Below, piece after piece: positions 1 through 64,000 of a stretch of 64,000 nucleotides of DNA. Origin of the DNA: Marilutibacter spongiae. Its GTDB lineage: Bacteria > Pseudomonadota > Gammaproteobacteria > Xanthomonadales > Xanthomonadaceae. The notes below the pieces were generated by a model. That model ran no database searches, had not been told where the DNA came from, and was given only the letters and a program-made list of their open reading frames with translations. Both the position numbers and the translations under genes were made by a program. Location: contig NZ_JACHTF010000007.1 of the NCBI RefSeq assembly GCF_014145325.1, forward strand, positions 62,001-126,000. The letters run 5' to 3'. The first letter of the stretch is position 1, and every line of letters starts with the position of its first letter.

Positions 1-1001
1 TGGAGGTCATCCGCAGTGGCCGTACCGCGCTGTTCGCCGCCAACCTCGCGCTGGCGGCCTACCAGCGACGGCTGGCCGAACAACTGGGCGTGCAGCCGGG
101 CGCGGAACTCAAGCGCGCCGTGCTCGAGGCGCGCCATCGCGAACTGCCGGTGCACCTGATCGACCGCGAAGTCGGGCTGACCTTCAAGCGCGCTTCCGCC
201 CAGCTCGGCTTCTGGGGGCGGGCGAAACTGGCCGGCGGCCTGCTCGCCGGTCTGCTGGTCGACGAGCCCGTGGCCGAGGACGACATCGAGAAGCTCAAGA
301 CCGGCGACATGCTGGAGTCCAGTTTCAGCGAGTTCGCCAGCGACACGCCGGCGCTCTACGACACGATCATCGACGAACGCGACCGCTACATGGCCGCGCG
401 CCTGCGCGAGAGCACGGCCAGCGACGCTGGCGCGGGCCCCGCCCCGCGCGAGGTGCTGGCCGTGGTCGGCGCCGGCCACCTGCGCGGCATGGCCGGCTAC
501 CTGCGCGAGGAAGACCGCCCGGCCACGGCCATCCGCGACGAGCTGGAGGCCCTGCCGAAGAAGAGCGACGTTCCGTGGTTCACGATCATCCTGACCACCT
601 TCGTCCTGGGCGGCTTCGCCTGGGGCTTCTGGCAGGGCGGCATCGACGTCGGCTCCGACCTGCTGCTGCAATGGGTGCTGGCCACTGGACTGTTGGGCGC
701 TCTGGGCTGCGCGATCGCCGGCGGGCATCCCCTCAGCATCCTGGTCGCGTTCGTCGCCTCGCCGATCACGCCCCTGCACCCGGCGCTGGCATCGGGGACG
801 CTCAGCGCGCTCACCGAAGCCTGGCTGCGCAAGCCCACCTATGCCGACTTCATGGCCCTGCGCGAGGACGTCGGCACCCTCAAGGGCTGGTGGCGGAACC
901 GCGTGGCCCGGGTGCTGCTGAACTTCTTCCTGACCAGCCTGGGCACCGCCATCGGAGTCTGGACCGGCGGTTTGAGGATGCTGGGCAAACTGGTGGGCTG
1001 A
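1..1001 (+). CDS. TraB/PrgY-family membrane protein (5' end missing)
   Basis: The reading frame is open from base 3 and ends at a TGA at 999-1001, so 332 residues are visible and the N-terminus lies outside the window. The visible part has the TraB-type layout: a soluble region rich in Arg/Glu, the motif VVGAGHLRGM (the G-x-GH signature of the fold) around residue 160, then a hydrophobic C-terminal half with about three to four membrane segments. TraB/PrgY proteins are related to pheromone-shutdown proteins of enterococci and to TIKI-type metalloproteases; the role in proteobacteria is not settled. The gene converges on the RND operon and shares a terminator with it. Family assignment is good; function is unknown. 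Confidence 0.75.
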   Translation, partial: EVIRSGRTALFAANLALAAYQRRLAEQLGVQPGAELKRAVLEARHRELPVHLIDREVGLTFKRASAQLGFWGRAKLAGGLLAGLLVDEPVAEDDIEKLKTGDMLESSFSEFASDTPALYDTIIDERDRYMAARLRESTASDAGAGPAPREVLAVVGAGHLRGMAGYLREEDRPATAIRDELEALPKKSDVPWFTIILTTFVLGGFAWGFWQGGIDVGSDLLLQWVLATGLLGALGCAIAGGHPLSILVAFVASPITPLHPALASGTLSALTEAWLRKPTYADFMALREDVGTLKGWWRNRVARVLLNFFLTSLGTAIGVWTGGLRMLGKLVG

Positions 1002-1064
1002 TGCCCTCGACCGCGCGCACCGAAGGCGTCGTGGCAGGGATCGGCCACCGGACACGGAAAAAAG

Positions 1065-1090
1065 AAGGGCGCCACCGAGGGAGCGCCCTT
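1065..1090. terminator. Bidirectional rho-independent terminator
   Basis: An 8-bp perfect stem (AAGGGCGC at 1065-1072 and GCGCCCTT at 1083-1090) has an A-rich stretch on its left and TTTCTCTTT on its right. It lies between two convergent genes and can serve both: the TraB-family gene on the plus strand and the RND operon on the minus strand. Confidence 0.8.
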
Positions 1091-1155
1091 TCTCTTTGTC
1101 GACCGGCCGGGACCGTCAACCCGCACGCCCGCGGGAGCGGCAGGTCGGCGCGGGG

Positions 1156-4100
1156 TCAGTCCACGTGCAGCGCCGTCACCGACGCGACATCGCCGCGGAC
1201 GTCCTTGCCGCGTGCCCGCCTCACGATGCGGATGACGCCGTTGCGGGCATCGTCGAGCAGGGCGTAGATGGTGGGCAGGAACATCAGGCTCACCACGGTC
1301 GAGAACGCCAGGCCGCCGGCCACCGCGCGCGCCATCGGCGAGTACTCCGCGCCGCCGAGCACGACGGTGTCGCTCAGCGAGATCGGGATCATCGCCAGGA
1401 TCGCCGTGCCCATGGTCATCATGATCGGGCGCAGGCGTTCGCGACTGCCCTCGACCAGGGCATCGGTGCGCGACATGCCGCGCCGCCTGAGGTTGTTGAT
1501 GTGCTCGACCATCACGATGCCGTTGTTCACCACCACGCCCATCAACACCAGGATACCGATGAAGGCCATGATGCTGAACGCCGTGCCGGTGATCCAGAAC
1601 AGCCAGAACACGCCGAACACCGAGAACAGCACGCAGCTCATGATCGCCGCCGGGAACAGCAGCGACTCGAAGACCGCCGCCATCACCACGTAGATCATCA
1701 CCAGCGCCAGCAACGTGTTGAACATCATCTGGTTGACCGCCTCGTTGTCGCGCTCGAACGCACTGCCGTCGAAGGAATAGCTATAGCCCGGTGGGAACGC
1801 GACGGTCTTGAGGGTCGACTCCAGTGCCTTGCGCGCATCGGGCGTGGTGGTCTCCCCTGCCAGGTTCGCGGCGATGGTGACGGTCGTCTGGCGGTTGTAG
1901 CGGTTGATGTGGGTGGCGGCCGGCACGACGTTGACGTCGACCATGCTCAGCAGCGGCACCGAACGCCCGTCGGGCGATCGCACCATGAAGCTCTCCATGT
2001 CCTCGACGCCGTAGGTCTCCGCGCCGGCGAAGCGCACCCACACCGGCACTTCGGTCTGGCCGCGGCGGAATTCGCGCAACTGGGCGCCACGCAGGGCCAG
2101 GCCGACGAAGCTGGACACCTCCTGCACGCTGAAGCCGAACGCCGCGGCACGCTCGCGATCGACGGTGACGATGAGCTCGTTGTTGGTGTCGCCGGCATCG
2201 ATGCGGACGTCGCGCAACTCCTTGCGCGCCGAAAGGATCGGCACGATGTCCCGCGCGATCTCGCTCAACACCTTCGTCGAGTCGCCCACCAGTTGCACCT
2301 GCACGCCCTCGTTGCCGCCGTCGCGACCGCCCTGGCCGCGGATGCCGACTTCCATGCGCGCCGACTTCGGCAATTCCTTGCTGATCGTCTCGGTCAGCGG
2401 CTTGATGTCGCCGATCGAGTCGTCGAAGGTGATCATGGTGCTGGCGTCGCCCTGCTCGCTGTACCACGAGTAGATCTGCTTGATGTTCAAGCGCTCGCGG
2501 TTCGCTTCCAGGTACTTCTCCACGCGCAGGACCTCGTCGGAGATCTGCTCCTTGGTGTAGCCGCCGTTCCACTGGTAGTAGAGCTGCGCTTCCTTGCCGC
2601 CCCCGCCGCCGAACATGTCGAACTTGGTCTGGGTCATCGGCACGATGCTCAGCGCCACGATCAGGATGATGCCCAGCACGCTCCAGCCGCGATGTTCCAG
2701 GGTCCAGCGCAGGACCCGGGCGTAGCGCCGTTGCAGGCGCGAGATCAGGCCCTTCTCGTTCTGCACCGCCGGCGGCGTCTTCATCCGCGCCGACAGCATC
2801 GGGATCAGGCTGACCGCGACCAGCCACGACGCCAGCAGCGACACCGAGATGGTGATCGCGATCTGGGCCATGAAGATGCTGATCTGGTTGGTTTCGCCCA
2901 GCAGGTTGGGCAGGAACACGATGCAGTGCGACAGCGTGCCGGCCGACAGCGCGATGGCGACGTGCCGGGTGCCGACGATCGAGGCCTTGACCGGGTCGTT
3001 GGGCATGCGCTCGCGCTCCTGGTAGATGCTCTCCACCACGACCACGGCGTTGTCGACCAGCATGCCGACCGCCAGCAGCAGGCCCATCAGGGTCAGCACG
3101 TTGAGGGTCACGCCGAAGAAATGCATGAAGCCCAGCGTCATGACGAAACAGATCGGGATCGCCAGCGTCACCATCAGCGTGGACGGCCAGTGCCGCAGGA
3201 AGAAGAACAGCACCGCGATCGACAGCAGCAGGCCGATCGCGCCGGCCTCGGCCAGCTCGACCAGCGAGTCGGTGACCTCCTCGCCCTGGTTCTGGATGAC
3301 CTTCAGGTCGATGTTGTTGAGCTCGGGCGACTCGCGGATCTCCTCCACCGTCGCCAACACCTGCCGCGAGACCTCGACCAGGTTGGCGTTGCGCTCCTTG
3401 TAGATGTCCAGGCCCACCGCCACGCGCCCGTCCAGGCGACGGCCATAGTCCATGCGCGCGGGCTTGAGCCGCACCTCGGCGATGTCCGACAGGCGCAGTC
3501 CGCGCTCGTTGAGCACCAGGTTGCGAAGCTCGTCGAGGGTACGGATCTCGCCGATCGGCTGCACCCGCAGGCGCAGGTCGGCGTCCTGGATCTCGCCCGC
3601 GGACACGGAGAAGTTGACCGTGCGCAGGCGGCTGTTGAGGTCGTTGAGGTTCACCCCGTGCGCGGTCAGGCGCTCGGGGTCGATCGCGATCTCGACTTCG
3701 TTCGGCGGCGCGCCGCTGACCTCCACCCGCGCCACGCCGGGCACGCGCTCGATGCGCCGCTTCATCTCGCGGTCGATCAGGTCGTAGGCGCCGGTCAGGT
3801 CGGTGTCGGCGGCCAGGCGAACGCGAAGGAAGGCCTCGTCGCTGGTCGAGAACTTGTGCACGAAGTAGCGCTGGAAGTCGTCCGGAAGCTCGTCGCGGAT
3901 CGCGTCGATCCGCTCGCGTGCTTCCGAGGCCGTGATCGAGATGTCCTTGTCCCAGTCCGAGAACTCCATGAACACGTACGCGCCGTCGGCCTGGGCACCG
4001 CCGCCCATGCGCTTGATCCCGCTCAGGGTCGCCAGGGCCTCCTCGACCGGGCGCAGTACCGTGCGCTCGACCTCCTCGGGCGTGGAGCCCGAGTACGGCA

Positions 4101-4245
4101 GCTGCACGAACATGAAGGGCGCGGAGACGTCCGGCAGGGCTTCCAGCGGCAGCCTCACCGCGGCGATCAGGCCGATGACGAACATCGACACGAACAGCAT
4201 CACCGTGGTGACGGGACGCTTCAGGCTGAGCTCGGCGACGCTCAT
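1156..4245 (-). CDS. RND efflux permease, second of a tandem pair
   Basis: Inner-membrane resistance-nodulation-division transporter of the HAE-1/AcrB type, 1029 aa, the normal family length. The start MSVAELSLKRPV at 4245 gives an ATGA overlap with the upstream permease; longer frames have no support. The N-terminal helix, two large periplasmic porter loops and two blocks of six membrane segments are recognisable. In the fourth helix the AcrB-type Asp-Asp pair reads VDNAVVVVE (second Asp to Asn, near residue 398), and in helix 10 the Lys position reads VVNNGIVMVEH (Lys to Asn, near residue 906). The proton relay therefore looks incomplete, which fits a partner subunit in a hetero-trimer (as for MdtBC). 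Substrate unknown; no outer-membrane TolC-like gene is present here. Confidence 0.9.
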   Translation of the reverse strand: MSVAELSLKRPVTTVMLFVSMFVIGLIAAVRLPLEALPDVSAPFMFVQLPYSGSTPEEVERTVLRPVEEALATLSGIKRMGGGAQADGAYVFMEFSDWDKDISITASEARERIDAIRDELPDDFQRYFVHKFSTSDEAFLRVRLAADTDLTGAYDLIDREMKRRIERVPGVARVEVSGAPPNEVEIAIDPERLTAHGVNLNDLNSRLRTVNFSVSAGEIQDADLRLRVQPIGEIRTLDELRNLVLNERGLRLSDIAEVRLKPARMDYGRRLDGRVAVGLDIYKERNANLVEVSRQVLATVEEIRESPELNNIDLKVIQNQGEEVTDSLVELAEAGAIGLLLSIAVLFFFLRHWPSTLMVTLAIPICFVMTLGFMHFFGVTLNVLTLMGLLLAVGMLVDNAVVVVESIYQERERMPNDPVKASIVGTRHVAIALSAGTLSHCIVFLPNLLGETNQISIFMAQIAITISVSLLASWLVAVSLIPMLSARMKTPPAVQNEKGLISRLQRRYARVLRWTLEHRGWSVLGIILIVALSIVPMTQTKFDMFGGGGGKEAQLYYQWNGGYTKEQISDEVLRVEKYLEANRERLNIKQIYSWYSEQGDASTMITFDDSIGDIKPLTETISKELPKSARMEVGIRGQGGRDGGNEGVQVQLVGDSTKVLSEIARDIVPILSARKELRDVRIDAGDTNNELIVTVDRERAAAFGFSVQEVSSFVGLALRGAQLREFRRGQTEVPVWVRFAGAETYGVEDMESFMVRSPDGRSVPLLSMVDVNVVPAATHINRYNRQTTVTIAANLAGETTTPDARKALESTLKTVAFPPGYSYSFDGSAFERDNEAVNQMMFNTLLALVMIYVVMAAVFESLLFPAAIMSCVLFSVFGVFWLFWITGTAFSIMAFIGILVLMGVVVNNGIVMVEHINNLRRRGMSRTDALVEGSRERLRPIMMTMGTAILAMIPISLSDTVVLGGAEYSPMARAVAGGLAFSTVVSLMFLPTIYALLDDARNGVIRIVRRARGKDVRGDVASVTALHVD

Positions 4246-7200
4246 GCGGGCTGTTCTCCATCGGCATCGGCGCGACCGCCAGCGACGGTACCCGCGGCCG
4301 CGTGCAGGCCACGACGGCCACGCTCGCGATAGTAGGCGTCGCCACGACGGTCGAGGAGGTCGTACACCACCGGGATCACCACCAGCGTCAGCAGCGTGGA
4401 GACCAGCAGGCCGCCGATGACGGTGATCGCCATCGGCGAACGCACCTCCGCGCCCTCGCCCATCGCGATCGCCAGCGGCAGGAAGCCGAACAGGGTGCAC
4501 AGGGTGGTCATGGTGATCGGGCGCAGGCGCGAGCGCGCACCCTCGACCAGCGCATCGCGCTTGCTCTCACCGGCCTCGCGCAACTGGTTGACCTTGTCGA
4601 TCAGGATGATCGCGTTCTTGGTCACCAGGCCCACCAGCAGGATCAGGCCGATGAACACCACCACCGAGATCGAGTTTCCTGTGACCAGCAGGGCCAGCAC
4701 GGCGCCGACCATCGCCAGCGGGATGGTGAACAGGATCACGAAGGGGTGCAGGAGCGACTCGAACTGCGACGCCATCACCAGGTAGACCAGGAAGATCGCC
4801 AGGCCGAAGGCAAACACCAGCGACTTCACCGACTCGGCCAGTTCCTCGCCCTGGCCGCCGATGTGCATGCGCACGCCGGCGGTCAGCGGCTGCGCGGCGA
4901 CCATCGCCTCCACGTCCTTGACCGCGGTGCCCAGGTCGATGTCGCGCAGGTTGGCCGACACCACCGCCACGCGGACCTGGTCGGCGCGATGGATCTCGCT
5001 CGGGCCGGTGGTCGCGACGACGTCGGCCACCGCTTCCAGCGTCACCGGCCGGCTGCTGCCGGGGTTGACGACCAGGCGGCGGATGTCCTCGACCGAAGCG
5101 CGGTCCGATTCCTGCGCGCGCACCAGCACGTCGATCTTGCGGTCGCGGAAGCTGTAGCGGGTCGCGACCTCGCCGCGCACCTTGCGCACCACCACGTCGG
5201 CGATCTGGCGGGTGGTCAGGCCCAGGGCACCGGCGCGATCCTGGTCGAAACGGATCTGGATCTCGGGGAAGCCCTGCTCGACCGTGGAGGTGACGTCGGC
5301 ATAGTGGGCGTTGCCGCGCAGCATCGCCGCCATCTGCTTGCCGGCCTGTTCGATGGTGGCCAGGTCCTCGCCACGCAGCTCGATCTCCAGCGGCGTGGAG
5401 AAACTGAAGAGCTCCGGCCGGCTGAAGTCGACCTCGGCGCCGGGATGGCCCTCCATCGTGGCGCGCAGGCGCTCGGTTTCCTCGGCCTCGATCTTCTCGC
5501 TGCCGCCATCGGCCATCACGATGCTGATCTTGCCGATGTTCTCGCCGCTCTCGGTCGGGTTCGCGTCCAGACGCGTGCCGGTGCCGCTGACGCCGAACAT
5601 CGCGTGGATGCCCGGGTCGTCGGCATGCCGGCGCTGGATGTCCTGCACGAGGGCGTCGGTGTCGCGCAGCGGCGTGCCGGGCGGCAGCTTGACGGTCATC
5701 TCGAACCGGTCCTGGGCCAGCTGCGGGATCAGGTCCGCACCCAGCATCGGCACCAGCGCGAGCGTCGCCAGGAAGGCGGCCAGGGCGACACCGAGCACCA
5801 GGCCCGGGCGGCCGAGCGCCGCCGGGAGCAGCTTCAGGTAGCTGCGCTCGGCGCGGTCGTAGGGCGCCATCGCCAGGTCGCTGGCCTTGCGCATCACCGG
5901 GCCGACGACGGCCGCGATGCCGCGCCAGATCCGCACGAACACCCAGGCGATGCCGAACAGGCCGCCGCGCGTCGCGGCGCCCACGCCGCGGCCGGTGGCC
6001 GCGATCGGCTTCTGAAGCTTGGACGACGGCCGCCATTGCGGATGCGCCGGCTCCTCCGGGAACGCCATCGGCGGGCGCCCCTTCAGCGAGCTGAGCATCG
6101 GGATCAGGGTCATGGACACCAGCAGCGAGATGCCGATCGCGAGCGCCACGGTCAGCGCCTGGTCGCGGAACAGCTGGCCGGCGATGCCCTCGACGAAGAC
6201 GAGCGGCAGGAATACCGCGATCGTGGTCAGCGTCGAGGCGACCACCGCCATGCTCACTTCGCGGGTGCCGACGATCGCCGCTTCGAGTATCCCCAGCCCG
6301 CGCTCGCGGGCCTTGGCGATCGACTCGAGCACCACGATCGAGTCGTCGACCACCAGGCCGGTGGCCAGCGCCAGGCCGCCGAGCGACATGACGTTGAGGC
6401 TCAGGTCCATCTGCCCCATGAAGAAGAAGGTGGTCACGATCGACACCGGCAGCGACAGGCTGATGACGAAGGTGCTCCAGCCGTCGCGCAGGAACAGGAA
6501 GATGATCAGGATCGCCAGCACGCCGCCGATCACCGCATCCATCTTCACGTCGCTGATCGCGTGGCGGATGAACTGCGACTGGTCGTCGATGACGGTGAGT
6601 TCGAACTCCGGCGGCATCGAGTCCTGGATCTGCTTCAGCCGCGCCTGCACGGCATCGGCGGTGGCGACGGTGTTGGCGTCGCCTTCCTTGTAGATCGCCA
6701 GTTCGACCGCTTCCTTGCCGCCCAGGCGGATGATCGCCTCGCGTTCCTTGTAGCCCTGGCGCACGTCGGCGACGTCCTTCAGGCGCACCGGCATGCCGCC
6801 CGCGGCGACGCTCTGCCCGGCCGAGGACGCGCTCTGCACCGAGGCGGCCGCGGCCATCGCGCTGGCGTCGCCGGTCGCGGCCGCGACGCGCGCCATCTGC
6901 TCGGCTGCGCTGGCGGCATCGCCGCCCCCGCCGCTCTGCGTGGTCACCAGCATCTCGCGGATCTCGTCGACGCTGGCGAACTGGTTGACCGTGCGCACCA
7001 GGTAGCGCTGCGAGCCCTCTTCCAGGCGACCGCCGGAGACGTTGACGTTCTCCTGCTGCAGGCGGTTGATCACGGTCTCGATCGGCAGGTTGAGCTGGGC
7101 GAGCTTCTGCTGGTCGATGTCGACCTGGATCTCGTCCTCCAGGCCGCCGCCGATCTTGACCGCGGCCACGCCTTCGACCGGCTCGAGCTTCTTCTTGAGG

Positions 7201-7745
7201 TCGTCCTCGGCGAAGCGGCGCATCAGGGTCAGCTGGCGGATGGCGTCGCCGCCCTCGCGCGCGCTCAGGGCCAGGCGCATGACCGGTTCGGTGGAGGGAT
7301 TGAAGCGCAGCAGCACAGGCTGCTCGGCTTCCTGCGGCAACTGCAGCACCTCGATCTTGTCGCGCACGTCGAGCATGGCCTTGTCCATGTCCGTGCCCCA
7401 CGCGAACTCGAGCACCACGTCGCTCTGGCCGGTGCGCGAGACCGACTTCAGCTTGCGCAGGCCCTTGACCACGCCCACCGACTCCTCGACCGCCTCGGTG
7501 ATGAGGGTCTCGATCTCGGTCGGTGCCGCGCCGGTGTATTCGGTGCGCACCGTCAGGGTCGGGAAGCTCAGGTCGGGCAGCAGGTTGACCTTGAGGTTGC
7601 CCAGCGAGATGAGTCCGAACAGCAGCAGGCTGATGGTGAACATCGCGATCGTGACGCGACGGCGGGTGGAGAACTCGACGAGGTTGAAGGCAGCGGGCGC
7701 CTGCGGGTCGCCGGGGTTGGCATCGCTCACTTTGGGATCGCTCAC
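4242..7745 (-). CDS. RND efflux permease, first of a tandem pair
   Basis: Inner-membrane RND-type proton/substrate antiporter, 1167 aa, about 130 residues longer than AcrB. It retains the relay residues: GLVVDDSIVVLES in helix 4 (near residue 467) and GLVTKNAIILID in helix 10 (near residue 1042). The extra length sits in two places: an Ala/Ser/Gly/Gln-rich stretch at about residues 270-320 inside the first porter loop, and roughly 90 residues between the two membrane halves (about 570-660) that contain further hydrophobic sequence. It lies 15 bp downstream of the membrane fusion protein and overlaps the second permease by 4 bp (ATGA), so all three are probably one operon. Drug, metal or lipid substrate cannot be told from the sequence. 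Confidence 0.9.
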   Translation of the reverse strand: MSDPKVSDANPGDPQAPAAFNLVEFSTRRRVTIAMFTISLLLFGLISLGNLKVNLLPDLSFPTLTVRTEYTGAAPTEIETLITEAVEESVGVVKGLRKLKSVSRTGQSDVVLEFAWGTDMDKAMLDVRDKIEVLQLPQEAEQPVLLRFNPSTEPVMRLALSAREGGDAIRQLTLMRRFAEDDLKKKLEPVEGVAAVKIGGGLEDEIQVDIDQQKLAQLNLPIETVINRLQQENVNVSGGRLEEGSQRYLVRTVNQFASVDEIREMLVTTQSGGGGDAASAAEQMARVAAATGDASAMAAAASVQSASSAGQSVAAGGMPVRLKDVADVRQGYKEREAIIRLGGKEAVELAIYKEGDANTVATADAVQARLKQIQDSMPPEFELTVIDDQSQFIRHAISDVKMDAVIGGVLAILIIFLFLRDGWSTFVISLSLPVSIVTTFFFMGQMDLSLNVMSLGGLALATGLVVDDSIVVLESIAKARERGLGILEAAIVGTREVSMAVVASTLTTIAVFLPLVFVEGIAGQLFRDQALTVALAIGISLLVSMTLIPMLSSLKGRPPMAFPEEPAHPQWRPSSKLQKPIAATGRGVGAATRGGLFGIAWVFVRIWRGIAAVVGPVMRKASDLAMAPYDRAERSYLKLLPAALGRPGLVLGVALAAFLATLALVPMLGADLIPQLAQDRFEMTVKLPPGTPLRDTDALVQDIQRRHADDPGIHAMFGVSGTGTRLDANPTESGENIGKISIVMADGGSEKIEAEETERLRATMEGHPGAEVDFSRPELFSFSTPLEIELRGEDLATIEQAGKQMAAMLRGNAHYADVTSTVEQGFPEIQIRFDQDRAGALGLTTRQIADVVVRKVRGEVATRYSFRDRKIDVLVRAQESDRASVEDIRRLVVNPGSSRPVTLEAVADVVATTGPSEIHRADQVRVAVVSANLRDIDLGTAVKDVEAMVAAQPLTAGVRMHIGGQGEELAESVKSLVFAFGLAIFLVYLVMASQFESLLHPFVILFTIPLAMVGAVLALLVTGNSISVVVFIGLILLVGLVTKNAIILIDKVNQLREAGESKRDALVEGARSRLRPITMTTLCTLFGFLPLAIAMGEGAEVRSPMAITVIGGLLVSTLLTLVVIPVVYDLLDRRGDAYYRERGRRGLHAAAGTVAGGRADADGEQPA

Positions 7746-7760
7746 GTGGGGCTCCGGCGC

Positions 7761-8918
7761 TTACTGCTGGGTCGTTTCGTCGCCGGCATCGCCGGCTTCG
7801 TTGGCCGCGACGGCCTTGTCTTCCGCGCCGGGGGCGCCGATCACCTGGACGATGGAGTCGTCGCGCAGGGCCGACTTGCCGGCGGTGACGACGCTGTCGC
7901 CCGCCTCCACGCCCTCGCGCACCTCGGCCCACTCGCCGTCGATGTAGCCCAGCTTGACCGTGACCCGGCGGACCTTGCCGTCGCGCACCACGAACAGGGC
8001 CGGGTCGTTCTCGCCCTCGATCAGCGCGTTGCGCGGCACGACGAGCGCATTCGCGCGCTGGTCGTAGTCGATGCTGATGCGGCCGAACATGCCCGGCTGC
8101 AGCACCTGTTGGCTGTCGAAGGCGCAGATCACGCGGAAGGTGCCGCTGCCGGCATCGACGACGGGCGCCACGCGGTCGACGGTGCCCTCGAAGACCTTGC
8201 CCGGCAGCGCGTCCACGTGCATGCGCACCGGCAGGCCGGCCTTGAGCGTGGCCAGTTCGCGCTCGGGCACGTTGAGGGTGGCCTCCAGGCGCGAGATGTC
8301 GACGATGCGCAGGATCGGCGTGTTGATCTGGACGAAGTTGCCCGGCTTGATCGAACGCGAGGCGACCACACCGGAGATCGGCGCGGTGACGTTGGTGTAC
8401 GACAGCTCCAGGTTGGCCAGTCGATTGGCCGCGCGCGCGTTCTCCAGGTCGTACTTGAGCTGGTCGGTCTCGTTGGCGCTGATCAGCTTCTGCGCCGACA
8501 GCTGGCGGGCGCGCTCGTAGTTGTTCTGCAGCTTGGTCATCTGCGCCGCGGTCTGCGCCGCCTGCAGGCGGGCGCGGTCCGCGTCCAGGCGCACCAGTTG
8601 CTGTCCGGCCTTGACCGCCTGCCCTTCCTCGACCATGACGTCGAGCGCGACGCCGGAGGTCTTGGCGATCACCTGCGACTCGGCCAGTGCTTCCAGCGCC
8701 GCGGTGCCGGTGTAGCTCGCGGCGATCGGGCGATGGGTGGCCTGGGCGACTTCGACCGGCACGGCCTCGGCGGCCTTGTCCTTGCCTTCCTTCGCCTCGG
8801 CCTCGCCGTTGCCCCCCTTGCAGGCGGCCAGGACCAGGCAGGCGACGAGGATCAGGACGGCATTGCGGGCGCGGAACGAGCCGCGGGAAACGCCTTGGGC
8901 TGGGAGAGGGAGTTGCAT
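7761..8918 (-). CDS. RND efflux periplasmic adaptor (membrane fusion lipoprotein)
   Basis: Periplasmic adaptor of the AcrA/MexA class, 385 aa, linking the RND permeases to an outer-membrane channel. The N-terminus carries a lipoprotein signal (hydrophobic stretch, then LVLAAC with Cys near residue 33), so it is probably anchored in the inner membrane. Next come the first half of a biotinyl-lipoyl-like domain (EGQAVKAGQQLVRLD), a helical hairpin (about residues 115-165), the second lipoyl half (VTAPISGVVASRSIKPG) and the beta-barrel and membrane-proximal domains. It is the first gene of the operon, divergent from the cytochrome pair, with no adjacent regulator gene. Confidence 0.92.
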   Translation of the reverse strand: MQLPLPAQGVSRGSFRARNAVLILVACLVLAACKGGNGEAEAKEGKDKAAEAVPVEVAQATHRPIAASYTGTAALEALAESQVIAKTSGVALDVMVEEGQAVKAGQQLVRLDADRARLQAAQTAAQMTKLQNNYERARQLSAQKLISANETDQLKYDLENARAANRLANLELSYTNVTAPISGVVASRSIKPGNFVQINTPILRIVDISRLEATLNVPERELATLKAGLPVRMHVDALPGKVFEGTVDRVAPVVDAGSGTFRVICAFDSQQVLQPGMFGRISIDYDQRANALVVPRNALIEGENDPALFVVRDGKVRRVTVKLGYIDGEWAEVREGVEAGDSVVTAGKSALRDDSIVQVIGAPGAEDKAVAANEAGDAGDETTQQ

Positions 8919-9340
8919 GTGGGGGGCCCCGATGGTGGTGGTGCCGGCCGATGTATGCCGGTGTTGTAGATAGGTATATCACTAGACACGAAAAACCCCT
9001 CGTGTCGAAGGTCATGGTGACTGTCGCCATGCCCTGTTCATGGGCGCGGGACCGTCCCTGCGCACGGCAGTCGCGCGGCCCGCCCGGTCGTTCCGGGCGC
9101 TCCGCGCGACATCGTGGTGGGATGGATGCATGCTCCGGCGGGAGCGTTGCATTGTCATGTCCCAGTGGTCAGGGATCGCCCCCGGCCTCCGGGCGCGCAC
9201 GCAAAGCTAAACAGCGCGCGCCACGCAGGCTATACTGGCCAGATTGCGCGCGGCCGGGCGCCCCGGGACCTGCCTCCACGGCATCCGGGACACGGCCGGC
9301 CAGCCTTTCCAGCCAGCCATTCGAGATTGCGGACATAGAC
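8919..9340. promoter_or_regulatory. Intergenic region between the divergent RND and cytochrome operons
   Basis: This 422-bp gap holds no credible gene. Near the RND start it becomes unusually AT-rich (about 8961-9000). Two inverted repeats occur there: GATA-N4-TATC at 8969-8980, and the perfect GACACGA (8985-8991) / TCGTGTC (9000-9006) with an 8-nt A/C-rich loop. Either could be an operator for the efflux operon; in minus orientation the second has no U-tract after its right arm, so it is not an obvious terminator. The cytochrome promoter lies at the other end. The rest looks like plain GC-rich spacer. Confidence 0.45.
9208..9236 (+). promoter_or_regulatory. Sigma-70-type promoter of the cytochrome c pair
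   Basis: TAAACA at 9208-9213 (four of six matches to the -35 box), a 17-bp spacer and TATACT at 9231-9236 (five of six matches to the -10 box). The leader to the ATG at 9341 would be about 100 nt. This is a consensus match only. Confidence 0.5.
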
Positions 9341-9718
9341 ATGATGCGACCGCTGACGATCGCCGCCAGCCTTGCCCTGACCACCCTGCTGGCCGCCGCG
9401 CCGGTACGTGCGCAGGACGAAGCCACCCCCGCCCCGGCCGCCAACGCCGCCAGCAACGGCGCCCTCCAGGGCGACGCCGGGAAGGGCAAGATGCTCACCT
9501 ACACCTGCCAGGGCTGCCACGGCATCACCGGCTACAAGAACGCCTACCCGAGCTACCGCGTCCCGCGGATCGGCGGCCAGTCGGCCGAGTACCTGGCGAA
9601 CGCGCTGCACGAGTACCAGAAGGGCACGCGCCAGCACCCGACGATGCAGGCCCAGGCGCAGAGCTTCTCTGACCAGGACATCGCCGACATCGCCGCCTTC
9701 CTGTCCAGCATCAAGTGA
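9341..9718 (+). CDS. Small secreted c-type cytochrome (class I)
   Basis: Monohaem cytochrome c of 125 aa, exported to the periplasm for electron transfer. It has a Sec signal (hydrophobic run ending APVRAQ near residue 25), one haem site TCQGCH near residue 55, and a distal Met candidate in the HPTMQAQAQ region before the C-terminal helix DIADIAAFLSS. The ATG at 9341 was chosen because it gives a clean signal peptide; a second ATG follows directly. The C-terminal half resembles the next gene closely (GGQ-x-AEYL and DQDIADIAAFLSS), so the two are tandem paralogues. They overlap if the downstream GTG at 9715 is used. Partner oxidase or reductase is not in the window. Confidence 0.9.
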   Translation: MMRPLTIAASLALTTLLAAAPVRAQDEATPAPAANAASNGALQGDAGKGKMLTYTCQGCHGITGYKNAYPSYRVPRIGGQSAEYLANALHEYQKGTRQHPTMQAQAQSFSDQDIADIAAFLSSIK

Positions 9719-9732
9719 GCCCGCAGACGACC

Positions 9733-10176
9733 ATGACGACCAAGATCCGCGCCATCGCCCCTGCCCTCATCGCACTGGCCTGCCTGGCCGTGGCCGCCTG
9801 TTCCGGCGGCGGCGAAGGCGAACATGCCGCCGAAGGCGAGCACGCCGCCCCGACCTCCTCTTCCGCCGGCTTGCCCAGCGGCAACGTCAGCGCCGGCGAG
9901 CAGCTGGCCAGCACCAAGGGCGAGGCCACCGGCCAGTCCTGCGTGGACTGCCACGGTTCGGAAGGCAACGCGCCGATCGACGCGACCTACCCCAAGCTCG
10001 GCGGCCAGTACGCCGACTATCTGGGCCATGCCCTGCAGCAGTACCGCAACGGCCAGCGCGACCACGCGCTGATGTCGAGCCAGGCCCGCAACCTGACCGA
10101 CCAGCAGATCGCCGACCTCGCCGCGTATTTCAGCTCGCGCGAGAGCCAGCTGCGCGACCTGCACGGTGTCCACTGA
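9733..10176 (+). CDS. c-type cytochrome lipoprotein (class I)
   Basis: Monohaem cytochrome c, 147 aa, with a lipoprotein signal (LACLAVAAC, Cys near residue 23), so it is probably membrane-anchored and periplasm-facing. After a Glu/His/Ala-rich linker comes one haem motif SCVDCHG near residue 75, then GGQYADYLGHALQQY and a Met candidate in HALMSSQA, ending in the helix DQQIADLAAYFSS. The ATG at 9733 fits the signal peptide; a GTG at 9715 overlapping the preceding stop is the alternative. It pairs with the soluble cytochrome upstream. Together they resemble the two halves of a di-haem cytochrome c4 made as separate proteins; that comparison is inference. Confidence 0.88.
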   Translation: MTTKIRAIAPALIALACLAVAACSGGGEGEHAAEGEHAAPTSSSAGLPSGNVSAGEQLASTKGEATGQSCVDCHGSEGNAPIDATYPKLGGQYADYLGHALQQYRNGQRDHALMSSQARNLTDQQIADLAAYFSSRESQLRDLHGVH

Positions 10177-10204
10177 GGCCGGCTTCCACCGGACCACGCA
10201 AGAA

Positions 10205-10227
10205 GGCCCGCGATCGCGGGCCTTTTT
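10205..10227 (+). terminator. Rho-independent terminator after the cytochrome pair
   Basis: An almost fully palindromic GC stem, GGCCCGCG AT CGCGGGCC at 10205-10222, is followed by TTTTT (10223-10227). It lies about 30 bp after the stop of the second cytochrome. The remaining bases to 10395 show nothing recognisable. Confidence 0.85.
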
Positions 10228-10395
10228 CGTTTCGCGGCTTGCCGCCCGGCGCTCGCGACGGGTGTCGGGGTCCGGCGACGCAGGACGGCGCCGCCATGGT
10301 GGCCACGCGGGCGCGGGCGGGCTCGCTGCACGCCCATCCGCCCCTGCGCCTGCCAAAGCCCCTGCCATGGGGCGCGCGGCACCGGGCGCGTGGCC

Positions 10396-12171
10396 TCAGC
10401 CGCCGTCGTCGGGCCGGATGCTGCCGTTGTCGTCCTGCAATGCGGGCTTGAACGGGATGTCCGGCGGCGGTCGAGCGGTGGCCGGCTGCTCGTTGAGGTT
10501 CGGGTCGCTGATGCCGCAGGCACCGCCGAGCGCGAGCAGCGACACTGCGCACTCGACCTTCTTGCCGGTACCCGGGATGGGGATCGATACCGTCTTGATG
10601 CCGCGGCGCACCCATTCCTGCAGCAGGTTCTCGTTCGGCCGCCAGTAGCGGTCGAACAGTGTCGGCTCGTAGCCGACCGGCGGGCGCTTGAGCCAGGTGC
10701 CGTTGCGGTCGAGCGAGGTGATTTCCTCGGTATAGGCCCCCGGCGGTTGCGCGGGCGCCGCCGAGCCGGGCTGCTCGCCCAGCCGAACGCTGCCATCGCT
10801 GTTGAACAGGCCCGGCCCGTCGTTGCCGCGCTGCCCCCCCGGCACGTTGCGGTCGGATGCGCCAAAGTCGTCCGAACGCGCCGGCGTCGGCCAGCCTCCG
10901 GGCGCGGGCGTCGGACGGGGTCCGCCGGAGGCGGCAGCGGAGGGCGCGGTGGACGCCGTCGCGCCCGGCGCCGTGGGCGGTTGGACCGGCGTCTGCGCGC
11001 CTTCGCTTGCCACGACCGGCGCCGGCGCGGTCGCGCTCGGCGCGGATGCCGACGGACTCGTGGGCGTGTCCGGGGCCGACGGCGCTTCGCGCGGCGCCGG
11101 CTGGGGAATGCTTCTCTCGCGCACGGCGACCGGCTCGCTGGCCTGCAGGGCCGGTGCGTCGATCGCGGGGGCCGGCCGGGCGTTCAACTCGGGACGCCGT
11201 ACCGGCGTGGGAACGTCCCGTGCCTGCACGGGCATGGCCTCGCCCTCCAGAGCCGGCGCCGCCACGACCTCGCGTGCCTGCACCTCGAGCACAGGGGGCG
11301 TCGGGGCGGCTTCGGGCACCGGGACATCGCGTGGCTGGACCGCCGGCTGTTCGCTGACCAGCTCGGGCGCGTCCAGGGTGGGCGCCACCACCGGCGTGGG
11401 CGGCGGCAGGAACACGGCATCGGTCGTATCCGGCGCCGGCTCGCTGACCATCACGCGCTGTTCGACCGTCGGCGCCGGCGGACGCGGCGTCGGCACTTCA
11501 CGCTCGACGACCGCGCTGCTGGGCGCGGTGAGTTCGGGCGGCGGCGTGCTCGCATCGACCGGGGGCAACACCGGCGGGGGCCGCTCGGCAGGCGCGACGG
11601 GAGTGACCTCCGCGGTCGCCGGCGGCCGGGGCGCGGGCGTTTCGACCGGGCGCGGGGACGGCGTGGGCGGCGCTGTCTCGACCGGCTCGGTTACCGGCGT
11701 CCCGGGCCCGCCACCGGGGGGTTCCGGCGTGCCTTCGCCGACATACTCCACCTGCACCACCAGTTCTTCGCCCTCGGCGGCGGGTGGCTCCATGCGTGCC
11801 GGTGCGAACAGCAACCACAACAGCATCACGGCGAAGAAGGCATTGAGCAGGAGGGACAGCACGCCCGATGCGATCCGGAGCCCGCGATCCCCGGCAGGCG
11901 CGTTGGACACGTCCTGGCGCAGGACCGACTTGAACGCCTGCCAGCGCCCCAGGTCGCGGAACGGCCCGCGCGCCGGCGGCGCGGGCTGGCGCGCCAGCAG
12001 CAGCGCGACCATCGCCTCGGCCGGCGCGCCGCTGACCTGGCCACGCGCTTCGCGCATGGCCTCGAACCACTGCGCCCAGCCCGGCGGGAATTCCCCCGGG
12101 GGGTGTGCGCGTCGGTGGGTCAGCCGCAGCTTGCGCTGGACGGCATCGATGAGATCAGCGGCCGAAAACAT
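10396..12171 (-). CDS. Proline-rich 'transmembrane repetitive' protein
   Basis: Protein of 591 aa seen in xanthomonads under the name transmembrane repetitive protein; no biochemical function is known to me. Residues 1-95 are soluble and Arg/Ala-rich, one membrane helix spans about residues 100-122 ([20 protein letters not shown]), and roughly residues 130-450 are a low-complexity Pro/Ala/Thr/Val region, presumably periplasmic. That region repeats a short degenerate unit such as [28 protein letters not shown] and VRERSIPQP. The C-terminal 130 residues are more ordered, with two Cys. The architecture (one helix, long Pro-rich periplasmic arm, end domain) recalls TonB-like proteins, but no TonB domain is evident. 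It sits 12 bp downstream of nfuA and probably shares its transcript. Confidence 0.75.
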
Positions 12172-12183
12172 GCCGCCCGGTGC

Positions 12184-12780
12184 TCAGGCCGCCGGATCGC
12201 GGCTGATGTAGGGCGCGGTGCCGGTGTCGTGGTCGGTCGCGTCGCGCACCGCCGTCACGCCGGGCACCTTCGACAGCAGCGTGGTCTCGATGCCCTGCTT
12301 GAGGGTGACATCGGCCATGCCGCAGCCATGGCAGCCACCGCCGAATCGCAGGTAGACGACGCCTTCGGCCGTGACCTCCTGCACCTCGACGTGGCCGCGA
12401 TGCTGGGCCAGCTGCGGGTTGATCTCCTGCTCCACGATCCAGCGCACCCGCTCGACCAGCGACGCGGACTCGGCCGGCGCCTCGCCCTTGATCCGAGGCG
12501 CACGGATCTGCAGCTGGCCTCCGGTGGCGCGGGTTTCGTAATCGATCTCCGCCCCGTCGAGGTATTTCGTGCTCGCGCTGTCCAGCCAGAGGGTGAAGCC
12601 CTCGCAGTCCACCGCCCATTCGTCGCCCGCCAGGTCGGCCGGCTCGGCGAACTCCAGGCGCACGTCGGCGCTGGGCGTGCCTGGCCTGACGGCGGACAGG
12701 CGGACGCCGAGGCCAGGCAGGGCCTCGCGCTCGATCAGCTTGCGGAAATGCGATTGCGCGGATTCGGAAATCTGGATCAT
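12184..12780 (-). CDS. nfuA: Fe-S cluster carrier NfuA
   Basis: Cytoplasmic Fe/S biogenesis protein, 198 aa, the expected NfuA length. The N-terminal half resembles a degenerate A-type (IscA-like) domain beginning [15 protein letters not shown]; the C-terminal half is the Nfu domain with the cluster-binding C-x2-C in [14 protein letters not shown] near residue 150. It receives a 4Fe-4S cluster and passes it to apo-proteins, particularly under oxidative or iron stress. It is the first gene of a short minus-strand unit with the repetitive protein, and diverges from phhB with about 120 bp between starts. Identification is secure. Confidence 0.95.
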
Positions 12781-12903
12781 GGCGGTATTCTAACGGGATG
12801 CACGCGCCATCGCGCCGCCTCCCCGCCTACTGGGGCAGGATGCTTGCGGACCGTTCATCTGGACGCGTCCGGCCGCCGCCCCGTCATGCAAGGACCGTCC
12901 ACC

Positions 12904-13245
12904 ATGAACGACCTCATTCCCCTCGCCCAGGCCCATTGCGTCCCGCGCAGCGGCAAGGAGCACCGCCTCAGCCAGGCACGCATCCGGGAGCTGATGCCGC
13001 AGTTGCCGGGCTGGTCGCTGGCGGAAAACGAACACGCCCTGTGCAAGACCTTCACCTTCGACAACTACCATCAGACGATGGCCTTCGTTAACGCGCTCGC
13101 CTTCATCGCGCACCGCGAGGACCACCACCCCGACCTGGGCGTGCACTACGACCGGTGCGTGGTGCGCTTCTCCACCCATGACGTGGGTGGCCTGAGCGAG
13201 AACGACTTCATATGCGCCGCGAAGGCCGAGGCCCTCGCGGCCTGA
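12904..13245 (+). CDS. phhB: Pterin-4a-carbinolamine dehydratase
   Basis: Small cytoplasmic enzyme, 113 aa, that dehydrates 4a-hydroxytetrahydrobiopterin to recycle the cofactor of phenylalanine hydroxylase. The family signature is visible as [19 protein letters not shown] near residues 68-86, with the catalytic His cluster EDHHPD. The ATG at 12904 has AAGGA about 9 bp upstream; an in-frame ATG at 12886 would add six residues. No phenylalanine hydroxylase gene is adjacent. It is followed 21 bp later by a small lipoprotein gene. Confidence 0.93.
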
Positions 13246-13266
13246 CCCCGCCCCCCGGAGCACGAC

Positions 13267-13686
13267 ATGCACCTTTCCACGCCGCCGCGTCCCGCCCTCG
13301 TCGTCGCCGCTTTGCTGGCCGTCGCCGGCTGCCAGCCCGCCGACACCGGGGCGCCGGTCGTCCGCTCGACCGAAGTGATGGCGGTGCACACCCCGCCACC
13401 GGACTATCCGCTCGACCTGTCGTGCAACGACGTCGGCGGCAAGGTCACGATGAAGGTCGTGGTCGGCCCCGAAGGCACACCGACCGAGATCGTGGTGCTC
13501 GCCGGCAGCGGTGCCGAGGCCCTCGACGCCGCGGCCCGCGACGCCGTGCAGGCCTGGGAGTTCAAGCCTGCCACGCGCAATGGGGCGCCCGTGTCGCAGA
13601 CCATCCAGGTGCCGATGAACTTCACCCCCACCCCGGATTCGGAACTGTGCCTGGCACGCGACCAGCGCGCGCCCAACGAGCTGTGA
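13267..13686 (+). CDS. TonB C-terminal-domain lipoprotein
   Basis: Lipoprotein of 139 aa: a signal with lipobox AVAGC (Cys near residue 19), a short linker, then a TonB-type C-terminal fold recognised from PPPDYPLDL near residue 43, GGKVTMKVVVGPEGTPTEI and the closing AVQAWEFKPATRNGAPVSQ. Canonical TonB has an N-terminal membrane helix and a long Pro-rich spacer; both are missing here, so it is unlikely to energise outer-membrane receptors in the usual way. Its stop is directly adjacent to the stop of the convergent rluC, with no terminator between, so the transcripts must overlap. Confidence 0.75.
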   Translation: MHLSTPPRPALVVAALLAVAGCQPADTGAPVVRSTEVMAVHTPPPDYPLDLSCNDVGGKVTMKVVVGPEGTPTEIVVLAGSGAEALDAAARDAVQAWEFKPATRNGAPVSQTIQVPMNFTPTPDSELCLARDQRAPNEL

Positions 13687-14664
13687 TCAGCCGGACAGCG
13701 CGTCCAGCACGGCCGACAGTTCCGGTGGCAGCGGGGCATTGAGCAGGTAGGGCACGCGACCGTCGTCGAGGCTGAACTCCAGCGTCGAAGCATGCAGGAA
13801 CATGCGCTTGAGGCCGGCCTGTTCGCGCAGGCGCCGGTTGACGTCGGCATCGCCGTACTTGGGGTCGCCGGCGACCGCATGGCCGATGTGCTGGGCATGG
13901 ACGCGGATCTGGTGGGTGCGCCCGGTTTCGATGCGGACCTCGCAGAACGAATGCCCGCCGCGCCGTTCGATCACGCTGAAATGGCTGAGCGAGGGCTTCC
14001 CGGACGGATTCACCTGCACGTGGCGCTCGCCGCCCTGCCGCAGGCCGACGTGCAGCGGCGCATCCACGCTCATCACGCCATCGGGCATGCGTCCGACCAG
14101 CAGCGCCAGGTAGCGCTTGGCGATGCGCTGGCCCTTGACCGAGGGATCCTCGCGCATCAGCGCCTGCAACTCGGTCAAGGCCGAGCGCTTCTTGGCGACC
14201 ACCAGCAATCCCGAGGTATCGCGGTCCAGGCGGTGCACCAGCTCCAGCGACTGTCCGGGGCGGAGCGCCCGCAGGGTTTCGATGGCGCCGTGGCTGATGC
14301 CGCTACCGCCGTGGCTGGCCACGCCGGAGGGCTTGTTCAGGGCCAGCAGGCGCGCGTCCTCGAAGACGATCGCCGCTTCCATCGCCGCCAGGAAGCCCTT
14401 CGGCGGCGGCACTGTCTCACCCTGCTCTGCGACACGGATGGGCGGCACCCGCACCTCGTCGCCGGCCTCCAGCTTCCGCTCGGCCTTGGCCCGGCCCTTG
14501 TTCACCCGCACCTGGCCGGAGCGGACGATCTTGTAAATCAATGACTTGGGCACGCCTTTCAACTGCCCCAGGAGGAAGTTGTCCAGGCGCTGGCCGGCAC
14601 GGTCTTCGGGGACGCGCACGATACGTGCGCCGGCGCGGGCTTCTGGGGCGTCTGGAAGGCTCAT
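13687..14664 (-). CDS. rluC: 23S rRNA pseudouridine(955/2504/2580) synthase RluC
   Basis: 325-aa RNA-modifying enzyme that isomerises uridines in 23S rRNA. An S4-type RNA-binding domain is at residues 20-75 (DNFLLGQLKGVPKSLIYKIV), and the RluA-family catalytic domain has the active-site Asp in HRLDRDTSGLLVVAK near residue 144. Its position directly upstream of, and divergent from, rne is the common gammaproteobacterial arrangement and favours RluC over RluA or RluD. The start at 14664 leaves the rne promoter region just outside the gene. Confidence 0.93.
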   Translation of the reverse strand: MSLPDAPEARAGARIVRVPEDRAGQRLDNFLLGQLKGVPKSLIYKIVRSGQVRVNKGRAKAERKLEAGDEVRVPPIRVAEQGETVPPPKGFLAAMEAAIVFEDARLLALNKPSGVASHGGSGISHGAIETLRALRPGQSLELVHRLDRDTSGLLVVAKKRSALTELQALMREDPSVKGQRIAKRYLALLVGRMPDGVMSVDAPLHVGLRQGGERHVQVNPSGKPSLSHFSVIERRGGHSFCEVRIETGRTHQIRVHAQHIGHAVAGDPKYGDADVNRRLREQAGLKRMFLHASTLEFSLDDGRVPYLLNAPLPPELSAVLDALSG

Positions 14665-15152
14665 TCTCGGGGCTTATCTGATACACTCGCGACGCGAGCT
14701 AAGGTTTTGATTTCGCAGGAAGTCGACCCGCCAGTTCCAATCCCGTCGCGGCACGTCCGCAACGCCTGGAACCCGCGGAGACACGGGGCCGAAAGCCCGG
14801 CCTGCGAATCCGTCCGCGTCTGACCCCTGTCCTCGGGACAGCCATGTTAGCAAGTGCGGCCGGCGGAACCTGCGTTCGCCGGACGGGTCAAACCGTCAAG
14901 ATGAACAAACCACCGCGTGGCGCGACGGCTCCGGCCCGACCGCCATCGGTCCCTGCCCCGATGATGCCCGCATCGCCGGGGCTCCAACTGGAAAGCAACA
15001 ACAAGCGCTCCCGCGGCGTGCCGTGGTGTCGTAGCGCTGGAAATTGAAAGCCTTGCCGGCGCGCGCCACGGGCGTAGCGACGGCAGGGCCGCAGTGTCCA
15101 GAGGCGAAACGCCATGGCGTTCCGCGCGGTCGAAGCGCGCGAGGACGCAACA
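14665..15152 (+). promoter_or_regulatory. Long rne leader and divergent rluC/rne promoter region
   Basis: There is no credible gene in these 488 bp. TACACT at 14682-14687, preceded by an extended TGA, is a plausible -10 box for rne; it leaves a leader of about 460 nt. The leader contains two good hairpins: CTGTCC/GGACAG at 14827-14841 and a 9-bp stem with one bulge at 14860-14882 (CCGGC-GAAC / GTTCGCCGG, loop CTGC). In Escherichia coli RNase E represses its own synthesis by cutting a structured rne leader, so a similar role is likely here, though no sequence homology to those hairpins was established. GAGGA at 15141-15145 is a suitable ribosome-binding site. Confidence 0.6.
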
Positions 15153-18100
15153 ATGAAGCGAATGCTGATCAACGCAACGCAGGCAGAAGAACTGCGTGTC
15201 GCGATCGTGGACGGGCAGAACCTGTACGACATCGACATCGAACAGCCGGCCCAGGAACAGAAGAAGTCCAACATCTACAAGGGCAAGATCACCCGACTCG
15301 AGCCCTCCCTCGAAGCCGCCTTCGTCGAATACGGTTCCGAGCGCCACGGCTTCCTGCCGCTGAAGGAAATCTCCCGCGACTACTACCAGTCCGGCGTCGA
15401 CCACAACAAGGCGTCGATCCGCGAGCTCCTGAAGGAAGGCCAGGAAGTGGTCGTCCAGGTCGAGAAGGAAGAACGCGGCAACAAGGGCGCGGCCCTGACC
15501 ACGTTCATCTCCCTGGCCGGCCGGTACATGGTGCTGATGCCCAACTCGCCGACCGCCGGCGGGGTTTCCCGCCGCATCGAGGGCGAGGATCGCGCCGAAC
15601 TCAAGCGCGCGATGGACGCACTGCAGATCCCCGACGACATGGGCGTGATCATCCGCACCGCCGGCGTCGGCCGCGATGCCGAAGAGCTGCAGTGGGACCT
15701 GGACTACCTGGTCAGCGTGTGGACCTCGATCACCGGCGCGGCGCTGAGCAAGCCCTCGCCGTTCCTGATCTACCAGGAGTCGCGCCTGATCATCCGCGCG
15801 CTGCGCGACTACATGCGCCCGGACATCGGCGAGATCCTGGTCGACACCGACGAGATGTACGCCGAGGCGCGCGAGTTCGTCGAGCAGGTCATGCCGCACA
15901 ACCTGCGCAAGCTCAAGCACTACACCGACGACACGCCCCTGTTCAACCGCTTCCAGATCGAGTCGCAGATCGAGAGCGCCTACGAGCGCGAGGTGCGCCT
16001 GCCGTCCGGCGGCGCGCTGGTGATCGACCAGACCGAGGCCCTGACCGCGGTCGACGTGAACTCCGCGCGCGCCACCAAGGGCGGCGACATCGAGGAAACG
16101 GCGTTCAACACCAACCTGGAGGCGGCCGAGGAGGTCGCCCGCCAGATGCGCCTGCGCGACCTGGGCGGCCTGGTCGTGATCGACTTCATCGACATGTCCT
16201 CCAACCGCCACCAGCGCGAGGTCGAGAACCGCCTCGCCCAGGCGCTCAAGCAGGACCGGGCCCGCGTCCAGGTCGGCCGCATCTCGCGCTTCGGCCTGCT
16301 CGAGATGAGCCGCCAGCGCCTGCGTCCGTCGCTGGGCGAATCCAGCCAGATCGTCTGCCCGCGCTGCGAAGGCCATGGCCGCATGCGCAGCGTCGAGTCG
16401 CTGTCGCTGTCGATCCTGCGCCTGGCCGAAGAGCACGCGATGAAGGACAACACCGGGCAGGTACTGGTGCAGGCGCCGACCGAGATCGCGACCTTCCTGC
16501 TGAACGAAAAGCGCCGGGCACTGAGCGAGATCGAGCAGCGCCACGATGCGCCCATCGTCATCGTCGCCGACGAACAGCTGCACACGCCCCATTACGAAGT
16601 CACCCGCATCCGCGAGAACGAGCTGGACGAGGAAAGCAACAAGCCCAGCTACCGCCGCGGCACGCCGCGCAAGCTGCCGACGCATGCGCTGACCAAGGCC
16701 CACCTCAACATCCCGGCGGCGCCGGCCGTGACCAAGGTCAAGCCGACCCGTCCCGCGCCGTTGCGCGAGCCCGCACCCGAAGCCGAACCCGCGCCGGTCG
16801 CGGCCGCACCGGTGGCCGCCCCGACCCATTCGGTCGGCATGGTCGAGCGCATCCTGCGCTTCTTCCGTGGCGGCACCTCGGAAGAGGCGCCCAAGCCGGC
16901 GCGCAAGCCCGAGGGATCTTCCAAGCGCGCCGAGCGTGGCAACGACCGCGGCGAAGGCCGGGGCGAGTCGCGCGGCAACAGCCGTCGCGATGGCCGCGAC
17001 GGCCGCAAGGCCTCGAACCGTCGCGACGACGGGCGACGCGGCAACGGCCAGAAGGACGCCGGGCGCGACGCCACGCGCGAAGCGGCCAAGGCCAACGCGC
17101 CCCGCGACGCCAAGCAGGACGCCAAGTCCAGCGAGGCCAAGGGCGAATCGCGCCAGGGCGAGGGCCGCGGCCGTCGTTCGCGCGGAGGCCGCCAGGGCCG
17201 CCAGGAATCCGGCAGCGCCGACACCGTCGACACCCGCACGCAGAACGCGTCCGAGGCCGCCGAGACCAGGCCCGCTTCCAGGCCCCGCCCCGAGGCCCCG
17301 GCTGCTGCCGCGATCGCGGCAGCCCCGGCCCCGGAACCCGTGGTCGAGACCGCGCAGGCCGCTGATTCGGTCGCACCGACCCAGGATGCGAATGCCGCCA
17401 GCGCGGCACAGGGCGATGCCCAGGCCACGCCGCAGCACGACCCGAACGGCGCGCAGGATGGCGGCGAGGGCGGCGCACGCCGTCGTCGCGGCCGTCGCGG
17501 TGGCCGTCGCCGTCGCCGCAGCGGGGGTGCCGGTGAAGGCAACGAGTCGGGCGAGTCGATGACGAACGCCGACGAGGCCACGAGCACCGGCGCAACCGGG
17601 TCGCACCACGACGATGCCGACTCCGAGTCGCGGACCGCGGACGCGGAGGCGAAAGCACCGACCCCGGGCCCGACCGCAAGCTCGACGGCCGAGGAAGCGC
17701 CGGCGGTCACGCTCGACGTCAGCCGATCGCAGCCCGAGTTCGACTTCGACGACCTCCCCGCCCCCGCCGCCAAGGCCGCGGCACGCGCGGACGCGGCCCA
17801 GGCTGGCGCCCGGCGCGACGAGGTCGCCGCGGCTGCACCGCCTGAAGCCCCCCGTGCGGTGGCGGATACGGCGCAGGCAACTCCCGCCCCAGCCGAAGCC
17901 GAACCCGGCACGCGCGCGCAGCCGGCGACCGAAGCGGCTGCGGACGTGGCCGCGGCCGCGGCCGCGGGCGCCAGCGCAGCAGACCGCCCGGAAAAGGCCG
18001 AGGTCGCGTCCAGCGAAGCCGTGTCCCGCGAGGTCGTGGCAGCCGAGCCGGCGGCGACGCCGGCAGACGAGCCCGCAATCGCGGCCGAAGTGAACGACGC

Positions 18101-18383
18101 ACCGGCCCCCCGCTCCGCGCCCGCACCGGTCGAAGCGGCGAGCAGCGCCGATGCCGTCGAGGTCGCAAGCGGGGTCGCCGAGGCCGAGGTCGCCCGCGAA
18201 TCCGCGCCCGCCGACGTGGCCGCGACAGCGGTGGCCGCGATGCCCCGCACCGCGTCCCTTTTCGATACGCCGGCCACGACCGACGAGGCGACCGCCAGCG
18301 GCGACGCCGAGGAAGAAGAGGAAACCGTCGCGACCCAGGACGGTGACGCGAACCCGGGCGAAGCCGACAAGCGCCACGCCTGA
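15153..18383 (+). CDS. rne: Ribonuclease E
   Basis: Endoribonuclease of 1076 aa, scaffold of the RNA degradosome at the inner membrane, acting in mRNA decay, rRNA and tRNA processing. The N-terminal half is very close to E. coli RNase E: start [18 protein letters not shown]1 domain at about residues 35-120, catalytic Asp residues in VDVNS (about 303) and IDFIDM (about 346), and the Zn-link CPRCEGHG near residue 404. The start at 15153 matches the family; an ATG 39 bp upstream is not needed. From about residue 530 the sequence is disordered: Arg/Lys/Asp/Gly-rich RNA-binding stretches ([15 protein letters not shown]-like near 785), then about 280 residues very rich in Ala, Glu and Pro, where partner sites would lie. 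Confidence 0.97.
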
Positions 18384-18427
18384 GCGCACGCGGGGCGCCC
18401 TGGCGCCCCGCCTCGAAACCAGCGAAC

Positions 18428-18451
18428 AGGCCGCCTCCGGGCGGCCTTTTT
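18428..18451 (+). terminator. Rho-independent terminator of rne
   Basis: Perfect 8-bp stem AGGCCGCC (18428-18435) / GGCGGCCT (18440-18447) with loop TCCG, followed by a run of T to 18451. A second GC hairpin without a T-run (GGGGCGCC/GGCGCCCC, 18392-18409) lies just after the rne stop. Confidence 0.85.
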
Positions 18452-18480
18452 CGTGGCCGCGACGCTGGCCAGGGGGACGC

Positions 18481-19125
18481 CTAGCCCAGCAGGGCCGGGT
18501 CGCTGAGCCCGTGGCGATCGGCCAGCCGCGCCAGCGCGATGGCGTCCTCGACGCCCAGCTTGGCGAACAGGCGCCGCTTGTGCGTGCTGACGGTCTTGGG
18601 GCTCAGGCTCAGGCGCCGCGATATCTCCTCCTGGCGGATGCCCTGCACCAGCAGCATCGCCACCTCGAGTTCGCGCGCCGACAGCGCCTCGAAGGGCGAG
18701 CGGTCGCCGTCGATGCTCGAAAAGGCCAGGTGCTGCGCGACGCTGCTCGCCAGGTAACGCTTGCCGCGGGAGACATCGCGGACGGCATTGAGCAGCTCGC
18801 TGGCATCGCCGCCCTTGCCGACGTAACCGCAGGCGCCGCTGTCGAGCAGGCGGCGCGGCATGGGCCCGTCCTCCAGGACGGAAACAATGATCACCCGCGG
18901 ACCGCCGGAGCGGACGATGCGCTCGGTCACCTCCAGCCCGCTCATCCCCGGCAGGTGGAGGTCGCACAGCACCACGTCCGGCGCCAGCCGCCGGATCTCC
19001 GGCAGGCCGGCGTCGCCGCTCTCGCTCTCGCCGACCACCTCGATATCGGTCTCGCCGGCCAGGATCATGCGCATGCCGGCGCGCACGAGCGCATGGTCGT
19101 CGATGAGGTACACCCGGATCGTCAT
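18481..19125 (-). CDS. LuxR-type response regulator of the GacA/UvrY family
   Basis: 214-aa two-component response regulator. The receiver domain (residues 1-120) has acidic pocket IDDH, phospho-acceptor Asp in DLHLPGMSG (near 55) and the conserved Lys in GKGG (near 104). The C-terminal NarL/LuxR helix-turn-helix (about 148-210) is SPFEALSARELEVAMLLVQG followed by SLSPKTVSTHKRRLFAKL. The whole length aligns well with UvrY/GacA, which activate small RNAs that sequester CsrA; whether this copy does so cannot be told. No sensor kinase is next to it. The start at 19125 is where homology begins; 25 further upstream residues are unsupported. Confidence 0.88.
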   Translation of the reverse strand: MTIRVYLIDDHALVRAGMRMILAGETDIEVVGESESGDAGLPEIRRLAPDVVLCDLHLPGMSGLEVTERIVRSGGPRVIIVSVLEDGPMPRRLLDSGACGYVGKGGDASELLNAVRDVSRGKRYLASSVAQHLAFSSIDGDRSPFEALSARELEVAMLLVQGIRQEEISRRLSLSPKTVSTHKRRLFAKLGVEDAIALARLADRHGLSDPALLG

Positions 19126-19274
19126 CCTTGCACCACCTGCCTTGAGGCAATTCGTTCCGTGACTCCGCGGGAGGCTACGCGCAGCCCCGGACCCGCGCAA
19201 CTTCGTGACCCCTGGCCTACGCCGCGGGCCCGCGACTGCGGCACACTGCGGGCAGACCTACAGGGGAACACCGC

Positions 19275-20156
19275 ATGTCGATCCGCCACACCACCCTCGC
19301 CCTGCTCGGCCTCGCGCTGGCGGCCTGTGCGCACGCACCCGCCGACATGCCCGCGCCCCCACCGGGCAGCCTTGCCGACGCCTGGCGCCAGGACGTCGCC
19401 GCGATCGCGACCGCCGACGATGCGGACGGACGTCGCAAGGCCGTCGAACGCCGCCTGTCGGCGATCGGCCTGGACTGGCGGGCCGCGCCCTTCGCCCGCG
19501 AAGACGAGCGCGGCACCAACCTGCTGGCGCCGGTCGCGGGCATGGCCGATGCGCCGCTGCTGTTGCTTGGCGCGCATTTCGACCGCGTGGACACGGGTCG
19601 TGGCGCGACCGACAACGCCAGCGGGACCGCCGTCGTGCTGGCGTTGGCCGAGCGGCTGCGCGCACGCCCACTGGCCCACCACCGCGTCGCGGTCGCACTC
19701 TGGGACCTGGAGGAGCGCGGCCTGGTCGGCGCGCACGCCTATGTCGAACAGGACGGCGAGCGCCCGGCCCTCTATGTCAATTTCGACGTCTTCGGCTGGG
19801 GCGACACGATCTGGATGATGAGCCCCGACGCGGACGGCGCCCTCGCCCGTGCCACGCGCGAGGGCGCGCGCGAGGCGGGCATCGGGCTGTCGGTCGGCGA
19901 GCAGTACCCGCCCACCGACCACCAGGCCTTCCTGAAGGCCGGTTGGCCGGCGGTGTCCTATTCGCTGGTCGGCGCGTCCGAGATCGAGGGCATCCTGTCG
20001 ATGTACGCAGGCAAGCCGCCGGCGACGGCGCCTCGGGTGATGGAAGTCATCCACAGCGAGCACGACACCGTCGAGAAGGTCGACGCCGAAGCCGCCGCGC
20101 GGGCACTGGACGTGGTCGAGGACGCCCTGCGCCGTTGGGACGCGATGGCGGGCTGA
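19275..20156 (+). CDS. M28-family metallopeptidase lipoprotein
   Basis: Zinc-dependent aminopeptidase-like enzyme, 293 aa, with a lipoprotein signal (LALAAC, Cys near residue 17), probably acting in the periplasm or at the outer membrane. The M28 metal-site motifs appear in order: GAHFDRVD (near 99), GATDNASGTAVV (near 112), the catalytic Glu-Glu in LWDLEERG (near 144), NFDVFGWGD (near 170) and a closing IHSEHDT (near 262). The normal second-ligand position H-x-D reads HFD here. Preferred substrate is unknown. It stands alone, convergent with the feo operon. Confidence 0.85.
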   Translation: MSIRHTTLALLGLALAACAHAPADMPAPPPGSLADAWRQDVAAIATADDADGRRKAVERRLSAIGLDWRAAPFAREDERGTNLLAPVAGMADAPLLLLGAHFDRVDTGRGATDNASGTAVVLALAERLRARPLAHHRVAVALWDLEERGLVGAHAYVEQDGERPALYVNFDVFGWGDTIWMMSPDADGALARATREGAREAGIGLSVGEQYPPTDHQAFLKAGWPAVSYSLVGASEIEGILSMYAGKPPATAPRVMEVIHSEHDTVEKVDAEAAARALDVVEDALRRWDAMAG

Positions 20157-20166
20157 GCGTCGCCCC

Positions 20167-20426
20167 TCAGTGCTGGCGGGTCGCGGTCTCGCCGGGGCCA
20201 CAGCCGTCGCAGCCACCGCAGGCGGTCTTGCCGGCGGCGGGCGTCGGCGCGATCCAGCGGCCCAGGCGCGCGGCCCAGGCCGGCCGTCCCGCCCGCAACA
20301 GGGGCACCGCGCACGCGACCCGCAGGCGCCGCATCGGCCCTGGCAGCTGCCGGTTCAGTACATGGACGGCACTGGCAAGCACCGCCAGCGCGATCGCCAC
20401 GTACTGCGCGAACAGCGAGGCATCCA

Positions 20427-20430
<4 letters not shown>
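20167..20430 (-). CDS. FeoB-associated Cys-rich membrane protein
   Basis: 87-aa protein with one N-terminal membrane helix (residues 4-22, LFAQYVAIALAVLASAVHVL), a basic middle and a C-terminal cysteine cluster CGGCDGCG. Proteins of this type often follow feoB in xanthomonads and resemble the FeoB-associated Cys-rich family (DUF6587-like); they take the place where enterobacteria have FeoC. The first ATG (20430) overlaps the feoB stop as ATGA, which decides the start. A role in Fe2+ uptake, as a thiol switch or metal-binding partner of FeoB, is inference. Confidence 0.8.
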
Positions 20431-22288
<1,858 letters not shown>

Positions 22289-22292
<4 letters not shown>

Positions 22293-22543
22293 GCCGCCTC
22301 TCCCACGGCAGCGGTGGACACGCGCACGCGCGCGGCCTCGCTGCGACGCAGGGCGAAGCGCGTATAGCCGACCTGGACCAGCAGCGGCTCGGCCGAGAAC
22401 GGGCCGGCCGCCATCAGCTCCACGCGCTCGCCGGCGACGAAGCCCAGTTCGCGCAGGCGACGGGCGATGGCGTCGTTGGGCAGCGCGTCCTCCACGCATT
22501 CGACCGTGGCCGCGGTGCGGCGCGGCAGTTCAGACAGCTTCAA
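22289..22543 (-). CDS. feoA: Ferrous iron transport protein FeoA
   Basis: Small SH3-like cytoplasmic protein that associates with FeoB. The family start is usually M-x-LSEL; here this corresponds to a TTG at 22543 (reading TTG AAG CTG TCT GAA CTG), giving 84 aa, with AGGTG a few bases upstream as ribosome-binding site. A TTG at 22561 would add six residues but starts at the edge of the Fur box. LGFVAGERVELMAAGP and the ending VGYTRFALRRSEAARV are typical. No ATG start is available, which may keep its translation low. Confidence 0.9.
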
Positions 22544-22560
22544 ATGAGCACCTGGGAGCA

Positions 22561-22579
22561 AATACGAATTGTTCTCAAT
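22561..22579 (-). promoter_or_regulatory. Fur box upstream of feoA
   Basis: On the minus strand the 19-mer ATTGAGAACAATTCGTATT matches 15 of 19 positions of the Fur operator AATGAGAATAATTCTCATT. It lies directly before feoA in an AT-rich island of otherwise GC-rich sequence, with TATTAT just upstream as a candidate -10 box. This predicts repression of feoABC-type genes by Fe2+-Fur. Confidence 0.75.
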
Positions 22580-22649
22580 AATAGCATCCTAGCGCCCGCC
22601 GCGAACGTGCCCGGATGTGGCCGCATCGTCCCCCGCCCCGGCCTCCGGC

Positions 22650-22655
22650 TATCAT
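22650..22655 (+). promoter_or_regulatory. Candidate -10 box of the liu operon
   Basis: TATCAT (five of six matches to TATAAT) lies 36 bp before the liuC ATG. No convincing -35 box is at the right distance, so this could depend on an activator or be chance. Confidence 0.35.
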
Positions 22656-22690
22656 GAAGGGCTTACGGACATGACAGGTATGGTGCGCGG

Positions 22691-23470
22691 ATGAACCCAC
22701 CCTTGCTGAGCCGGACGGAGGGCGCCGTGGCGTACCTGCGGCTGAACCGGCCCGACCTCCACAATGCCTTCGACGCCGGGCTGATCGCGGCCCTGACCGG
22801 GTCGCTGGAAGCGTTGGGCCGCGACCCGGCGGTGCGGGTGGTGGTGCTGGAGGCCGAAGGGGCCTCGTTCTCGGCCGGCGCGGACCTCAACTGGATGCGC
22901 GGCATGGCCGCCGCCAGCGAGGCGGAGAACCGCGAGGATTCGCTCGCCCTCGCGCGCCTGATGCGCACCCTGGACGAGCTGCCCAGGCCGACCGTGGCCC
23001 GCGTCCATGGCGCTGCCTTCGGCGGCGGCGTCGGCCTGGTGGCCTGTTGCGACATCGCCATCGGCGCCCGCGGCGCGAAGTTCGGCCTCACCGAAAGCAA
23101 GCTCGGCCTGCTGCCCGCGGTCATCTCGCCCTACGTGGTCGAGGCGATGGGTCCGCGCCAGGCAAGGCGCTGGTTCGCCACCGCGGAGATCTTCGATGCC
23201 GACCAGGCCGCGCGGATGGGCCTGTTGCACGAGACCGTCGAACCCGAGGCGCTGGACGCGGCGATCGCCCGCCAGGTCGAGCTCCTGCTCAAGGCCGGCC
23301 CGATCGCCTCCGCGTCGGCGAAGGCACTGGTCCGCCAGGTCGCCTCCCACGCCGAGCGCGACCGCCACGATGCCGACAACGCGGCCCTGATCGCCCGCCT
23401 GCGGGTCTCGCCCGAGGGCCAGGAAGGGCTCTCGGCCTTCCTCGACAAGCGCAGGCCGCAGTGGGCCTGA
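22691..23470 (+). CDS. liuC: Enoyl-CoA hydratase, probable methylglutaconyl-CoA hydratase
   Basis: Crotonase-family enzyme, 259 aa. The oxyanion-hole segment is EGASFSAGADLNWMRGM (near residues 57-73), and the second is HGAAFGGGVGLVACCDI (about 105-121), with ESKLGLLPAVISPYV carrying the usual Glu. In the leucine pathway LiuC hydrates 3-methylglutaconyl-CoA to HMG-CoA, between the LiuBD carboxylase and the LiuE lyase, both functions represented downstream. Substrate assignment therefore rests on context; the family is certain. It is followed by a 135-bp gap before liuD. Confidence 0.85.
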   Translation: MNPPLLSRTEGAVAYLRLNRPDLHNAFDAGLIAALTGSLEALGRDPAVRVVVLEAEGASFSAGADLNWMRGMAAASEAENREDSLALARLMRTLDELPRPTVARVHGAAFGGGVGLVACCDIAIGARGAKFGLTESKLGLLPAVISPYVVEAMGPRQARRWFATAEIFDADQAARMGLLHETVEPEALDAAIARQVELLLKAGPIASASAKALVRQVASHAERDRHDADNAALIARLRVSPEGQEGLSAFLDKRRPQWA

Positions 23471-23605
23471 GCGCCGCGCCGCGATCACGTCCATGACCGC
23501 CCCGATGGCCGCCCCCGCCGCACGTCCCGCCCGCCCGCCCCGCCCACCGCACGACGACGCTTCCGTGCGTCCTGGCGTCGTCCGTCCCGCCACCGAAGAG
23601 ACCGC

Positions 23606-25636
23606 ATGATGCCGCCCAAGCAGCCCCAGCCGATGTTCGACACCGTCCTGATCGCCAACCGGGGCGAGATCGCCTGCCGGGTGATCCGCACCTGCCGCAG
23701 GCTCGGCATCCGCACCATCGCGGTGTTCTCCGAGGCCGATGCCGATGCCCAGCACGTGCGACAGGCCGACGAAGCCCACTGCATTGGTGGCCCCCGGCCG
23801 GCCGACAGCTACCTGCGCGGCGACGCGATCCTCGAGGTCGCGCGCCGCACGGGCGCCCAGGCCATCCATCCCGGCTACGGCTTCCTCAGCGAGAACGCCG
23901 AATTCGCCGATGCGGTGGAGGCCGCCGGCATCGCCTTCATCGGCCCCCGCGCGGCCTCGATGCGCAAGATGGGCAGCAAGGCCGGCGCCAAGGACCTGAT
24001 GCAGGCGGCCGGCGTACCGGTGGTGCCCGGTTACACCGGCGAGGACCAGTCCGCCGACCTGCTCCAGGCCGAGGCCGACCGGATCGGCTATCCGCTGATG
24101 ATCAAGGCCGCGCACGGCGGCGGCGGCAAGGGCATGCGCATCGTCCGCGCCACCGGGGAGTTCATGTCGAACCTCGAGAGCTGCCAGCGCGAGGCCCGCA
24201 ACGCCTTCGGCAAGGATCGCGTGCTGCTGGAGCGCTACGTCGAGAAGCCGCGCCACATCGAGATCCAGGTCTTCGGCGACAGCCATGGCGCGGCGATGCA
24301 CCTCAACGAGCGCGAATGCTCGGCCCAGCGCCGTTACCAGAAGGTACTGGAAGAATCGCCGTCGCCGTTCCTGACCCCCGAGCTGCGCCAGGCGATGGGC
24401 CAGGCCGCGGTGCAGGCCGCGCTGGCGATCGACTACGTCAATGCCGGCACCGTGGAGTTCATCGTCGGCCAGGACGGCCAGTTCTACTTCATGGAGATCA
24501 ACACCCGCCTGCAGGTGGAGCATCCGGTCACCGAGATGGTCACCGGGCTGGACCTGGTGGAATGGCAGCTGCGCATCGCCGCCGGCGAGGCGCTGCCGAT
24601 GTCCCAGGACGCGGTCCGCCAGAATGGGCACGCGATCGAGGTCAGGCTCTACGCCGAGGACCCGGAAGCGGGCTTCCTGCCCGGCTCGGGACGCCTGGAG
24701 CGGCTGCGCCTGCCGGCCCCGGGCGCGCACGTGCGCATCGACTCGGGCGTGGTGGAAGGCGACACCGTCACCATCCACTACGACCCGATGATCGCCAAGC
24801 TGATCGTCTGGGACCTGGACCGGCCGCGCGCGCTCGCGCGCCTGCGCGACGCGCTCGCCGCGTGCGCGATCGAGGGCCCGAAGTCGAACATCGCCTTCCT
24901 CGAGCGCCTGGCCCGGCACCCGGCGGTCGTCGACGGCACGATCGACACCGGCTACCTGGACCGCCACCTGGAGGAATTCACCGCCGTCGACGAGGCGGTC
25001 GATGCGCGGATGCTGCTCGCCGCCGCGACCGCGCGCCTGATGGCGCAGGAGCGCGAGAGCCGCGAGCGGGCACTCGCCTCGCACGATCCCGGTTCGCCCT
25101 GGGCCACCAGCGACGGCTGGCGGCTCGGCCACGGCGGTCGCCGCAGCCTCGCGTTCCTGCACCGCGACCAGCGCCTGGAACTGCACGCGCAAGGCAGTGG
25201 CGGCGACTACCGCATCGAGTTCGACGGCCATGTCCATGAGGTCCGCGGCGCCCGTACGCTGGCCGATGGCGCCCTCGGTTTGCGTATCGACGGTCAGGGC
25301 CTGCGCGTTTCGGTGAACGTGGACGGATCGATGTGGGTGGTCCACGACGGTCGCCAGCGGCTGCGGCTGCAGTCCGTCGCGATGTACCGCCGCGAAGGGG
25401 GCAGCGACAGCGCCGCCGCCGACAACGTGCTCGCGCCGATGCCGGGGCGCGTGGTGGTGGTGAAATCGGCGGTGGGCGACACGGTGGTCTCGGGACAGGA
25501 GCTGATGGTGATCGAAGCGATGAAGATGGAGCTGAGCCTGAAGGCTCCCCGCGACGGCACCATCGCCCGCATTTCCGCCGCCGAAGGCGAATTCGTCGAA
25601 GCCGACGCCGTCCTCGTCGCCCTGGAGGTGGCGTGA
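23606..25636 (+). CDS. liuD: Acyl-CoA carboxylase biotin-bearing subunit (methylcrotonyl-CoA carboxylase alpha)
   Basis: 676-aa fused biotin carboxylase plus biotin carrier subunit. Biotin carboxylase domain residues 10-460 with FDTVLIANRGEIACRVIRTC, ATP-grasp KAAHGGGGKGMR and the MEINTRLQVEHPVTE motif; BCCP domain at the C-terminus with the biotinylated Lys in VIEAMKMELS. With a separate beta subunit it carboxylates 3-methylcrotonyl-CoA. The beta subunit (liuB) and isovaleryl-CoA dehydrogenase (liuA) are not here and must lie elsewhere. The family start MFDTVL would be at 23633; the ATG at 23606 has a better GAAGAG site. Its stop overlaps the next start (GTGA). Confidence 0.9.
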   Translation: MMPPKQPQPMFDTVLIANRGEIACRVIRTCRRLGIRTIAVFSEADADAQHVRQADEAHCIGGPRPADSYLRGDAILEVARRTGAQAIHPGYGFLSENAEFADAVEAAGIAFIGPRAASMRKMGSKAGAKDLMQAAGVPVVPGYTGEDQSADLLQAEADRIGYPLMIKAAHGGGGKGMRIVRATGEFMSNLESCQREARNAFGKDRVLLERYVEKPRHIEIQVFGDSHGAAMHLNERECSAQRRYQKVLEESPSPFLTPELRQAMGQAAVQAALAIDYVNAGTVEFIVGQDGQFYFMEINTRLQVEHPVTEMVTGLDLVEWQLRIAAGEALPMSQDAVRQNGHAIEVRLYAEDPEAGFLPGSGRLERLRLPAPGAHVRIDSGVVEGDTVTIHYDPMIAKLIVWDLDRPRALARLRDALAACAIEGPKSNIAFLERLARHPAVVDGTIDTGYLDRHLEEFTAVDEAVDARMLLAAATARLMAQERESRERALASHDPGSPWATSDGWRLGHGGRRSLAFLHRDQRLELHAQGSGGDYRIEFDGHVHEVRGARTLADGALGLRIDGQGLRVSVNVDGSMWVVHDGRQRLRLQSVAMYRREGGSDSAAADNVLAPMPGRVVVVKSAVGDTVVSGQELMVIEAMKMELSLKAPRDGTIARISAAEGEFVEADAVLVALEVA

Positions 25637-26328
25637 GCCTGCCCGGCCCTGCCCTGCGCCGCACCGGTGCGGCGGTCCTGCTGCTGGTGCTTTCGGCATG
25701 TGGCCAGGACGTCGTCGACCCCGGCAAGGCCGCGGCGATCGCACCCGGCAAGACGGACGCCGGCACCGACGACGACTGCGACGACATCGCGATGGCACGG
25801 GCCCTGCCCGCGGCGACCATCATCGCCGGGCGGCCGCTGGCCTGGACGCAGTGTTCGGTCCAGGAAGTGGTCGCCAGTTATGGCGAGGAGGACGCCGACG
25901 GCAACGGCGATGACAGCTGCCGCATCGAGATCGCGGACTCGCGCTACCCGATCCCGGAGAGCGCCCGAGCGCTCGGCATGCAGGAAACCCTCGAGAACAC
26001 GCGCGGGCTGATCCGCGAGATGGCGCGCGCCAACATCGAGATGCTGGCCGAGTCGCGCAAGTCGCTGGAGGGCGACCCGGTCATGCTGCGCGTGCGCGGC
26101 GGTCCGGCGGCGCTGCCGGTGGTCGGCAGCACGTCCAGTGGCGACGCGTATGCGATCTCGGTCCCCGCGTCCGCGGACGCCGAACCCGGCAGCGAGCCAT
26201 TGCTGTCGGTGCTCAAGGACCGCTACGTGCTCACGATCGAATGCGACGCGCCGGTGCGGGACCACGACCAGGCCCTGGCCTTGTACGCGCCCTACCTGGG
26301 GGCGCTGGACCTGGGGGTGCTGCCATGA
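25633..26328 (+). CDS. Unknown lipoprotein inside the liu operon
   Basis: 231 aa from a GTG that overlaps the liuD stop (GTGA); its own stop overlaps the liuE ATG (ATGA). This double coupling makes it a real gene although I recognise no family. It has a lipoprotein signal ([11 protein letters not shown], Cys near residue 23), an Asp-rich stretch after the signal ([11 protein letters not shown]), four further Cys in the mature part and mixed alpha/beta composition without membrane segments. It should be exported and lipid-anchored, which is odd between two cytoplasmic enzymes of leucine breakdown. Function cannot be assigned. Confidence 0.8.
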
Positions 26329-27224
26329 CGCCGGCCGTCCGCATCGTCGAGGTCGGTCCGCGCGATGGCCTGCAGAACGAGAAGACGCAGGTCGCGACCG
26401 CCGACAAGATCGCCCTGATCGACCGCCTCTCCGCGACCGGGCTGCGGAGCATCGAGGCGACCAGTTTCGTCAGCCCGCGCTGGGTGCCGCAGCTCGCCGA
26501 CGCGACCGAAGTCTACGCCGGGATCGCACGTCGCGAGGGCGTGCATTACCCGGTCCTGGTCCCCAACGAAAAGGGCTACGAGCGCGCCCGCGAGGTCGGC
26601 GTCGAGGAGATCGCCGTGTTCACCGCGGCCTCGGAGACGTTCAACCGCAAGAACATCAACGCCTCCATCGACGAATCGCTGGCGCGTTTCTCGCCGGTGC
26701 TCGAGCGCGCCCGCGAAGACGGCGTGCGCGTCCGCGGCTACGTATCGACCGTGCTGGGCTGTCCCTACCAGGGCGAGGTGCCGCTGGCCGACGTGGTCCG
26801 CGTGGCGCGGCAGCTGCACGCGATGGGCTGTTACGAAGTCTCGCTGGGCGACACGATCGGCGTGGGCACGCCCGGCAAGGCGCGCGACATGCTCCTGGCC
26901 GTCGCCGCCGAAGTGCCGATGCCGGCGCTCGCGGTGCATTTCCACGACACCTACGGGCAGGCGCTGTCGAACATCCTCGCCTGCCTGGAGGCCGGCGTCG
27001 CCGTGGTCGATGCCTCCGTGTCGGGCGCCGGCGGTTGTCCCTATGCCAAGGGGGCCAGCGGCAACGTCGCCACCGAGGACGTGGTCTACATGCTCCAGGG
27101 CCTGGGCATCGAGACCGGGGTCGACCTGGCCGCGCTGGCCGATACCGGACGCTGGCTCGCGGGCCGGCTCGGCCGGGAGACCGGCAGCAAGGTCGGACGG
27201 GCGCTGGGCGGCGGAGCCGGCTGA
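26325..27224 (+). CDS. liuE: Hydroxymethylglutaryl-CoA lyase
   Basis: 299-aa TIM-barrel enzyme that splits HMG-CoA into acetoacetate and acetyl-CoA, the last step of leucine degradation. Diagnostic motifs: [13 protein letters not shown] with the metal-site Asp (near 10-22), [14 protein letters not shown], the HFHDTYGQ metal motif (near 206), and the signature [17 protein letters not shown] with the catalytic Cys (near 240). Its start overlaps the preceding lipoprotein stop and its stop overlaps the next start (TGATG), so it sits within a fully coupled operon. Confidence 0.95.
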
Positions 27225-29800
27225 TGAGCCGCCACCCGAGCGCATCGCCGCCTGCGGGCACCCCCCGGATGACGGGGGCCGGCACGGTCGATGCGCTCGA
27301 CCTGGCGATGTCGCGCGACGACATCCCCGACGACATCCGCGCGCTGCTCGCCGATGCCCGCGACGCGCTGCACGCATCGCTGGAGACCGCCGAGCACGCG
27401 CGACAGCGCTACGACGCCCTGTTCGACGCGGTGCCCGACCCGGTCAGCATCATCGACCACGATGGCATCGTGCTCGACCTCAACAAGGCCGGCATCGCCG
27501 CCTACCGCCGCAGCCGCGGCGAGATCATCGGCCGGCCGATCCACGTCCTCAATCCGGACCTGCCGCGCGACCACCTCGTGCCGGTCCTGGAGACGCTGGA
27601 CCGCGGCGACACCTACGTCATCGAAGTCACCAACATGCGCGCCGACGGCACGCGCTTCCCGGTGGAAGTCCACTCGGCGGCGATGCAGTACGACGGCCGT
27701 CCGGCGCTGGTCGCCGTCGCGCGCGACCTCAGCGGCCGCCGCGACGCGGAACTGCGCTATCGCGAGCTGGTGGAAACGCTGGACCAGGGCATCCTCGTGC
27801 AGGACGCCGCGGGCCATTACCTGTTCGCCAACGCCACGGCGATGCGGATCTTCGGCATCGGCAAGGGTCGCCAGCTGGAGGACGAACTGCAGCCCCAGCA
27901 CTGGCGCATCATCGACGAGCACGGCCGCGAGATTTCGGCCAGCCAACTGCCGGCGCAGCGCGCCCTGCACTGGGGACGCACGATCGAGAGCACCCTGCTG
28001 GGCTTCTACCACCGCGAACGCCGCCACCTGACCTGGCTCTCGGTCACCTCGGTACCCCACTACCCGGCCGGCGGCGACCGCCCGCGCCAGGTCCTGTCGC
28101 TGTTCACCGACGTGACCGCGCTCAAGCGCGACAGCGCCCTGTTCGACCGGGCGCAGTCGTTGGCGCAGATCGGCGGCTGGGAATGGGACACCGGCCGCAA
28201 CCACCTCTACCTCACCGACGAGGCCCAGCGGATCATCGGCAACCATCCCGCGCCACAGGACATGGACGGCCTGCTGGACTGCCTGCGCGATCCCGACCGG
28301 GCCCGCCTGCAGGAGGCGATCGCCCGGGCCCTGGCGACCGGTTACGGCATCGACCTGGAACTGGAGGGCGTGCGCGGCAGCGGCCAGTCCTTCTGGATCC
28401 GGGTCATCGGCGAGGCCATCGTCGGCTCGGCGCACAGCGCACGCCTGACCGGCACCCTGCAGGACATCACAGACCGCCGGCATGCCGAGGAGTCCCTGCG
28501 CCAACAGGCCCGTACCGACCCGCTCACGGGCCTGCTCAACCGCGACGCGATCCTGCAGGAGCTCGAGAGCTGGCTGGAGGACGCGCGCAACGCACAGATC
28601 GCCGTGCTCTACATCGACCTGGACCGTTTCAAGGTCGTCAACGACGTGCTCGGCCACGCCGCCGGCGACCGCCTGCTGGCGACGGCGGCCAAGCGCATCG
28701 AGCGCGTGGTCGACGTCGAGGGCCTGCTCGCGCGCTTCGGCGGCGACGAATTCCTGGTCGTGTGCATGCTCCACGACGATCCCGACCGGCCGGAGCGGCT
28801 GGCCGACGCGATCCTGGCCAGCTTCGCCGAGAACTTCCGCGTCGACGGCGAGGAGTTCAGCATCACCGCCAGCATCGGCATCGCCCGCTCGCCTCAGGAC
28901 GGGATGGGGTCGCCCCAGCTGATCCAGAGCGCGGACGTGGCGATGTACGACAGCAAGCGTCGCGGACGCAACGGGCGGCAGAGCTTCACGCCCGAACTGG
29001 CCGAACAGCAGTTGCAGCGGCTGCAGCTTGAGACCCACCTGCGGCGCGCGGTGCGCAACGACGAATTCCACCTGGTCTACCAGCCGCAGGTCGACCTCGA
29101 GAGCGGCCGCCTGAGCGGCGCGGAAGCCCTGATCCGCTGGCGCAACCGCTCGCTGGGCGAAATGCGCCCGGACCGTTTCATCGACCACGCCGAGACCACC
29201 GGCGACATCGTCGGCATCGGCCGCTGGGTACTGAGGGAAGCCTGCCGCCAGCTGCGCGACTGGCGGCAGGACGGCCTGGCCATCGAGCGCATCGCGGTCA
29301 ACGTGTCCTACCGCCAGTTCCTCAGCCAGGACCTGATCCAGAGCGTGCGCGAAGCCCTGGGCGAAACCGGCCTGGAAGGTCGCATGCTCGAGCTGGAGTT
29401 CACCGAGCGCGTGCTCATCGAAGACGAGCCCGACACCCGCCGGGCCTTCGACGAGCTCCGCGCCATGGGCGTGGCGCTGTCGATCGACGATTTCGGCGAG
29501 GGCTACAGCGCCCTGAACTACCTGCGCCGCCTGCCGATCACCGGCCTGAAACTCAGCCAGCTGTTCGTGCAGGGAATCCCCGACAACGAATCCGATGTCG
29601 CCGTCTGCTCGGCGGTGACCGGGATCGCCAACAGCCTCGGGCTCGGGGTCGTCGCCGAGGGCATCGAGCAGGTGACCCAGCGCGACTACCTGCTCTCGAT
29701 GGGGATCCGCACCGGCCAGGGCTTCCTGTACGCGCCCGGCCTGATGCCCGCGCAGCTGCTGCAGCGCTACGCTGGGCAACCGCTGGCCCACTCGCGCTGA
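27224..29800 (+). CDS. PAS-GGDEF-EAL c-di-GMP signalling protein
   Basis: 858-aa cytoplasmic protein without membrane segments. After a short helical start there are three PAS-like sensor regions (about 60-180, 185-300 and 300-425), a GGDEF domain (about 430-590, active site RFGGDEF near 507) and an EAL domain (about 600-855). No RxxD inhibitory site precedes GGDEF. The EAL domain keeps the expected catalytic residues: EALIRW, the Asn in NVSYRQF, Glu in LEFTERV, DDFGEGYSALNYL, Lys in LKLSQLF, AEGIEQ and the Gln of TGQGFL. Both activities are possible; a net phosphodiesterase is likely. Its start overlaps the liuE stop, so it is probably transcribed with leucine catabolism. Confidence 0.92.
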   Translation: MSRHPSASPPAGTPRMTGAGTVDALDLAMSRDDIPDDIRALLADARDALHASLETAEHARQRYDALFDAVPDPVSIIDHDGIVLDLNKAGIAAYRRSRGEIIGRPIHVLNPDLPRDHLVPVLETLDRGDTYVIEVTNMRADGTRFPVEVHSAAMQYDGRPALVAVARDLSGRRDAELRYRELVETLDQGILVQDAAGHYLFANATAMRIFGIGKGRQLEDELQPQHWRIIDEHGREISASQLPAQRALHWGRTIESTLLGFYHRERRHLTWLSVTSVPHYPAGGDRPRQVLSLFTDVTALKRDSALFDRAQSLAQIGGWEWDTGRNHLYLTDEAQRIIGNHPAPQDMDGLLDCLRDPDRARLQEAIARALATGYGIDLELEGVRGSGQSFWIRVIGEAIVGSAHSARLTGTLQDITDRRHAEESLRQQARTDPLTGLLNRDAILQELESWLEDARNAQIAVLYIDLDRFKVVNDVLGHAAGDRLLATAAKRIERVVDVEGLLARFGGDEFLVVCMLHDDPDRPERLADAILASFAENFRVDGEEFSITASIGIARSPQDGMGSPQLIQSADVAMYDSKRRGRNGRQSFTPELAEQQLQRLQLETHLRRAVRNDEFHLVYQPQVDLESGRLSGAEALIRWRNRSLGEMRPDRFIDHAETTGDIVGIGRWVLREACRQLRDWRQDGLAIERIAVNVSYRQFLSQDLIQSVREALGETGLEGRMLELEFTERVLIEDEPDTRRAFDELRAMGVALSIDDFGEGYSALNYLRRLPITGLKLSQLFVQGIPDNESDVAVCSAVTGIANSLGLGVVAEGIEQVTQRDYLLSMGIRTGQGFLYAPGLMPAQLLQRYAGQPLAHSR

Positions 29801-29840
29801 GCATGCCGGCGCGGACCTGCGCCCGGGCCCGGCGAGCGGG

Positions 29841-29846
29841 TAGAAT
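29841..29846 (+). promoter_or_regulatory. Candidate -10 box of the SDR gene
   Basis: TAGAAT (five of six matches) lies about 30 bp before the ATG of the SDR dehydrogenase. The -35 region is not convincing. Confidence 0.35.
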
Positions 29847-29877
29847 CACCGGCTTCCCCAAGCCACTGGATCCCCTC

Positions 29878-30648
29878 ATGCAGCTTGCCTCTTCCCTCGC
29901 CATCATCACCGGCGGCGTGTCCGGCCTCGGCCTCGCGGTTGCCGAGCACCTGGTCGCCCACGGCGGCAAGGTCGCCCTGTTCGACGTCAACGACGAAAAG
30001 GGCGCCGCGGCGGTGGCCGCGCTCGGCGAGGCGAACGCACGCTACTTCAAGACCGACGTGACCTCCGAGGACGGCGTGAGCGGCAACGTCGCCGCCGCGC
30101 ACGAGTTCCTGGGCGGGCTGAACACCGTGGTCAACTGCGCCGGCATCCTCGGCGCGGGCCGCGTACTCGGCCGCGAGGCGCCGATGCCGCTGGGCAACTT
30201 CCAGGCCACCGTGATGGTCAACCTGGTGGGCAGCTTCAACGTCGCCAAGGCCGCCGCCCACCTCATGCAGCACAACGCCGCCGGCACCGACGGCGAGCGC
30301 GGCGTGATCGTGAACACGGCCTCGGTCGCCGCCTACGAAGGCCAGATCGGCCAGGCCGCCTACTCCGCCTCCAAGGGCGGCGTGGTCGGCATGACCCTGC
30401 CGATGGCCCGCGAGCTGGCCCGTTTCGGCATCCGTGTCATGACCATCGCCCCGGGCGTGTTCTGGACCCCGATGGTCGACGGCATGCCCGATTCGGTGCA
30501 GGAATCGCTGGCCGCGTCGATCCCCTTCCCCTCCCGCCTCGGCCAGCCGAAGGAGTTCGCCGACCTGGTCGCCTACATCCTCGGCAACACCTACCTCAAC
30601 GGCGAGACCATCCGCCTGGACGGCGCGACGCGGTTGGCCCCCAAGTGA
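29878..30648 (+). CDS. SDR-family 3-hydroxyacyl-CoA dehydrogenase
   Basis: Short-chain dehydrogenase/reductase, 256 aa, most like the 3-hydroxy-2-methylbutyryl-CoA / HSD17B10 type. Rossmann motif TGGVSGLGLAVAE (near 11), NCAGI (near 87), catalytic Ser in VNTASVAAYEG (near 145) and YSASKGG for Tyr-x3-Lys (near 162), then APGVFWTPMVDGMPD. Enzymes of this branch oxidise 3-hydroxyacyl-CoA with NAD+, for example in isoleucine breakdown, which would suit the leucine genes upstream. It has its own promoter candidate. The start MQLASSLAII at 29878 matches the family. Confidence 0.85.
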   Translation: MQLASSLAIITGGVSGLGLAVAEHLVAHGGKVALFDVNDEKGAAAVAALGEANARYFKTDVTSEDGVSGNVAAAHEFLGGLNTVVNCAGILGAGRVLGREAPMPLGNFQATVMVNLVGSFNVAKAAAHLMQHNAAGTDGERGVIVNTASVAAYEGQIGQAAYSASKGGVVGMTLPMARELARFGIRVMTIAPGVFWTPMVDGMPDSVQESLAASIPFPSRLGQPKEFADLVAYILGNTYLNGETIRLDGATRLAPK

Positions 30649-30651
30649 GGT

Positions 30652-30744
30652 GGTGATTCGTTATTCGTTATTCGTCGTTCGCAAGAGCGAAAAACCAAAA
30701 GCGATCACTGAACCCCAATCACCAATCACCAATCACGAATTACC
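30652..30744. repeat. Heptanucleotide tandem repeats in inverted arms (copy 1)
   Basis: Left arm: about three to four 7-bp units of type GATTCGT/TATTCGT at 30655-30682. Right arm: CAATCAC three times plus GAATTAC at 30716-30743. The arms are imperfect inverted copies (outer GGTGATTCGT against CGAATTACC), around a 33-bp AT-rich centre. It is much more AT-rich than the surroundings and fills the gap between the SDR and efpL genes. A second copy is at 61613-61750. Confidence 0.75.
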
Positions 30745-30750
30745 AAGCTC

Positions 30751-31317
30751 ATGAAAGCCAGCGATATCAAGAAGGGCAACGTCGTCGAGCACAACAACGG
30801 CGTGTACCAGATCCGCGACATCGAGCGCAGCTCGCCGCAGGGCCGCGGCGGCAACGTGCGCTTCCGCTTCACCATGTACAGCGTGCCGGGCGGCAACAAG
30901 ACCGATGCCAGTTTCGATGCCGACGACGACCTGAAGGAAGTCGAGCTGAGCCGTCGCCAGGCCACCTATTCCTACCGCGACGGCGATGCCTTCGTGTTCC
31001 TCGACGACGAGGACTACAGCCCCTACATGCTCGACGCGAACGTGGTCGGCGACGACGCGGGCTACATCGTCCAGGACCTGGCCGGCTGCTACGTGCAGCT
31101 GATCGACGATGCGCCGGTGGGCCTGCAGTTGCCGCAGACCGTGGTGATGGAAGTGGTGGACACCCCGCCCGAGCTCAAGGGCGGGACCGCAACGAAGCGG
31201 CCGAAGCCCGCGCGACTCTCCACGGGCCTGGAGATCATGGTGCCCGAGTACATCAGCAACGGCGAGCGCGTGCAGGTGAACACCACGACCGGCGAGTTCT
31301 CCGGCCGCGCCGACTGA
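30751..31317 (+). CDS. efpL: Elongation factor P-like protein (YeiP/EfpL)
   Basis: 188-aa translation factor that binds near the ribosomal E site and helps peptide-bond formation at difficult motifs. Three barrel domains as in EF-P; KOW-like start [20 protein letters not shown], the tip loop SSPQGRGGN with Arg at residue 32 in place of the modified Lys of EF-P, and the closing [16 protein letters not shown] and FSGRAD typical of YeiP. Canonical efp is not in the window. It is a single gene preceded by the repeat element. Confidence 0.93.
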
Positions 31318-31378
31318 CCCTTTCGGCGGGGGTGCGGCGGCGATGCCCCGCTCCCCGCGCCGCCATCGCGGCGCCCCG

Positions 31379-31978
31379 CTAGCGCACGGATGCTTCCGTG
31401 CGCGCCAGCCACTTGCGGGCCATCCGTTCCATCGACGCATCCGACGCCGCATCCATCGCGATCTCGCGGATGTCCCGCCACGCCAGCGCCAGTGACTCGT
31501 CGCTGACGACGAAGTCTTCGCCGCCCGTGGTCCGCACCACGTAGCGCACGTCGTAGTGCCAATGGCCCGGCACGTCGTCGCGGCCCGGGATCCAGTGGCG
31601 ATCGATGTCGAACGGCAGGTCCTCCACCACCAGCCCAGGGAGCCCGGACTCTTCTTCCGCCTCGCGCAGGGCGACGCGGGCGAGGTCGCGATCCCCGTCC
31701 GCATGGCCGCCCAGTTGCAGCCAGCGCCCGAGCTTGCGGTGGTGGGTGAGCAACACGCGCTCGCCGGCCATGTCCACCAGCCAGGCCGAGCCGGTGAAGT
31801 GGCCCGCCAGCCGGCCCCTCACGAAGGGGTCCGCGGGGTCGTCGAGGAGCCCGGCGAACTGCATCGCCACCGCCTGTTCATCCGGCCAGCGCCGGGCGTA
31901 GTCGGCGAACAGGGCGGCCGGATCGGGTCCTGCGCCCTGGCGCGTCCCGATCGGACAGGGGGGGTGATGTTCTGGCAT
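31379..31978 (-). CDS. Nudix hydrolase
   Basis: 199-aa enzyme with a clear Nudix box GGHADGDRDLARVALREA followed by EEESGLPG (near residues 91-116), the Mg-binding Glu residues present as REAEEES. Nudix enzymes cleave nucleoside diphosphates linked to another group; the N-terminal 60 residues before the fold and the HWHYDVRYVVR strand resemble enzymes annotated as ADP-ribose or dNTP hydrolases, but substrate is not predictable. It is a single gene convergent with efpL and divergent from nhaC. Confidence 0.85.
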   Translation of the reverse strand: MPEHHPPCPIGTRQGAGPDPAALFADYARRWPDEQAVAMQFAGLLDDPADPFVRGRLAGHFTGSAWLVDMAGERVLLTHHRKLGRWLQLGGHADGDRDLARVALREAEEESGLPGLVVEDLPFDIDRHWIPGRDDVPGHWHYDVRYVVRTTGGEDFVVSDESLALAWRDIREIAMDAASDASMERMARKWLARTEASVR

Positions 31979-32217
31979 TGCGTTGAAGCCTTGCGGGGGG
32001 AAACGCGGGGGAGTATGCGCAAATCCAGCGTGTTGCGCCCTCCCTTGCTCACCTTTTCTTCACTGGGTTATGGTGGCCCGCCGCACGACTCGCCGTGCGC
32101 GCGATCCACGCCACGCGGGCGTGCTTCTTCCTTGGGGAACCGGATGCCGAACAACGCAGATGCACGGGGCCGTCCGGCCGCCAACGCCCATGCCGGGAAC
32201 GCCCGCGGATGCCGCCG

Positions 32218-33678
32218 ATGACCCGCTCGCCCAGCCTGCTCCAGGCCTTCCTGCCCCTGTTCTTCCTCGCCGCCCTCCTGGCCTGGGCGGTTCGCGTCTA
32301 CGGTGCCGATGCGTCCTACGGCGCCAACCAGGTCTCTCTCATGCTCGCCGCCGGCGTCGCCGCCCTGGTCGGCCTGCGCAACGGCCTGCGCTGGGGCGAG
32401 ATGCAGGAAAGCCTGGTGCACGGCATCTCGCTGGCGATCGTGCCCATCTTCATCCTGCTCGCCGTCGGCGCCCTGATCGGCACCTGGATCCTTTGCGGGA
32501 CCGTGCCGACCCTGATCGTGTATGGCCTCAAGCTCCTGCACCCCTCCTTCTTCTATCCGGCCGCCTGCCTGATCTGCGCGATCGTGGCCCTGGCGATCGG
32601 CAGCTCCTGGACAGTGGCCGGCACGCTGGGCGTGGCCCTGATCGGCGTCGCCAGCGGCCTGCACATGTCGCCCGCGATCACCGCCGGCGCCGTCATCTCG
32701 GGCGCCTACTTCGGCGACAAGATGTCGCCCCTGTCGGACACCACCAACATCGCCCCCGCGGCCGCCGGCAGCGAACTGTTCGCTCACATCCGCCACATGG
32801 TGTGGACCACCGGCCCCAGCATCGTGCTGGCCCTGCTGCTGTTCACCGCCGTCGGCCTGGGCAGCACGCCCGCGCCCGGCACCGACAGCGGCTTCGGCGA
32901 CCTGCCGGCCATCCTCGGCAGCCAGTTCAACCTGGGCCTGCACCTGTTGATCCCGCTGCTGGTGGTGTTCGCGCTGGCGGTGCTCAAGTTCCCCGCCTAC
33001 CCGACGATCATGATCGGCGCGCTGCTCGGTGGCCTGTTCGCAGTGCTCTTCCAGCCCGAGCTTGTGGTCAAGCTGGCCGGCAAGGAGGGCCTGTCGCAGC
33101 CGATGGCGCTGATGACCGGCGTCTGGAGCGCGCTCGCCGACGGTTACAAGGCCAACACCGGCAACGCGGCGGTGGACGAGCTGCTCAGCCGCGGCGGCAT
33201 GAGCAGCATGCTCAACACGATCTGGCTGATCTTCTGCGCGATGGGCTTCGGCGCGATCATGGAGAAGACCGGCCTCCTGGAGCGCATGGTCCGCAGCGTG
33301 CTCAAGGCCGCCAAGTCGACCGGCGCGCTGATCACCGCGACCCTGGCCACCGCGATCGGCTCCAACGCAGTCGCCGCCGACCAGTACATGTCGATCGTGC
33401 TGACCGGCCGCCTGTACCGCCCCGAGTACGAACGCCGCGGCCTGGCGCCGGTCAACCTGTCGCGCGCGCTCGAGGATGCCGGCACCATCACCTCGCCGCT
33501 GGTGCCCTGGAACACGTGTGGCGCCTACATGGCGGCCACGCTCGGCGTGGCCACGCTGGACTACCTGCCGTTCGCCTTCTTCAACCTCATCAATCCGATA
33601 CTCTCGGCGCTGCTGGCCTACGCGGGCTTCAAGATCCTGCGCACCACGCCCTCGCCGAACGTCGTGACCCATTCCTGA
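32218..33678 (+). CDS. nhaC: NhaC-family Na+/H+ antiporter
   Basis: 486-aa inner-membrane protein with about 11-12 hydrophobic segments. Family motifs include AIGSSWTVAGTLGVALIG (near 120), SGAYFGDKMSPLSDTTNIA (near 160-180), where the conserved Asp residues bind Na+, and TSPLVPWNTCGAYMAATLGV near the end. NhaC proteins exchange Na+ for H+ to control sodium and pH. The start at 32218 is preferred; an in-frame ATG at 32209 adds three residues. It is followed 40 bp later by a sodium-coupled transporter, so export of Na+ and Na+-driven uptake may be co-expressed. Confidence 0.9.
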   Translation: MTRSPSLLQAFLPLFFLAALLAWAVRVYGADASYGANQVSLMLAAGVAALVGLRNGLRWGEMQESLVHGISLAIVPIFILLAVGALIGTWILCGTVPTLIVYGLKLLHPSFFYPAACLICAIVALAIGSSWTVAGTLGVALIGVASGLHMSPAITAGAVISGAYFGDKMSPLSDTTNIAPAAAGSELFAHIRHMVWTTGPSIVLALLLFTAVGLGSTPAPGTDSGFGDLPAILGSQFNLGLHLLIPLLVVFALAVLKFPAYPTIMIGALLGGLFAVLFQPELVVKLAGKEGLSQPMALMTGVWSALADGYKANTGNAAVDELLSRGGMSSMLNTIWLIFCAMGFGAIMEKTGLLERMVRSVLKAAKSTGALITATLATAIGSNAVAADQYMSIVLTGRLYRPEYERRGLAPVNLSRALEDAGTITSPLVPWNTCGAYMAATLGVATLDYLPFAFFNLINPILSALLAYAGFKILRTTPSPNVVTHS

Positions 33679-33718
33679 CCCACCGCCTCACGGCCCGAAC
33701 CGACTACCGACACTGCAT

Positions 33719-35098
33719 ATGGAAAAGACTTCGATCCACGGCATGTGGTCCTCCCGCATGGCATTCATCCTCGCGGCCACCGGGTCGGCCGTGGGCCTGG
33801 GCAACATCTGGCGGTTCCCCTACATGGCCTCCGACAACGGCGGCGGCGCCTTCGTGCTGGTGTACCTGGCCTGCATCGCCCTGGTCGGCCTGCCGATCCT
33901 GATGTCGGAAGTGCTGCTGGGCCGCCACGGCCGCCGCAGCCCGGTCAATGCCCTGACCGACCTGGTCCGCGACCTCGGCGCCTCGAAGGGCTGGATCAGC
34001 ATCGGCTGGATCGGCATGGTCGCCGGCGTGCTCATCCTGAGCTTCTACAGCGTGGTCGCCGGCTGGACGCTGCACTACAGCTGGCTGTACTTCTCGCAGC
34101 TGTTCGGCGCACCCGCGATCACCGATCCCGGCGCCACCTTCAGCGGCCTGCTGGGCAACCCGCTGGAACTTTCCGCATGGCACGCCGTGTTCATGGTGCT
34201 CACCGTGGCAGTGGTCGCGCTGGGCGTGGAAAAAGGCCTGGAGCGCGCGGTGCGCTTCCTGATGCCGGCCCTGTTCATCCTGTTGCTGACCCTGGTCATC
34301 TACGGCGCCACCACCGGTCACCTCAGCGAGGCCGCGGCATTCCTGTTCAAGCCCGACTGGTCCCAGATCAGCGGCCGCACCTTCATCGACGCGATGGGCC
34401 AGGCCTTCTTCACCCTGAGCCTGGGCATGTGCACGATGATGACCTACGGCGCCTACCTGCCCAAGGGCGTGTCCATCCCGCAGGTCGGCGTGACCGTGGC
34501 CCTGGCCGACACCGGCGTGGCGCTGCTGGCGGGCCTGGCGATCTTCCCGATCGTGATCTCCTTCGGCATCGACCCGCAGGGCGGCGGGCCGGGCCTGATC
34601 TTCACCTCGCTGCCGCATGCCTTCAACGCCATGCCCTTCGGCATCGCGTACGGCCTGCTGTTCTTCGCCCTGCTCTCGGTGGCGGCCTGGACCTCCTCCA
34701 TATCGCTGATGGAGCCGGCCACCGCCTACCTGGTCGAGCGCGTCGGCATGACCCGTCGCAAGGCCGCGCTGCTGGTCGCGGGCATCTGCTGGATCGTCGG
34801 GCTGGCGACGGTGTTCTCGTTCAACATCTGGTCCAGCGTCCGGGTCCCCGAGGGCATGGGCGTGATCAGCAACAAGAACGTCATGGACATGATCGAGTTC
34901 GTCTCGAACAACCTGATGTTGCCCCTGGGCGGCCTGCTGATCGCGCTGTTCGCCGGCTGGGTGGTCAAGAAGAGCCTGCTCAAGGACGAACTCGACACCC
35001 TGTCGCCGGGCGTGCTGGCGCTCTGGCGCTGGGTGGTCCGGGTGGTGGCGCCGCTGCTGGTGCTGGCGGTGCTGATCAGTCCGTTCGTGCTCGACTGA
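33719..35098 (+). CDS. Sodium-dependent transporter of the NSS (SNF) family
   Basis: 459-aa inner-membrane symporter of the LeuT class, with about 11-12 membrane segments. The first helix has the Na+/substrate motif [19 protein letters not shown] (near residues 20-38), and helix 6 the unwound region [19 protein letters not shown] (near 225-243). Substrates of the family are amino acids or related amines; here none can be named. Probably one transcript with nhaC. Confidence 0.92.
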
Positions 35099-35116
35099 AC
35101 CGGCTTTGGGGCATTT

Positions 35117-35151
35117 GCGTTGTTGGCCTACTCCCGGGGGGCCAACAACGC
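35117..35151. promoter_or_regulatory. Perfect 12-bp inverted repeat before mtnB
   Basis: GCGTTGTTGGCC (35117-35128) and GGCCAACAACGC (35140-35151) form a perfect stem with an 11-nt loop. It starts 18 bp after the stop of the NSS transporter and ends 14 bp before the mtnB ATG. There is no U-run after either arm. It could be a rho-independent-like terminator without a tail, an operator, or an RNA element in the mtn leader. TAAACT at 35153-35158 is a -10-like box between it and the start. Confidence 0.6.
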
Positions 35152-35165
35152 CTAAACTTGGGGGC

Positions 35166-35798
35166 ATGAGCGCTCTCCCCTACGACCCCGAACGCCTGTC
35201 CCATTGCACGGGCGAACTCATCGTCAACATCCGCGAGCTCGCCGCCCGGGGCTGGACCCCGGCCACGAGCAGCAACTTCTCGATGCGGATGGACGAACGG
35301 CATGCCGCCATCACCGTCTCGGGCGGCGACAAGGGCCGCCTGACCGAGGACGGCATCATGGTCGTCGACCTCGAAGGCAGGCCGGTCGCGACCGACCGCC
35401 GGTCCTCGGCCGAAACCCTGCTGCACACGCGCCTGTACCAGCGCTTCGGCGAGGTCGGCTGCGTGTTGCATACCCATTCGCTGGTGCAGACCGTCGCCTC
35501 GCGCCTGTACGCCGGCGCCGGCCACGTGCACCTGGAGGGTTACGAGCTGCTCAAGGCCTTCGCTGGCAACAGCACCCATGAAATGGCCATCGAGCTGCCG
35601 GTCCTGCCCAACAGCCAGGACATGACCGTGCTCGCCGCGCAGGTCGATGCCCTCCTGGACGCCCAGTGCATGTGGGGTTACCTGATCGACGGGCACGGGT
35701 TGTACGCCTGGGGCCGCGACATGGCCGAGGCCCGGCGCCACCTGGAGGCGTTCGAATTCCTGCTCGCCTGCGAACTCGAAACGAGGAAACTGAAATGA
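35166..35798 (+). CDS. mtnB: Methylthioribulose-1-phosphate dehydratase
   Basis: 210-aa class II aldolase-fold enzyme of the methionine salvage pathway; it converts 5-methylthioribulose-1-phosphate to the diketo compound. Zn-binding His residues appear in [10 protein letters not shown] (near 100) and the distal His in [11 protein letters not shown] (near 175); [20 protein letters not shown] is the typical N-terminal segment. Its stop overlaps the start of mtnD (ATGA). mtnA (isomerase) and the nucleosidase are not in the window. Confidence 0.93.
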
Positions 35799-36352
35799 GC
35801 CGCCTGCGCATCTTCGGCGACGCCGATCCCGCGACCCCACGACTGTCGACCGACGATCCCGCGCGCATGGCCACGGAGCTTTCGCGCATCGGCGTCGCCT
35901 TCGAGCAGTGGGAGGCGCGGCAGCCGGTCGCCCCCGGCGACAGCCCGGAGGCCATCATGGACGCCTATCGCGGCGACATCGACCGCCTGGTCGCCGAACG
36001 CGGCTTCCGCTCGGTCGACGTGGTCAGCATCGCACCCGACCATCCCGAGCGCGCGGCGATGCGCGCGAAGTTCCTCGACGAGCACTTCCACAAGGAAGAC
36101 GAAGTGCGATTCTTCGTCGCCGGCTCGGGCCTGTTCACCCTGCACGTCGACGACGCGGTGTATGAAGTGCTGTGCGAGGCCGGCGACCTGATCGCGGTAC
36201 CCGACGGCACCACGCACTGGTTCGACATGGGCCCGTCGCCGAGCTTCGTGGCCATCCGCTTCTTCACCGAGCCCGATGGTTGGGTCGGCCACTTCACCGG
36301 CACCGACATCGCCCAGCGGTTCCCGCGCTACGAGAAGGGCCAGGCGCTGTGA
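35795..36352 (+). CDS. mtnD: Acireductone dioxygenase
   Basis: 185-aa cupin metalloenzyme that oxidises acireductone to the 2-keto acid precursor of methionine and formate (Fe2+ form) or to an off-pathway product (Ni2+ form). The metal ligands are visible as [12 protein letters not shown] (His-x-His and Glu, near residues 90-101) and the fourth ligand His in GTTHWFDMG (near 140). It overlaps mtnB by ATGA and mtnC by GTGA, so the three are one translationally coupled unit. Confidence 0.95.
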
Positions 36353-37065
36353 GCGCCGCCAGCGACACCGCCCGCCGGCCGAAGGCGATCCTGACCGACA
36401 TCGAGGGCACCACCAGCAGCATTTCATTCGTCAAGGACGTGCTGTTCCCCTACGCCCGGCGCGCCCTGCCCGCCTTCGTGCAGACCCGCGGGCGGGAGCC
36501 CGCGGTCCGCAAGTGGCTCGATGCGGTCGCCACGGAGAACGGCGGCATGTGCAGCGACCGGATGATCGCGGAGGTGCTGCAGGGCTGGATCGACCAGGAC
36601 CGCAAGCACACCGCGCTCAAGGCACTGCAGGGCATGATCTGGGCGGACGGCTACCGCAGCGCGGACTTCACCGCCCACATCTACCCGGACGCCGCCGAGT
36701 CGCTCAAGCGCTGGCATGCCGACGGGATCCCGTTGTATGTCTACTCCTCGGGCAGCGTACCCGCCCAGCGCCTGTTCTTCGGGCACAGCGACGCGGGCGA
36801 CATGACCGCGATGTTCTCCGGCTGGTTCGACACCGAGATCGGCGGCAAGCGCGAAGCGGCCAGCTACCGGCGCATCATCGAGACCATCGGCCTGCCCGCC
36901 GGGGACGTGCTGTTCCTGTCGGACGTCGTCGCCGAGCTCGACGCCGCCCGCGAGGCCGGCCTCGACACGGTGCTGGTCGACCGCCTGGAGGACTATCCGG
37001 ACCCGCGCACGGGCGAGGCCACCCACGGCCACGCGCGGATCGAAGGCTTCGACGCGCTCGCCTGA
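36349..37065 (+). CDS. mtnC: Enolase-phosphatase E1 of methionine salvage
   Basis: 238-aa HAD-superfamily enzyme, enolising and dephosphorylating the diketo phosphate to acireductone. It starts at a GTG (36349) overlapping the mtnD stop. Motif I is [20 protein letters not shown] with the nucleophile Asp near residue 16, motif [12 protein letters not shown] (near 126), motif III Lys in [10 protein letters not shown] and motif [14 protein letters not shown]. No terminator is seen between it and the convergent YdeI-like gene. Confidence 0.94.
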
Positions 37066-37098
37066 GGCCCCGGGACGGCGGGTACTCTCGACGCTGCC

Positions 37099-37677
37099 TC
37101 AGTGCAGCGTCTCGCCCCGGGCCAACATCGCCACGAACTTCTCCGCGCGCGCCAACCGGGTTTCGGGCTTCTTCGCGGTGTGCACGCGCCAGCAGAAGGC
37201 ATAGCGATTCGCCCGGTCCAGCGTCTCGAAGAACGCCCGCGCCTTCGCGTTGCCTTCAAGCGCCCGGGCCAGCGCCTCGGGCACCTCCATGCGGCTGGAC
37301 GACGCGTAGGCAGCCTCCCAGCGCCCATCATGCCTGGCGGCGTCGACCTCGCGCTGGCCGCCGGTGCGCATGCGGCCGGCGGCGACCAGGGCCTCCACCT
37401 TCGCCACGTTGGCCTTCGACCACAGGCTTCGCGGACGCCTCGGGGTGAAGCGTTGCAGGAAGAACTGCGCGTCGAGACTGCGCTTCTGGCCGTCGATCCA
37501 ACCATGGCACAGCGCCACGTCCAGGGCCTGGGCGTAGCTGATGCTGCGTGCGCCGCCGTCCTTCTTGGCGATCTTCAACCAGATCCCGGGCGAGCCTTCG
37601 TGCGCTTCCAGCCAACGCTCCCACGCCGCTTCCGTGGCGAAGCGCCTGACCGGCAGGTCCGTGGGCTGCGCGCTCAT
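37099..37677 (-). CDS. YdeI/OmpD-associated family protein
   Basis: 192-aa cytoplasmic protein of the YdeI/OmpD-associated family (sometimes called bacteriocin-protection proteins). It has the conserved central region GIWLKIAKKDG, SYAQALDVALCHGWIDGQ (near residues 47-64) and RRPRSLWSKANVAKVEAL, and the second motif MEVPEALARALEGN. Biochemical function is not known. It overlaps the upstream metallophosphatase by ATGA, which fixes the start at 37677. Confidence 0.85.
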   Translation of the reverse strand: MSAQPTDLPVRRFATEAAWERWLEAHEGSPGIWLKIAKKDGGARSISYAQALDVALCHGWIDGQKRSLDAQFFLQRFTPRRPRSLWSKANVAKVEALVAAGRMRTGGQREVDAARHDGRWEAAYASSSRMEVPEALARALEGNAKARAFFETLDRANRYAFCWRVHTAKKPETRLARAEKFVAMLARGETLH

Positions 37678-39263
37678 TCGACGCCCACCTCGCGCTCGAC
37701 CAGGCGGTAGGCGCTCCACGCCTGCAGTTCGCCGCGCCAGCGGTCCCGGGCGCGTACCTCGATCCGGTGCTCGCCGGCCGCGAGGTCGGTCGGCAGGCTG
37801 CCCCGCCACAGGTGCTGCGACGGCTTGGCCTCAGGCGCGCGGTCGTAGCCACGCAAGGTCTCGGCGGCATCGTCGGCGAGGTTGGTCGCCAGGACCCTGG
37901 GATCGGCCTGCACGACGCGCGTCATTGGGGTCCATTCGCCGCCGTCGATGCGGTATTCGACCCGGCTGTCGGCATCGCCCATGAAGACGTTGGCGTACAC
38001 CGCGAAGCCCGGCCAGGCACCGCGCCGCAACACCCGAGGCGCGTGCAACGACATGCCGCTGCGCTCGCCCGTCGCATCGCGCGCGGGCAGCCATGCGAGC
38101 CGGTAATCGCCGCCCGCATCGATGTCCATCCGAGCGTGGCCATTGGGCGTGCCGTCGCTCATCGTCGCGTCGGGAATGCCCTGGGCATCGGCGACGCCGG
38201 ACCAGAACGCGCCGCACGCGGCGCCGACGTTGTATTCGTGCAGCGGCCGGGGGCCGTGCCATCCGCTCGAGGGCCCGTGCCAGACATGCTGCTGCACGTG
38301 CCCATGCCCACTCAACAGCAGTACGCGGTCGAACGGTTCGAGCAGGCGGAACAGGCGCGCGCGATCCTCGTGCCGGAAGGTCTCCCGTCCCGGCGCCGCA
38401 TCGAAGAAGGGGATGTGCACGCCCAGGACCAGCAGGCGGTCGCGACGCGCGCCGGCCAGGTAGGCCTCGATGAAGCGGAACTGGTCCTCGCGCAGGCCGC
38501 CGACGTACGAGGGCGAAGCCCCGGGCATGTGCACCACGTCGTCGAACAACAGGAAGCTCGCCTGCGGCGTCTCCCAGGCGAAGGTGTCGGGACCGAAGTG
38601 GCGTCGGAAGGTCGCCAGCGAGGCCGAGTCGTCGGCCGCCCCCCCGTCGAGGTCGTGGTTGCCCGCCACGTGCAGCCAGGGCACGCCCAGGCGCACGGTC
38701 TGGGCGATCATCGCCGGATACAGGGACAGGTCGTCGTTGACGATGTCGCCCAGGCTCAGGCCGAGGTCGGCAGGCGCGTCGCCCGGTCCGCTCGACGCCA
38801 GGAGCGGTTCGACGATGTCGCGCGCGTAGTAGTCGACGTCGACCGTCGACTTGGGCTGGGGATCGGCCATGACGCGGACCTCAAGCGGGGCGTCGTCCGG
38901 ACGGGCGTCGGCGCTCCAGAGGGCGAAATCGCCGCAAGCGGCGCCCGTCTCGTCGGGCGTCCGCCAGAATGCCGGCAGGCCGTTCGTGGCGTCGGGGACC
39001 CGGTAGCCGGGCGGCTTGACGATGAAACGCGGGCGATCGGCGCGGGCCTGCAGCCGGTAGCGCCCTTCGGCATCGGTTTCGACGATATCGACGCCATCGG
39101 ACACGCGCACGCCGGCAACGCCCGGCTCGTCGGGGCCGTGGCGGCCGTCGCGGTCCGCATCGCGATACACGATGCCACCCGGGCATGCGGGCGCGGCCCT
39201 GGGCTGGCCCGGTATCGCCAGGGCGGCGGCAAGCACGAACGACAGTGCGAACGAAACGGACAT
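37674..39263 (-). CDS. Secreted calcineurin-like phosphoesterase
   Basis: 529-aa exported protein. Signal peptide residues 1-24 (ending PRAAPA); an N-terminal beta domain (about 25-115) with DADRDGRHGPDEPGVAGVRV, as in SdrD-like or MetallophosN domains; a metallophosphatase core (about 125-345); and a C-terminal beta domain (about 370-525). Core motifs are LSLGDIVND, VAGNHDLDG, LGVHIPFF and LSGHGHVQQH. The first metal motif, normally D-x-H, reads MADPQPK, a D-x-Q variant. The gene follows hisIE by 56 bp with its own promoter candidate, and no link to histidine metabolism is evident. Substrate unknown. Confidence 0.85.
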   Translation of the reverse strand: MSVSFALSFVLAAALAIPGQPRAAPACPGGIVYRDADRDGRHGPDEPGVAGVRVSDGVDIVETDAEGRYRLQARADRPRFIVKPPGYRVPDATNGLPAFWRTPDETGAACGDFALWSADARPDDAPLEVRVMADPQPKSTVDVDYYARDIVEPLLASSGPGDAPADLGLSLGDIVNDDLSLYPAMIAQTVRLGVPWLHVAGNHDLDGGAADDSASLATFRRHFGPDTFAWETPQASFLLFDDVVHMPGASPSYVGGLREDQFRFIEAYLAGARRDRLLVLGVHIPFFDAAPGRETFRHEDRARLFRLLEPFDRVLLLSGHGHVQQHVWHGPSSGWHGPRPLHEYNVGAACGAFWSGVADAQGIPDATMSDGTPNGHARMDIDAGGDYRLAWLPARDATGERSGMSLHAPRVLRRGAWPGFAVYANVFMGDADSRVEYRIDGGEWTPMTRVVQADPRVLATNLADDAAETLRGYDRAPEAKPSQHLWRGSLPTDLAAGEHRIEVRARDRWRGELQAWSAYRLVEREVGVE

Positions 39264-39277
39264 CCACGTATCCCGGT

Positions 39278-39298
39278 CGGATCGATCCGGGAATTATG
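39278..39298 (-). promoter_or_regulatory. Candidate -10 box and palindrome before the phosphoesterase gene
   Basis: On the minus strand CATAAT (39293-39298) resembles a -10 box; immediately downstream is a perfect 12-bp palindrome CGGATCGATCCG (39278-39289). Both lie between hisIE and the phosphoesterase gene and would allow expression independent of the his operon. Confidence 0.35.
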
Positions 39299-39319
39299 CC
39301 CGTGCCCGTCCGGTGTCGC

Positions 39320-39925
39320 TCAACGGATCTGGTGGCGTTGCTTGAGCACGTCGACCACGTCTTCGAGCGACAGCCCGCGCGCATGCAGCAGCACCAGCAG
39401 GTGGTAGAGCAGGTCCGCCGATTCGTTGCACAGCGCCGCCTCGTCCTGCACTACCGCGGCGAGCGCGGTCTCCACCGCCTCTTCGCCCACTTTCTGCGCG
39501 ATCGAGCGCGTGCCCGCCTCGAACAGGCGCGTGGTGTAGCTCGCTTCGGGTCGCTCGAGCTGGCGCCGTACCACCACCTGCTCGAGTTCGCCGAGGAAGT
39601 TGCCCGGCGCCTGCCGGAAACAGCTGCGCGTGCCCAGGTGGCAGGTCGGCCCGCGCGGATGGACCAGGGCCAGCAGCGTGTCGTTGTCGCAATCGGCCTC
39701 CAGCGACACCAGCTCGAGTACGTTGCCGGACTGCTCGCCCTTCATCCACAGGCGCTGGCGCGTGCGGCTGTAGAAGGTCACCCGGCGGCTCTCGAGCGTC
39801 GCGGCCAGGGCCTCGCGGTCCATGTACCCCACCATCAGGACGCGCAGCGTGCTCGCGTCCTGCACCACGACCGGCAACAATCCGGCCTGCTTGTCCCAGT
39901 CGAGCGCCCCTGGTTCAGTCAACAT
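39320..39925 (-). CDS. hisIE: Bifunctional phosphoribosyl-AMP cyclohydrolase / phosphoribosyl-ATP pyrophosphatase
   Basis: 201-aa fusion catalysing steps 2 and 3 of histidine synthesis. The N-terminal HisI domain contains [34 protein letters not shown] and the Zn-binding Cys residues in DCDN and GPTCHLG; the C-terminal HisE domain (from about residue 112) has the Glu-rich helix [13 protein letters not shown]. The ATG at 39925 gives the family start [10 protein letters not shown] and overlaps the hisF stop by 11 bp. It is the last gene of the operon. Confidence 0.95.
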
Positions 39926-40691
39926 GCCGCACCTCGATGCCATTGCGTTGGAGTTCGCGCTTCAATGCCGGGATGGCGATGGCGCCGGTGTGGAACACGC
40001 TGGCCGCGAGCGCACCGTCCACGTCGGCCACGCCGAATGCCTCGGCGAAGTGCCCGACCGCGCCCGCGCCACCCGAGGCCACCAGCGGCACGCGGCACAG
40101 GCGACGCGCCTGCTGCAGCTGTTCGATGTCGTAGCCCTGGCGGACGCCATCGCTGCCCATGCAGTTGAGCACGATCTCGCCGGCGCCACGTTCCTGCGCC
40201 TCGACGATCCAGTCGAGCGTGCGCCGAGGCAGCGCCCGGGTGCGCGACGGGTCGCCGGTGTACTGGCGCACGCGCCACTCGCCGTCGTCGTCGCGCAGGC
40301 TGTCGACGCCCACCACCACGCACTGGATGCCGAACTCCGCGGCCAACTCGCCCAGCAGTCCGGGCCGGTCCAGCGCGGGCGTGTTGACCGATATCTTGTC
40401 CGCTCCGGCGTGCAGCACGGTCCGCGCGTCCTCGACGCTGCGGATGCCGCCGGCGACGCAGAACGGGATGTCGATCGCGCGCGCAACCCGTTCGACCCAG
40501 TCGCGGCCCACGCAGCGCCCTTCGGGACTGGCGGTGATGTCGTAGAAGACCAGCTCGTCGGCACCCTCGTCGCGATAACGCAGCGCCAGTTCGACGATGT
40601 CGCCCATGTCCACGTGGTCGCGGAAACGCACGCCCTTGACGACCCGCCCATCGCGGACGTCCAGGCAGGGGATGATGCGCCGGCTCAGCAC
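39915..40691 (-). CDS. hisF: Imidazole glycerol phosphate synthase cyclase subunit
   Basis: 258-aa TIM barrel, the same length as E. coli HisF. With HisH it converts PRFAR and ammonia to IGP and AICAR. The start is a GTG at 40691 (reading [20 protein letters not shown]), overlapping the hisA stop by 7 bp. Catalytic Asp residues are in CLDVRDG (Asp11) and near the end of strand 5 in [32 protein letters not shown]-like phosphate-binding loops are present. Confidence 0.96.
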
Positions 40692-41437
40692 GCCGGGGCC
40701 TCCAGCTCGAGCGCGTCCGCCAGTTCGAAATGGCCCTCGAGCAGGGCCTTGCCCAGGACCGCGCCCGCGCAACCGGACTCGCGCGCGGCCTGGATGTCGG
40801 CGAGGTCGCGGATGCCGCCCGACGCCTGCAGGCGCAGGCGCGGGGCCAGTGCGAGCACCTCGCGGTACAGGGCCAGGTTCGGCCCGGCCAGGGTGCCGTC
40901 GCGGTCGATGTCGGTGCACAGCAGGTGGCGGATGCCGGCCGTGGAATAGATGCCCAGCAACTCGGCCAGGGTCAGTTCGCTGCGCTCGGTCCAGCCCGCG
41001 ACGGGCAGGCGCCACTGGCCATCGGCGTCGCGACGCGTGTCCAGCGCGACGGTGAGGCGCTCGGCGCCATGCGCCGTGGCCCACTCGATCACGCGCTGGG
41101 GCTCGCGCACCGCCAGCGAGCCGACGACGACGCGGTCGGCGCCGGCGTCCAGGATCGCCTGCACGTCGGCGGCGCGACGCACGCCGCCCCCGGTCTGGAC
41201 CTTGAGCGAAGTGCAGGCCTTGATCGAGTCGACCAGGGCGGCCAGCCCGAAGCCGCCGTTGCGCGCGGCGTCCAGGTCGACCAGGTGCAGCCATTGCGCG
41301 CCCGCCTCGGCGTAGTTCCGTGCCGCCGCGAGCGGCTCGACGGGATAACGGGTCTCGCGGGCGAAGTCGCCCTGGTGCAGGCGCACGACGCGCCCCTCCC
41401 GCACGTCGATCGCGGGCAATACGGTGAACGCACTCAT
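40685..41437 (-). CDS. hisA: ProFAR isomerase
   Basis: 250-aa TIM barrel catalysing the Amadori rearrangement of ProFAR to PRFAR (step 4). Catalytic Asp residues lie in [17 protein letters not shown] (near residue 10) and [14 protein letters not shown] (near 172). ATGA overlap with hisH fixes the start at 41437. Confidence 0.96.
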
Positions 41438-42033
41438 GTCGCCTCCAGGGCGATGAAATTCTCGAGGATCCTCGCGCCGACGTCGGCCGAACGCTCGGGG
41501 TGGAACTGGGCACCGAAGCATCGACCGCGCCCGACCACCGCCGTGAACGGCTGGCCGTGCGTGCTCGTCGCCAGGCTGTCGGCGCCCACCGGTGCCGCGA
41601 AGCCATGCACGAAGTACGCATTCTGCCCGGTCGCCACGCCCTCGAGCAGTGGCGATGCAGCGACGATGTCCAGGGTGTTCCATCCCATGTGCGGGATGCG
41701 CAGCCCCTCGCCGCCCTCCATGCGGCGCACCCGGCCGGCGATCCGGCCCAGGCACTGGACATCGCCCTCTTCCGAGGATTCGTACAGCAGTTGCATGCCC
41801 AGGCAGATGCCCAGCAAGGGCTGCGACAACGAACGCACCACCTCGACCAGCCCGTGCGCGCGCAAGCGCGCCATCGCCGCGCCGGCCGCGCCGACGCCGG
41901 GCAGGATGACCTTGTCGGCGCCGAGGATGGTCCCGGCATCCGCGCTCAGCACCGCGTCCACGCCCAGGCGTTCGAGCGCGTACAGCACCGATCCGATGTT
42001 GGCGCCACCCGAATCGATCAGGACCACGCGCAT
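41434..42033 (-). CDS. hisH: Imidazole glycerol phosphate synthase glutaminase subunit
   Basis: 199-aa class I glutamine amidotransferase that feeds ammonia to HisF. The catalytic Cys is in [18 protein letters not shown] (near residue 78), and His/Glu of the triad in [10 protein letters not shown] (near 182). Its start overlaps the hisB stop by one base (TGATG). Confidence 0.96.
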
Positions 42034-43118
42034 CAGAGCACGCCCTTGGTGCTGGGCAACTCGCTGCCCTCGCGGCGGATCGCCTGGCGCAGTGCGCGCG
42101 CGACCACCTTGAAACAGGCCTCGACCTTGTGGTGATCGTTGTCGCCGCGCACCTGCAGGTTGAGGTTGAGCCCGGCGGTCTCGCACAGCGAGCGGAAGAA
42201 ATGCGGGACCATCTGCACCGAAAGCGCGCCGACGCGTTCGCTGTCGAACCGGCCGTCGAACACGAAGTATGGTCGCCCCGAGAAATCCAGCGCCGCGCTG
42301 GCCAGGGTCTCGTCCATCGGCAGGGTGAAGCCGTAGCGCCCGATCCCGCGCTTGTCGCCCAGCGCTTCGCGCAGGGCCTGGCCCAGCGCGAGGGCGCAAT
42401 CCTCGACGGTATGGTGTTCGTCGATGTGCAGGTCGCCCTCGCATTCCACGCGCAGGGCGAAGCCGCCGTGCTTGCCGACCTGCTCGAGCATGTGGTCGAA
42501 GAAGCCGATGCCGGTGCTCGCGTGGGGCTCGGCGACCCGGTCCAGGTCGACTTCGACCTCGATGCGGGTTTCGCGCGTGTCGCGCCGGACGCGGGCGACG
42601 CGCGGCGCGTCGGCCAGCGCGTGCGCGATGCCCGGCCAGTCCCACTCGCCGCCGAACTCATCCGTGCGCAGTTGGAAGGCACGGATGCCCATGTTGCGCG
42701 CGAAGGCGTTGTCGGTCTCGCGGTCGCCGACCATCGCCGAGCGATCCCAGTCGATCGATCGGTCCTTGAGGTAGTGCATCGCCAGGCCGATGGCCGGCTT
42801 GCGCGTGGGCGCGTTGTCCGCGGGGAAACTGCGGTCCACCAGCACCTCTTCGAAGCGGATGCCCTGGCTCTCGAACAGCTGCATCATCAAGCCCTGCGGT
42901 CCGTCGAAATCGGCCTGCGGATAGGCGTCGGTGCCAAGCCCGTCCTGGTTGGTGACCATGACGAAGCGATAGCCGGCATCGCGCAGGCGGAGCATGGCCG
43001 GAACGACACCCGCGACGAAACGCAGCTTCTCGAAGCGGTCGACCTGGTGGTCGGCCGGCTCCTCGATCAAGGTGCCGTCGCGGTCGACGAACAGCACCGG
43101 TGCCTTCGTGCCGCTCAT
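42033..43118 (-). CDS. hisB: Bifunctional histidinol-phosphatase / imidazoleglycerol-phosphate dehydratase
   Basis: 361-aa HisB of the enterobacterial fused type. The N-terminal HAD phosphatase (1-165) has [13 protein letters not shown] and [19 protein letters not shown]; the C-terminal dehydratase has [35 protein letters not shown] and [18 protein letters not shown] with the Mn-binding His clusters. The loop that in E. coli holds Zn through CPH and CDC reads [14 protein letters not shown] here, so the four zinc ligands are absent. ATGA overlap with hisC. Confidence 0.95.
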
Positions 43119-44200
43119 GCGTCCACCTCCGCTTCGAGCGCCGCCACGACGGCGATCACGCGATCGTTCTGCGCCGGGGTGCCGATGCTGATGCGCAAGG
43201 CGTCGTCCAGGCCGGCCTGGGCACGCACGTCGCGCACGACGATGCCGGCTTCAAGCAGGGCGCGGAAGGCGCGCCCGGCATCGACCAGCCGCACCAGCAG
43301 GAAATTGCCGTCGGAGCGGTAGACCGTACGCACGCCGGGGGCGTCCGCCAACGCGGCGGCCAGCCGTCCACGCTCGGCGACGACGGCCTCGACACGGGCC
43401 GAGGTGACGGCGCGGGCGTCGTCGGCCAAGGCCTCGAGCGCGACCTGCGCGCAGGGCGAGGCGATCGGGTACGGCGACTGGCAGCGCTGCAGGACCTCGA
43501 TGAGCGGCGCGGCGGCCACCACCACGCCGATGCGTGCGGCGGCCAGCGCGTGCGCCTTCGACAGGGTCCGCAACACGGCGATGTTGTCATGCGCGTCGAT
43601 CAGCCCGATGGCGGACGCTCCGCCGGCGAACTCCACGTAGGCCTCGTCGACCACCACGACGGCCTGGTCGCGCAGGCGCGCGGCCAGCCAGGCGACGCGC
43701 TCAAGCGGGAGCGCCGCACCCACCGGGTTGCCAGGCGAGCACAGGAACACCAGGCGTGCGCGCGCGTCACGGCAACGCGCCTCCACGCCGTCGAAGTCGC
43801 AGGCGAAGCCCTGTCCGTCGTCGACCAGCGGCGCTTCCACGACCGGCACGCCGTGCAGGCGCGCGCAGACGGCGTACATGCCGAAGGTCGGCGGCGTGAC
43901 CACGATGGCGTCGCCGCCGGGCCGGCACAAGGCGCGGATCAGCAGGTCGATGGCCTCGTCGCTGCCGCGACCGGCGAGCAGGCGCTCCGGTGCGCAGCCG
44001 TACAGACCGGCCAGGGCATCGCGCAGGCCCGGCGGCTGCGGTTCCGGATACCGGCGCAGCACGGCATCGCCGACACCCGCGTTCTCCCATGCCGATTCGT
44101 TGGCGTTCAACCAGACATCGCCGGTGATGCGTGCCTTGCGTGCCGACTGGTAGCCGGCGAAGTCGCGCAGGTCCTCGCGCACCAGGTCCATCACGCTCAT
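43115..44200 (-). CDS. hisC: Histidinol-phosphate aminotransferase
   Basis: 361-aa PLP-dependent aminotransferase (fold type I) making histidinol phosphate from imidazole acetol phosphate. [11 protein letters not shown] is the N-terminal substrate loop, [14 protein letters not shown] follows, the catalytic PLP Lys is in [16 protein letters not shown] (near residue 214), and the C-terminal Arg is in [13 protein letters not shown]. The ATGA overlap with hisD fixes the start at 44200; an ATG three codons in is possible. Confidence 0.95.
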
Positions 44201-45495
44201 GCCGCGGCCTCCAGGCGCAGGGTGACGGCGCGGCGATGCGCCTCAAGGCCCTCGGCCGAGGCCAGCTCGGCCGCGCAGGGACCCACCTGGGCCAGGCCCT
44301 CGGCCGAGACTTCCTGCACGGTGATCGCCACCTGGAAGCTGGACACGTTGACGCCGCTGCAATAGCGTGCCGCGCCGCTGGTCGGCAGCACGTGGTTGGT
44401 GCCGCTGCAATAGTCGCCCAGCGCTTCCGGGGCCCAGTCGCCGAGGAACACCGATCCCGCGCGGCGGACGCGGGGCAGCCAGGCACGCGCGTCGCGCAGG
44501 GCCAGGATGAGGTGTTCGGGCGCGTAGCGGTTGCTGATCTCGAACGCCTCGTCCAGGCTGGCCACGCGGACGAGGTGGGAACACGCGAGTGCCTGGCGGG
44601 CGATCCCCGCGCGGGGCAACTGCGCGAGTTGCGCACGCACCTGGGCGTCGACCGCGTCGAGCATCGCGTCGTCGTCCGAGAGCAGGATCACCTGGGAATC
44701 GGGACCATGCTCGGCCTGCGACAGCAGGTCGGCCGCGACGAAGCCGGGATTCGCCCCTGCATCGGCGATCACCAGCACCTCGGACGGACCGGCGGGCATG
44801 TCGATGCCGACCGCGCCGGCACCGGAAGACACCTGGCGCTTGGCTTCGGTGACCCAGCCGTTGCCCGGTCCGAACAGCTTGTCGCAGGCGGGCACGCTGG
44901 CCGTCCCGCGGGCCATGGCCGCGATCGCCTGCACGCCTCCGATCCGGTAGACCCGGTCGATGCCACACACGCGGGCGGCGTGCAGCACCGCCGGATCCGC
45001 GCGTCCGTCGGCGCGCGGCGGCGTGCACACCACGACCTCTTCGCAGCCCGCGAGCCGCGCGGGAATCCCGAGCATCAGCGCCGTCGACGGCAGCGGCGCC
45101 GAGCCGGCCGGCACGTACAGGCCGACGCGGGCGATCGGGCGCAGCATGCGTTCGCAGCGCACGCCGGGCGCGGTATCGAGTGCATAGTCCGCGGCCATGC
45201 CCGCGCGGTGGAAGGCCTCGATGCGTGCTGCGGCTTCCTCGATGGCGGTACGAAGCGCGGCGGGCAGCGTCGCCGACGCCTCGTCCATGTCGGCCACGCT
45301 GACCCGCGGCTCGTTGAGTACGATGCCGTCGAAGCGCTGCGTGTAATCGCGCACGGCCCGGTCGCCGCGCTCGCGCACGTCGGCCAGGATGGCCGCGACC
45401 TGTTCGCTCACGTCGGGGGCGTTCATTTCCGCCGGCCGCGCCAGCAATGCCGCGCGCGCGCCCGCATCGAGGCGGCTCCATTGGACCCGGTTCAT
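44197..45495 (-). CDS. hisD: Histidinol dehydrogenase
   Basis: 432-aa NAD-dependent Zn enzyme carrying out the last two oxidations, histidinol to histidine. Motifs: [45 protein letters not shown], the Zn ligands in [12 protein letters not shown] (Gln/His) and C-terminal [21 protein letters not shown] overlap with hisG fixes the start. Confidence 0.96.
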
Positions 45496-46406
45496 GCCAG
45501 CATGCCCTCCACCGGCAGCACCAGCAGGCCACGCGCACCGGCACGCTTGAGCTCTTCCAGCCGCTGCCAGGTCACCGCACCGTGGCACAAGGCCTGCAGC
45601 GCCAGCCCGTCGCCGCCGTCGATCTGCATGACGGTGGGCGACTCGGCATCCGGCAGCAATGGCAGCAGGCCGGGCACGGCTTCGCGAGAGGCCTGGAACA
45701 TGAGCAGCTTGCTGTGGCGCATGCGCAGCACCCCATCGAGGCGGCGCAGCAGCAGCTCGGCGAGCGCGGCGCGGCTGTCCTCGAAGGCCTTCACCGGCCC
45801 GGCCAGGACCGCCTCGCTCTCGAGCAGGGTGACCGTGGGCTTGAGCTGGTTGGCCGCAAGCGTGGCGCCGCTGGCGACCAGGTCGCAGATCGCGTCGGCC
45901 TGCCCCAGCTTGGGCGCGATCTCCACCGAGCCCGACAGTTCGACGACGCCGGCGTCCACACCCTGCGCGTGCAGCCAGTCGCCGAGGATGGCCGGGTAGC
46001 TGGTGGCAATCCGCAGTCCGGCCAGTTGTTCCGCCCCGCTCCATTCCCAGCTGTCCGGGATGGCGATCGACAGGCGGCAGCCGCCGAAGCCCAGCGAGCG
46101 CCACTCCCGGAACGCCGACGCGCCCTGGTCGCGGCGCAGCGCGATGTCCTGCTCGGCGAGGACGTTGCGGCCGACCACGCCCAGGTCGCAGACGCCATCG
46201 CGGATCAGGCCGGGGATGTCGTCGTCGCGGACCAGCAGCAGGTCGATCGGCAGGCTTTCGCCGTAGCAGAACAGGCGGTCGCGGCTCTCGCGCCAGCTCA
46301 GGCCGCAGGCGGTCAGCAGCGCTCGCGCTGGATCGGCGAGGCGACCGGACTTCTGGATGGCGATGCGCAGGCGGTCGCGACCGCCCTGTACGGTGGACTG
46401 GCTCAT
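45492..46406 (-). CDS. hisG: ATP phosphoribosyltransferase (long form)
   Basis: 304-aa first enzyme of the pathway, condensing ATP with PRPP. The length and C-terminal regulatory ACT-like domain show the long, HisZ-independent form that is inhibited by histidine. Motifs: [16 protein letters not shown] at the start, [12 protein letters not shown] (near 78), [20 protein letters not shown] with the PRPP site (near 165-184). It overlaps the TrpR-like gene by ATGA. Confidence 0.95.
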
Positions 46407-46726
46407 GCCGCCGACTCCCGGTTGCTGGACGGTCGGCTGCCTGCCAGCGCCGCGGCATAGCCGCCGGCGCCGCGCTCGAAGGTGCGCGCGACCCGCCCGA
46501 TCGTGGTCACGCTGACCAGGGTGCGTTCGTGGATCTCCCGGTACGGCACGCCCTCGGCGACCAGCGGGACGACCCGCCAGCGGTCGGTCATGGCCTCGAG
46601 TTCGGCGGGGGTGCACAGGTCGACGAGGAACGCCTGCATGGCCTGCGTGGTACGCAGGCCCAGCATGGCCCTCGCCAGCTGGGCGATAGAATCCTCGACC
46701 TCGTCGTCGGTGTGTCGGCGCTTCAT
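46403..46726 (-). CDS. TrpR-family regulator heading the his operon (HisR-like)
   Basis: 107-aa DNA-binding protein of the TrpR/YerC-YecD group. The TrpR-like core is [20 protein letters not shown] (near residues 32-51) and [29 protein letters not shown], the helix-turn-helix. It is the first gene of the operon and overlaps hisG by ATGA. In xanthomonads such genes are believed to be local repressors of histidine synthesis; the TrpR-operator-like palindrome over the promoter supports autoregulation here. Whether histidine or histidyl-tRNA is the effector is unknown. Confidence 0.85.
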
Positions 46727-46740
46727 TGGCGGCTTCTAAT

Positions 46741-46763
46741 GTATTAACGTGCTAATACGTTAA
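46741..46763 (-). promoter_or_regulatory. Nested inverted repeats: putative operator of the his operon
   Basis: Two perfect inverted repeats overlap: GTATTA-N6-TAATAC (46741-46758) and TTAACGT-N6-ACGTTAA (46744-46763), centres 4 bp apart. The first has the same length (18 bp) and outer half-sites (GTA-x-TA ... TA-x-TAC) as the TrpR operator GTACTAGTTAACTAGTAC. They lie 14 bp before the TrpR-like gene and cover its -10 box. Confidence 0.75.
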
Positions 46764-46785
46764 AGAAAACGTACCGGCGAGTCAA
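46757..46785 (-). promoter_or_regulatory. Promoter of the his operon
   Basis: On the minus strand TTGACT (46780-46785, five of six to the -35 box), a 17-bp spacer and TAACGT (46757-46762) as a weaker -10 box. The -10 box lies inside the inverted repeats, so repressor binding would block it. Confidence 0.6.
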
Positions 46786-46836
46786 TAACGGCGTGGGCGT
46801 CCCCGTTCAGCGCGCTTCCGCGGCGCGGCCCTGCAG

Positions 46837-46842
46837 TAGACT
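46837..46842 (+). promoter_or_regulatory. Candidate -10 box of the DISM-GGDEF gene
   Basis: TAGACT lies 68 bp before the ATG at 46910; no clear -35 box. The divergent his promoter is about 50 bp away. Confidence 0.35.
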
Positions 46843-46909
46843 GCGCTCGGGATGGCCTGGAGGGACGGCCGGGCACGTCCAACACGAGGAACGCATCCAG
46901 GGAGCAGGC

Positions 46910-48754
46910 ATGGGCCGAATACATACCGGGGCCATCGGGCTGCTGTGCACGCTGCTGTGCGTGCTGGCCGGCCTGTGCGCCGCCCTGCCCGCGCAGGCGC
47001 GCGACACCCTGTCCCTGGTCCCCGGCGACACTGTCGTGGGCATCAACCCGTACCTGGGCTACCTGCACGATGCCGACGCCCGCATACAGGCCGACGAGGC
47101 CGATCGGCTGCAGCGCAACGGCGGCTTCGCGGACGTGCCGCCGGGCAAGAATTCCTTCGGCTTCCAGTCCGGCGCGTACTGGTTCCATGCCCGCGTCCTC
47201 AACACCGATGCCGCCACCCCGCGATGGCTGCTCGTGCAGCAGTACGCCCTGAGCGACGACATCGAGATCCATGCCCGCTATCCCGACGGACACTGGGAAC
47301 GCGCGTCAGGCGGCGACCACCGCCCCTTCCAGTCGCGCGCGATCCGCTACCGGCACCCGAATTTCTGGCTCGAACTGCCCCCGGACACGCCGGTCGACGT
47401 CTACGTGAGGATCCAGAGCGAAAGCTCCATGCAGATCCCGCTGGGCCTGTACACGCCGACCGCGTTCGCGGAAGTCTCGCGCGACGCCCAGTTCGCGATC
47501 GGCCTGTACTACGGCATCCTCCTCGCCCTGTTCTTCTACAACCTGGTGCTCTGGCTGACCACGCAGGACTCCAGCTACTTCTGGTACGTCTTCCATCTCA
47601 CCGCCTTCGGGCTGGTGCTGTTCACGCTCAACGGCCTGGGCTTCGAGTACCTGTGGCCGCGCTCGCCTTGGCTGGCCGACAAGTCGGTGCCGCTGTCGAT
47701 CTGCCTGGCCCAGGTGGGCGTGCAGCAGTTCGCGCGCAAGTTCCTCGACCTCGGCAACCGCTGGAAACGCGGCGACCGCGTGGGCCTGCTGCTGATCGCG
47801 GCGTTCGCCCTGCTGGGCATCGCGTCGGCCTTCCTGCCCTACCGGATCTCGGTGCCGATCGCCTCCGCGGGCGTGTTCGTCAGCACCGGCTGGGTGGCGG
47901 TGGAGGCGATCATGGTCCTGCGGCGCGGGTATGCCCCGGCGAAGATCTTCCTCGCCGCCTGGGCGGCCTTCCTGGTCGGGACGGCGATGTTCGCCGCGGT
48001 GGCCTTCGCGCTGTTGCCCAAGACCTTCGTCACCGAGTACGGCGTGCAGATAGGATCGGCGCTGGAAATGCTGTTGCTGTCGATCGCCCTGGGGCATCGC
48101 TACGCATCGCTGCGCAACGAGAACGAGCGGATCATCCGCGACGGCCGGCAGCAGCTGATGCACGAGGTGAAGGCGCGCACGAGCGAACTGCAGAACGCGC
48201 TGTCGCAGCTGGGCGATGCGCACGCCCGCCTGCGCGAATCCAGCCAGCGCGACGCCCTGACCGGCCTGTACACGCGCCGCCATTTCCACGAGCGCCTTCC
48301 CGCCCTGCTTCAGGAGGCGCGCGCCCAGTCGGCGCCGCTGTCGCTGCTGATGGTCGACCTGGACCACTTCAAGTCGATCAACGACGAGCACGGCCACCTG
48401 GCCGGCGACAGTTGCCTGCGCTGGGCCGCGCGCGTGCTGGCCGCCACCCTGCGGCCGGCGCATGCGGTCATGGCCCGTTTCGGCGGCGAGGAGTTCGTCG
48501 TCGCGCTGCCGGGCCACGACCTGGAGGCCGCCACCCGGCTGGCGGAAAAGGCGCGCCAGGCCCTCGCGGCCAGTGCATGCGACTCGGCCGACACCCCGCT
48601 GCGCATCACCACCAGCATCGGCGTGCACGAAGTGGACCTGGCCAACGACGAGGGCATCGACCAGGCGCTCGAGCGCGCGGACCGCGCCCTCTACCGGGCC
48701 AAGTCCGACGGCCGCGACTGCGTCAGGAGCGCGGGCGAGGCATTGCCCGGCTGA
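46910..48754 (+). CDS. 7TMR-DISM diguanylate cyclase
   Basis: 614-aa membrane receptor. Signal peptide (1-29, ending PAQARD); extracytoplasmic DISM-type beta domain (about 35-180, with SGAYWFHARVLNTD and VYVRIQSESSMQIPLGLYTP); seven membrane segments (about 195-400); a coiled coil (about 400-450); and a C-terminal GGDEF domain with active site RFGGEEF near residue 525. No RxxD inhibitory site precedes it. It should synthesise c-di-GMP in response to an external ligand, perhaps a carbohydrate as for related DISM domains. The ATG at 46910 has GGAG 6-9 bp upstream and gives the signal peptide; the longer frame is unsupported. Confidence 0.9.
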   Translation: MGRIHTGAIGLLCTLLCVLAGLCAALPAQARDTLSLVPGDTVVGINPYLGYLHDADARIQADEADRLQRNGGFADVPPGKNSFGFQSGAYWFHARVLNTDAATPRWLLVQQYALSDDIEIHARYPDGHWERASGGDHRPFQSRAIRYRHPNFWLELPPDTPVDVYVRIQSESSMQIPLGLYTPTAFAEVSRDAQFAIGLYYGILLALFFYNLVLWLTTQDSSYFWYVFHLTAFGLVLFTLNGLGFEYLWPRSPWLADKSVPLSICLAQVGVQQFARKFLDLGNRWKRGDRVGLLLIAAFALLGIASAFLPYRISVPIASAGVFVSTGWVAVEAIMVLRRGYAPAKIFLAAWAAFLVGTAMFAAVAFALLPKTFVTEYGVQIGSALEMLLLSIALGHRYASLRNENERIIRDGRQQLMHEVKARTSELQNALSQLGDAHARLRESSQRDALTGLYTRRHFHERLPALLQEARAQSAPLSLLMVDLDHFKSINDEHGHLAGDSCLRWAARVLAATLRPAHAVMARFGGEEFVVALPGHDLEAATRLAEKARQALAASACDSADTPLRITTSIGVHEVDLANDEGIDQALERADRALYRAKSDGRDCVRSAGEALPG

Positions 48755-48763
48755 GGCCGGCGA

Positions 48764-50659
48764 TCAGGCGTCCAGGCTGCGGGCGGCCGCGAGGACGGTG
48801 CCCTCCTCGACCAGGCGCACCGCCATCGCGACCTCGCCATCCATCGCCCGGTCTCGCTCCAGGAACGGGATCGCCTCGCGGATCGCCGCGTGGGCGGCGG
48901 CGACCGCGCGCCCCGGGCGGAACTCCTCGGATCCGGCCAGTTCCGCGCGCAGGCCCTCGACCTCGCGCAGGAACGCCCCACGCGCGGCGGCGTCGGTCGC
49001 CGGCGGGCCCGCGACCTTCGCGGCGAGGGCGTCGGCATCGCCCCGGCGCGCCAGTTCGCGCGCGGCGTTGATCATGTCCCGGCGCAGGTCCAGCGCCTGC
49101 GCGGCGGTGTACAGCTCCAGCCCCAGGACCTTGCCCAGGTCGGCGACCATGGCCAGCACGTGGCGCGCCTCGTTCGCGCCCATCGAGACGTGGTCCTCGG
49201 CGTTGGCGCTGGTCGGGATCGAATAGACCGAGGCCGGCATCGCCCGGCTGCACAGGTCGTTGACGATGGCCGCGGCGGTGTACTGCACGATCATGTGGCC
49301 CGACTCGGTCGCGTCCTCGTTGCCGATCAGGAAACCCGGCAGGCCGTCGTTGGTGGCCGGGTCGACGAGCTTGTTGAGGCGACGCTCCGAGATGCTGGCC
49401 AGCACCGGGATCGCGGCCTTGACGTAGCTCATCGCCAGCGCGAGCGGCATGCCGTGGAAGTGGCCGGCCGAGATCACCTGCTGCTCGACGTGCTCGGCCT
49501 CGGCATCCGGGAACACGATGGGGTTGTCGGTCAGCGCATTGAGCTCGACTTCGAGCACGCGCGCGGCCTGTGCCGCGGCATCGCGCACCGCGCCGTGCAC
49601 CTGCGGGATGCAGCGCAGCGAATAGCTGTCCTGCGGCTGGTGCTTCTTGCCGCCACGGAAGGGCCGGAAGCGGGTGTAGAACTTCTCGCGGCCGTGGCGC
49701 TGGTCCAGGGGCACCCAGTCCCAGCCGATGTCGAAGCGCAGCGCCTGCGCGTCCGGCGTGGACCAGCTGCTGGGGAACCATGGCCGGAAGCGCGGCACCA
49801 GGTGGTACGGGATGTCCGACAGCGTCGAGCCATCGAGCAGGCGCCGCAGGTTGGACGCGACCTGGACCTGGCCTGGATGCGGCCGCAGCGCATGCACCTC
49901 TTCGGCGAACGCGCCGAGCCGGCCCGCGAAGGCATCGATGCTCATCGCCGCGGCCAGGTCGGCGGTATCGAGCAGTTCCTCCAGCCGATGCAGCGAGAGC
50001 ACCCCGCAGGCAAGCATCTGCGCGGTGCCGTTGTTCAGCGCCAGGCCCTCCTTGTAGGAAAGCGCGACCGGCGCGAGCCCGGCCTGCGCCAGCGCGTCGG
50101 CGCCGGCCATGCGCTCGCCTTCGAAGAAGGCTTCGCCGCCCCCGAGCAGGACGATCGCCAGGTGCGACAGCGGGGCCAGGTCGCCCGACGCGCCCACCGA
50201 GCCCAGTTGCGGGACCACCGGCACGACGCCGGCATTGAGCATGGCCACCAGCGCCTGCAGCGTCTCGACGCGGATGCCCGAGTGGCCGCGCATGAGGGTG
50301 TTGATGCGGATGCACAGCATCGCGCGGACGATCTCGGGGGCGAACGGCTCGCCGACGCAGACCGCGTGGGTCACGATCAGGTTGCGCTGCAGCTCCTCGT
50401 GCAGGGTTTCGGCCGAGGCCGCTTCGCCGGGCAGTGCCTCGCGCAGGCGGTGCGCGCCCAGCAGGCGGTCGGCGTTGCTCCCGAAGCCGGTCGAGACGCC
50501 GTAGATCGGCTCTTCGCGGCGGACCTGCTCGGCCAGGAAGGCCGCGGCGCGTTCCACGGCCGGCAGCTGCGCGGCGGAGAGTTCGACGTGCGCGCCATAC
50601 GCCACGTCGACCAGTTGGGCCCGGGACAGCGAACGGCCATCGAGCAGGATCGGCTTCAT
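48764..50659 (-). CDS. Histidine ammonia-lyase-like aromatic amino acid lyase (enlarged)
   Basis: 631-aa member of the MIO-dependent lyase family that removes ammonia from His, Phe or Tyr. The MIO cofactor triad is in GSVGASGDLAPLSH near residue 157, YGVSTGFGSNAD supplies the catalytic Tyr loop (near 53) and NALTDNPIVFP the substrate contacts. The selectivity region reads LIVTHAVCVGEP, with the His typical of HutH rather than of Phe/Tyr lyases. HutH is usually near 510 aa; here about 55 residues are inserted near 288-340, before YSLRCIPQ, and the C-terminal part is also longer. HutH has NQEDHVSM; here it is NAEDHVSMGANE. No hutU, hutI or hutC is nearby. Substrate is uncertain. The start is the family-like MKPILLDG. 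Confidence 0.8.
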   Translation of the reverse strand: MKPILLDGRSLSRAQLVDVAYGAHVELSAAQLPAVERAAAFLAEQVRREEPIYGVSTGFGSNADRLLGAHRLREALPGEAASAETLHEELQRNLIVTHAVCVGEPFAPEIVRAMLCIRINTLMRGHSGIRVETLQALVAMLNAGVVPVVPQLGSVGASGDLAPLSHLAIVLLGGGEAFFEGERMAGADALAQAGLAPVALSYKEGLALNNGTAQMLACGVLSLHRLEELLDTADLAAAMSIDAFAGRLGAFAEEVHALRPHPGQVQVASNLRRLLDGSTLSDIPYHLVPRFRPWFPSSWSTPDAQALRFDIGWDWVPLDQRHGREKFYTRFRPFRGGKKHQPQDSYSLRCIPQVHGAVRDAAAQAARVLEVELNALTDNPIVFPDAEAEHVEQQVISAGHFHGMPLALAMSYVKAAIPVLASISERRLNKLVDPATNDGLPGFLIGNEDATESGHMIVQYTAAAIVNDLCSRAMPASVYSIPTSANAEDHVSMGANEARHVLAMVADLGKVLGLELYTAAQALDLRRDMINAARELARRGDADALAAKVAGPPATDAAARGAFLREVEGLRAELAGSEEFRPGRAVAAAHAAIREAIPFLERDRAMDGEVAMAVRLVEEGTVLAAARSLDA

Positions 50660-50815
50660 CTTGCGTGTTCTCCCTGGGTGGCCTGCCACCCTCGCCGGCG
50701 ATCGCGACCGACCGCCCGCGCTTGCTTGAAAGGCCGCCGGTCCACGCTTGGCCCGGCGGTGGAAGCCCGCCGCATCGGCGCCTGCTGGCAGCGCCGGTGC
50801 GCGGGCCGTGTGTCC

Positions 50816-52207
50816 TCAGCGCCCGGACAGGGCGCGGCTTTGCTCGAGTTCCACGCGCAGGCTGCGCGCCAGTTCCTCGCGGGTGACCTCGAACTGCATC
50901 TCGCGCTTGAGGTCCTTGACCGCGACCACGCCGCGCGCGCGCTCGTCGTCGCCCGCGAGCACCACGAAGCGGATGCCCGCGCGCGATGCGTACTGGAACT
51001 GCTTGCCGATCTTGCGCGGCTCCATCTGCACCTCGGTGTTGATGCCGCCGGCGCGCAGGTGGCGGGCGATGTCCAGCGCGTCGGCCAGCATGTCGCCGTC
51101 CATCAGCGCGACCATGGCCTCGACGGTGCTCTCGGCGACGTCGATCACGCCCGCCTCGCGCAGCTGCCAGAACAGGCGGGTCAGGCCGATCGAGATGCCG
51201 ACGCCGGGCAGCTTCGACTTCGTGTAATGACTGGCCAGGTCCTCGTAACGGCCGCCCGAGCAGATCGAGCCGATCTGCGGGTAGTCGTCCAGCGTGGTCT
51301 CGTAGACGGTGCCGGTGTAGTAGTCCAGGCCGCGGGCGATGGAGAAGTTGAGCGCATAGTGCGACTCGGGCACGCCCAGCGCCCTGACCAGCTCCAGCAC
51401 TTCGCGCAGCTCGGCCACGCCGTCGCGGATCGCGTCGTTGGCATCGGGCAAGGCGTCCAGGCGCGCCATCGCGTCGGCGTGCGAGCTGGAGCGCACCTCG
51501 ACGAACGCGAGGATGCGGTCGACCACCCCGGCGGCCAGCGCGAAGCCTTCGCCCTCGAGCGTGGCGCGCACGTGCTCGGCACCGCGCTTGTCCAGCTTGT
51601 CGACCTCGCGCAGCACCAGCGCCTGGCGCTCGGCGTCGGCGATGCCCAGCGACTCGAAAAAGCCGCGCATCAGCTTGCGGTTGTTGAGCTGGATGGTGAA
51701 CTTGCCGATCGCCATTTCCGAGAAGACGGCGTGGATGACGGCGGGCATCTCCGCGTCGAAGCGCACGCTCAGCGCGTCCTTGCCGATCACGTCGATGTCG
51801 CACTGGTAGAACTCGCGGAAGCGGCCGCGCTGGGCGCGCTCGCCGCGGTACACGCGCTGCATCTGGTAGCGGCGGAAGGGGAAGGCCAGCTCGTGTTCGT
51901 GCTCAGCGACATAGCGTGCCAGGGGCACGGTCAGGTCGAAGCGCAGGGCCTGCTCGGGTCGGCCGCCGTCGGCCTTCTCCAGGGCGCCGGTGGACTGCAC
52001 GAAATAGACCTGCCGCTCGGTCTCGCCACCGGACTTGGTCAGCAGTATCTCCGACAGCTCCATCACCGGGGTCTCGACCGGCAGGAAGCCGAAGCGCTCG
52101 AAATTGCGGCGGATCGTGTCCAGCAGGCGCTGGAAGGCGATCTGCTCGGGGGGCAGCAATTCCATCACCCCGGGCGGGGTGCGGGGCTTGATTGGCTGAC
52201 TGGCCAA
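50816..52207 (-). CDS. hisS: Histidyl-tRNA synthetase
   Basis: 463-aa class IIa synthetase. Motif 1 region [20 protein letters not shown], motif 2 [24 protein letters not shown], His-specific loop [12 protein letters not shown] (near 285) and motif 3 [14 protein letters not shown] (near 335), then an anticodon-binding domain from about 350. It attaches histidine to tRNA-His. It lies upstream of the lyase-like gene with a 156-bp gap and may share its transcript. Confidence 0.95.
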
Positions 52208-52332
52208 ATGCAGGACTCCTGTCGGGGGCTGGCTCGACGTGGCGAGGGTGTCGCGAGGTGCGACGCTAGCCCTGCAGTTTACCGGCTGCGGCCGGCCCGC
52301 CCCAAGAACATGAAGGAAATCGCGATGAGCTA

Positions 52333-52361
52333 TTGCCTCGCCCGGGGACGGTGGCTACAAT
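52333..52361 (+). promoter_or_regulatory. Promoter of tRNA-Pro
   Basis: TTGCCT (52333-52338), a 17-bp spacer and TACAAT (52356-52361), ending 15 bp before the tRNA. A good match to the sigma-70 consensus. Confidence 0.6.
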
Positions 52362-52376
52362 GGCCCGCTCTGCTGT

Positions 52377-52453
52377 CGGGGTGTAGCTCAGCCTGGTAGA
52401 GCGCTACGTTCGGGACGTAGAAGTCGCAGGTTCAAATCCTGTCTCCCCGACCA
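52377..52453 (+). tRNA. tRNA-Pro (anticodon CGG)
   Basis: 77-nt cloverleaf including an encoded CCA. Acceptor arm CGGGG pairs with CCCCG (one T-T mismatch further in), D-loop AGCCTGGTAGAGC, anticodon stem CTACG/CGTAG with loop TTCGGGA (anticodon CGG), and T-arm GCAGGTTCAAATCCTGT. It reads CCG codons. Confidence 0.96.
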
Positions 52454-52470
52454 ACGGAATTCATTCCCCA

Positions 52471-52495
52471 GGAAGCCGGCCTCGCGCCGGCTTCC
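52471..52495 (+). terminator. Terminator hairpin after tRNA-Pro
   Basis: Perfect 10-bp stem GGAAGCCGGC (52471-52480) / GCCGGCTTCC (52486-52495) with loop CTCGC, 17 nt after the tRNA. The following bases are not a strong U-run. Confidence 0.7.
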
Positions 52496-52605
52496 TGCGT
52501 TCCGGCCCCCGGATCCGGCGTACACGCCCGCCCCTCCCATGCGAAAACGGCCCGCCCGCGCGATGCGGGTCAGGCCGTCGGGTCACCGCGGCGCGGGTCG
52601 CCTCG

Positions 52606-53874
52606 TCAGGCCACCCGCGACTCCGGGTGGCGCACCTGGCCGTCGCCACGGACCACGTAGCGTTCGATCGTCAGCGACTCCACGCCCATCGGCCCGTAGG
52701 CATGCAGGCGCGTGGTCGAGATGCCGATCTCCGCGCCCAGTCCCAGCGCGCCGCCGTCGTTGAAGCGGGACGAGGCATTCACCATCACCGCCGAACTGCG
52801 CGTACCGCGCACGAACGCCTCGGCCGCGGCCGGGTCTTCGGTGACGATGACCTCGGTGTGGTCCGAACCATGCCGATCGATCTGGGCGAGCGCGCCGTCG
52901 AGGTCGTCGACGACCTGCATCGACACCACCAGGTCGAGGAACTCGGCGCCATGGTCGGCCTCTTCGGCCGGCACCACGCCTTCGGCCGCGGCCACCGTGC
53001 GCGCGCAGCCGCGGACTTCCACGCCCTTGCCCTGGAGGGTGGACACCAGCCGCGGCAGCAGGCCGTCGACCAGGTCCTGGTGGACGAGGATGCCTTCGAG
53101 CGCGTTGCACACGCCCGGGCGGCTGGTCTTGCCGTCCACCGCCAGGTCGATGGCCTTGGCCGGATCGGCGGCACGGTCCACGTACAGGTGGCAGACGCCC
53201 TTGTAGTGTTTGATGACGGGAACGCGCGCGTGCTCGGCGACGAAACGGATCAGGCCTTCGCCGCCGCGGGGGATGGCCAGGTCGACCAGGTCCGACAACT
53301 GGATCAGTTCCATCACGTGCTCCCGCGCCGTGTCGGTGATCAGCGATACGGCGGCTTCGGGCAGCCCCTTCTCGCGCAGCGCGGCATGCAGGCAGCCGGC
53401 GATCGCGGCGTTGCTGGAACGCGCTTCGGAACCGCCGCGCAGCAACACGGCATTGCCCGCCTTCAGGCACAGTGCGGCGGCATCGGCCGTCACGTTGGGC
53501 CGGGCTTCGTAGATCATCGCCACCAGGCCCAGCGGAAGCCGCTGGCGTTCGATCACCAGACCGTTTTCATGGGTCTGGCTGCGGGTCACCTGCCCCACGG
53601 GATCCTCCTGGGCAGCGACTTCGCGCAGGGCATTGGCGATGCCAGCCACGCGCGCTTCATCGAGCTTCAGGCGGTCGAGCATGGCGCCCTTGACGCCGTT
53701 CTCGTGCGCACGCGCCATGTCCTCGGCGTTCGCCGCCAGGATCGCGTCGCTGCGCGCATCGAGTTCCGACGCCATGCGCTCGATCAGGGCCCGTCGCCCC
53801 GCGCCGTCCAGGGCGGCGATGGCGTGCTGGGCCGTGCGGGCCTTTTCGGCCAGGTCTCGGACGTATCCGCTCAT
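52606..53874 (-). CDS. proA: Gamma-glutamyl phosphate reductase
   Basis: 422-aa NADPH-dependent enzyme of proline synthesis, reducing glutamyl phosphate to glutamate semialdehyde. The aldehyde-dehydrogenase fold shows PLGLVAMIYEARPNVTADAA, GSEARSSNAAI and the catalytic Cys in GKTSRPGVCNALEGILV (near residue 245). ATGA overlap with proB. It is the last gene of the arg-pro block. Confidence 0.96.
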   Translation of the reverse strand: MSGYVRDLAEKARTAQHAIAALDGAGRRALIERMASELDARSDAILAANAEDMARAHENGVKGAMLDRLKLDEARVAGIANALREVAAQEDPVGQVTRSQTHENGLVIERQRLPLGLVAMIYEARPNVTADAAALCLKAGNAVLLRGGSEARSSNAAIAGCLHAALREKGLPEAAVSLITDTAREHVMELIQLSDLVDLAIPRGGEGLIRFVAEHARVPVIKHYKGVCHLYVDRAADPAKAIDLAVDGKTSRPGVCNALEGILVHQDLVDGLLPRLVSTLQGKGVEVRGCARTVAAAEGVVPAEEADHGAEFLDLVVSMQVVDDLDGALAQIDRHGSDHTEVIVTEDPAAAEAFVRGTRSSAVMVNASSRFNDGGALGLGAEIGISTTRLHAYGPMGVESLTIERYVVRGDGQVRHPESRVA

Positions 53875-55034
53875 GCATTCTCCTCGGTGTTGAGCAGAAC
53901 GAGGTCGTCGCGGTGGATCACGGACTCACCGAAGGTGAAGCCCAGCACGGCTTCGATCTCGTTGCTGTGGCGGCGCACGATGCGCCGCATGTCGGCGGCG
54001 CCGTATTGCGCCAGGCCGCGCGCCAACGCCGGCCCGTGGGGCTGTTCGTTGACGACTTCGATGACGTCGCCGCGGCGGAATTCGCCTTCCACGCGGACCA
54101 CGCCGCCGGGCAACAGGGAGGCGCCGCGCCGGTGCAGGGCGGCGGCCGCGCCGCCGTCGACCATCAGGCTGCCGCAGGACGGCGCGTGGCGCAGCCACTG
54201 CTTGCGCGCGGTCAGCGGATCGGACTCGGCCATCAGCAGGGTGCCATGCAGGCGCCCGTCCGACAGGGCCCGGATGACATCGGCATCGCGCCCGCAGAAC
54301 AGCACCGTGGGAATGCCGGCGGTCGAGGCCTTGGACGCGGCCTCGAGCTTGGTCAGCATGCCGCCGGTGCCCAGCTCGCCGGGATCGCCGGAGGCCGCGA
54401 GCAGCAGTTCGTCGGTGACCCGGTCGACCTTCAGGATCGGCGCCGCCGACGGCTCGTACTTGGGGTGCGCGGTGTAGAGCCCGCCGATGTCGGTCGCGAT
54501 CATCAGCAGGTCGGCATCGACCAGCGAGGCCACCGCGGCGGCGATGTTGTCGTTGTCGCCCAGGCGCAGCTTGTCGATCGCGACGGTGTCGTTCTCGTTG
54601 ACGATCGGCAGCGCGCCCACGCGCAGCAGCTCGCGCAGGGTGTTGCGCGCGTTGAGGTAGCGACGCCGGTTGAGCATGTCGTCGTGGCTCAACAGCACCT
54701 GGGCGGCGGGAATGCCGGTCAGGCGCTGCCAGAACGACACCAGCGTGGCCTGGCCGAGCGCAGCCAGGGCCTGGCGCTGGACGGGGCCGCTGTTGGTGGA
54801 TTCGATGCGGCGGCGGCCGGCGGCGACCGCACCCGAGGACACCAGCACCACTTCGCGGCCCTGCGAGCGCGCCTCGATGATGAAACGTGCGAGCACCGCC
54901 GCGTAGCGGGGATCCAGCCCGTCCTCGCTGGGCAGTTTGTCCGTGCCGGCGAGCAGGCTGCTGCCGACCTTCAGGACCGCGCGCTTCCAGTTCGGCAGCG
55001 GTTGCGCGGCGAATACCGTCTGTTCCGCGCTCAT
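53871..55034 (-). CDS. proB: Glutamate 5-kinase
   Basis: 387-aa first enzyme of proline synthesis. Amino-acid-kinase domain (about 15-270) with [24 protein letters not shown] and [17 protein letters not shown]; a C-terminal PUA domain (about 290-380). Feedback inhibition by proline is usual for the family. It overlaps argH by ATGA (stop of argH at 55031-55033). Confidence 0.96.
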
Positions 55035-56320
55035 CGCAAGGCCTCCAGGCGCTGCTTCAGGCTATCCAGGCGCAACGCGCCGGCGGCGCCCGGCGACACG
55101 CGGTCGTCCAGGCTGCGTTCGGGGTCGCCCTCGGCCCAGCGCGCCGGGTCGGCGGCTTCCCGGTAGGCCTCGCGGAACGGCATGCCGTCGCGCGCCAGCG
55201 ACACCGCCAGGTCGGTCGCGTACATCGATGGCTCCAGCGCGTCGCGCATGCGCGCGGGCTGCCACTCCAGGTTGCGCAACAGGTCCGGCAGCAGGGCCAG
55301 CGCGCCCAGGCCGCGGCCGAAGGCGTGGAAGATCGCGCCCTTGGAGAACTGCAGGTCGCGGTGGTAGCCCGAGGGCAGCGACAGCAGCTGCTCGATCTCG
55401 GTGCGCGCCGCCGCCGCGGCGGCATAGCTCGCGCGCATCAGCTCGATCACGTCCGGGTTGCGCTTGTTGGGCATGATCGAGCTGCCGGTCGTGTATTGCG
55501 AGGGCAATTGCACGAACCCGTATTCGGCGCTGGTGAACAGGCTCAGGTCCCAGGCCAGACGGCGCACGTCGAGCAGCGCCGAGCACAGGGCCTCGATCGC
55601 GGCCATCTCGAACTTGCCTCGCGACAATTGCGCGTAGGTCGCCGACACCTGCAGGCGGCCGAAGCCCAGTGCGGCGGTGGTGTGGTCGCGATCCAGCGGC
55701 AGGTTGACGCCGTAGCCCGCGGCGCTGCCAAGGGGGTTGGCATCGACCCACTCGCGCGTCTGCGCGGCGCGCACGGCGTTGTCGATGAAGCCCTCGGCCC
55801 AGGCGCTCCACCACATGCCCAGCGAGGAGACCACCGCCCGCTGCAGGTGCGTGTAGCCCGGCAGCGGCACGCCCTGCTCCACCTCGGCCCGCGCCAGCGC
55901 GACCTCGGCGCATTCGCGCGAAAGCGCCGCCACTTCCGACAGCTTTTCCTTCAGCCACAAACGCGTGGCGACCAGCACCTGGTCGTTGCGGCTGCGCCCG
56001 GTGTGGATCTTCTTGCCGGTGTCGCCGAGGCGTTCGACCAGGCGCGCCTCGATCGCCGAGTGGCCGTCTTCGTGCCTATCGTCGAGGACGAAGCGCCCGG
56101 CGCGGAAATCATCGGCCAGTTCCTCCATCTCGGCGCAGAGGCGTTCGAGTTCGTCGGCGCCCAGGATGCCGATGCGTTGCAGGCCTTCGGCATGCGCGCG
56201 ACTGGCCTGGATGTCGAACAGGAAGAATTCGCGATCGAGGACAACGTCCTCGCCGGCAAGGAATGCCTGGATGCGCGCGTCGACCTTGACGCCCGGCTTC
56301 TGCCACAGCAGTGGACTCAT
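55031..56320 (-). CDS. argH: Argininosuccinate lyase
   Basis: 429-aa fumarase/aspartase-superfamily enzyme releasing arginine and fumarate. Motifs: [35 protein letters not shown] and the flexible signature loop [14 protein letters not shown] with the catalytic Ser (near 268). Its start is immediately after the argC stop without overlap. Confidence 0.96.
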
Positions 56321-57292
56321 TCAGCAGTTCTCCAACACGGGGATGCCCGTCATTTCGTCCAGCCCGAAGGCCAGGTTGAGGTTCTGCAACGCCTGGGTCG
56401 CCGCGCCCTTGAGCAGGTTGTCCTCGGTGGCGACCACCACCAGGCGACGACCGTCCGCGGACACCGCGAAGCCGCCGATGTCGACATGGTGCCGCTGCGC
56501 GATCGCGCTGACCCACGGGGCTTCGTCGACCACGCGCACGAGCGGCTCGCCTGCATAACGCTGGCGATAGCGCGTCATCACATCATCCCGCTCGACCGGT
56601 GCGGCCAGCGGCAGGTTGGCCGTGATCGTCAGGCCCCTGAAATGCGGTGCTACATGTGGAAGGAAGTGGATCGGGTGATCCAACTGTCTGGAAACCTCGC
56701 GTTCGTGGACATGCCCCGTCAATGCGTAGGGCATCAGGTTGTTGCGTAAGGCGTCGGGATCGTTCTTGTCCGACGGCGTGGTGCCTGCGCCCGAATAACC
56801 GGAGACACCGAAGCACTGCACCGGCCCGTCGAGATCCGCGAGCATCGGCGCCACGGACAGTTGCATCGCCGTGGCATAGCAGCCCGGATTGCTGATCCTG
56901 CGCTGGCCGGTGTAGCGGCCACGGGTCAATTCCGGAAGCCCATAATACCAGCTTTCGTCGAACCGATAATCCGCGGACAGGTCGATGATGACCGGATCGA
57001 CGGCGATGCCGCGTGAAATCGCGTCGTCGAATGCGTCCACGCACAGCTTCGCCTTGCCGTTGGGCAAGGCCAGCACCACCGCGTCCGCGCCGAGCGCGGG
57101 CAAGGCCTCGTGCGAGGGCGACGAGTAGCGCAGGTCGCCCGCGTAGCTGTCGATGTGCGCGGCGACGGGTTGGCCGTCGAGTTCGCGCGATGACACGTAC
57201 GCCAGTTCGAACGCGGGGTGCGCCGCGATCAGGCGGATCAGCTCCGCGCCCACGTAACCGCGCGCCCCGACGATGCCGACGGTGATGCCCAT
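56321..57292 (-). CDS. argC: N-acetyl-gamma-glutamyl-phosphate reductase
   Basis: 323-aa NADPH enzyme of arginine synthesis. Rossmann motif [18 protein letters not shown], catalytic Cys in [15 protein letters not shown] (near residue 140) and [17 protein letters not shown]. The start MGITVGIVG at 57292 is one base away from the preceding GNAT stop; an upstream ATG is unlikely. An island of lower-GC codons near 56640-57000 is noticeable compared with neighbours. Confidence 0.95.
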
Positions 57293-57293
57293 C

Positions 57294-57932
57294 TCAGCGC
57301 CCTCCCATGGCGGCATGCCGTGCCAGCCTCGCGGCCAGGTGCCGCTTCACCGCGGGCCATTCGGATTCGATGATCGAGAACACGACGGTATCGCGGTAGC
57401 TGCCGTCGGCCAGCCGCTGGTGGTTGCGCAGGACGCCGTCCTGCTTCGCGCCGAGGCGCGCGATCGCCTCGCGCGAGCGCTGGTTGAACCAATGCGTGCG
57501 GAACTCCACCGCGATGCATCGCCACGCCTCGAAGGCGTGGGCCAGCATCAGCGCCTTCGTCGCGGTATTGGTCGACGTGCGCTGGGCGCGGGCGGCATAC
57601 CAGGTGTAGCCGATCTCGACGCGCCGGTTGCCGGCATCGATGTTGCAGTAGCTGGTCTGGCCGAGGACGCGGCCGTCATCCCGGCCGACGACGACGTAGG
57701 GCAGCTGCTGGCCCCGTGCCCGACGCTGCAGGCAGCCCTCCACGTGCGCGGCCATCGCGTCCGGGTGCGGCACGCCGGTGTACCACAGCTCCCACAGGCG
57801 GCCGTCCGCGCAGGCGTCGGCGAGGCCGTCGGCGTGGTGGGACTGCATCGGTTCCAGGCGGATGCCCCCGCCTTCCAGCACCGGCGCTTCGTGCATGTGG
57901 GCGGGCACGTGGGGGGGCACGTTCGCGGTCAT
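57294..57932 (-). CDS. GNAT-family acetyltransferase in the arg operon
   Basis: 212-aa RimJ/RimL-type N-acetyltransferase. It has [20 protein letters not shown] at the start, a beta-bulge strand [20 protein letters not shown] (near 105-125) and [20 protein letters not shown] for CoA binding. It overlaps argB by ATGA and is one base from argC, so it belongs to the operon; a similar gene occurs at this place in Xanthomonas. It is not the acetylglutamate synthase, because that activity is fused to ArgB here. A role in acetylating a pathway intermediate or a protein is open. Confidence 0.85.
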
Positions 57933-59287
57933 GCCTGCGCTCCCGCCGCCGGCCGGTCGTGCAGGGTCACCGGGCGCGTCGCGCAGTGCGCCACGCAGCG
58001 GCCGATCGCCTCGAAGCCGTCCATGCCGTACCAGAACACGCGCCACTTGCCCTGCCGCAGGCACCCGTCGGATTCGGAATGGTAGAAGGCGTTGACCGGA
58101 TTGCCGTTGCGCGAGCGCCAGAACAGGCTCGGGTTCTGCTCGTGCATGACCTGCCAGACCGCGCGGCCGAGGCCCTCGCCCTGCGCATCGTCGAGCACGG
58201 CGAACTTGTCGAGGTAGGTCCCGGCATCCTCGGCGGTCAGGATCACCGCGGCGCGGTAGTTCTCGCTGACGTAGGCCCGGTGGAGGCGCGTGGTCTCGAA
58301 GTAATCGGGCACCAGCTCGCGACCGAAGGCCGACTCGATCAGGCCGCGCAGGCGCGGCAGGTCCAGCTCGTCCCAGCGCGAGACCTGCAGGACGCGCTCG
58401 CCGCGTCGCACCAGGGTGCCCGAACCCTTGTGGGTGAACAGTTCCTTCGCCAGTTCGGACGGCTTGGTGATCGAGACCGAGGAGGTCAGCGGCAGCGAGT
58501 CGAGCAGGTCCTTGATCTGCTCGATCTTCACCTTCATGCCGCCGTTGACCCAGGGCTGGGCGAGAAGGTGTTCGTACTCGGTGGTGAGGTTGATCGAATC
58601 GATCACCTTGCCGCGCTCGTTGAGCAGCCCCCCGGTGCCGGTCAGGAAGACGATCTTGTAGGGCTGGAGCATCTGCACCAGCTCGTTGGCGGCGAAGTCG
58701 GCGTTGACGTTGAGGATCTGCCCGCCGGCGGTCTCGCCCAGGCTGGCGATGACCGGGATCGAACCGGCCTTCAGGCTGGCCTCGATCGGCGCGAGGTCGA
58801 CGCGCTTGACCTGGCCGACCATGCCGTAGGTGTCGCGGTCAAGGTACTCGGCCTCGAACACGCCCGACACGATCGACGTGGCGCGCGCGTCGAAGGCCTG
58901 CAGCGCTTCGACCAGCTTCAGGTTCTGGGCATGGAACACGCGGCGCACGATCGCCAGGGCCTCCGGCGAGGTGACCCGCAGGCCGTCGACGGTATGCTTC
59001 TCGATGCCCGCCGCGGCGAGTTCGCCATCGAGCTGGGGCCCCGCGCCATGGATGACGATGGGCGTCAGGCCGACGTCCTGCAGGAAGGCCAGCGACGAGG
59101 TGAGCGCGTCGAGGTCGTCGCGCAGGACCGCGCCGCCGACCTTGACCACGGCGAAGCGCTTGGCGTCGAGCTGCGAGAAGCGCTTGAGGTACTGCGAGAT
59201 CTCCTTCGCGCTCGCCATGCTGGACAGCAGGCGGACGATGGTCTGCCGGGTCTGGATGTCGCGGCTGTCTTCGCGGATGTCGTTCAT
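57929..59287 (-). CDS. argB: Bifunctional N-acetylglutamate synthase/kinase
   Basis: 452-aa protein of the xanthomonad/vertebrate-like NAGS-K type. The N-terminal amino-acid-kinase domain (about 40-290) has [27 protein letters not shown] and [13 protein letters not shown]; the C-terminal GNAT domain (about 300-450) has [20 protein letters not shown] and [12 protein letters not shown] for acetyl-CoA binding. It makes N-acetylglutamate and phosphorylates it, the first two steps. Start MNDIREDS at 59287, 8 bp after the argE' stop. Confidence 0.93.
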
Positions 59288-59295
59288 GGCGATGT

Positions 59296-60393
59296 TCAAG
59301 TCGGTCGCCCGGTATCGAGGATGCGGATGATGGATTCGGTGTAGCGCTGGAGCTGCCGCAGTTCGACCCACTCGTCGGCCGTGTGCGCCTGCGCGATGTC
59401 GCCCGGGCCGTACACGAATGCCGTCAGCCCCGCCTGCGAGAACAGCGAGGCTTCGGTCCAGAAGTCGACCGCGTTGCCGATCGGCAGGCCCAGCTCGTCG
59501 GCGAGGTCGCGTGCGTCCAGGCGCTTGCGCTCGGCATCGGCGACATCGCCGCCCGGCAACGAAGGACCGCGGAAGGTCTCCTCGTAGTGCGCCAGCGCAT
59601 CGGCCCCGGCGAGACCGCGGAAGGTGTCGTGCAGACCATCGATGGACATCGACGGCAAGGGGCGGAAGCCGAAGCGCAGCTCGGCGCTGGGCGCGATCAT
59701 GTTGGCCTTGATCCCCCCCTCGACCCGGCCGATGTTGAAGCGCAGCCCGGTCAGGCCGCCAAAACGCTGGTGGGCCTGCGCCTCGACGAGGTCGAGCGCG
59801 CGGCCGCCCCAGCGCATGGCCTGGTGCAGGGCGCTGGCCTGCATGGCGTTCGCCCCCGAGGCATGCCCGGCCACGCCCTTGAATTTCATCAGCACCGAAC
59901 TGATGCCCCGGTGCGCCAGCACGGCCTCGCAACCGGTGGGCTCGGCGATGATCGCTTCGCGGAAGCCGTGGTCGCGCGCGAGGAAGGCGGCGATGCAACG
60001 CGGATCGTTCGCCTCCTCGTCGGTGCTGAAGAGGAACGCGGCGTCGCCTTCCGTCACCGAGGCCGCGGTCAGCAGGCCGGCCGCGGCACCCTTGATGTCG
60101 CAGGCGCCGAGGCCGATCGCGCGGTCACCGTCCACCCGCAGCACGTGCGGGTCGGCCGACCACGCCTCCGAAGACGGCACGGTGTCGAGGTGGACGTTGA
60201 ACACGCGGGTGGGCGCGCCGCGCACGGCGAGCATGGACACCGCCCCGGCGCCATGGTCGACGACCTCGATGTCGAAGCCGTCCAGCTGCGCGCGCAGGTA
60301 GTCGAAGATGCCGCCGGTGCCGATCTCGCGCGGGGGGTTGCGCGTATCGAACCCGACCAGGGCTTCCAGGTGCTTGAGGGTCTTGGCCAGCAC
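59296..60393 (-). CDS. argE': N-acetyl-L-citrulline deacetylase (ArgE-like)
   Basis: 365-aa M20-family metallohydrolase. Metal-site motifs: [10 protein letters not shown] (near 65-74), [13 protein letters not shown] (near 97), the catalytic STDEEAND (near 123) and HTADEW near the end. In xanthomonads this ArgE-type protein removes acetate from acetylcitrulline, which fits the acetylornithine carbamoyltransferase in the same operon. It begins at a GTG (60393) with GAGGA about 10 bp upstream. Confidence 0.88.
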
Positions 60394-60405
60394 GTCGTCG
60401 CGTCC

Positions 60406-61662
60406 TCAGTCCTGCGCGGGGCCGCGGTTGATCTCGGCCCACAGCGTGCTGCTCATGCCGAACAGCTTGATGAAGCCCTCGGCCTCGGCCACGCCCCAGT
60501 CCGCGGCCTGGGCGTAGGTCGCGCCCTTGGCGTTGAGGATGTTCGGCGAGTCGATCGCGACCGCGTTGACGATGCCGCCGGTGGTTTCCAGCGTCACCTC
60601 GCCGTTGACCGTGGACTGGCTGGACGCGAGGAAGGCCTCCAGGTCGGTCTTGAGCGGATCATGGAAGAAGCCCTCGTAGACCAGCTCGACCCACTTGCGC
60701 GCGACGTCGGGCTTGAAGCGGTTCTGCTGCTTGCTCAGCACCGCTTCTTCCAGCGCACGATGCGCGGTCAGCAGCGCGAACAGGCCCGGCGCCTCGTACA
60801 CGATGCGGCCCTTCAGGCCGATGGTGGTGTCGCCGGTGTACAGCCCGCGGCCCACGCCGTAGGCCGCGAACAGGCCATTGAGGCGCGCCAGCATCGCGTG
60901 GCCCGCGATCGCCTCGCCATCGAGCGCGACGGCTTCGCCGTTCTCGAAGCGGATCTTCACCCGCAATGCCTCGGCGGGCCACTCGGCGCGCGGCTTGCAC
61001 CAGCCGCGCGCGCCCTCGCCCGGCGCCTGCCAGCGGTCGATCTCGCCGCCGGAGAGCGTCACGCCGAGGAGGTTCTCGTTGATGGTGTAGGCCTTCTGCT
61101 TGGCGCGCACGCCGAAGCCGCGCTCTTCCAGGTAGGCCTGCTCGTAGGCGCGGACCTCGGTGTGTTCCTTCTGGATCTCGCGGATCGGGGCGATGATCTC
61201 GTAGTCGCCCAGCGCCTTGACCGCCAGGTCGAAGCGAACCTGGTCGTTGCCCATGCCGGTGCAGCCGTGCGCGATCGCACGCGTGCCCAGTTCCCGGCAA
61301 CGCTCCAACGCCGCCTCGACGATCAGGTAGCGGTCCGACACCAGCAAGGGGTACTGGCCCTGGTAGCCCTCGCCCGCCCACACGAAGGGCTTGACGAAGC
61401 CCGACCAGATCGCAGGACCGCCGTCGACGGTGACGTGCGAGGCCACGCCCAGCTCGGCCGCACGCTGCTCGATGAACGCACGCTCCTCGGCATCGACGCC
61501 GCCGGTGTCGGCGAACACAGTATGGACCTTCCAGCCGCGCTCCTGCAGGTACGGCACGCAGAAACTGGTGTCCAGGCCGCCGGAGAAAGCGAGGACGATG
61601 TCGTTGGCGCCGTGATTCGGGATTCGGGATTCGGGATTGGCGGGAGCGGTTTGCTGCGGCAT
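60406..61662 (-). CDS. argG: Argininosuccinate synthase
   Basis: 418-aa ATP-dependent ligase joining citrulline and aspartate. The PP-loop is [17 protein letters not shown] (near residues 27-43), followed by the usual [16 protein letters not shown] and [18 protein letters not shown]. The normal N-terminus would be close to M[11 protein letters not shown]; here about 18 extra residues ([18 protein letters not shown]) precede it, encoded by the 7-bp repeats. No alternative start close to the conserved part is evident. Confidence 0.95.
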
Positions 61663-61750
61663 GGGAGCGTCCAGGAATTTCGGAATGGAGGGATCAGTTC
61701 AAAGCGGAGGGCGTGGTCGGAGGGTCACGAAGCAACGATCACGAATCACC
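61613..61750. repeat. Heptanucleotide repeats in inverted arms (copy 2)
   Basis: Left arm: GATTCGG three times plus GATTGGC at 61614-61641, inside the 5' end of argG. Right arm: ATCACGAATCACC at 61738-61750, spanning the last codons and stop of argF'. The outer part (GTGATTCG ... CGAATCAC) is inverted as in copy 1. Here the centre holds the 76-bp argF'-argG spacer and the start of argG. Confidence 0.7.
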
Positions 61751-62752
61751 ACCCCCCACCAGCGCGGCCATCACCGCCTTCTGCACGTGCAGGCGGTTCT
61801 CGGCCTCGTCGATGGCGATGCAGTTCGGGGAATCCATCACCGCGTCGGTCGCCTTGACGTTGCGGCGCAGCGGCAGGCAGTGCGAGAACACGCCGTTGTT
61901 GGTCAGCGCCATCTTGGCTTCATCGACGATGAAGTGCTTGTACTGGTCGCGGATGGGCTTTTCCGGCGCCCAGTTGCCGAAATACGGCAGTGCGCCCCAG
62001 CTCTTGGCATAAACGACGTCGGCGCCGGCATAGGCCGACTCGATGTCGTGGCTGACCTGCAGCGATCCGCCCGATTCGGCGACATTCGTGGCGGCCCAGT
62101 CCATGTAGCGCTCGTCGAGCACGTACTCGGGGGTGGGACACAGCAATGTCACGTCCATGCCCATGCGGGTGGCGATGGTCAGCGCCGAATTGGCCACCGC
62201 CGTATTGAGCGGCTTGGGGTGGTAAGTCCATGTGAGGACGTACTTCCTGCCGCGCAGGTCGTCGGTGCCGAAGTGCTCGCGCAGCGCCAACGCGTGCGCC
62301 AGCTCCTGGCAGGGATGGGTGATCGTCTCCATGTTGATCACCGGCACGGGCGAGTACTTGGCGAAACTCTTGAGGACGAGGTCCTCGCGGTCGCAGGCCC
62401 AGTCGACGAACTTCGGGAAGGCGCGCACGCCGATCAGGTCGACGTAGCGGCCGAGCACGCGGGCGACCTCCGCGATGTGTTCCTCGGTGTCGCCGTCCAT
62501 CACCGTGCCGAGGTTGAACTCGATCGGCCAAGCGTCCTTGCCCGGCTGCAGCACCACCGCGTGGCCACCGAGCTGGAACGCGCCGAGCTCGAAGCTGGTC
62601 CGCGTGCGCATCGAGGGATTGAAGAACACCAGGGCGATCGAGCGGCCCTTGAGCTGCGCGCCCAGCTTGCTGCGCTTGAACCCGGCCGCCTGCACCAGCA
62701 GCGCGTCGAGGTCCGGGCGGGACCAGTCCTGGGTATTCAGAAAGTGCTTCAT
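61739..62752 (-). CDS. argF': N-acetylornithine carbamoyltransferase
   Basis: 337-aa member of the carbamoyltransferase family, very similar to Xanthomonas AOTCase, which acts on acetylornithine instead of ornithine. Carbamoyl phosphate site NPSMRTRTSFELGAFQLGG (near 46-64), PCQ motif in ITHPCQELAHAL (near 145), GTVMDGDTEEHIAEVARVL, characteristic of the AOTCase branch, and HCLPLRRNVKATD near the end. First structural gene of the operon; preceded by the putative Arg attenuator. Confidence 0.94.
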   Translation of the reverse strand: MKHFLNTQDWSRPDLDALLVQAAGFKRSKLGAQLKGRSIALVFFNPSMRTRTSFELGAFQLGGHAVVLQPGKDAWPIEFNLGTVMDGDTEEHIAEVARVLGRYVDLIGVRAFPKFVDWACDREDLVLKSFAKYSPVPVINMETITHPCQELAHALALREHFGTDDLRGRKYVLTWTYHPKPLNTAVANSALTIATRMGMDVTLLCPTPEYVLDERYMDWAATNVAESGGSLQVSHDIESAYAGADVVYAKSWGALPYFGNWAPEKPIRDQYKHFIVDEAKMALTNNGVFSHCLPLRRNVKATDAVMDSPNCIAIDEAENRLHVQKAVMAALVGGGDS

Positions 62753-62815
62753 CGCGAGTTCCAGATGGGGGCGCCAGGCCGGCGCCGGTCGGAGGTTTGC
62801 CGGGCCAGAAAGCAG

Positions 62816-62843
62816 AAAAGCCCAGCGGTCAGGCTGGGCTTTT
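62816..62843 (-). terminator. Terminator hairpin in the arg leader
   Basis: On the minus strand AAAAGCCCAGC (62843-62833), loop CTGACC and GCTGGGCTTTT (62826-62816): a perfect 11-bp stem including the A/T parts, followed by CTGCTTTC. Located about 65 bp before the argF' start. It could work in both directions. Confidence 0.75.
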
Positions 62844-62890
62844 CTTGTGTCACCCGTTCGGGGGGCGACTCCAGAAACAGGCGATGACGC

Positions 62891-62995
62891 CTACCCAGCC
62901 AGTGTTGGCGGGTACGGTCGGCGCGCGCGCGAGGTCATGCCCGCCGCCATCCAGGCGGAGGTCAGAACGTCGGCGTCGGCGTAGTGGCGGCTCAT
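62891..62995 (-). CDS. Putative Arg-containing leader peptide
   Basis: 34 codons from ATG 62995 to TAG 62893-62891; shorter starts at ATG 62950 or 62938 would give 19 or 15 residues, the last reading MTSRARRPYPPTLAG. Arg residues 24, 26 and 27 (CGC, CGC and the rarer CGA) lie just before the protector arm, and the last codons and stop lie within the region that pairs with it and with the terminator arm. No good ribosome-binding site is visible, so it remains tentative. Confidence 0.45.
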   Translation of the reverse strand: MSRHYADADVLTSAWMAAGMTSRARRPYPPTLAG

Positions 62996-63068
62996 CAGGA
63001 CGCGAATGCTCGCATGCCGCCGGGCGACGCGCAAGCGGCCGCCATGGCCGCGGCGGGAGGCCGGACGA

Positions 63069-63542
63069 TCACGGCCGCTCGGCCCCGGCCGCGACGGGCG
63101 TGATCGAGACCCGGATGCGGAGCCGGTTGCCGGGATCTTCCGGCAGGCGGGAGCGGAACTTGGCCCCCTTGTAGAGATAGTCGACGTCGTAGGCGATCGG
63201 GCGCTGGAACTCGCGCTCCACCGGCACCGACCGGCAGTTGGTCGTGCCGGCGGCCGCCGTGTCCTCCTCGTCGTCGTCGTTGCCGCGGGTGAACACGTCC
63301 TTGACCGCGCCGACCATGCGCGACAGGCGCGAGTCGCCCTCGTCCTCGGGGCGCGGCGTCTGGTCGCACTTCTCCTCGACCCGCGTCGCCGTCAGGGTCT
63401 GGTACACCGGCGTGACCCGCAACACCTGCGCGTAGTCGTAGCGTACGTTCTCGGCCTGGATGACGACGCGGTCCTGGGCAAACGCCGGGACGGACAGGGT
63501 CGCGACCAGCAGGAGGCATGGCAGGGGGAAGAGACGGGTCAT
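63069..63542 (-). CDS. Secreted UmoD-like protein lacking a glycine zipper
   Basis: 157-aa exported protein: signal peptide ending SVPAFAQ (near residue 20), a conserved first part [18 protein letters not shown] and a conserved last part [20 protein letters not shown], two Cys. This frame is typical of UmoD-like proteins, in which a glycine-zipper membrane segment normally joins the two parts. Here the joint is a hydrophilic acidic stretch ([17 protein letters not shown]). Function is unknown. The ATG at 63542 gives the signal; a TTG at 63569 is the alternative. Confidence 0.65.
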
Positions 63543-63571
63543 CGCGCTCGCAGGGTCGTATCTGTTCAAAA

Positions 63572-63577
63572 ATTGTA
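63572..63577 (-). promoter_or_regulatory. Candidate -10 box of the UmoD-like gene
   Basis: TACAAT on the minus strand in a short AT-rich stretch, 30 bp before the ATG. No clear -35 box. Confidence 0.4.
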
Positions 63578-63696
63578 AATGCTCGCACCGCCGGTGGGGT
63601 GAACCTGTGCTGTCGTCCCGGCCCGGATCCCGGATGCGCGGACCGGCCCTCGTCCCTCCAACGCAGGCCGCGTGCCAGCGAGGCCGCCCAACCCGC

Positions 63697-63702
63697 TAGA
63701 AT
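63697..63702 (+). promoter_or_regulatory. Candidate -10 box of cysS
   Basis: TAGAAT lies 25 bp before the cysS ATG; no clear -35 box. Confidence 0.4.
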
Positions 63703-63727
63703 GGCGCGAACCCAAGACCCCGTGCCC

Positions 63728-64000
63728 ATGAGTCTGCATCTCTACAACAGCCTGACCCGGCGGGTCGAAGCCTTCTCGCCGGCCGATCCGGCGCGTACCA
63801 CCATGTACGTCTGCGGCCCCACGGTCTACAACTACGTCCACATCGGCAACGGCCGCGGGCCGGTGGTTTTCGGCGTCCTCGCCGACCTGCTGCGCCGCCG
63901 CTTCGGCACCCTCGCCTACGCCCGCAACATCACCGACGTGGACGACAAGATCAATGCCGCGGCCGCCGAACAGGGCGTGTCCATCTCGGTGATCGCCGAG
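63728..64000 (+). CDS. cysS: Cysteinyl-tRNA synthetase (3' end outside the window)
   Basis: 91 codons of the N-terminus. The class I catalytic start is clear: [16 protein letters not shown], the Zn-binding Cys in [19 protein letters not shown] (with the HIGH-like HIGN) and [16 protein letters not shown]. It charges tRNA-Cys. The ATG at 63728 matches the family start. Confidence 0.95.

Follow-up and report, generated by a model that had tools for sequence, protein, structure and literature searches.

A candidate arginine-sensing transcription attenuator precedes the acetylated-arginine operon of Marilutibacter spongiae and its relatives

Leader-peptide attenuators are known for the his, trp, thr, leu, ilv and phe operons, and to our knowledge no transcription attenuator has been described for arginine. 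Accounts of arginine synthesis in Gammaproteobacteria usually center on ArgR, and one study reportedly predicts feedback through arginine codons in the arginine biosynthesis of E. coli. Attenuator leader peptides on leaderless transcripts are found in Corynebacterium, and in fungi the arginine attenuator peptide (arg-2/CPA1) represses translation when arginine stalls the ribosome. The nearest described sensor, according to the available part of its report, is orf34 of Salmonella speF, a short upstream ORF in which two consecutive Arg codons sense arginine via ribosome pausing (PMC6386406). Judged by titles and abstract beginnings, searches of the open-access literature returned no transcription attenuator that senses arginine in front of an arginine operon, and they gave no match to the strings MTSRARR and GMTSRAR. 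The word 'Xanthomonad' does not occur in the accessible portion of a study of ArgR regulons of Proteobacteria (PMC5343134), nor does 'attenuat' in that of a further paper (PMC4258820).

The window analyzed here is a stretch of 64,000 nucleotides of Marilutibacter spongiae (contig NZ_JACHTF010000007.1, forward-strand positions 62,001 to 126,000) and contains an acetylated-arginine operon on its minus strand, to which all of the following coordinates refer unless noted. The first gene 3' of the leader is argF' (61739..62752), encoding N-acetylornithine carbamoyltransferase (NCBIfam NF003384, E 5.1e-191). It is followed by argG (argininosuccinate synthase, 60406..61662; NF003385), an argE type deacetylase gene (59296..60393; NF006439), an acetylglutamate kinase gene of the argB type, argC (56321-57316) and argH (55031-56320), the last two lying in a span for which TIGR01850 and TIGR00838 were given (55031..57316), and then by proB and proA (52606..55034; TIGR01027 and NF001221), which are putative operon members on the same strand. 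The kinase match (NF003386) covers residues 247-680 of an ORF at 57929..59998, and the real start of the kinase gene is internal to that ORF. The gene 5' of the leader (63069-63569) encodes a short protein with a signal-peptide-like start that has no Pfam match and an NCBIfam match below threshold only. The 243-nt leader region folds at -112.1 kcal/mol compared with -96.3 kcal/mol for shuffled sequences (z -3.23, 1 of 200 shuffles as good), and its structure is more than chance. At gathering score, an Rfam scan of the whole window returned only a tRNA and no T-box or riboswitch, the sole riboswitch-type match in the leader being a fluoride hit with an E of 2.1 on the opposite strand.

An earlier note on this sequence had proposed that the region contains, in classical order, a short leader peptide with clustered Arg codons (SRARRP), a protector stem directly after them, a competing pairing and a terminator. 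Each of these elements lies on the minus strand where it had been placed. The leader ORF, which is conserved in the family, comprises 34 codons and a stop codon (62891..62995; MSRHYADADVLTSAWMAAGMTSRARRPYPPTLAG, with a C-terminal end reading MAAGMTSRARRPYPPTLAG). It includes the motif MAAGMTSRARR (62918..62950), which family comparison shows to be frozen and whose SRARR portion is encoded by TCG CGC GCG CGC CGA (62918..62932), the last codon, CGA, occupying 62918-62920. A search for argF' succeeded in 148 of 149 family genomes, with 145 strong matches, weak ones in G044, G108 and G125 and none in G051; upstream regions were taken for the strong matches except in G104 and G128, whose contigs start less than 200 bases upstream. 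A leader ORF of the type ...MA(A/S)GMTSRARRP... is present 5' of argF' in all 143 family loci examined, 142 of which carry SRARR and one SRART. This number is composed of 141 loci found with a motif pattern, L108 (MASGMTSRART) and the separately added L293; without L293 there are 142 loci with a located argF' start, and L108 is the only one of these outside the pattern. L108 (G141) belongs to the smallest sampled genome of genus g42 and has its last Arg changed to Thr. The leader and SRARR are likewise kept in 80 of 80 further named loci, which come from Lysobacter, Xanthomonas, Stenotrophomonas, Luteimonas and Pseudoxanthomonas as well as from a few metagenome bins and overlap in part with the family set. 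Five consecutive Arg codons in another frame (62967-62981), to which the note had also drawn attention, do exist, and their candidacy as a sensor was rejected: the stretch is a GCCGAC repeat that codes for ADAD in the leader frame and offers no start codon, and its absence, by eye, from Xanthomonas-type leaders makes a sensing role unlikely.

A promoter pattern is found immediately upstream of the leader and would result in a leaderless mRNA. The earlier note had listed the lack of a clear promoter and of a ribosome-binding site as weak points, and a strict sigma-70 consensus scan likewise yielded no promoter, including between the terminator and argF'. Because such a scan is too strict for elements of the type TTGCGC/GAGCAT, the positions before the leader were instead compared with random ones. 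Of 139 loci, 135 carry the pattern TTG-N16-18-xAxxxT just 5' of the leader ATG, compared with 126 of 2780 random positions (L045 and L063, which have no ATG start, were omitted), with a spacing of 17 in 130 loci and a gap to the leader ATG of 6-10 nt in all but one, which would answer the promoter objection. In the window, the predicted -35 element TTGCGC (63029..63034) is separated by 17 nt from the -10 element GAGCAT (63006..63011), which is preceded by TGC in an extended -10-like manner and lies 10 nt before the leader ATG. The predicted transcription start is at or just before the leader AUG, most specifically at 62997, 2 nt 5' of it, based on homology to the 5' RACE end of the X. oryzae RNA Xoo5 and on the first position of the corresponding Rfam model (RF02242) in seven relatives. 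As the predicted promoter ends 6-10 nt before the AUG, the leader mRNA is probably leaderless, which would account for the absent ribosome-binding site and answer the second objection. The arrangement differs between families of the order. The gap is 7 in all three f2 loci, and the promoter pattern fits none of the seven loci of the f3 set. An ATG was found in 10 of the 12 f12 loci (L238, L251, L252 and L284-L292) at 24-31 nt from the -10 element, or at 21 nt in L290 if its second ATG is used. No Shine-Dalgarno sequence is visible by eye in the f12 copies, which are unlike the leaderless f1 and f2 copies. Among 23 leaders of deeper families, the gap is 6-10 nt in 12 and 22-45 nt in eight, three show no pattern, and a gap of 6-10 nt occurs at 40 of 2800 random positions.

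The same RNA has been detected in Xanthomonas oryzae. According to the available text of the 2011 report, the 5' end of sRNA-Xoo5 was set by 5' RACE and the RNA is located between PXO_00354 and PXO_00353 (PMC3039613), the latter being annotated, in the record as available, as N-acetylornithine carbamoyltransferase. The Rfam model RF02242, whose consensus starts with 'cuAUG', matches at full length directly 5' of argF' in all seven supplied family loci with 100-145 bits (1233-1356 in L007, X. melonis). The window copy scores 31.3 bits (E 7.5e-5), below the gathering score of 50, and is an Xoo5 orthologue by position, not an RF02242 member by threshold. Judged by sequence and location, Xoo5 is the argF' leader. 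The RF02242 model stops short of the terminator and draws another structure, and the cloned 3' end of Xoo5 also lies before the terminator in the account available to us (PMC3039613). The same text describes two growth-phase dependent Northern bands of about 130 and 100 nt (PMC3039613); the terminated leader predicted for X. melonis measures 158 nt, and the bands are shorter and do not fit it. Seven of the eight X. oryzae sRNAs, Xoo5 included, were deleted; the mutants grew normally in both rich and minimal medium, their flanking genes were reportedly unaffected, and loss of Hfq affected only Xoo1, 2 and 3, as far as the accessible text goes (PMC3039613). If the Xoo5 deletion removed the antiterminator and left the terminator in place, argF' expression should have fallen. 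Xoo5 is treated as an sRNA of unknown function in the accessible main text, where the words 'arginine' and 'leader' do not appear (PMC3039613).

The leader is followed by a terminator and contains two mutually exclusive pairing options. The terminator is formed by a 5' arm (62833..62845) and a 3' arm (GCUGGGCUUUUCU, also written GCTGGGCTTTTCT; 62814..62826) that fold as AGAAAAGCCCAGC-ctgacc-GCTGGGCTTTTCT (62845-62814) into 13 perfect pairs, in agreement with its earlier description as perfect, and its 3' end lies 61 nt before the argF' start. The U-tract is broken in the window (CTTTTCTGC) and weaker than in many relatives. A script run without a shuffle control detected an intrinsic terminator between leader and argF' in 140 of 141 family loci, L105 being the one in which it detected none. 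The hairpin is nearly symmetric and carries A- and T-tracts, as might be expected if its only function were to end transcription of the preceding gene, argF' having an ordinary promoter of its own and no regulation. That explanation is contradicted as it stands, and we consider it very improbable: 135 of 139 loci show the promoter pattern just 5' of a leader whose peptide is conserved, L108 has retained its leader behind an upstream gene that by eye looks different, and the X. oryzae RNA was, by the available account, mapped from the leader AUG. The protector folds from a 5' arm (UACCCGCCA, also written TACCCGCCA; 62906..62914) that adjoins the Arg codons, as proposed, and a 3' arm (UGGCUGGGUA, also written TGGCTGGGTA; 62892..62901) that overlaps the leader stop codon. 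The antiterminator segment (GGCUGGGU, also written GGCTGGGT; 62893..62900) overlaps the stop codon as well and can pair with the terminator 5' arm; the competing pairing of 8 bp is present with eight pairs, one of which is G-U rather than a standard pair. An extra hairpin of the window copy, GUCGCCC..GGGUGAC (62849..62869), appears inside the antiterminator loop in the computed folds. Of the 132 family loci with a recognizable second segment, 125 form the protector and seven lack it, the mean fold being -13.8 kcal/mol compared with -9.9 kcal/mol for shuffles. When 14 nt starting at the CGA codon were blocked to represent a ribosome, the second segment paired with the terminator arm in 131 of 132 folds. 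The distribution that the earlier note had named as damaging, a terminator conserved without the leader ORF and protector, did not occur. The second segment was not recognized in eight loci (L063, L089, L110, L116, L122, L124, L125 and L129), which may use another pairing or be degenerating. L116, L122, L125 and L129 belong to genus g42 and contain the motif without a recognizable GCUGGGU-type segment.

Covariation, suggested previously as a check on the pairings, is evident for the antiterminator as two-sided changes between families and is weak in the protector columns. The ungapped alignment of 104 distinct loci yielded a single strong two-sided protector pair (columns 6-31, 26 cells). This weakness results from clades using registers shifted by one base, for which reason per-sequence folding was used. 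Paired antiterminator changes between families include GCUGGGU/ACCCAGC, GGCCGGGU/ACCCGGCC and GCCAGGUU/AACCUGGC. Across 183 loci of ten families, the antiterminator core forms all 7 pairs in 148, six in 27 and five in eight; the partner was taken as the best match, which favors pairing, and in 128 of the 183 its distance to the last Arg codon is the same. One position reads T-A in 115 loci, C-G in 34, T-G in 23, C-A in 10 and A-A in one, leaving 11 unpaired. L281 and L282 have no terminator and stand outside the covariation and pair counts. Eight pairs of the type GGCCGGGT with ACCCGGCC are found in 7 of 12 f12 loci and GCCAGGTT with AACCTGG(C/T) in two of four f8 loci, the antiterminator pairing of L316 and L317 (f8) being poor at -7.2 kcal/mol. 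Swapping terminator arms between families cost the duplex little stability (-15.0 kcal/mol before and -13.9 kcal/mol after), a weak test given that CCCAGC and CCCGGC account for most arms.

Codon choice in the motif points to a single tRNA-Arg isoacceptor. R6 is CGA in 139 of 141 family loci, and CGA makes up 8 of the 299 Arg codons in nine window ORFs; the CGA at 62918-62920 is the likely stall codon. Over 163 loci, near-identical ones included, the R3, R5 and R6 codons are CGC (247), CGA (161), CGT (80) and CGG (1), so that 488 of 489 are CGC, CGT or CGA. Deeper leaders use CGC (42), CGA (32), CGT (24), CGG (2) and AGA (1), the first three accounting for 98 of 101. The isoacceptor whose anticodon is ACG (inosine) decodes CGC, CGU and CGA. 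Thirty of the genome's 46 tRNA loci were scanned, and these include tRNA-Arg with anticodons ACG, CCG, TCT and CCT. In the proposed mechanism, RNA polymerase would start at or a few nucleotides before the leader AUG and a ribosome would begin on the leaderless transcript. When arginine is plentiful, this ribosome would pass the CGC/CGU/CGA codons and reach the stop codon overlapping GCUGGGU; by covering this segment it would leave the terminator free to form, yielding a short leader RNA. When arginyl-tRNA of the ACG-anticodon isoacceptor is short, the ribosome would halt on RARR, most likely at CGA, and cover the protector left arm, so that GCUGGGU could pair with the terminator 5' arm and transcription would continue into argF'. 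Without translation, the protector would form and transcription would terminate.

We therefore propose, with high though not complete confidence, that an Arg-tRNA-sensing, ribosome-mediated transcription attenuator controls the acetylated-arginine operon from argF' onward. This supports the central claim of the earlier note and draws on the leader (143 of 143), the promoter pattern, the pairings, with the protector in 125 of 132 loci and the stalled-ribosome antiterminator in 131 of 132, the paired antiterminator changes, the codon choice and the distribution, all of them read from sequence. From these features we infer the stalling, the direction of the response and the tRNA species. Counting against the attenuator are the C-A mismatch in 10 of 183 loci, the missing protector in seven of 132, the two loci L299 and L315 without a leader and the Xoo5 deletion without a phenotype.

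Conservation of the leader peptide extends past its Arg codons, and the frozen non-Arg residues are not accounted for by a classical attenuator. Identical in all 141 pattern loci are A-6, A-3, M0, T1, S2, R3, A4, R5 and R6, an invariance that is partly by construction, as the search pattern fixed S2 and R6 and allowed only M/I/V/L, T/S, R/K, A/S and R/K elsewhere; most third bases vary, and the S2 codon is TCG in 134 of the 141. Among 108 distinct sequences, synonymous and non-synonymous differences number 4 and 0 at A-6, 51 and 0 at A-3, 39 and 0 at T1, 16 and 0 at A4, and 40 and 2 at G-1, so the non-Arg motif residues appear to be under constraint at the amino-acid level. The constraint ends at the CGA codon of R6: P7, the next residue, shows 29 non-synonymous differences. 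Arrest peptides of the SecM/TnaC kind are conserved at the amino-acid level before the stall codon, and such conservation is found here, subject to the pattern bias just described. The constrained stretch is about as long as what we take the upper exit tunnel to hold, and its pattern is that of a putative arrest peptide. A frozen MA(A/S)GMTS in the exit tunnel could itself produce the stall at RARR/CGA, or reinforce it, making the leader an arrest peptide that responds to arginine or arginyl-tRNA instead of a simple series of hungry codons; this nascent-peptide arrest would be compatible with the attenuator and change how the stall is made. We regard it as possible, with the balance leaning against it, considering that R-5 and A-2 vary freely inside the stretch (39 and 40 non-synonymous differences at -5 and -2, and 21 at -4), that deeper families manage without the motif and that only 67 of the 80 named loci have its strict form, the other 13 carrying one or two altered residues at G-1, A-2, M0 or T1. 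About as tentatively, we suggest that in the crown of the order an Arg-run attenuator may have given rise to an arrest peptide of fixed sequence, MA(A/S)GMTSRARR, which ends on an almost invariable CGA codon and is read from a leaderless mRNA in most of these families; nascent chain, rare codon and one tRNA-Arg isoacceptor would jointly set the stall. If so, the deeper families would keep the older, sequence-free form and the path from codon-run attenuator to arrest peptide would be traceable.

In the genomes searched, leaders of this kind were found in the order only and, where fetched, in front of argF'. When 249 genomes of the order were searched with a profile of 39 leader peptides, no family besides f1, f2, f3 and f12 gave a match with E below 1e-6, and among 370 genomes of the class, including at least 5 of the order, matches outside the order were at chance level only (best 1.8e-4, with two internal stops). 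All 22 non-f1 profile matches that were fetched lie 120-270 nt before argF'. This constancy argues against the leader transcript or its peptide acting in trans on other targets, to which the Rfam entry as an sRNA, the two growth-phase dependent Xoo5 bands in the available text and the conservation of the peptide beyond its Arg codons would lend themselves. The leader moreover has its own terminator and antiterminator covariation, and the published Xoo5 deletion and Hfq results, as far as available, fit poorly with such a role, which we judge unlikely. The attenuator gains further ground from the deeper families. In f4-f10, where argF' is 61-71% identical, other leader peptides with Arg runs (RRRR, RRLRR) take the same place, among them NPRRRRVSQSTAG, VRRLRRPGYH, GRRARRTRRPLLAG, ALRRRRRLSQRRAG and VVVRRRRPVKRMELFG. 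The deeper set comprised 28 loci from 29 genomes of f3-f11, picked by hand and not at random (L305 has no upstream sequence); in 22 of the 28, a terminator is accompanied by a leader in which 3 or more of 9 codons are Arg, compared with 11.9% of shuffled sequences, and in 18 by one with 4 or more, compared with 3.0%. Of the 22, L294 (f3) carries SRARRT and the other 21 are unlike the family motif. No leader was found in L299 (f5), L315 (f9) and three f11 loci. The script detected no terminator in these five loci or in L318, which shows a leader by eye, had its terminator missed and was counted as a miss. Part of the leader region in L303 (G154) is duplicated in tandem upstream of argF' with N between the copies, possibly an assembly artefact.

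The leader occurs where ArgR does not. ArgR (PF01316) was found in none of the 149 family genomes, the window's own included, with controls positive in 9 of 14. It is present in six of the 249 order genomes, all of family f11, and missing from 243. The f11 argF relative is only 41% identical and directly preceded by a coding gene, by eye an aminotransferase, and in G158, G175 and G194 the ArgR match is found at a distance of about 1.2 kb. Leader and ArgR are mutually exclusive among the loci examined; since L299 and L315 have neither, this is not a perfect exchange. The absence of ArgR together with the Arg-run leaders of the deeper families strengthens the attenuator reading. An order that contains plant pathogens as well as environmental Lysobacter and Stenotrophomonas, mostly without ArgR, would have a candidate transcription attenuator instead, the orphan Rfam sRNA Xoo5 would gain a putative function, and the missing leader ribosome-binding site would be explained. 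The related leaders also form a natural series in which codon-run and peptide-motif sensing can be compared.

The argF' leader shares with the his, trp, thr, leu, ilv and phe attenuators an ORF rich in codons for the end product, alternative protector, antiterminator and terminator structures and a stop codon on the second segment. It differs from the his/trp type in its amino acid, arginine, in being found where ArgR is not, in a predicted leaderless start in the Lysobacter/Xanthomonas family, f2 and 12 of 23 deeper leaders, though not in f12, and in placing three Arg codons in a frozen motif (f1, f2, f3 and f12). The leaderless leader peptides of Corynebacterium belong to Actinobacteria and to other amino acids. 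The fungal arg-2/CPA1 peptide is likewise a short peptide regulating arginine synthesis; it is eukaryotic, has the opposite sign and involves no terminator. The speF/orf34 system, in the available part of its description, concerns polyamine synthesis and operates through RNase G, Rho and access to the ribosome-binding site, with no intrinsic-terminator switch and outside arginine biosynthesis (PMC6386406). The cysS uORFC-8-2 of Rhodobacterales, as the accessible part of the source presents it, is likewise predicted to be a ribosome-mediated attenuator and has tandem codons for the amino acid concerned; it differs from the argF' leader in sensing cysteine, in preceding a tRNA-synthetase gene and in belonging to Alphaproteobacteria (PMC8632094).
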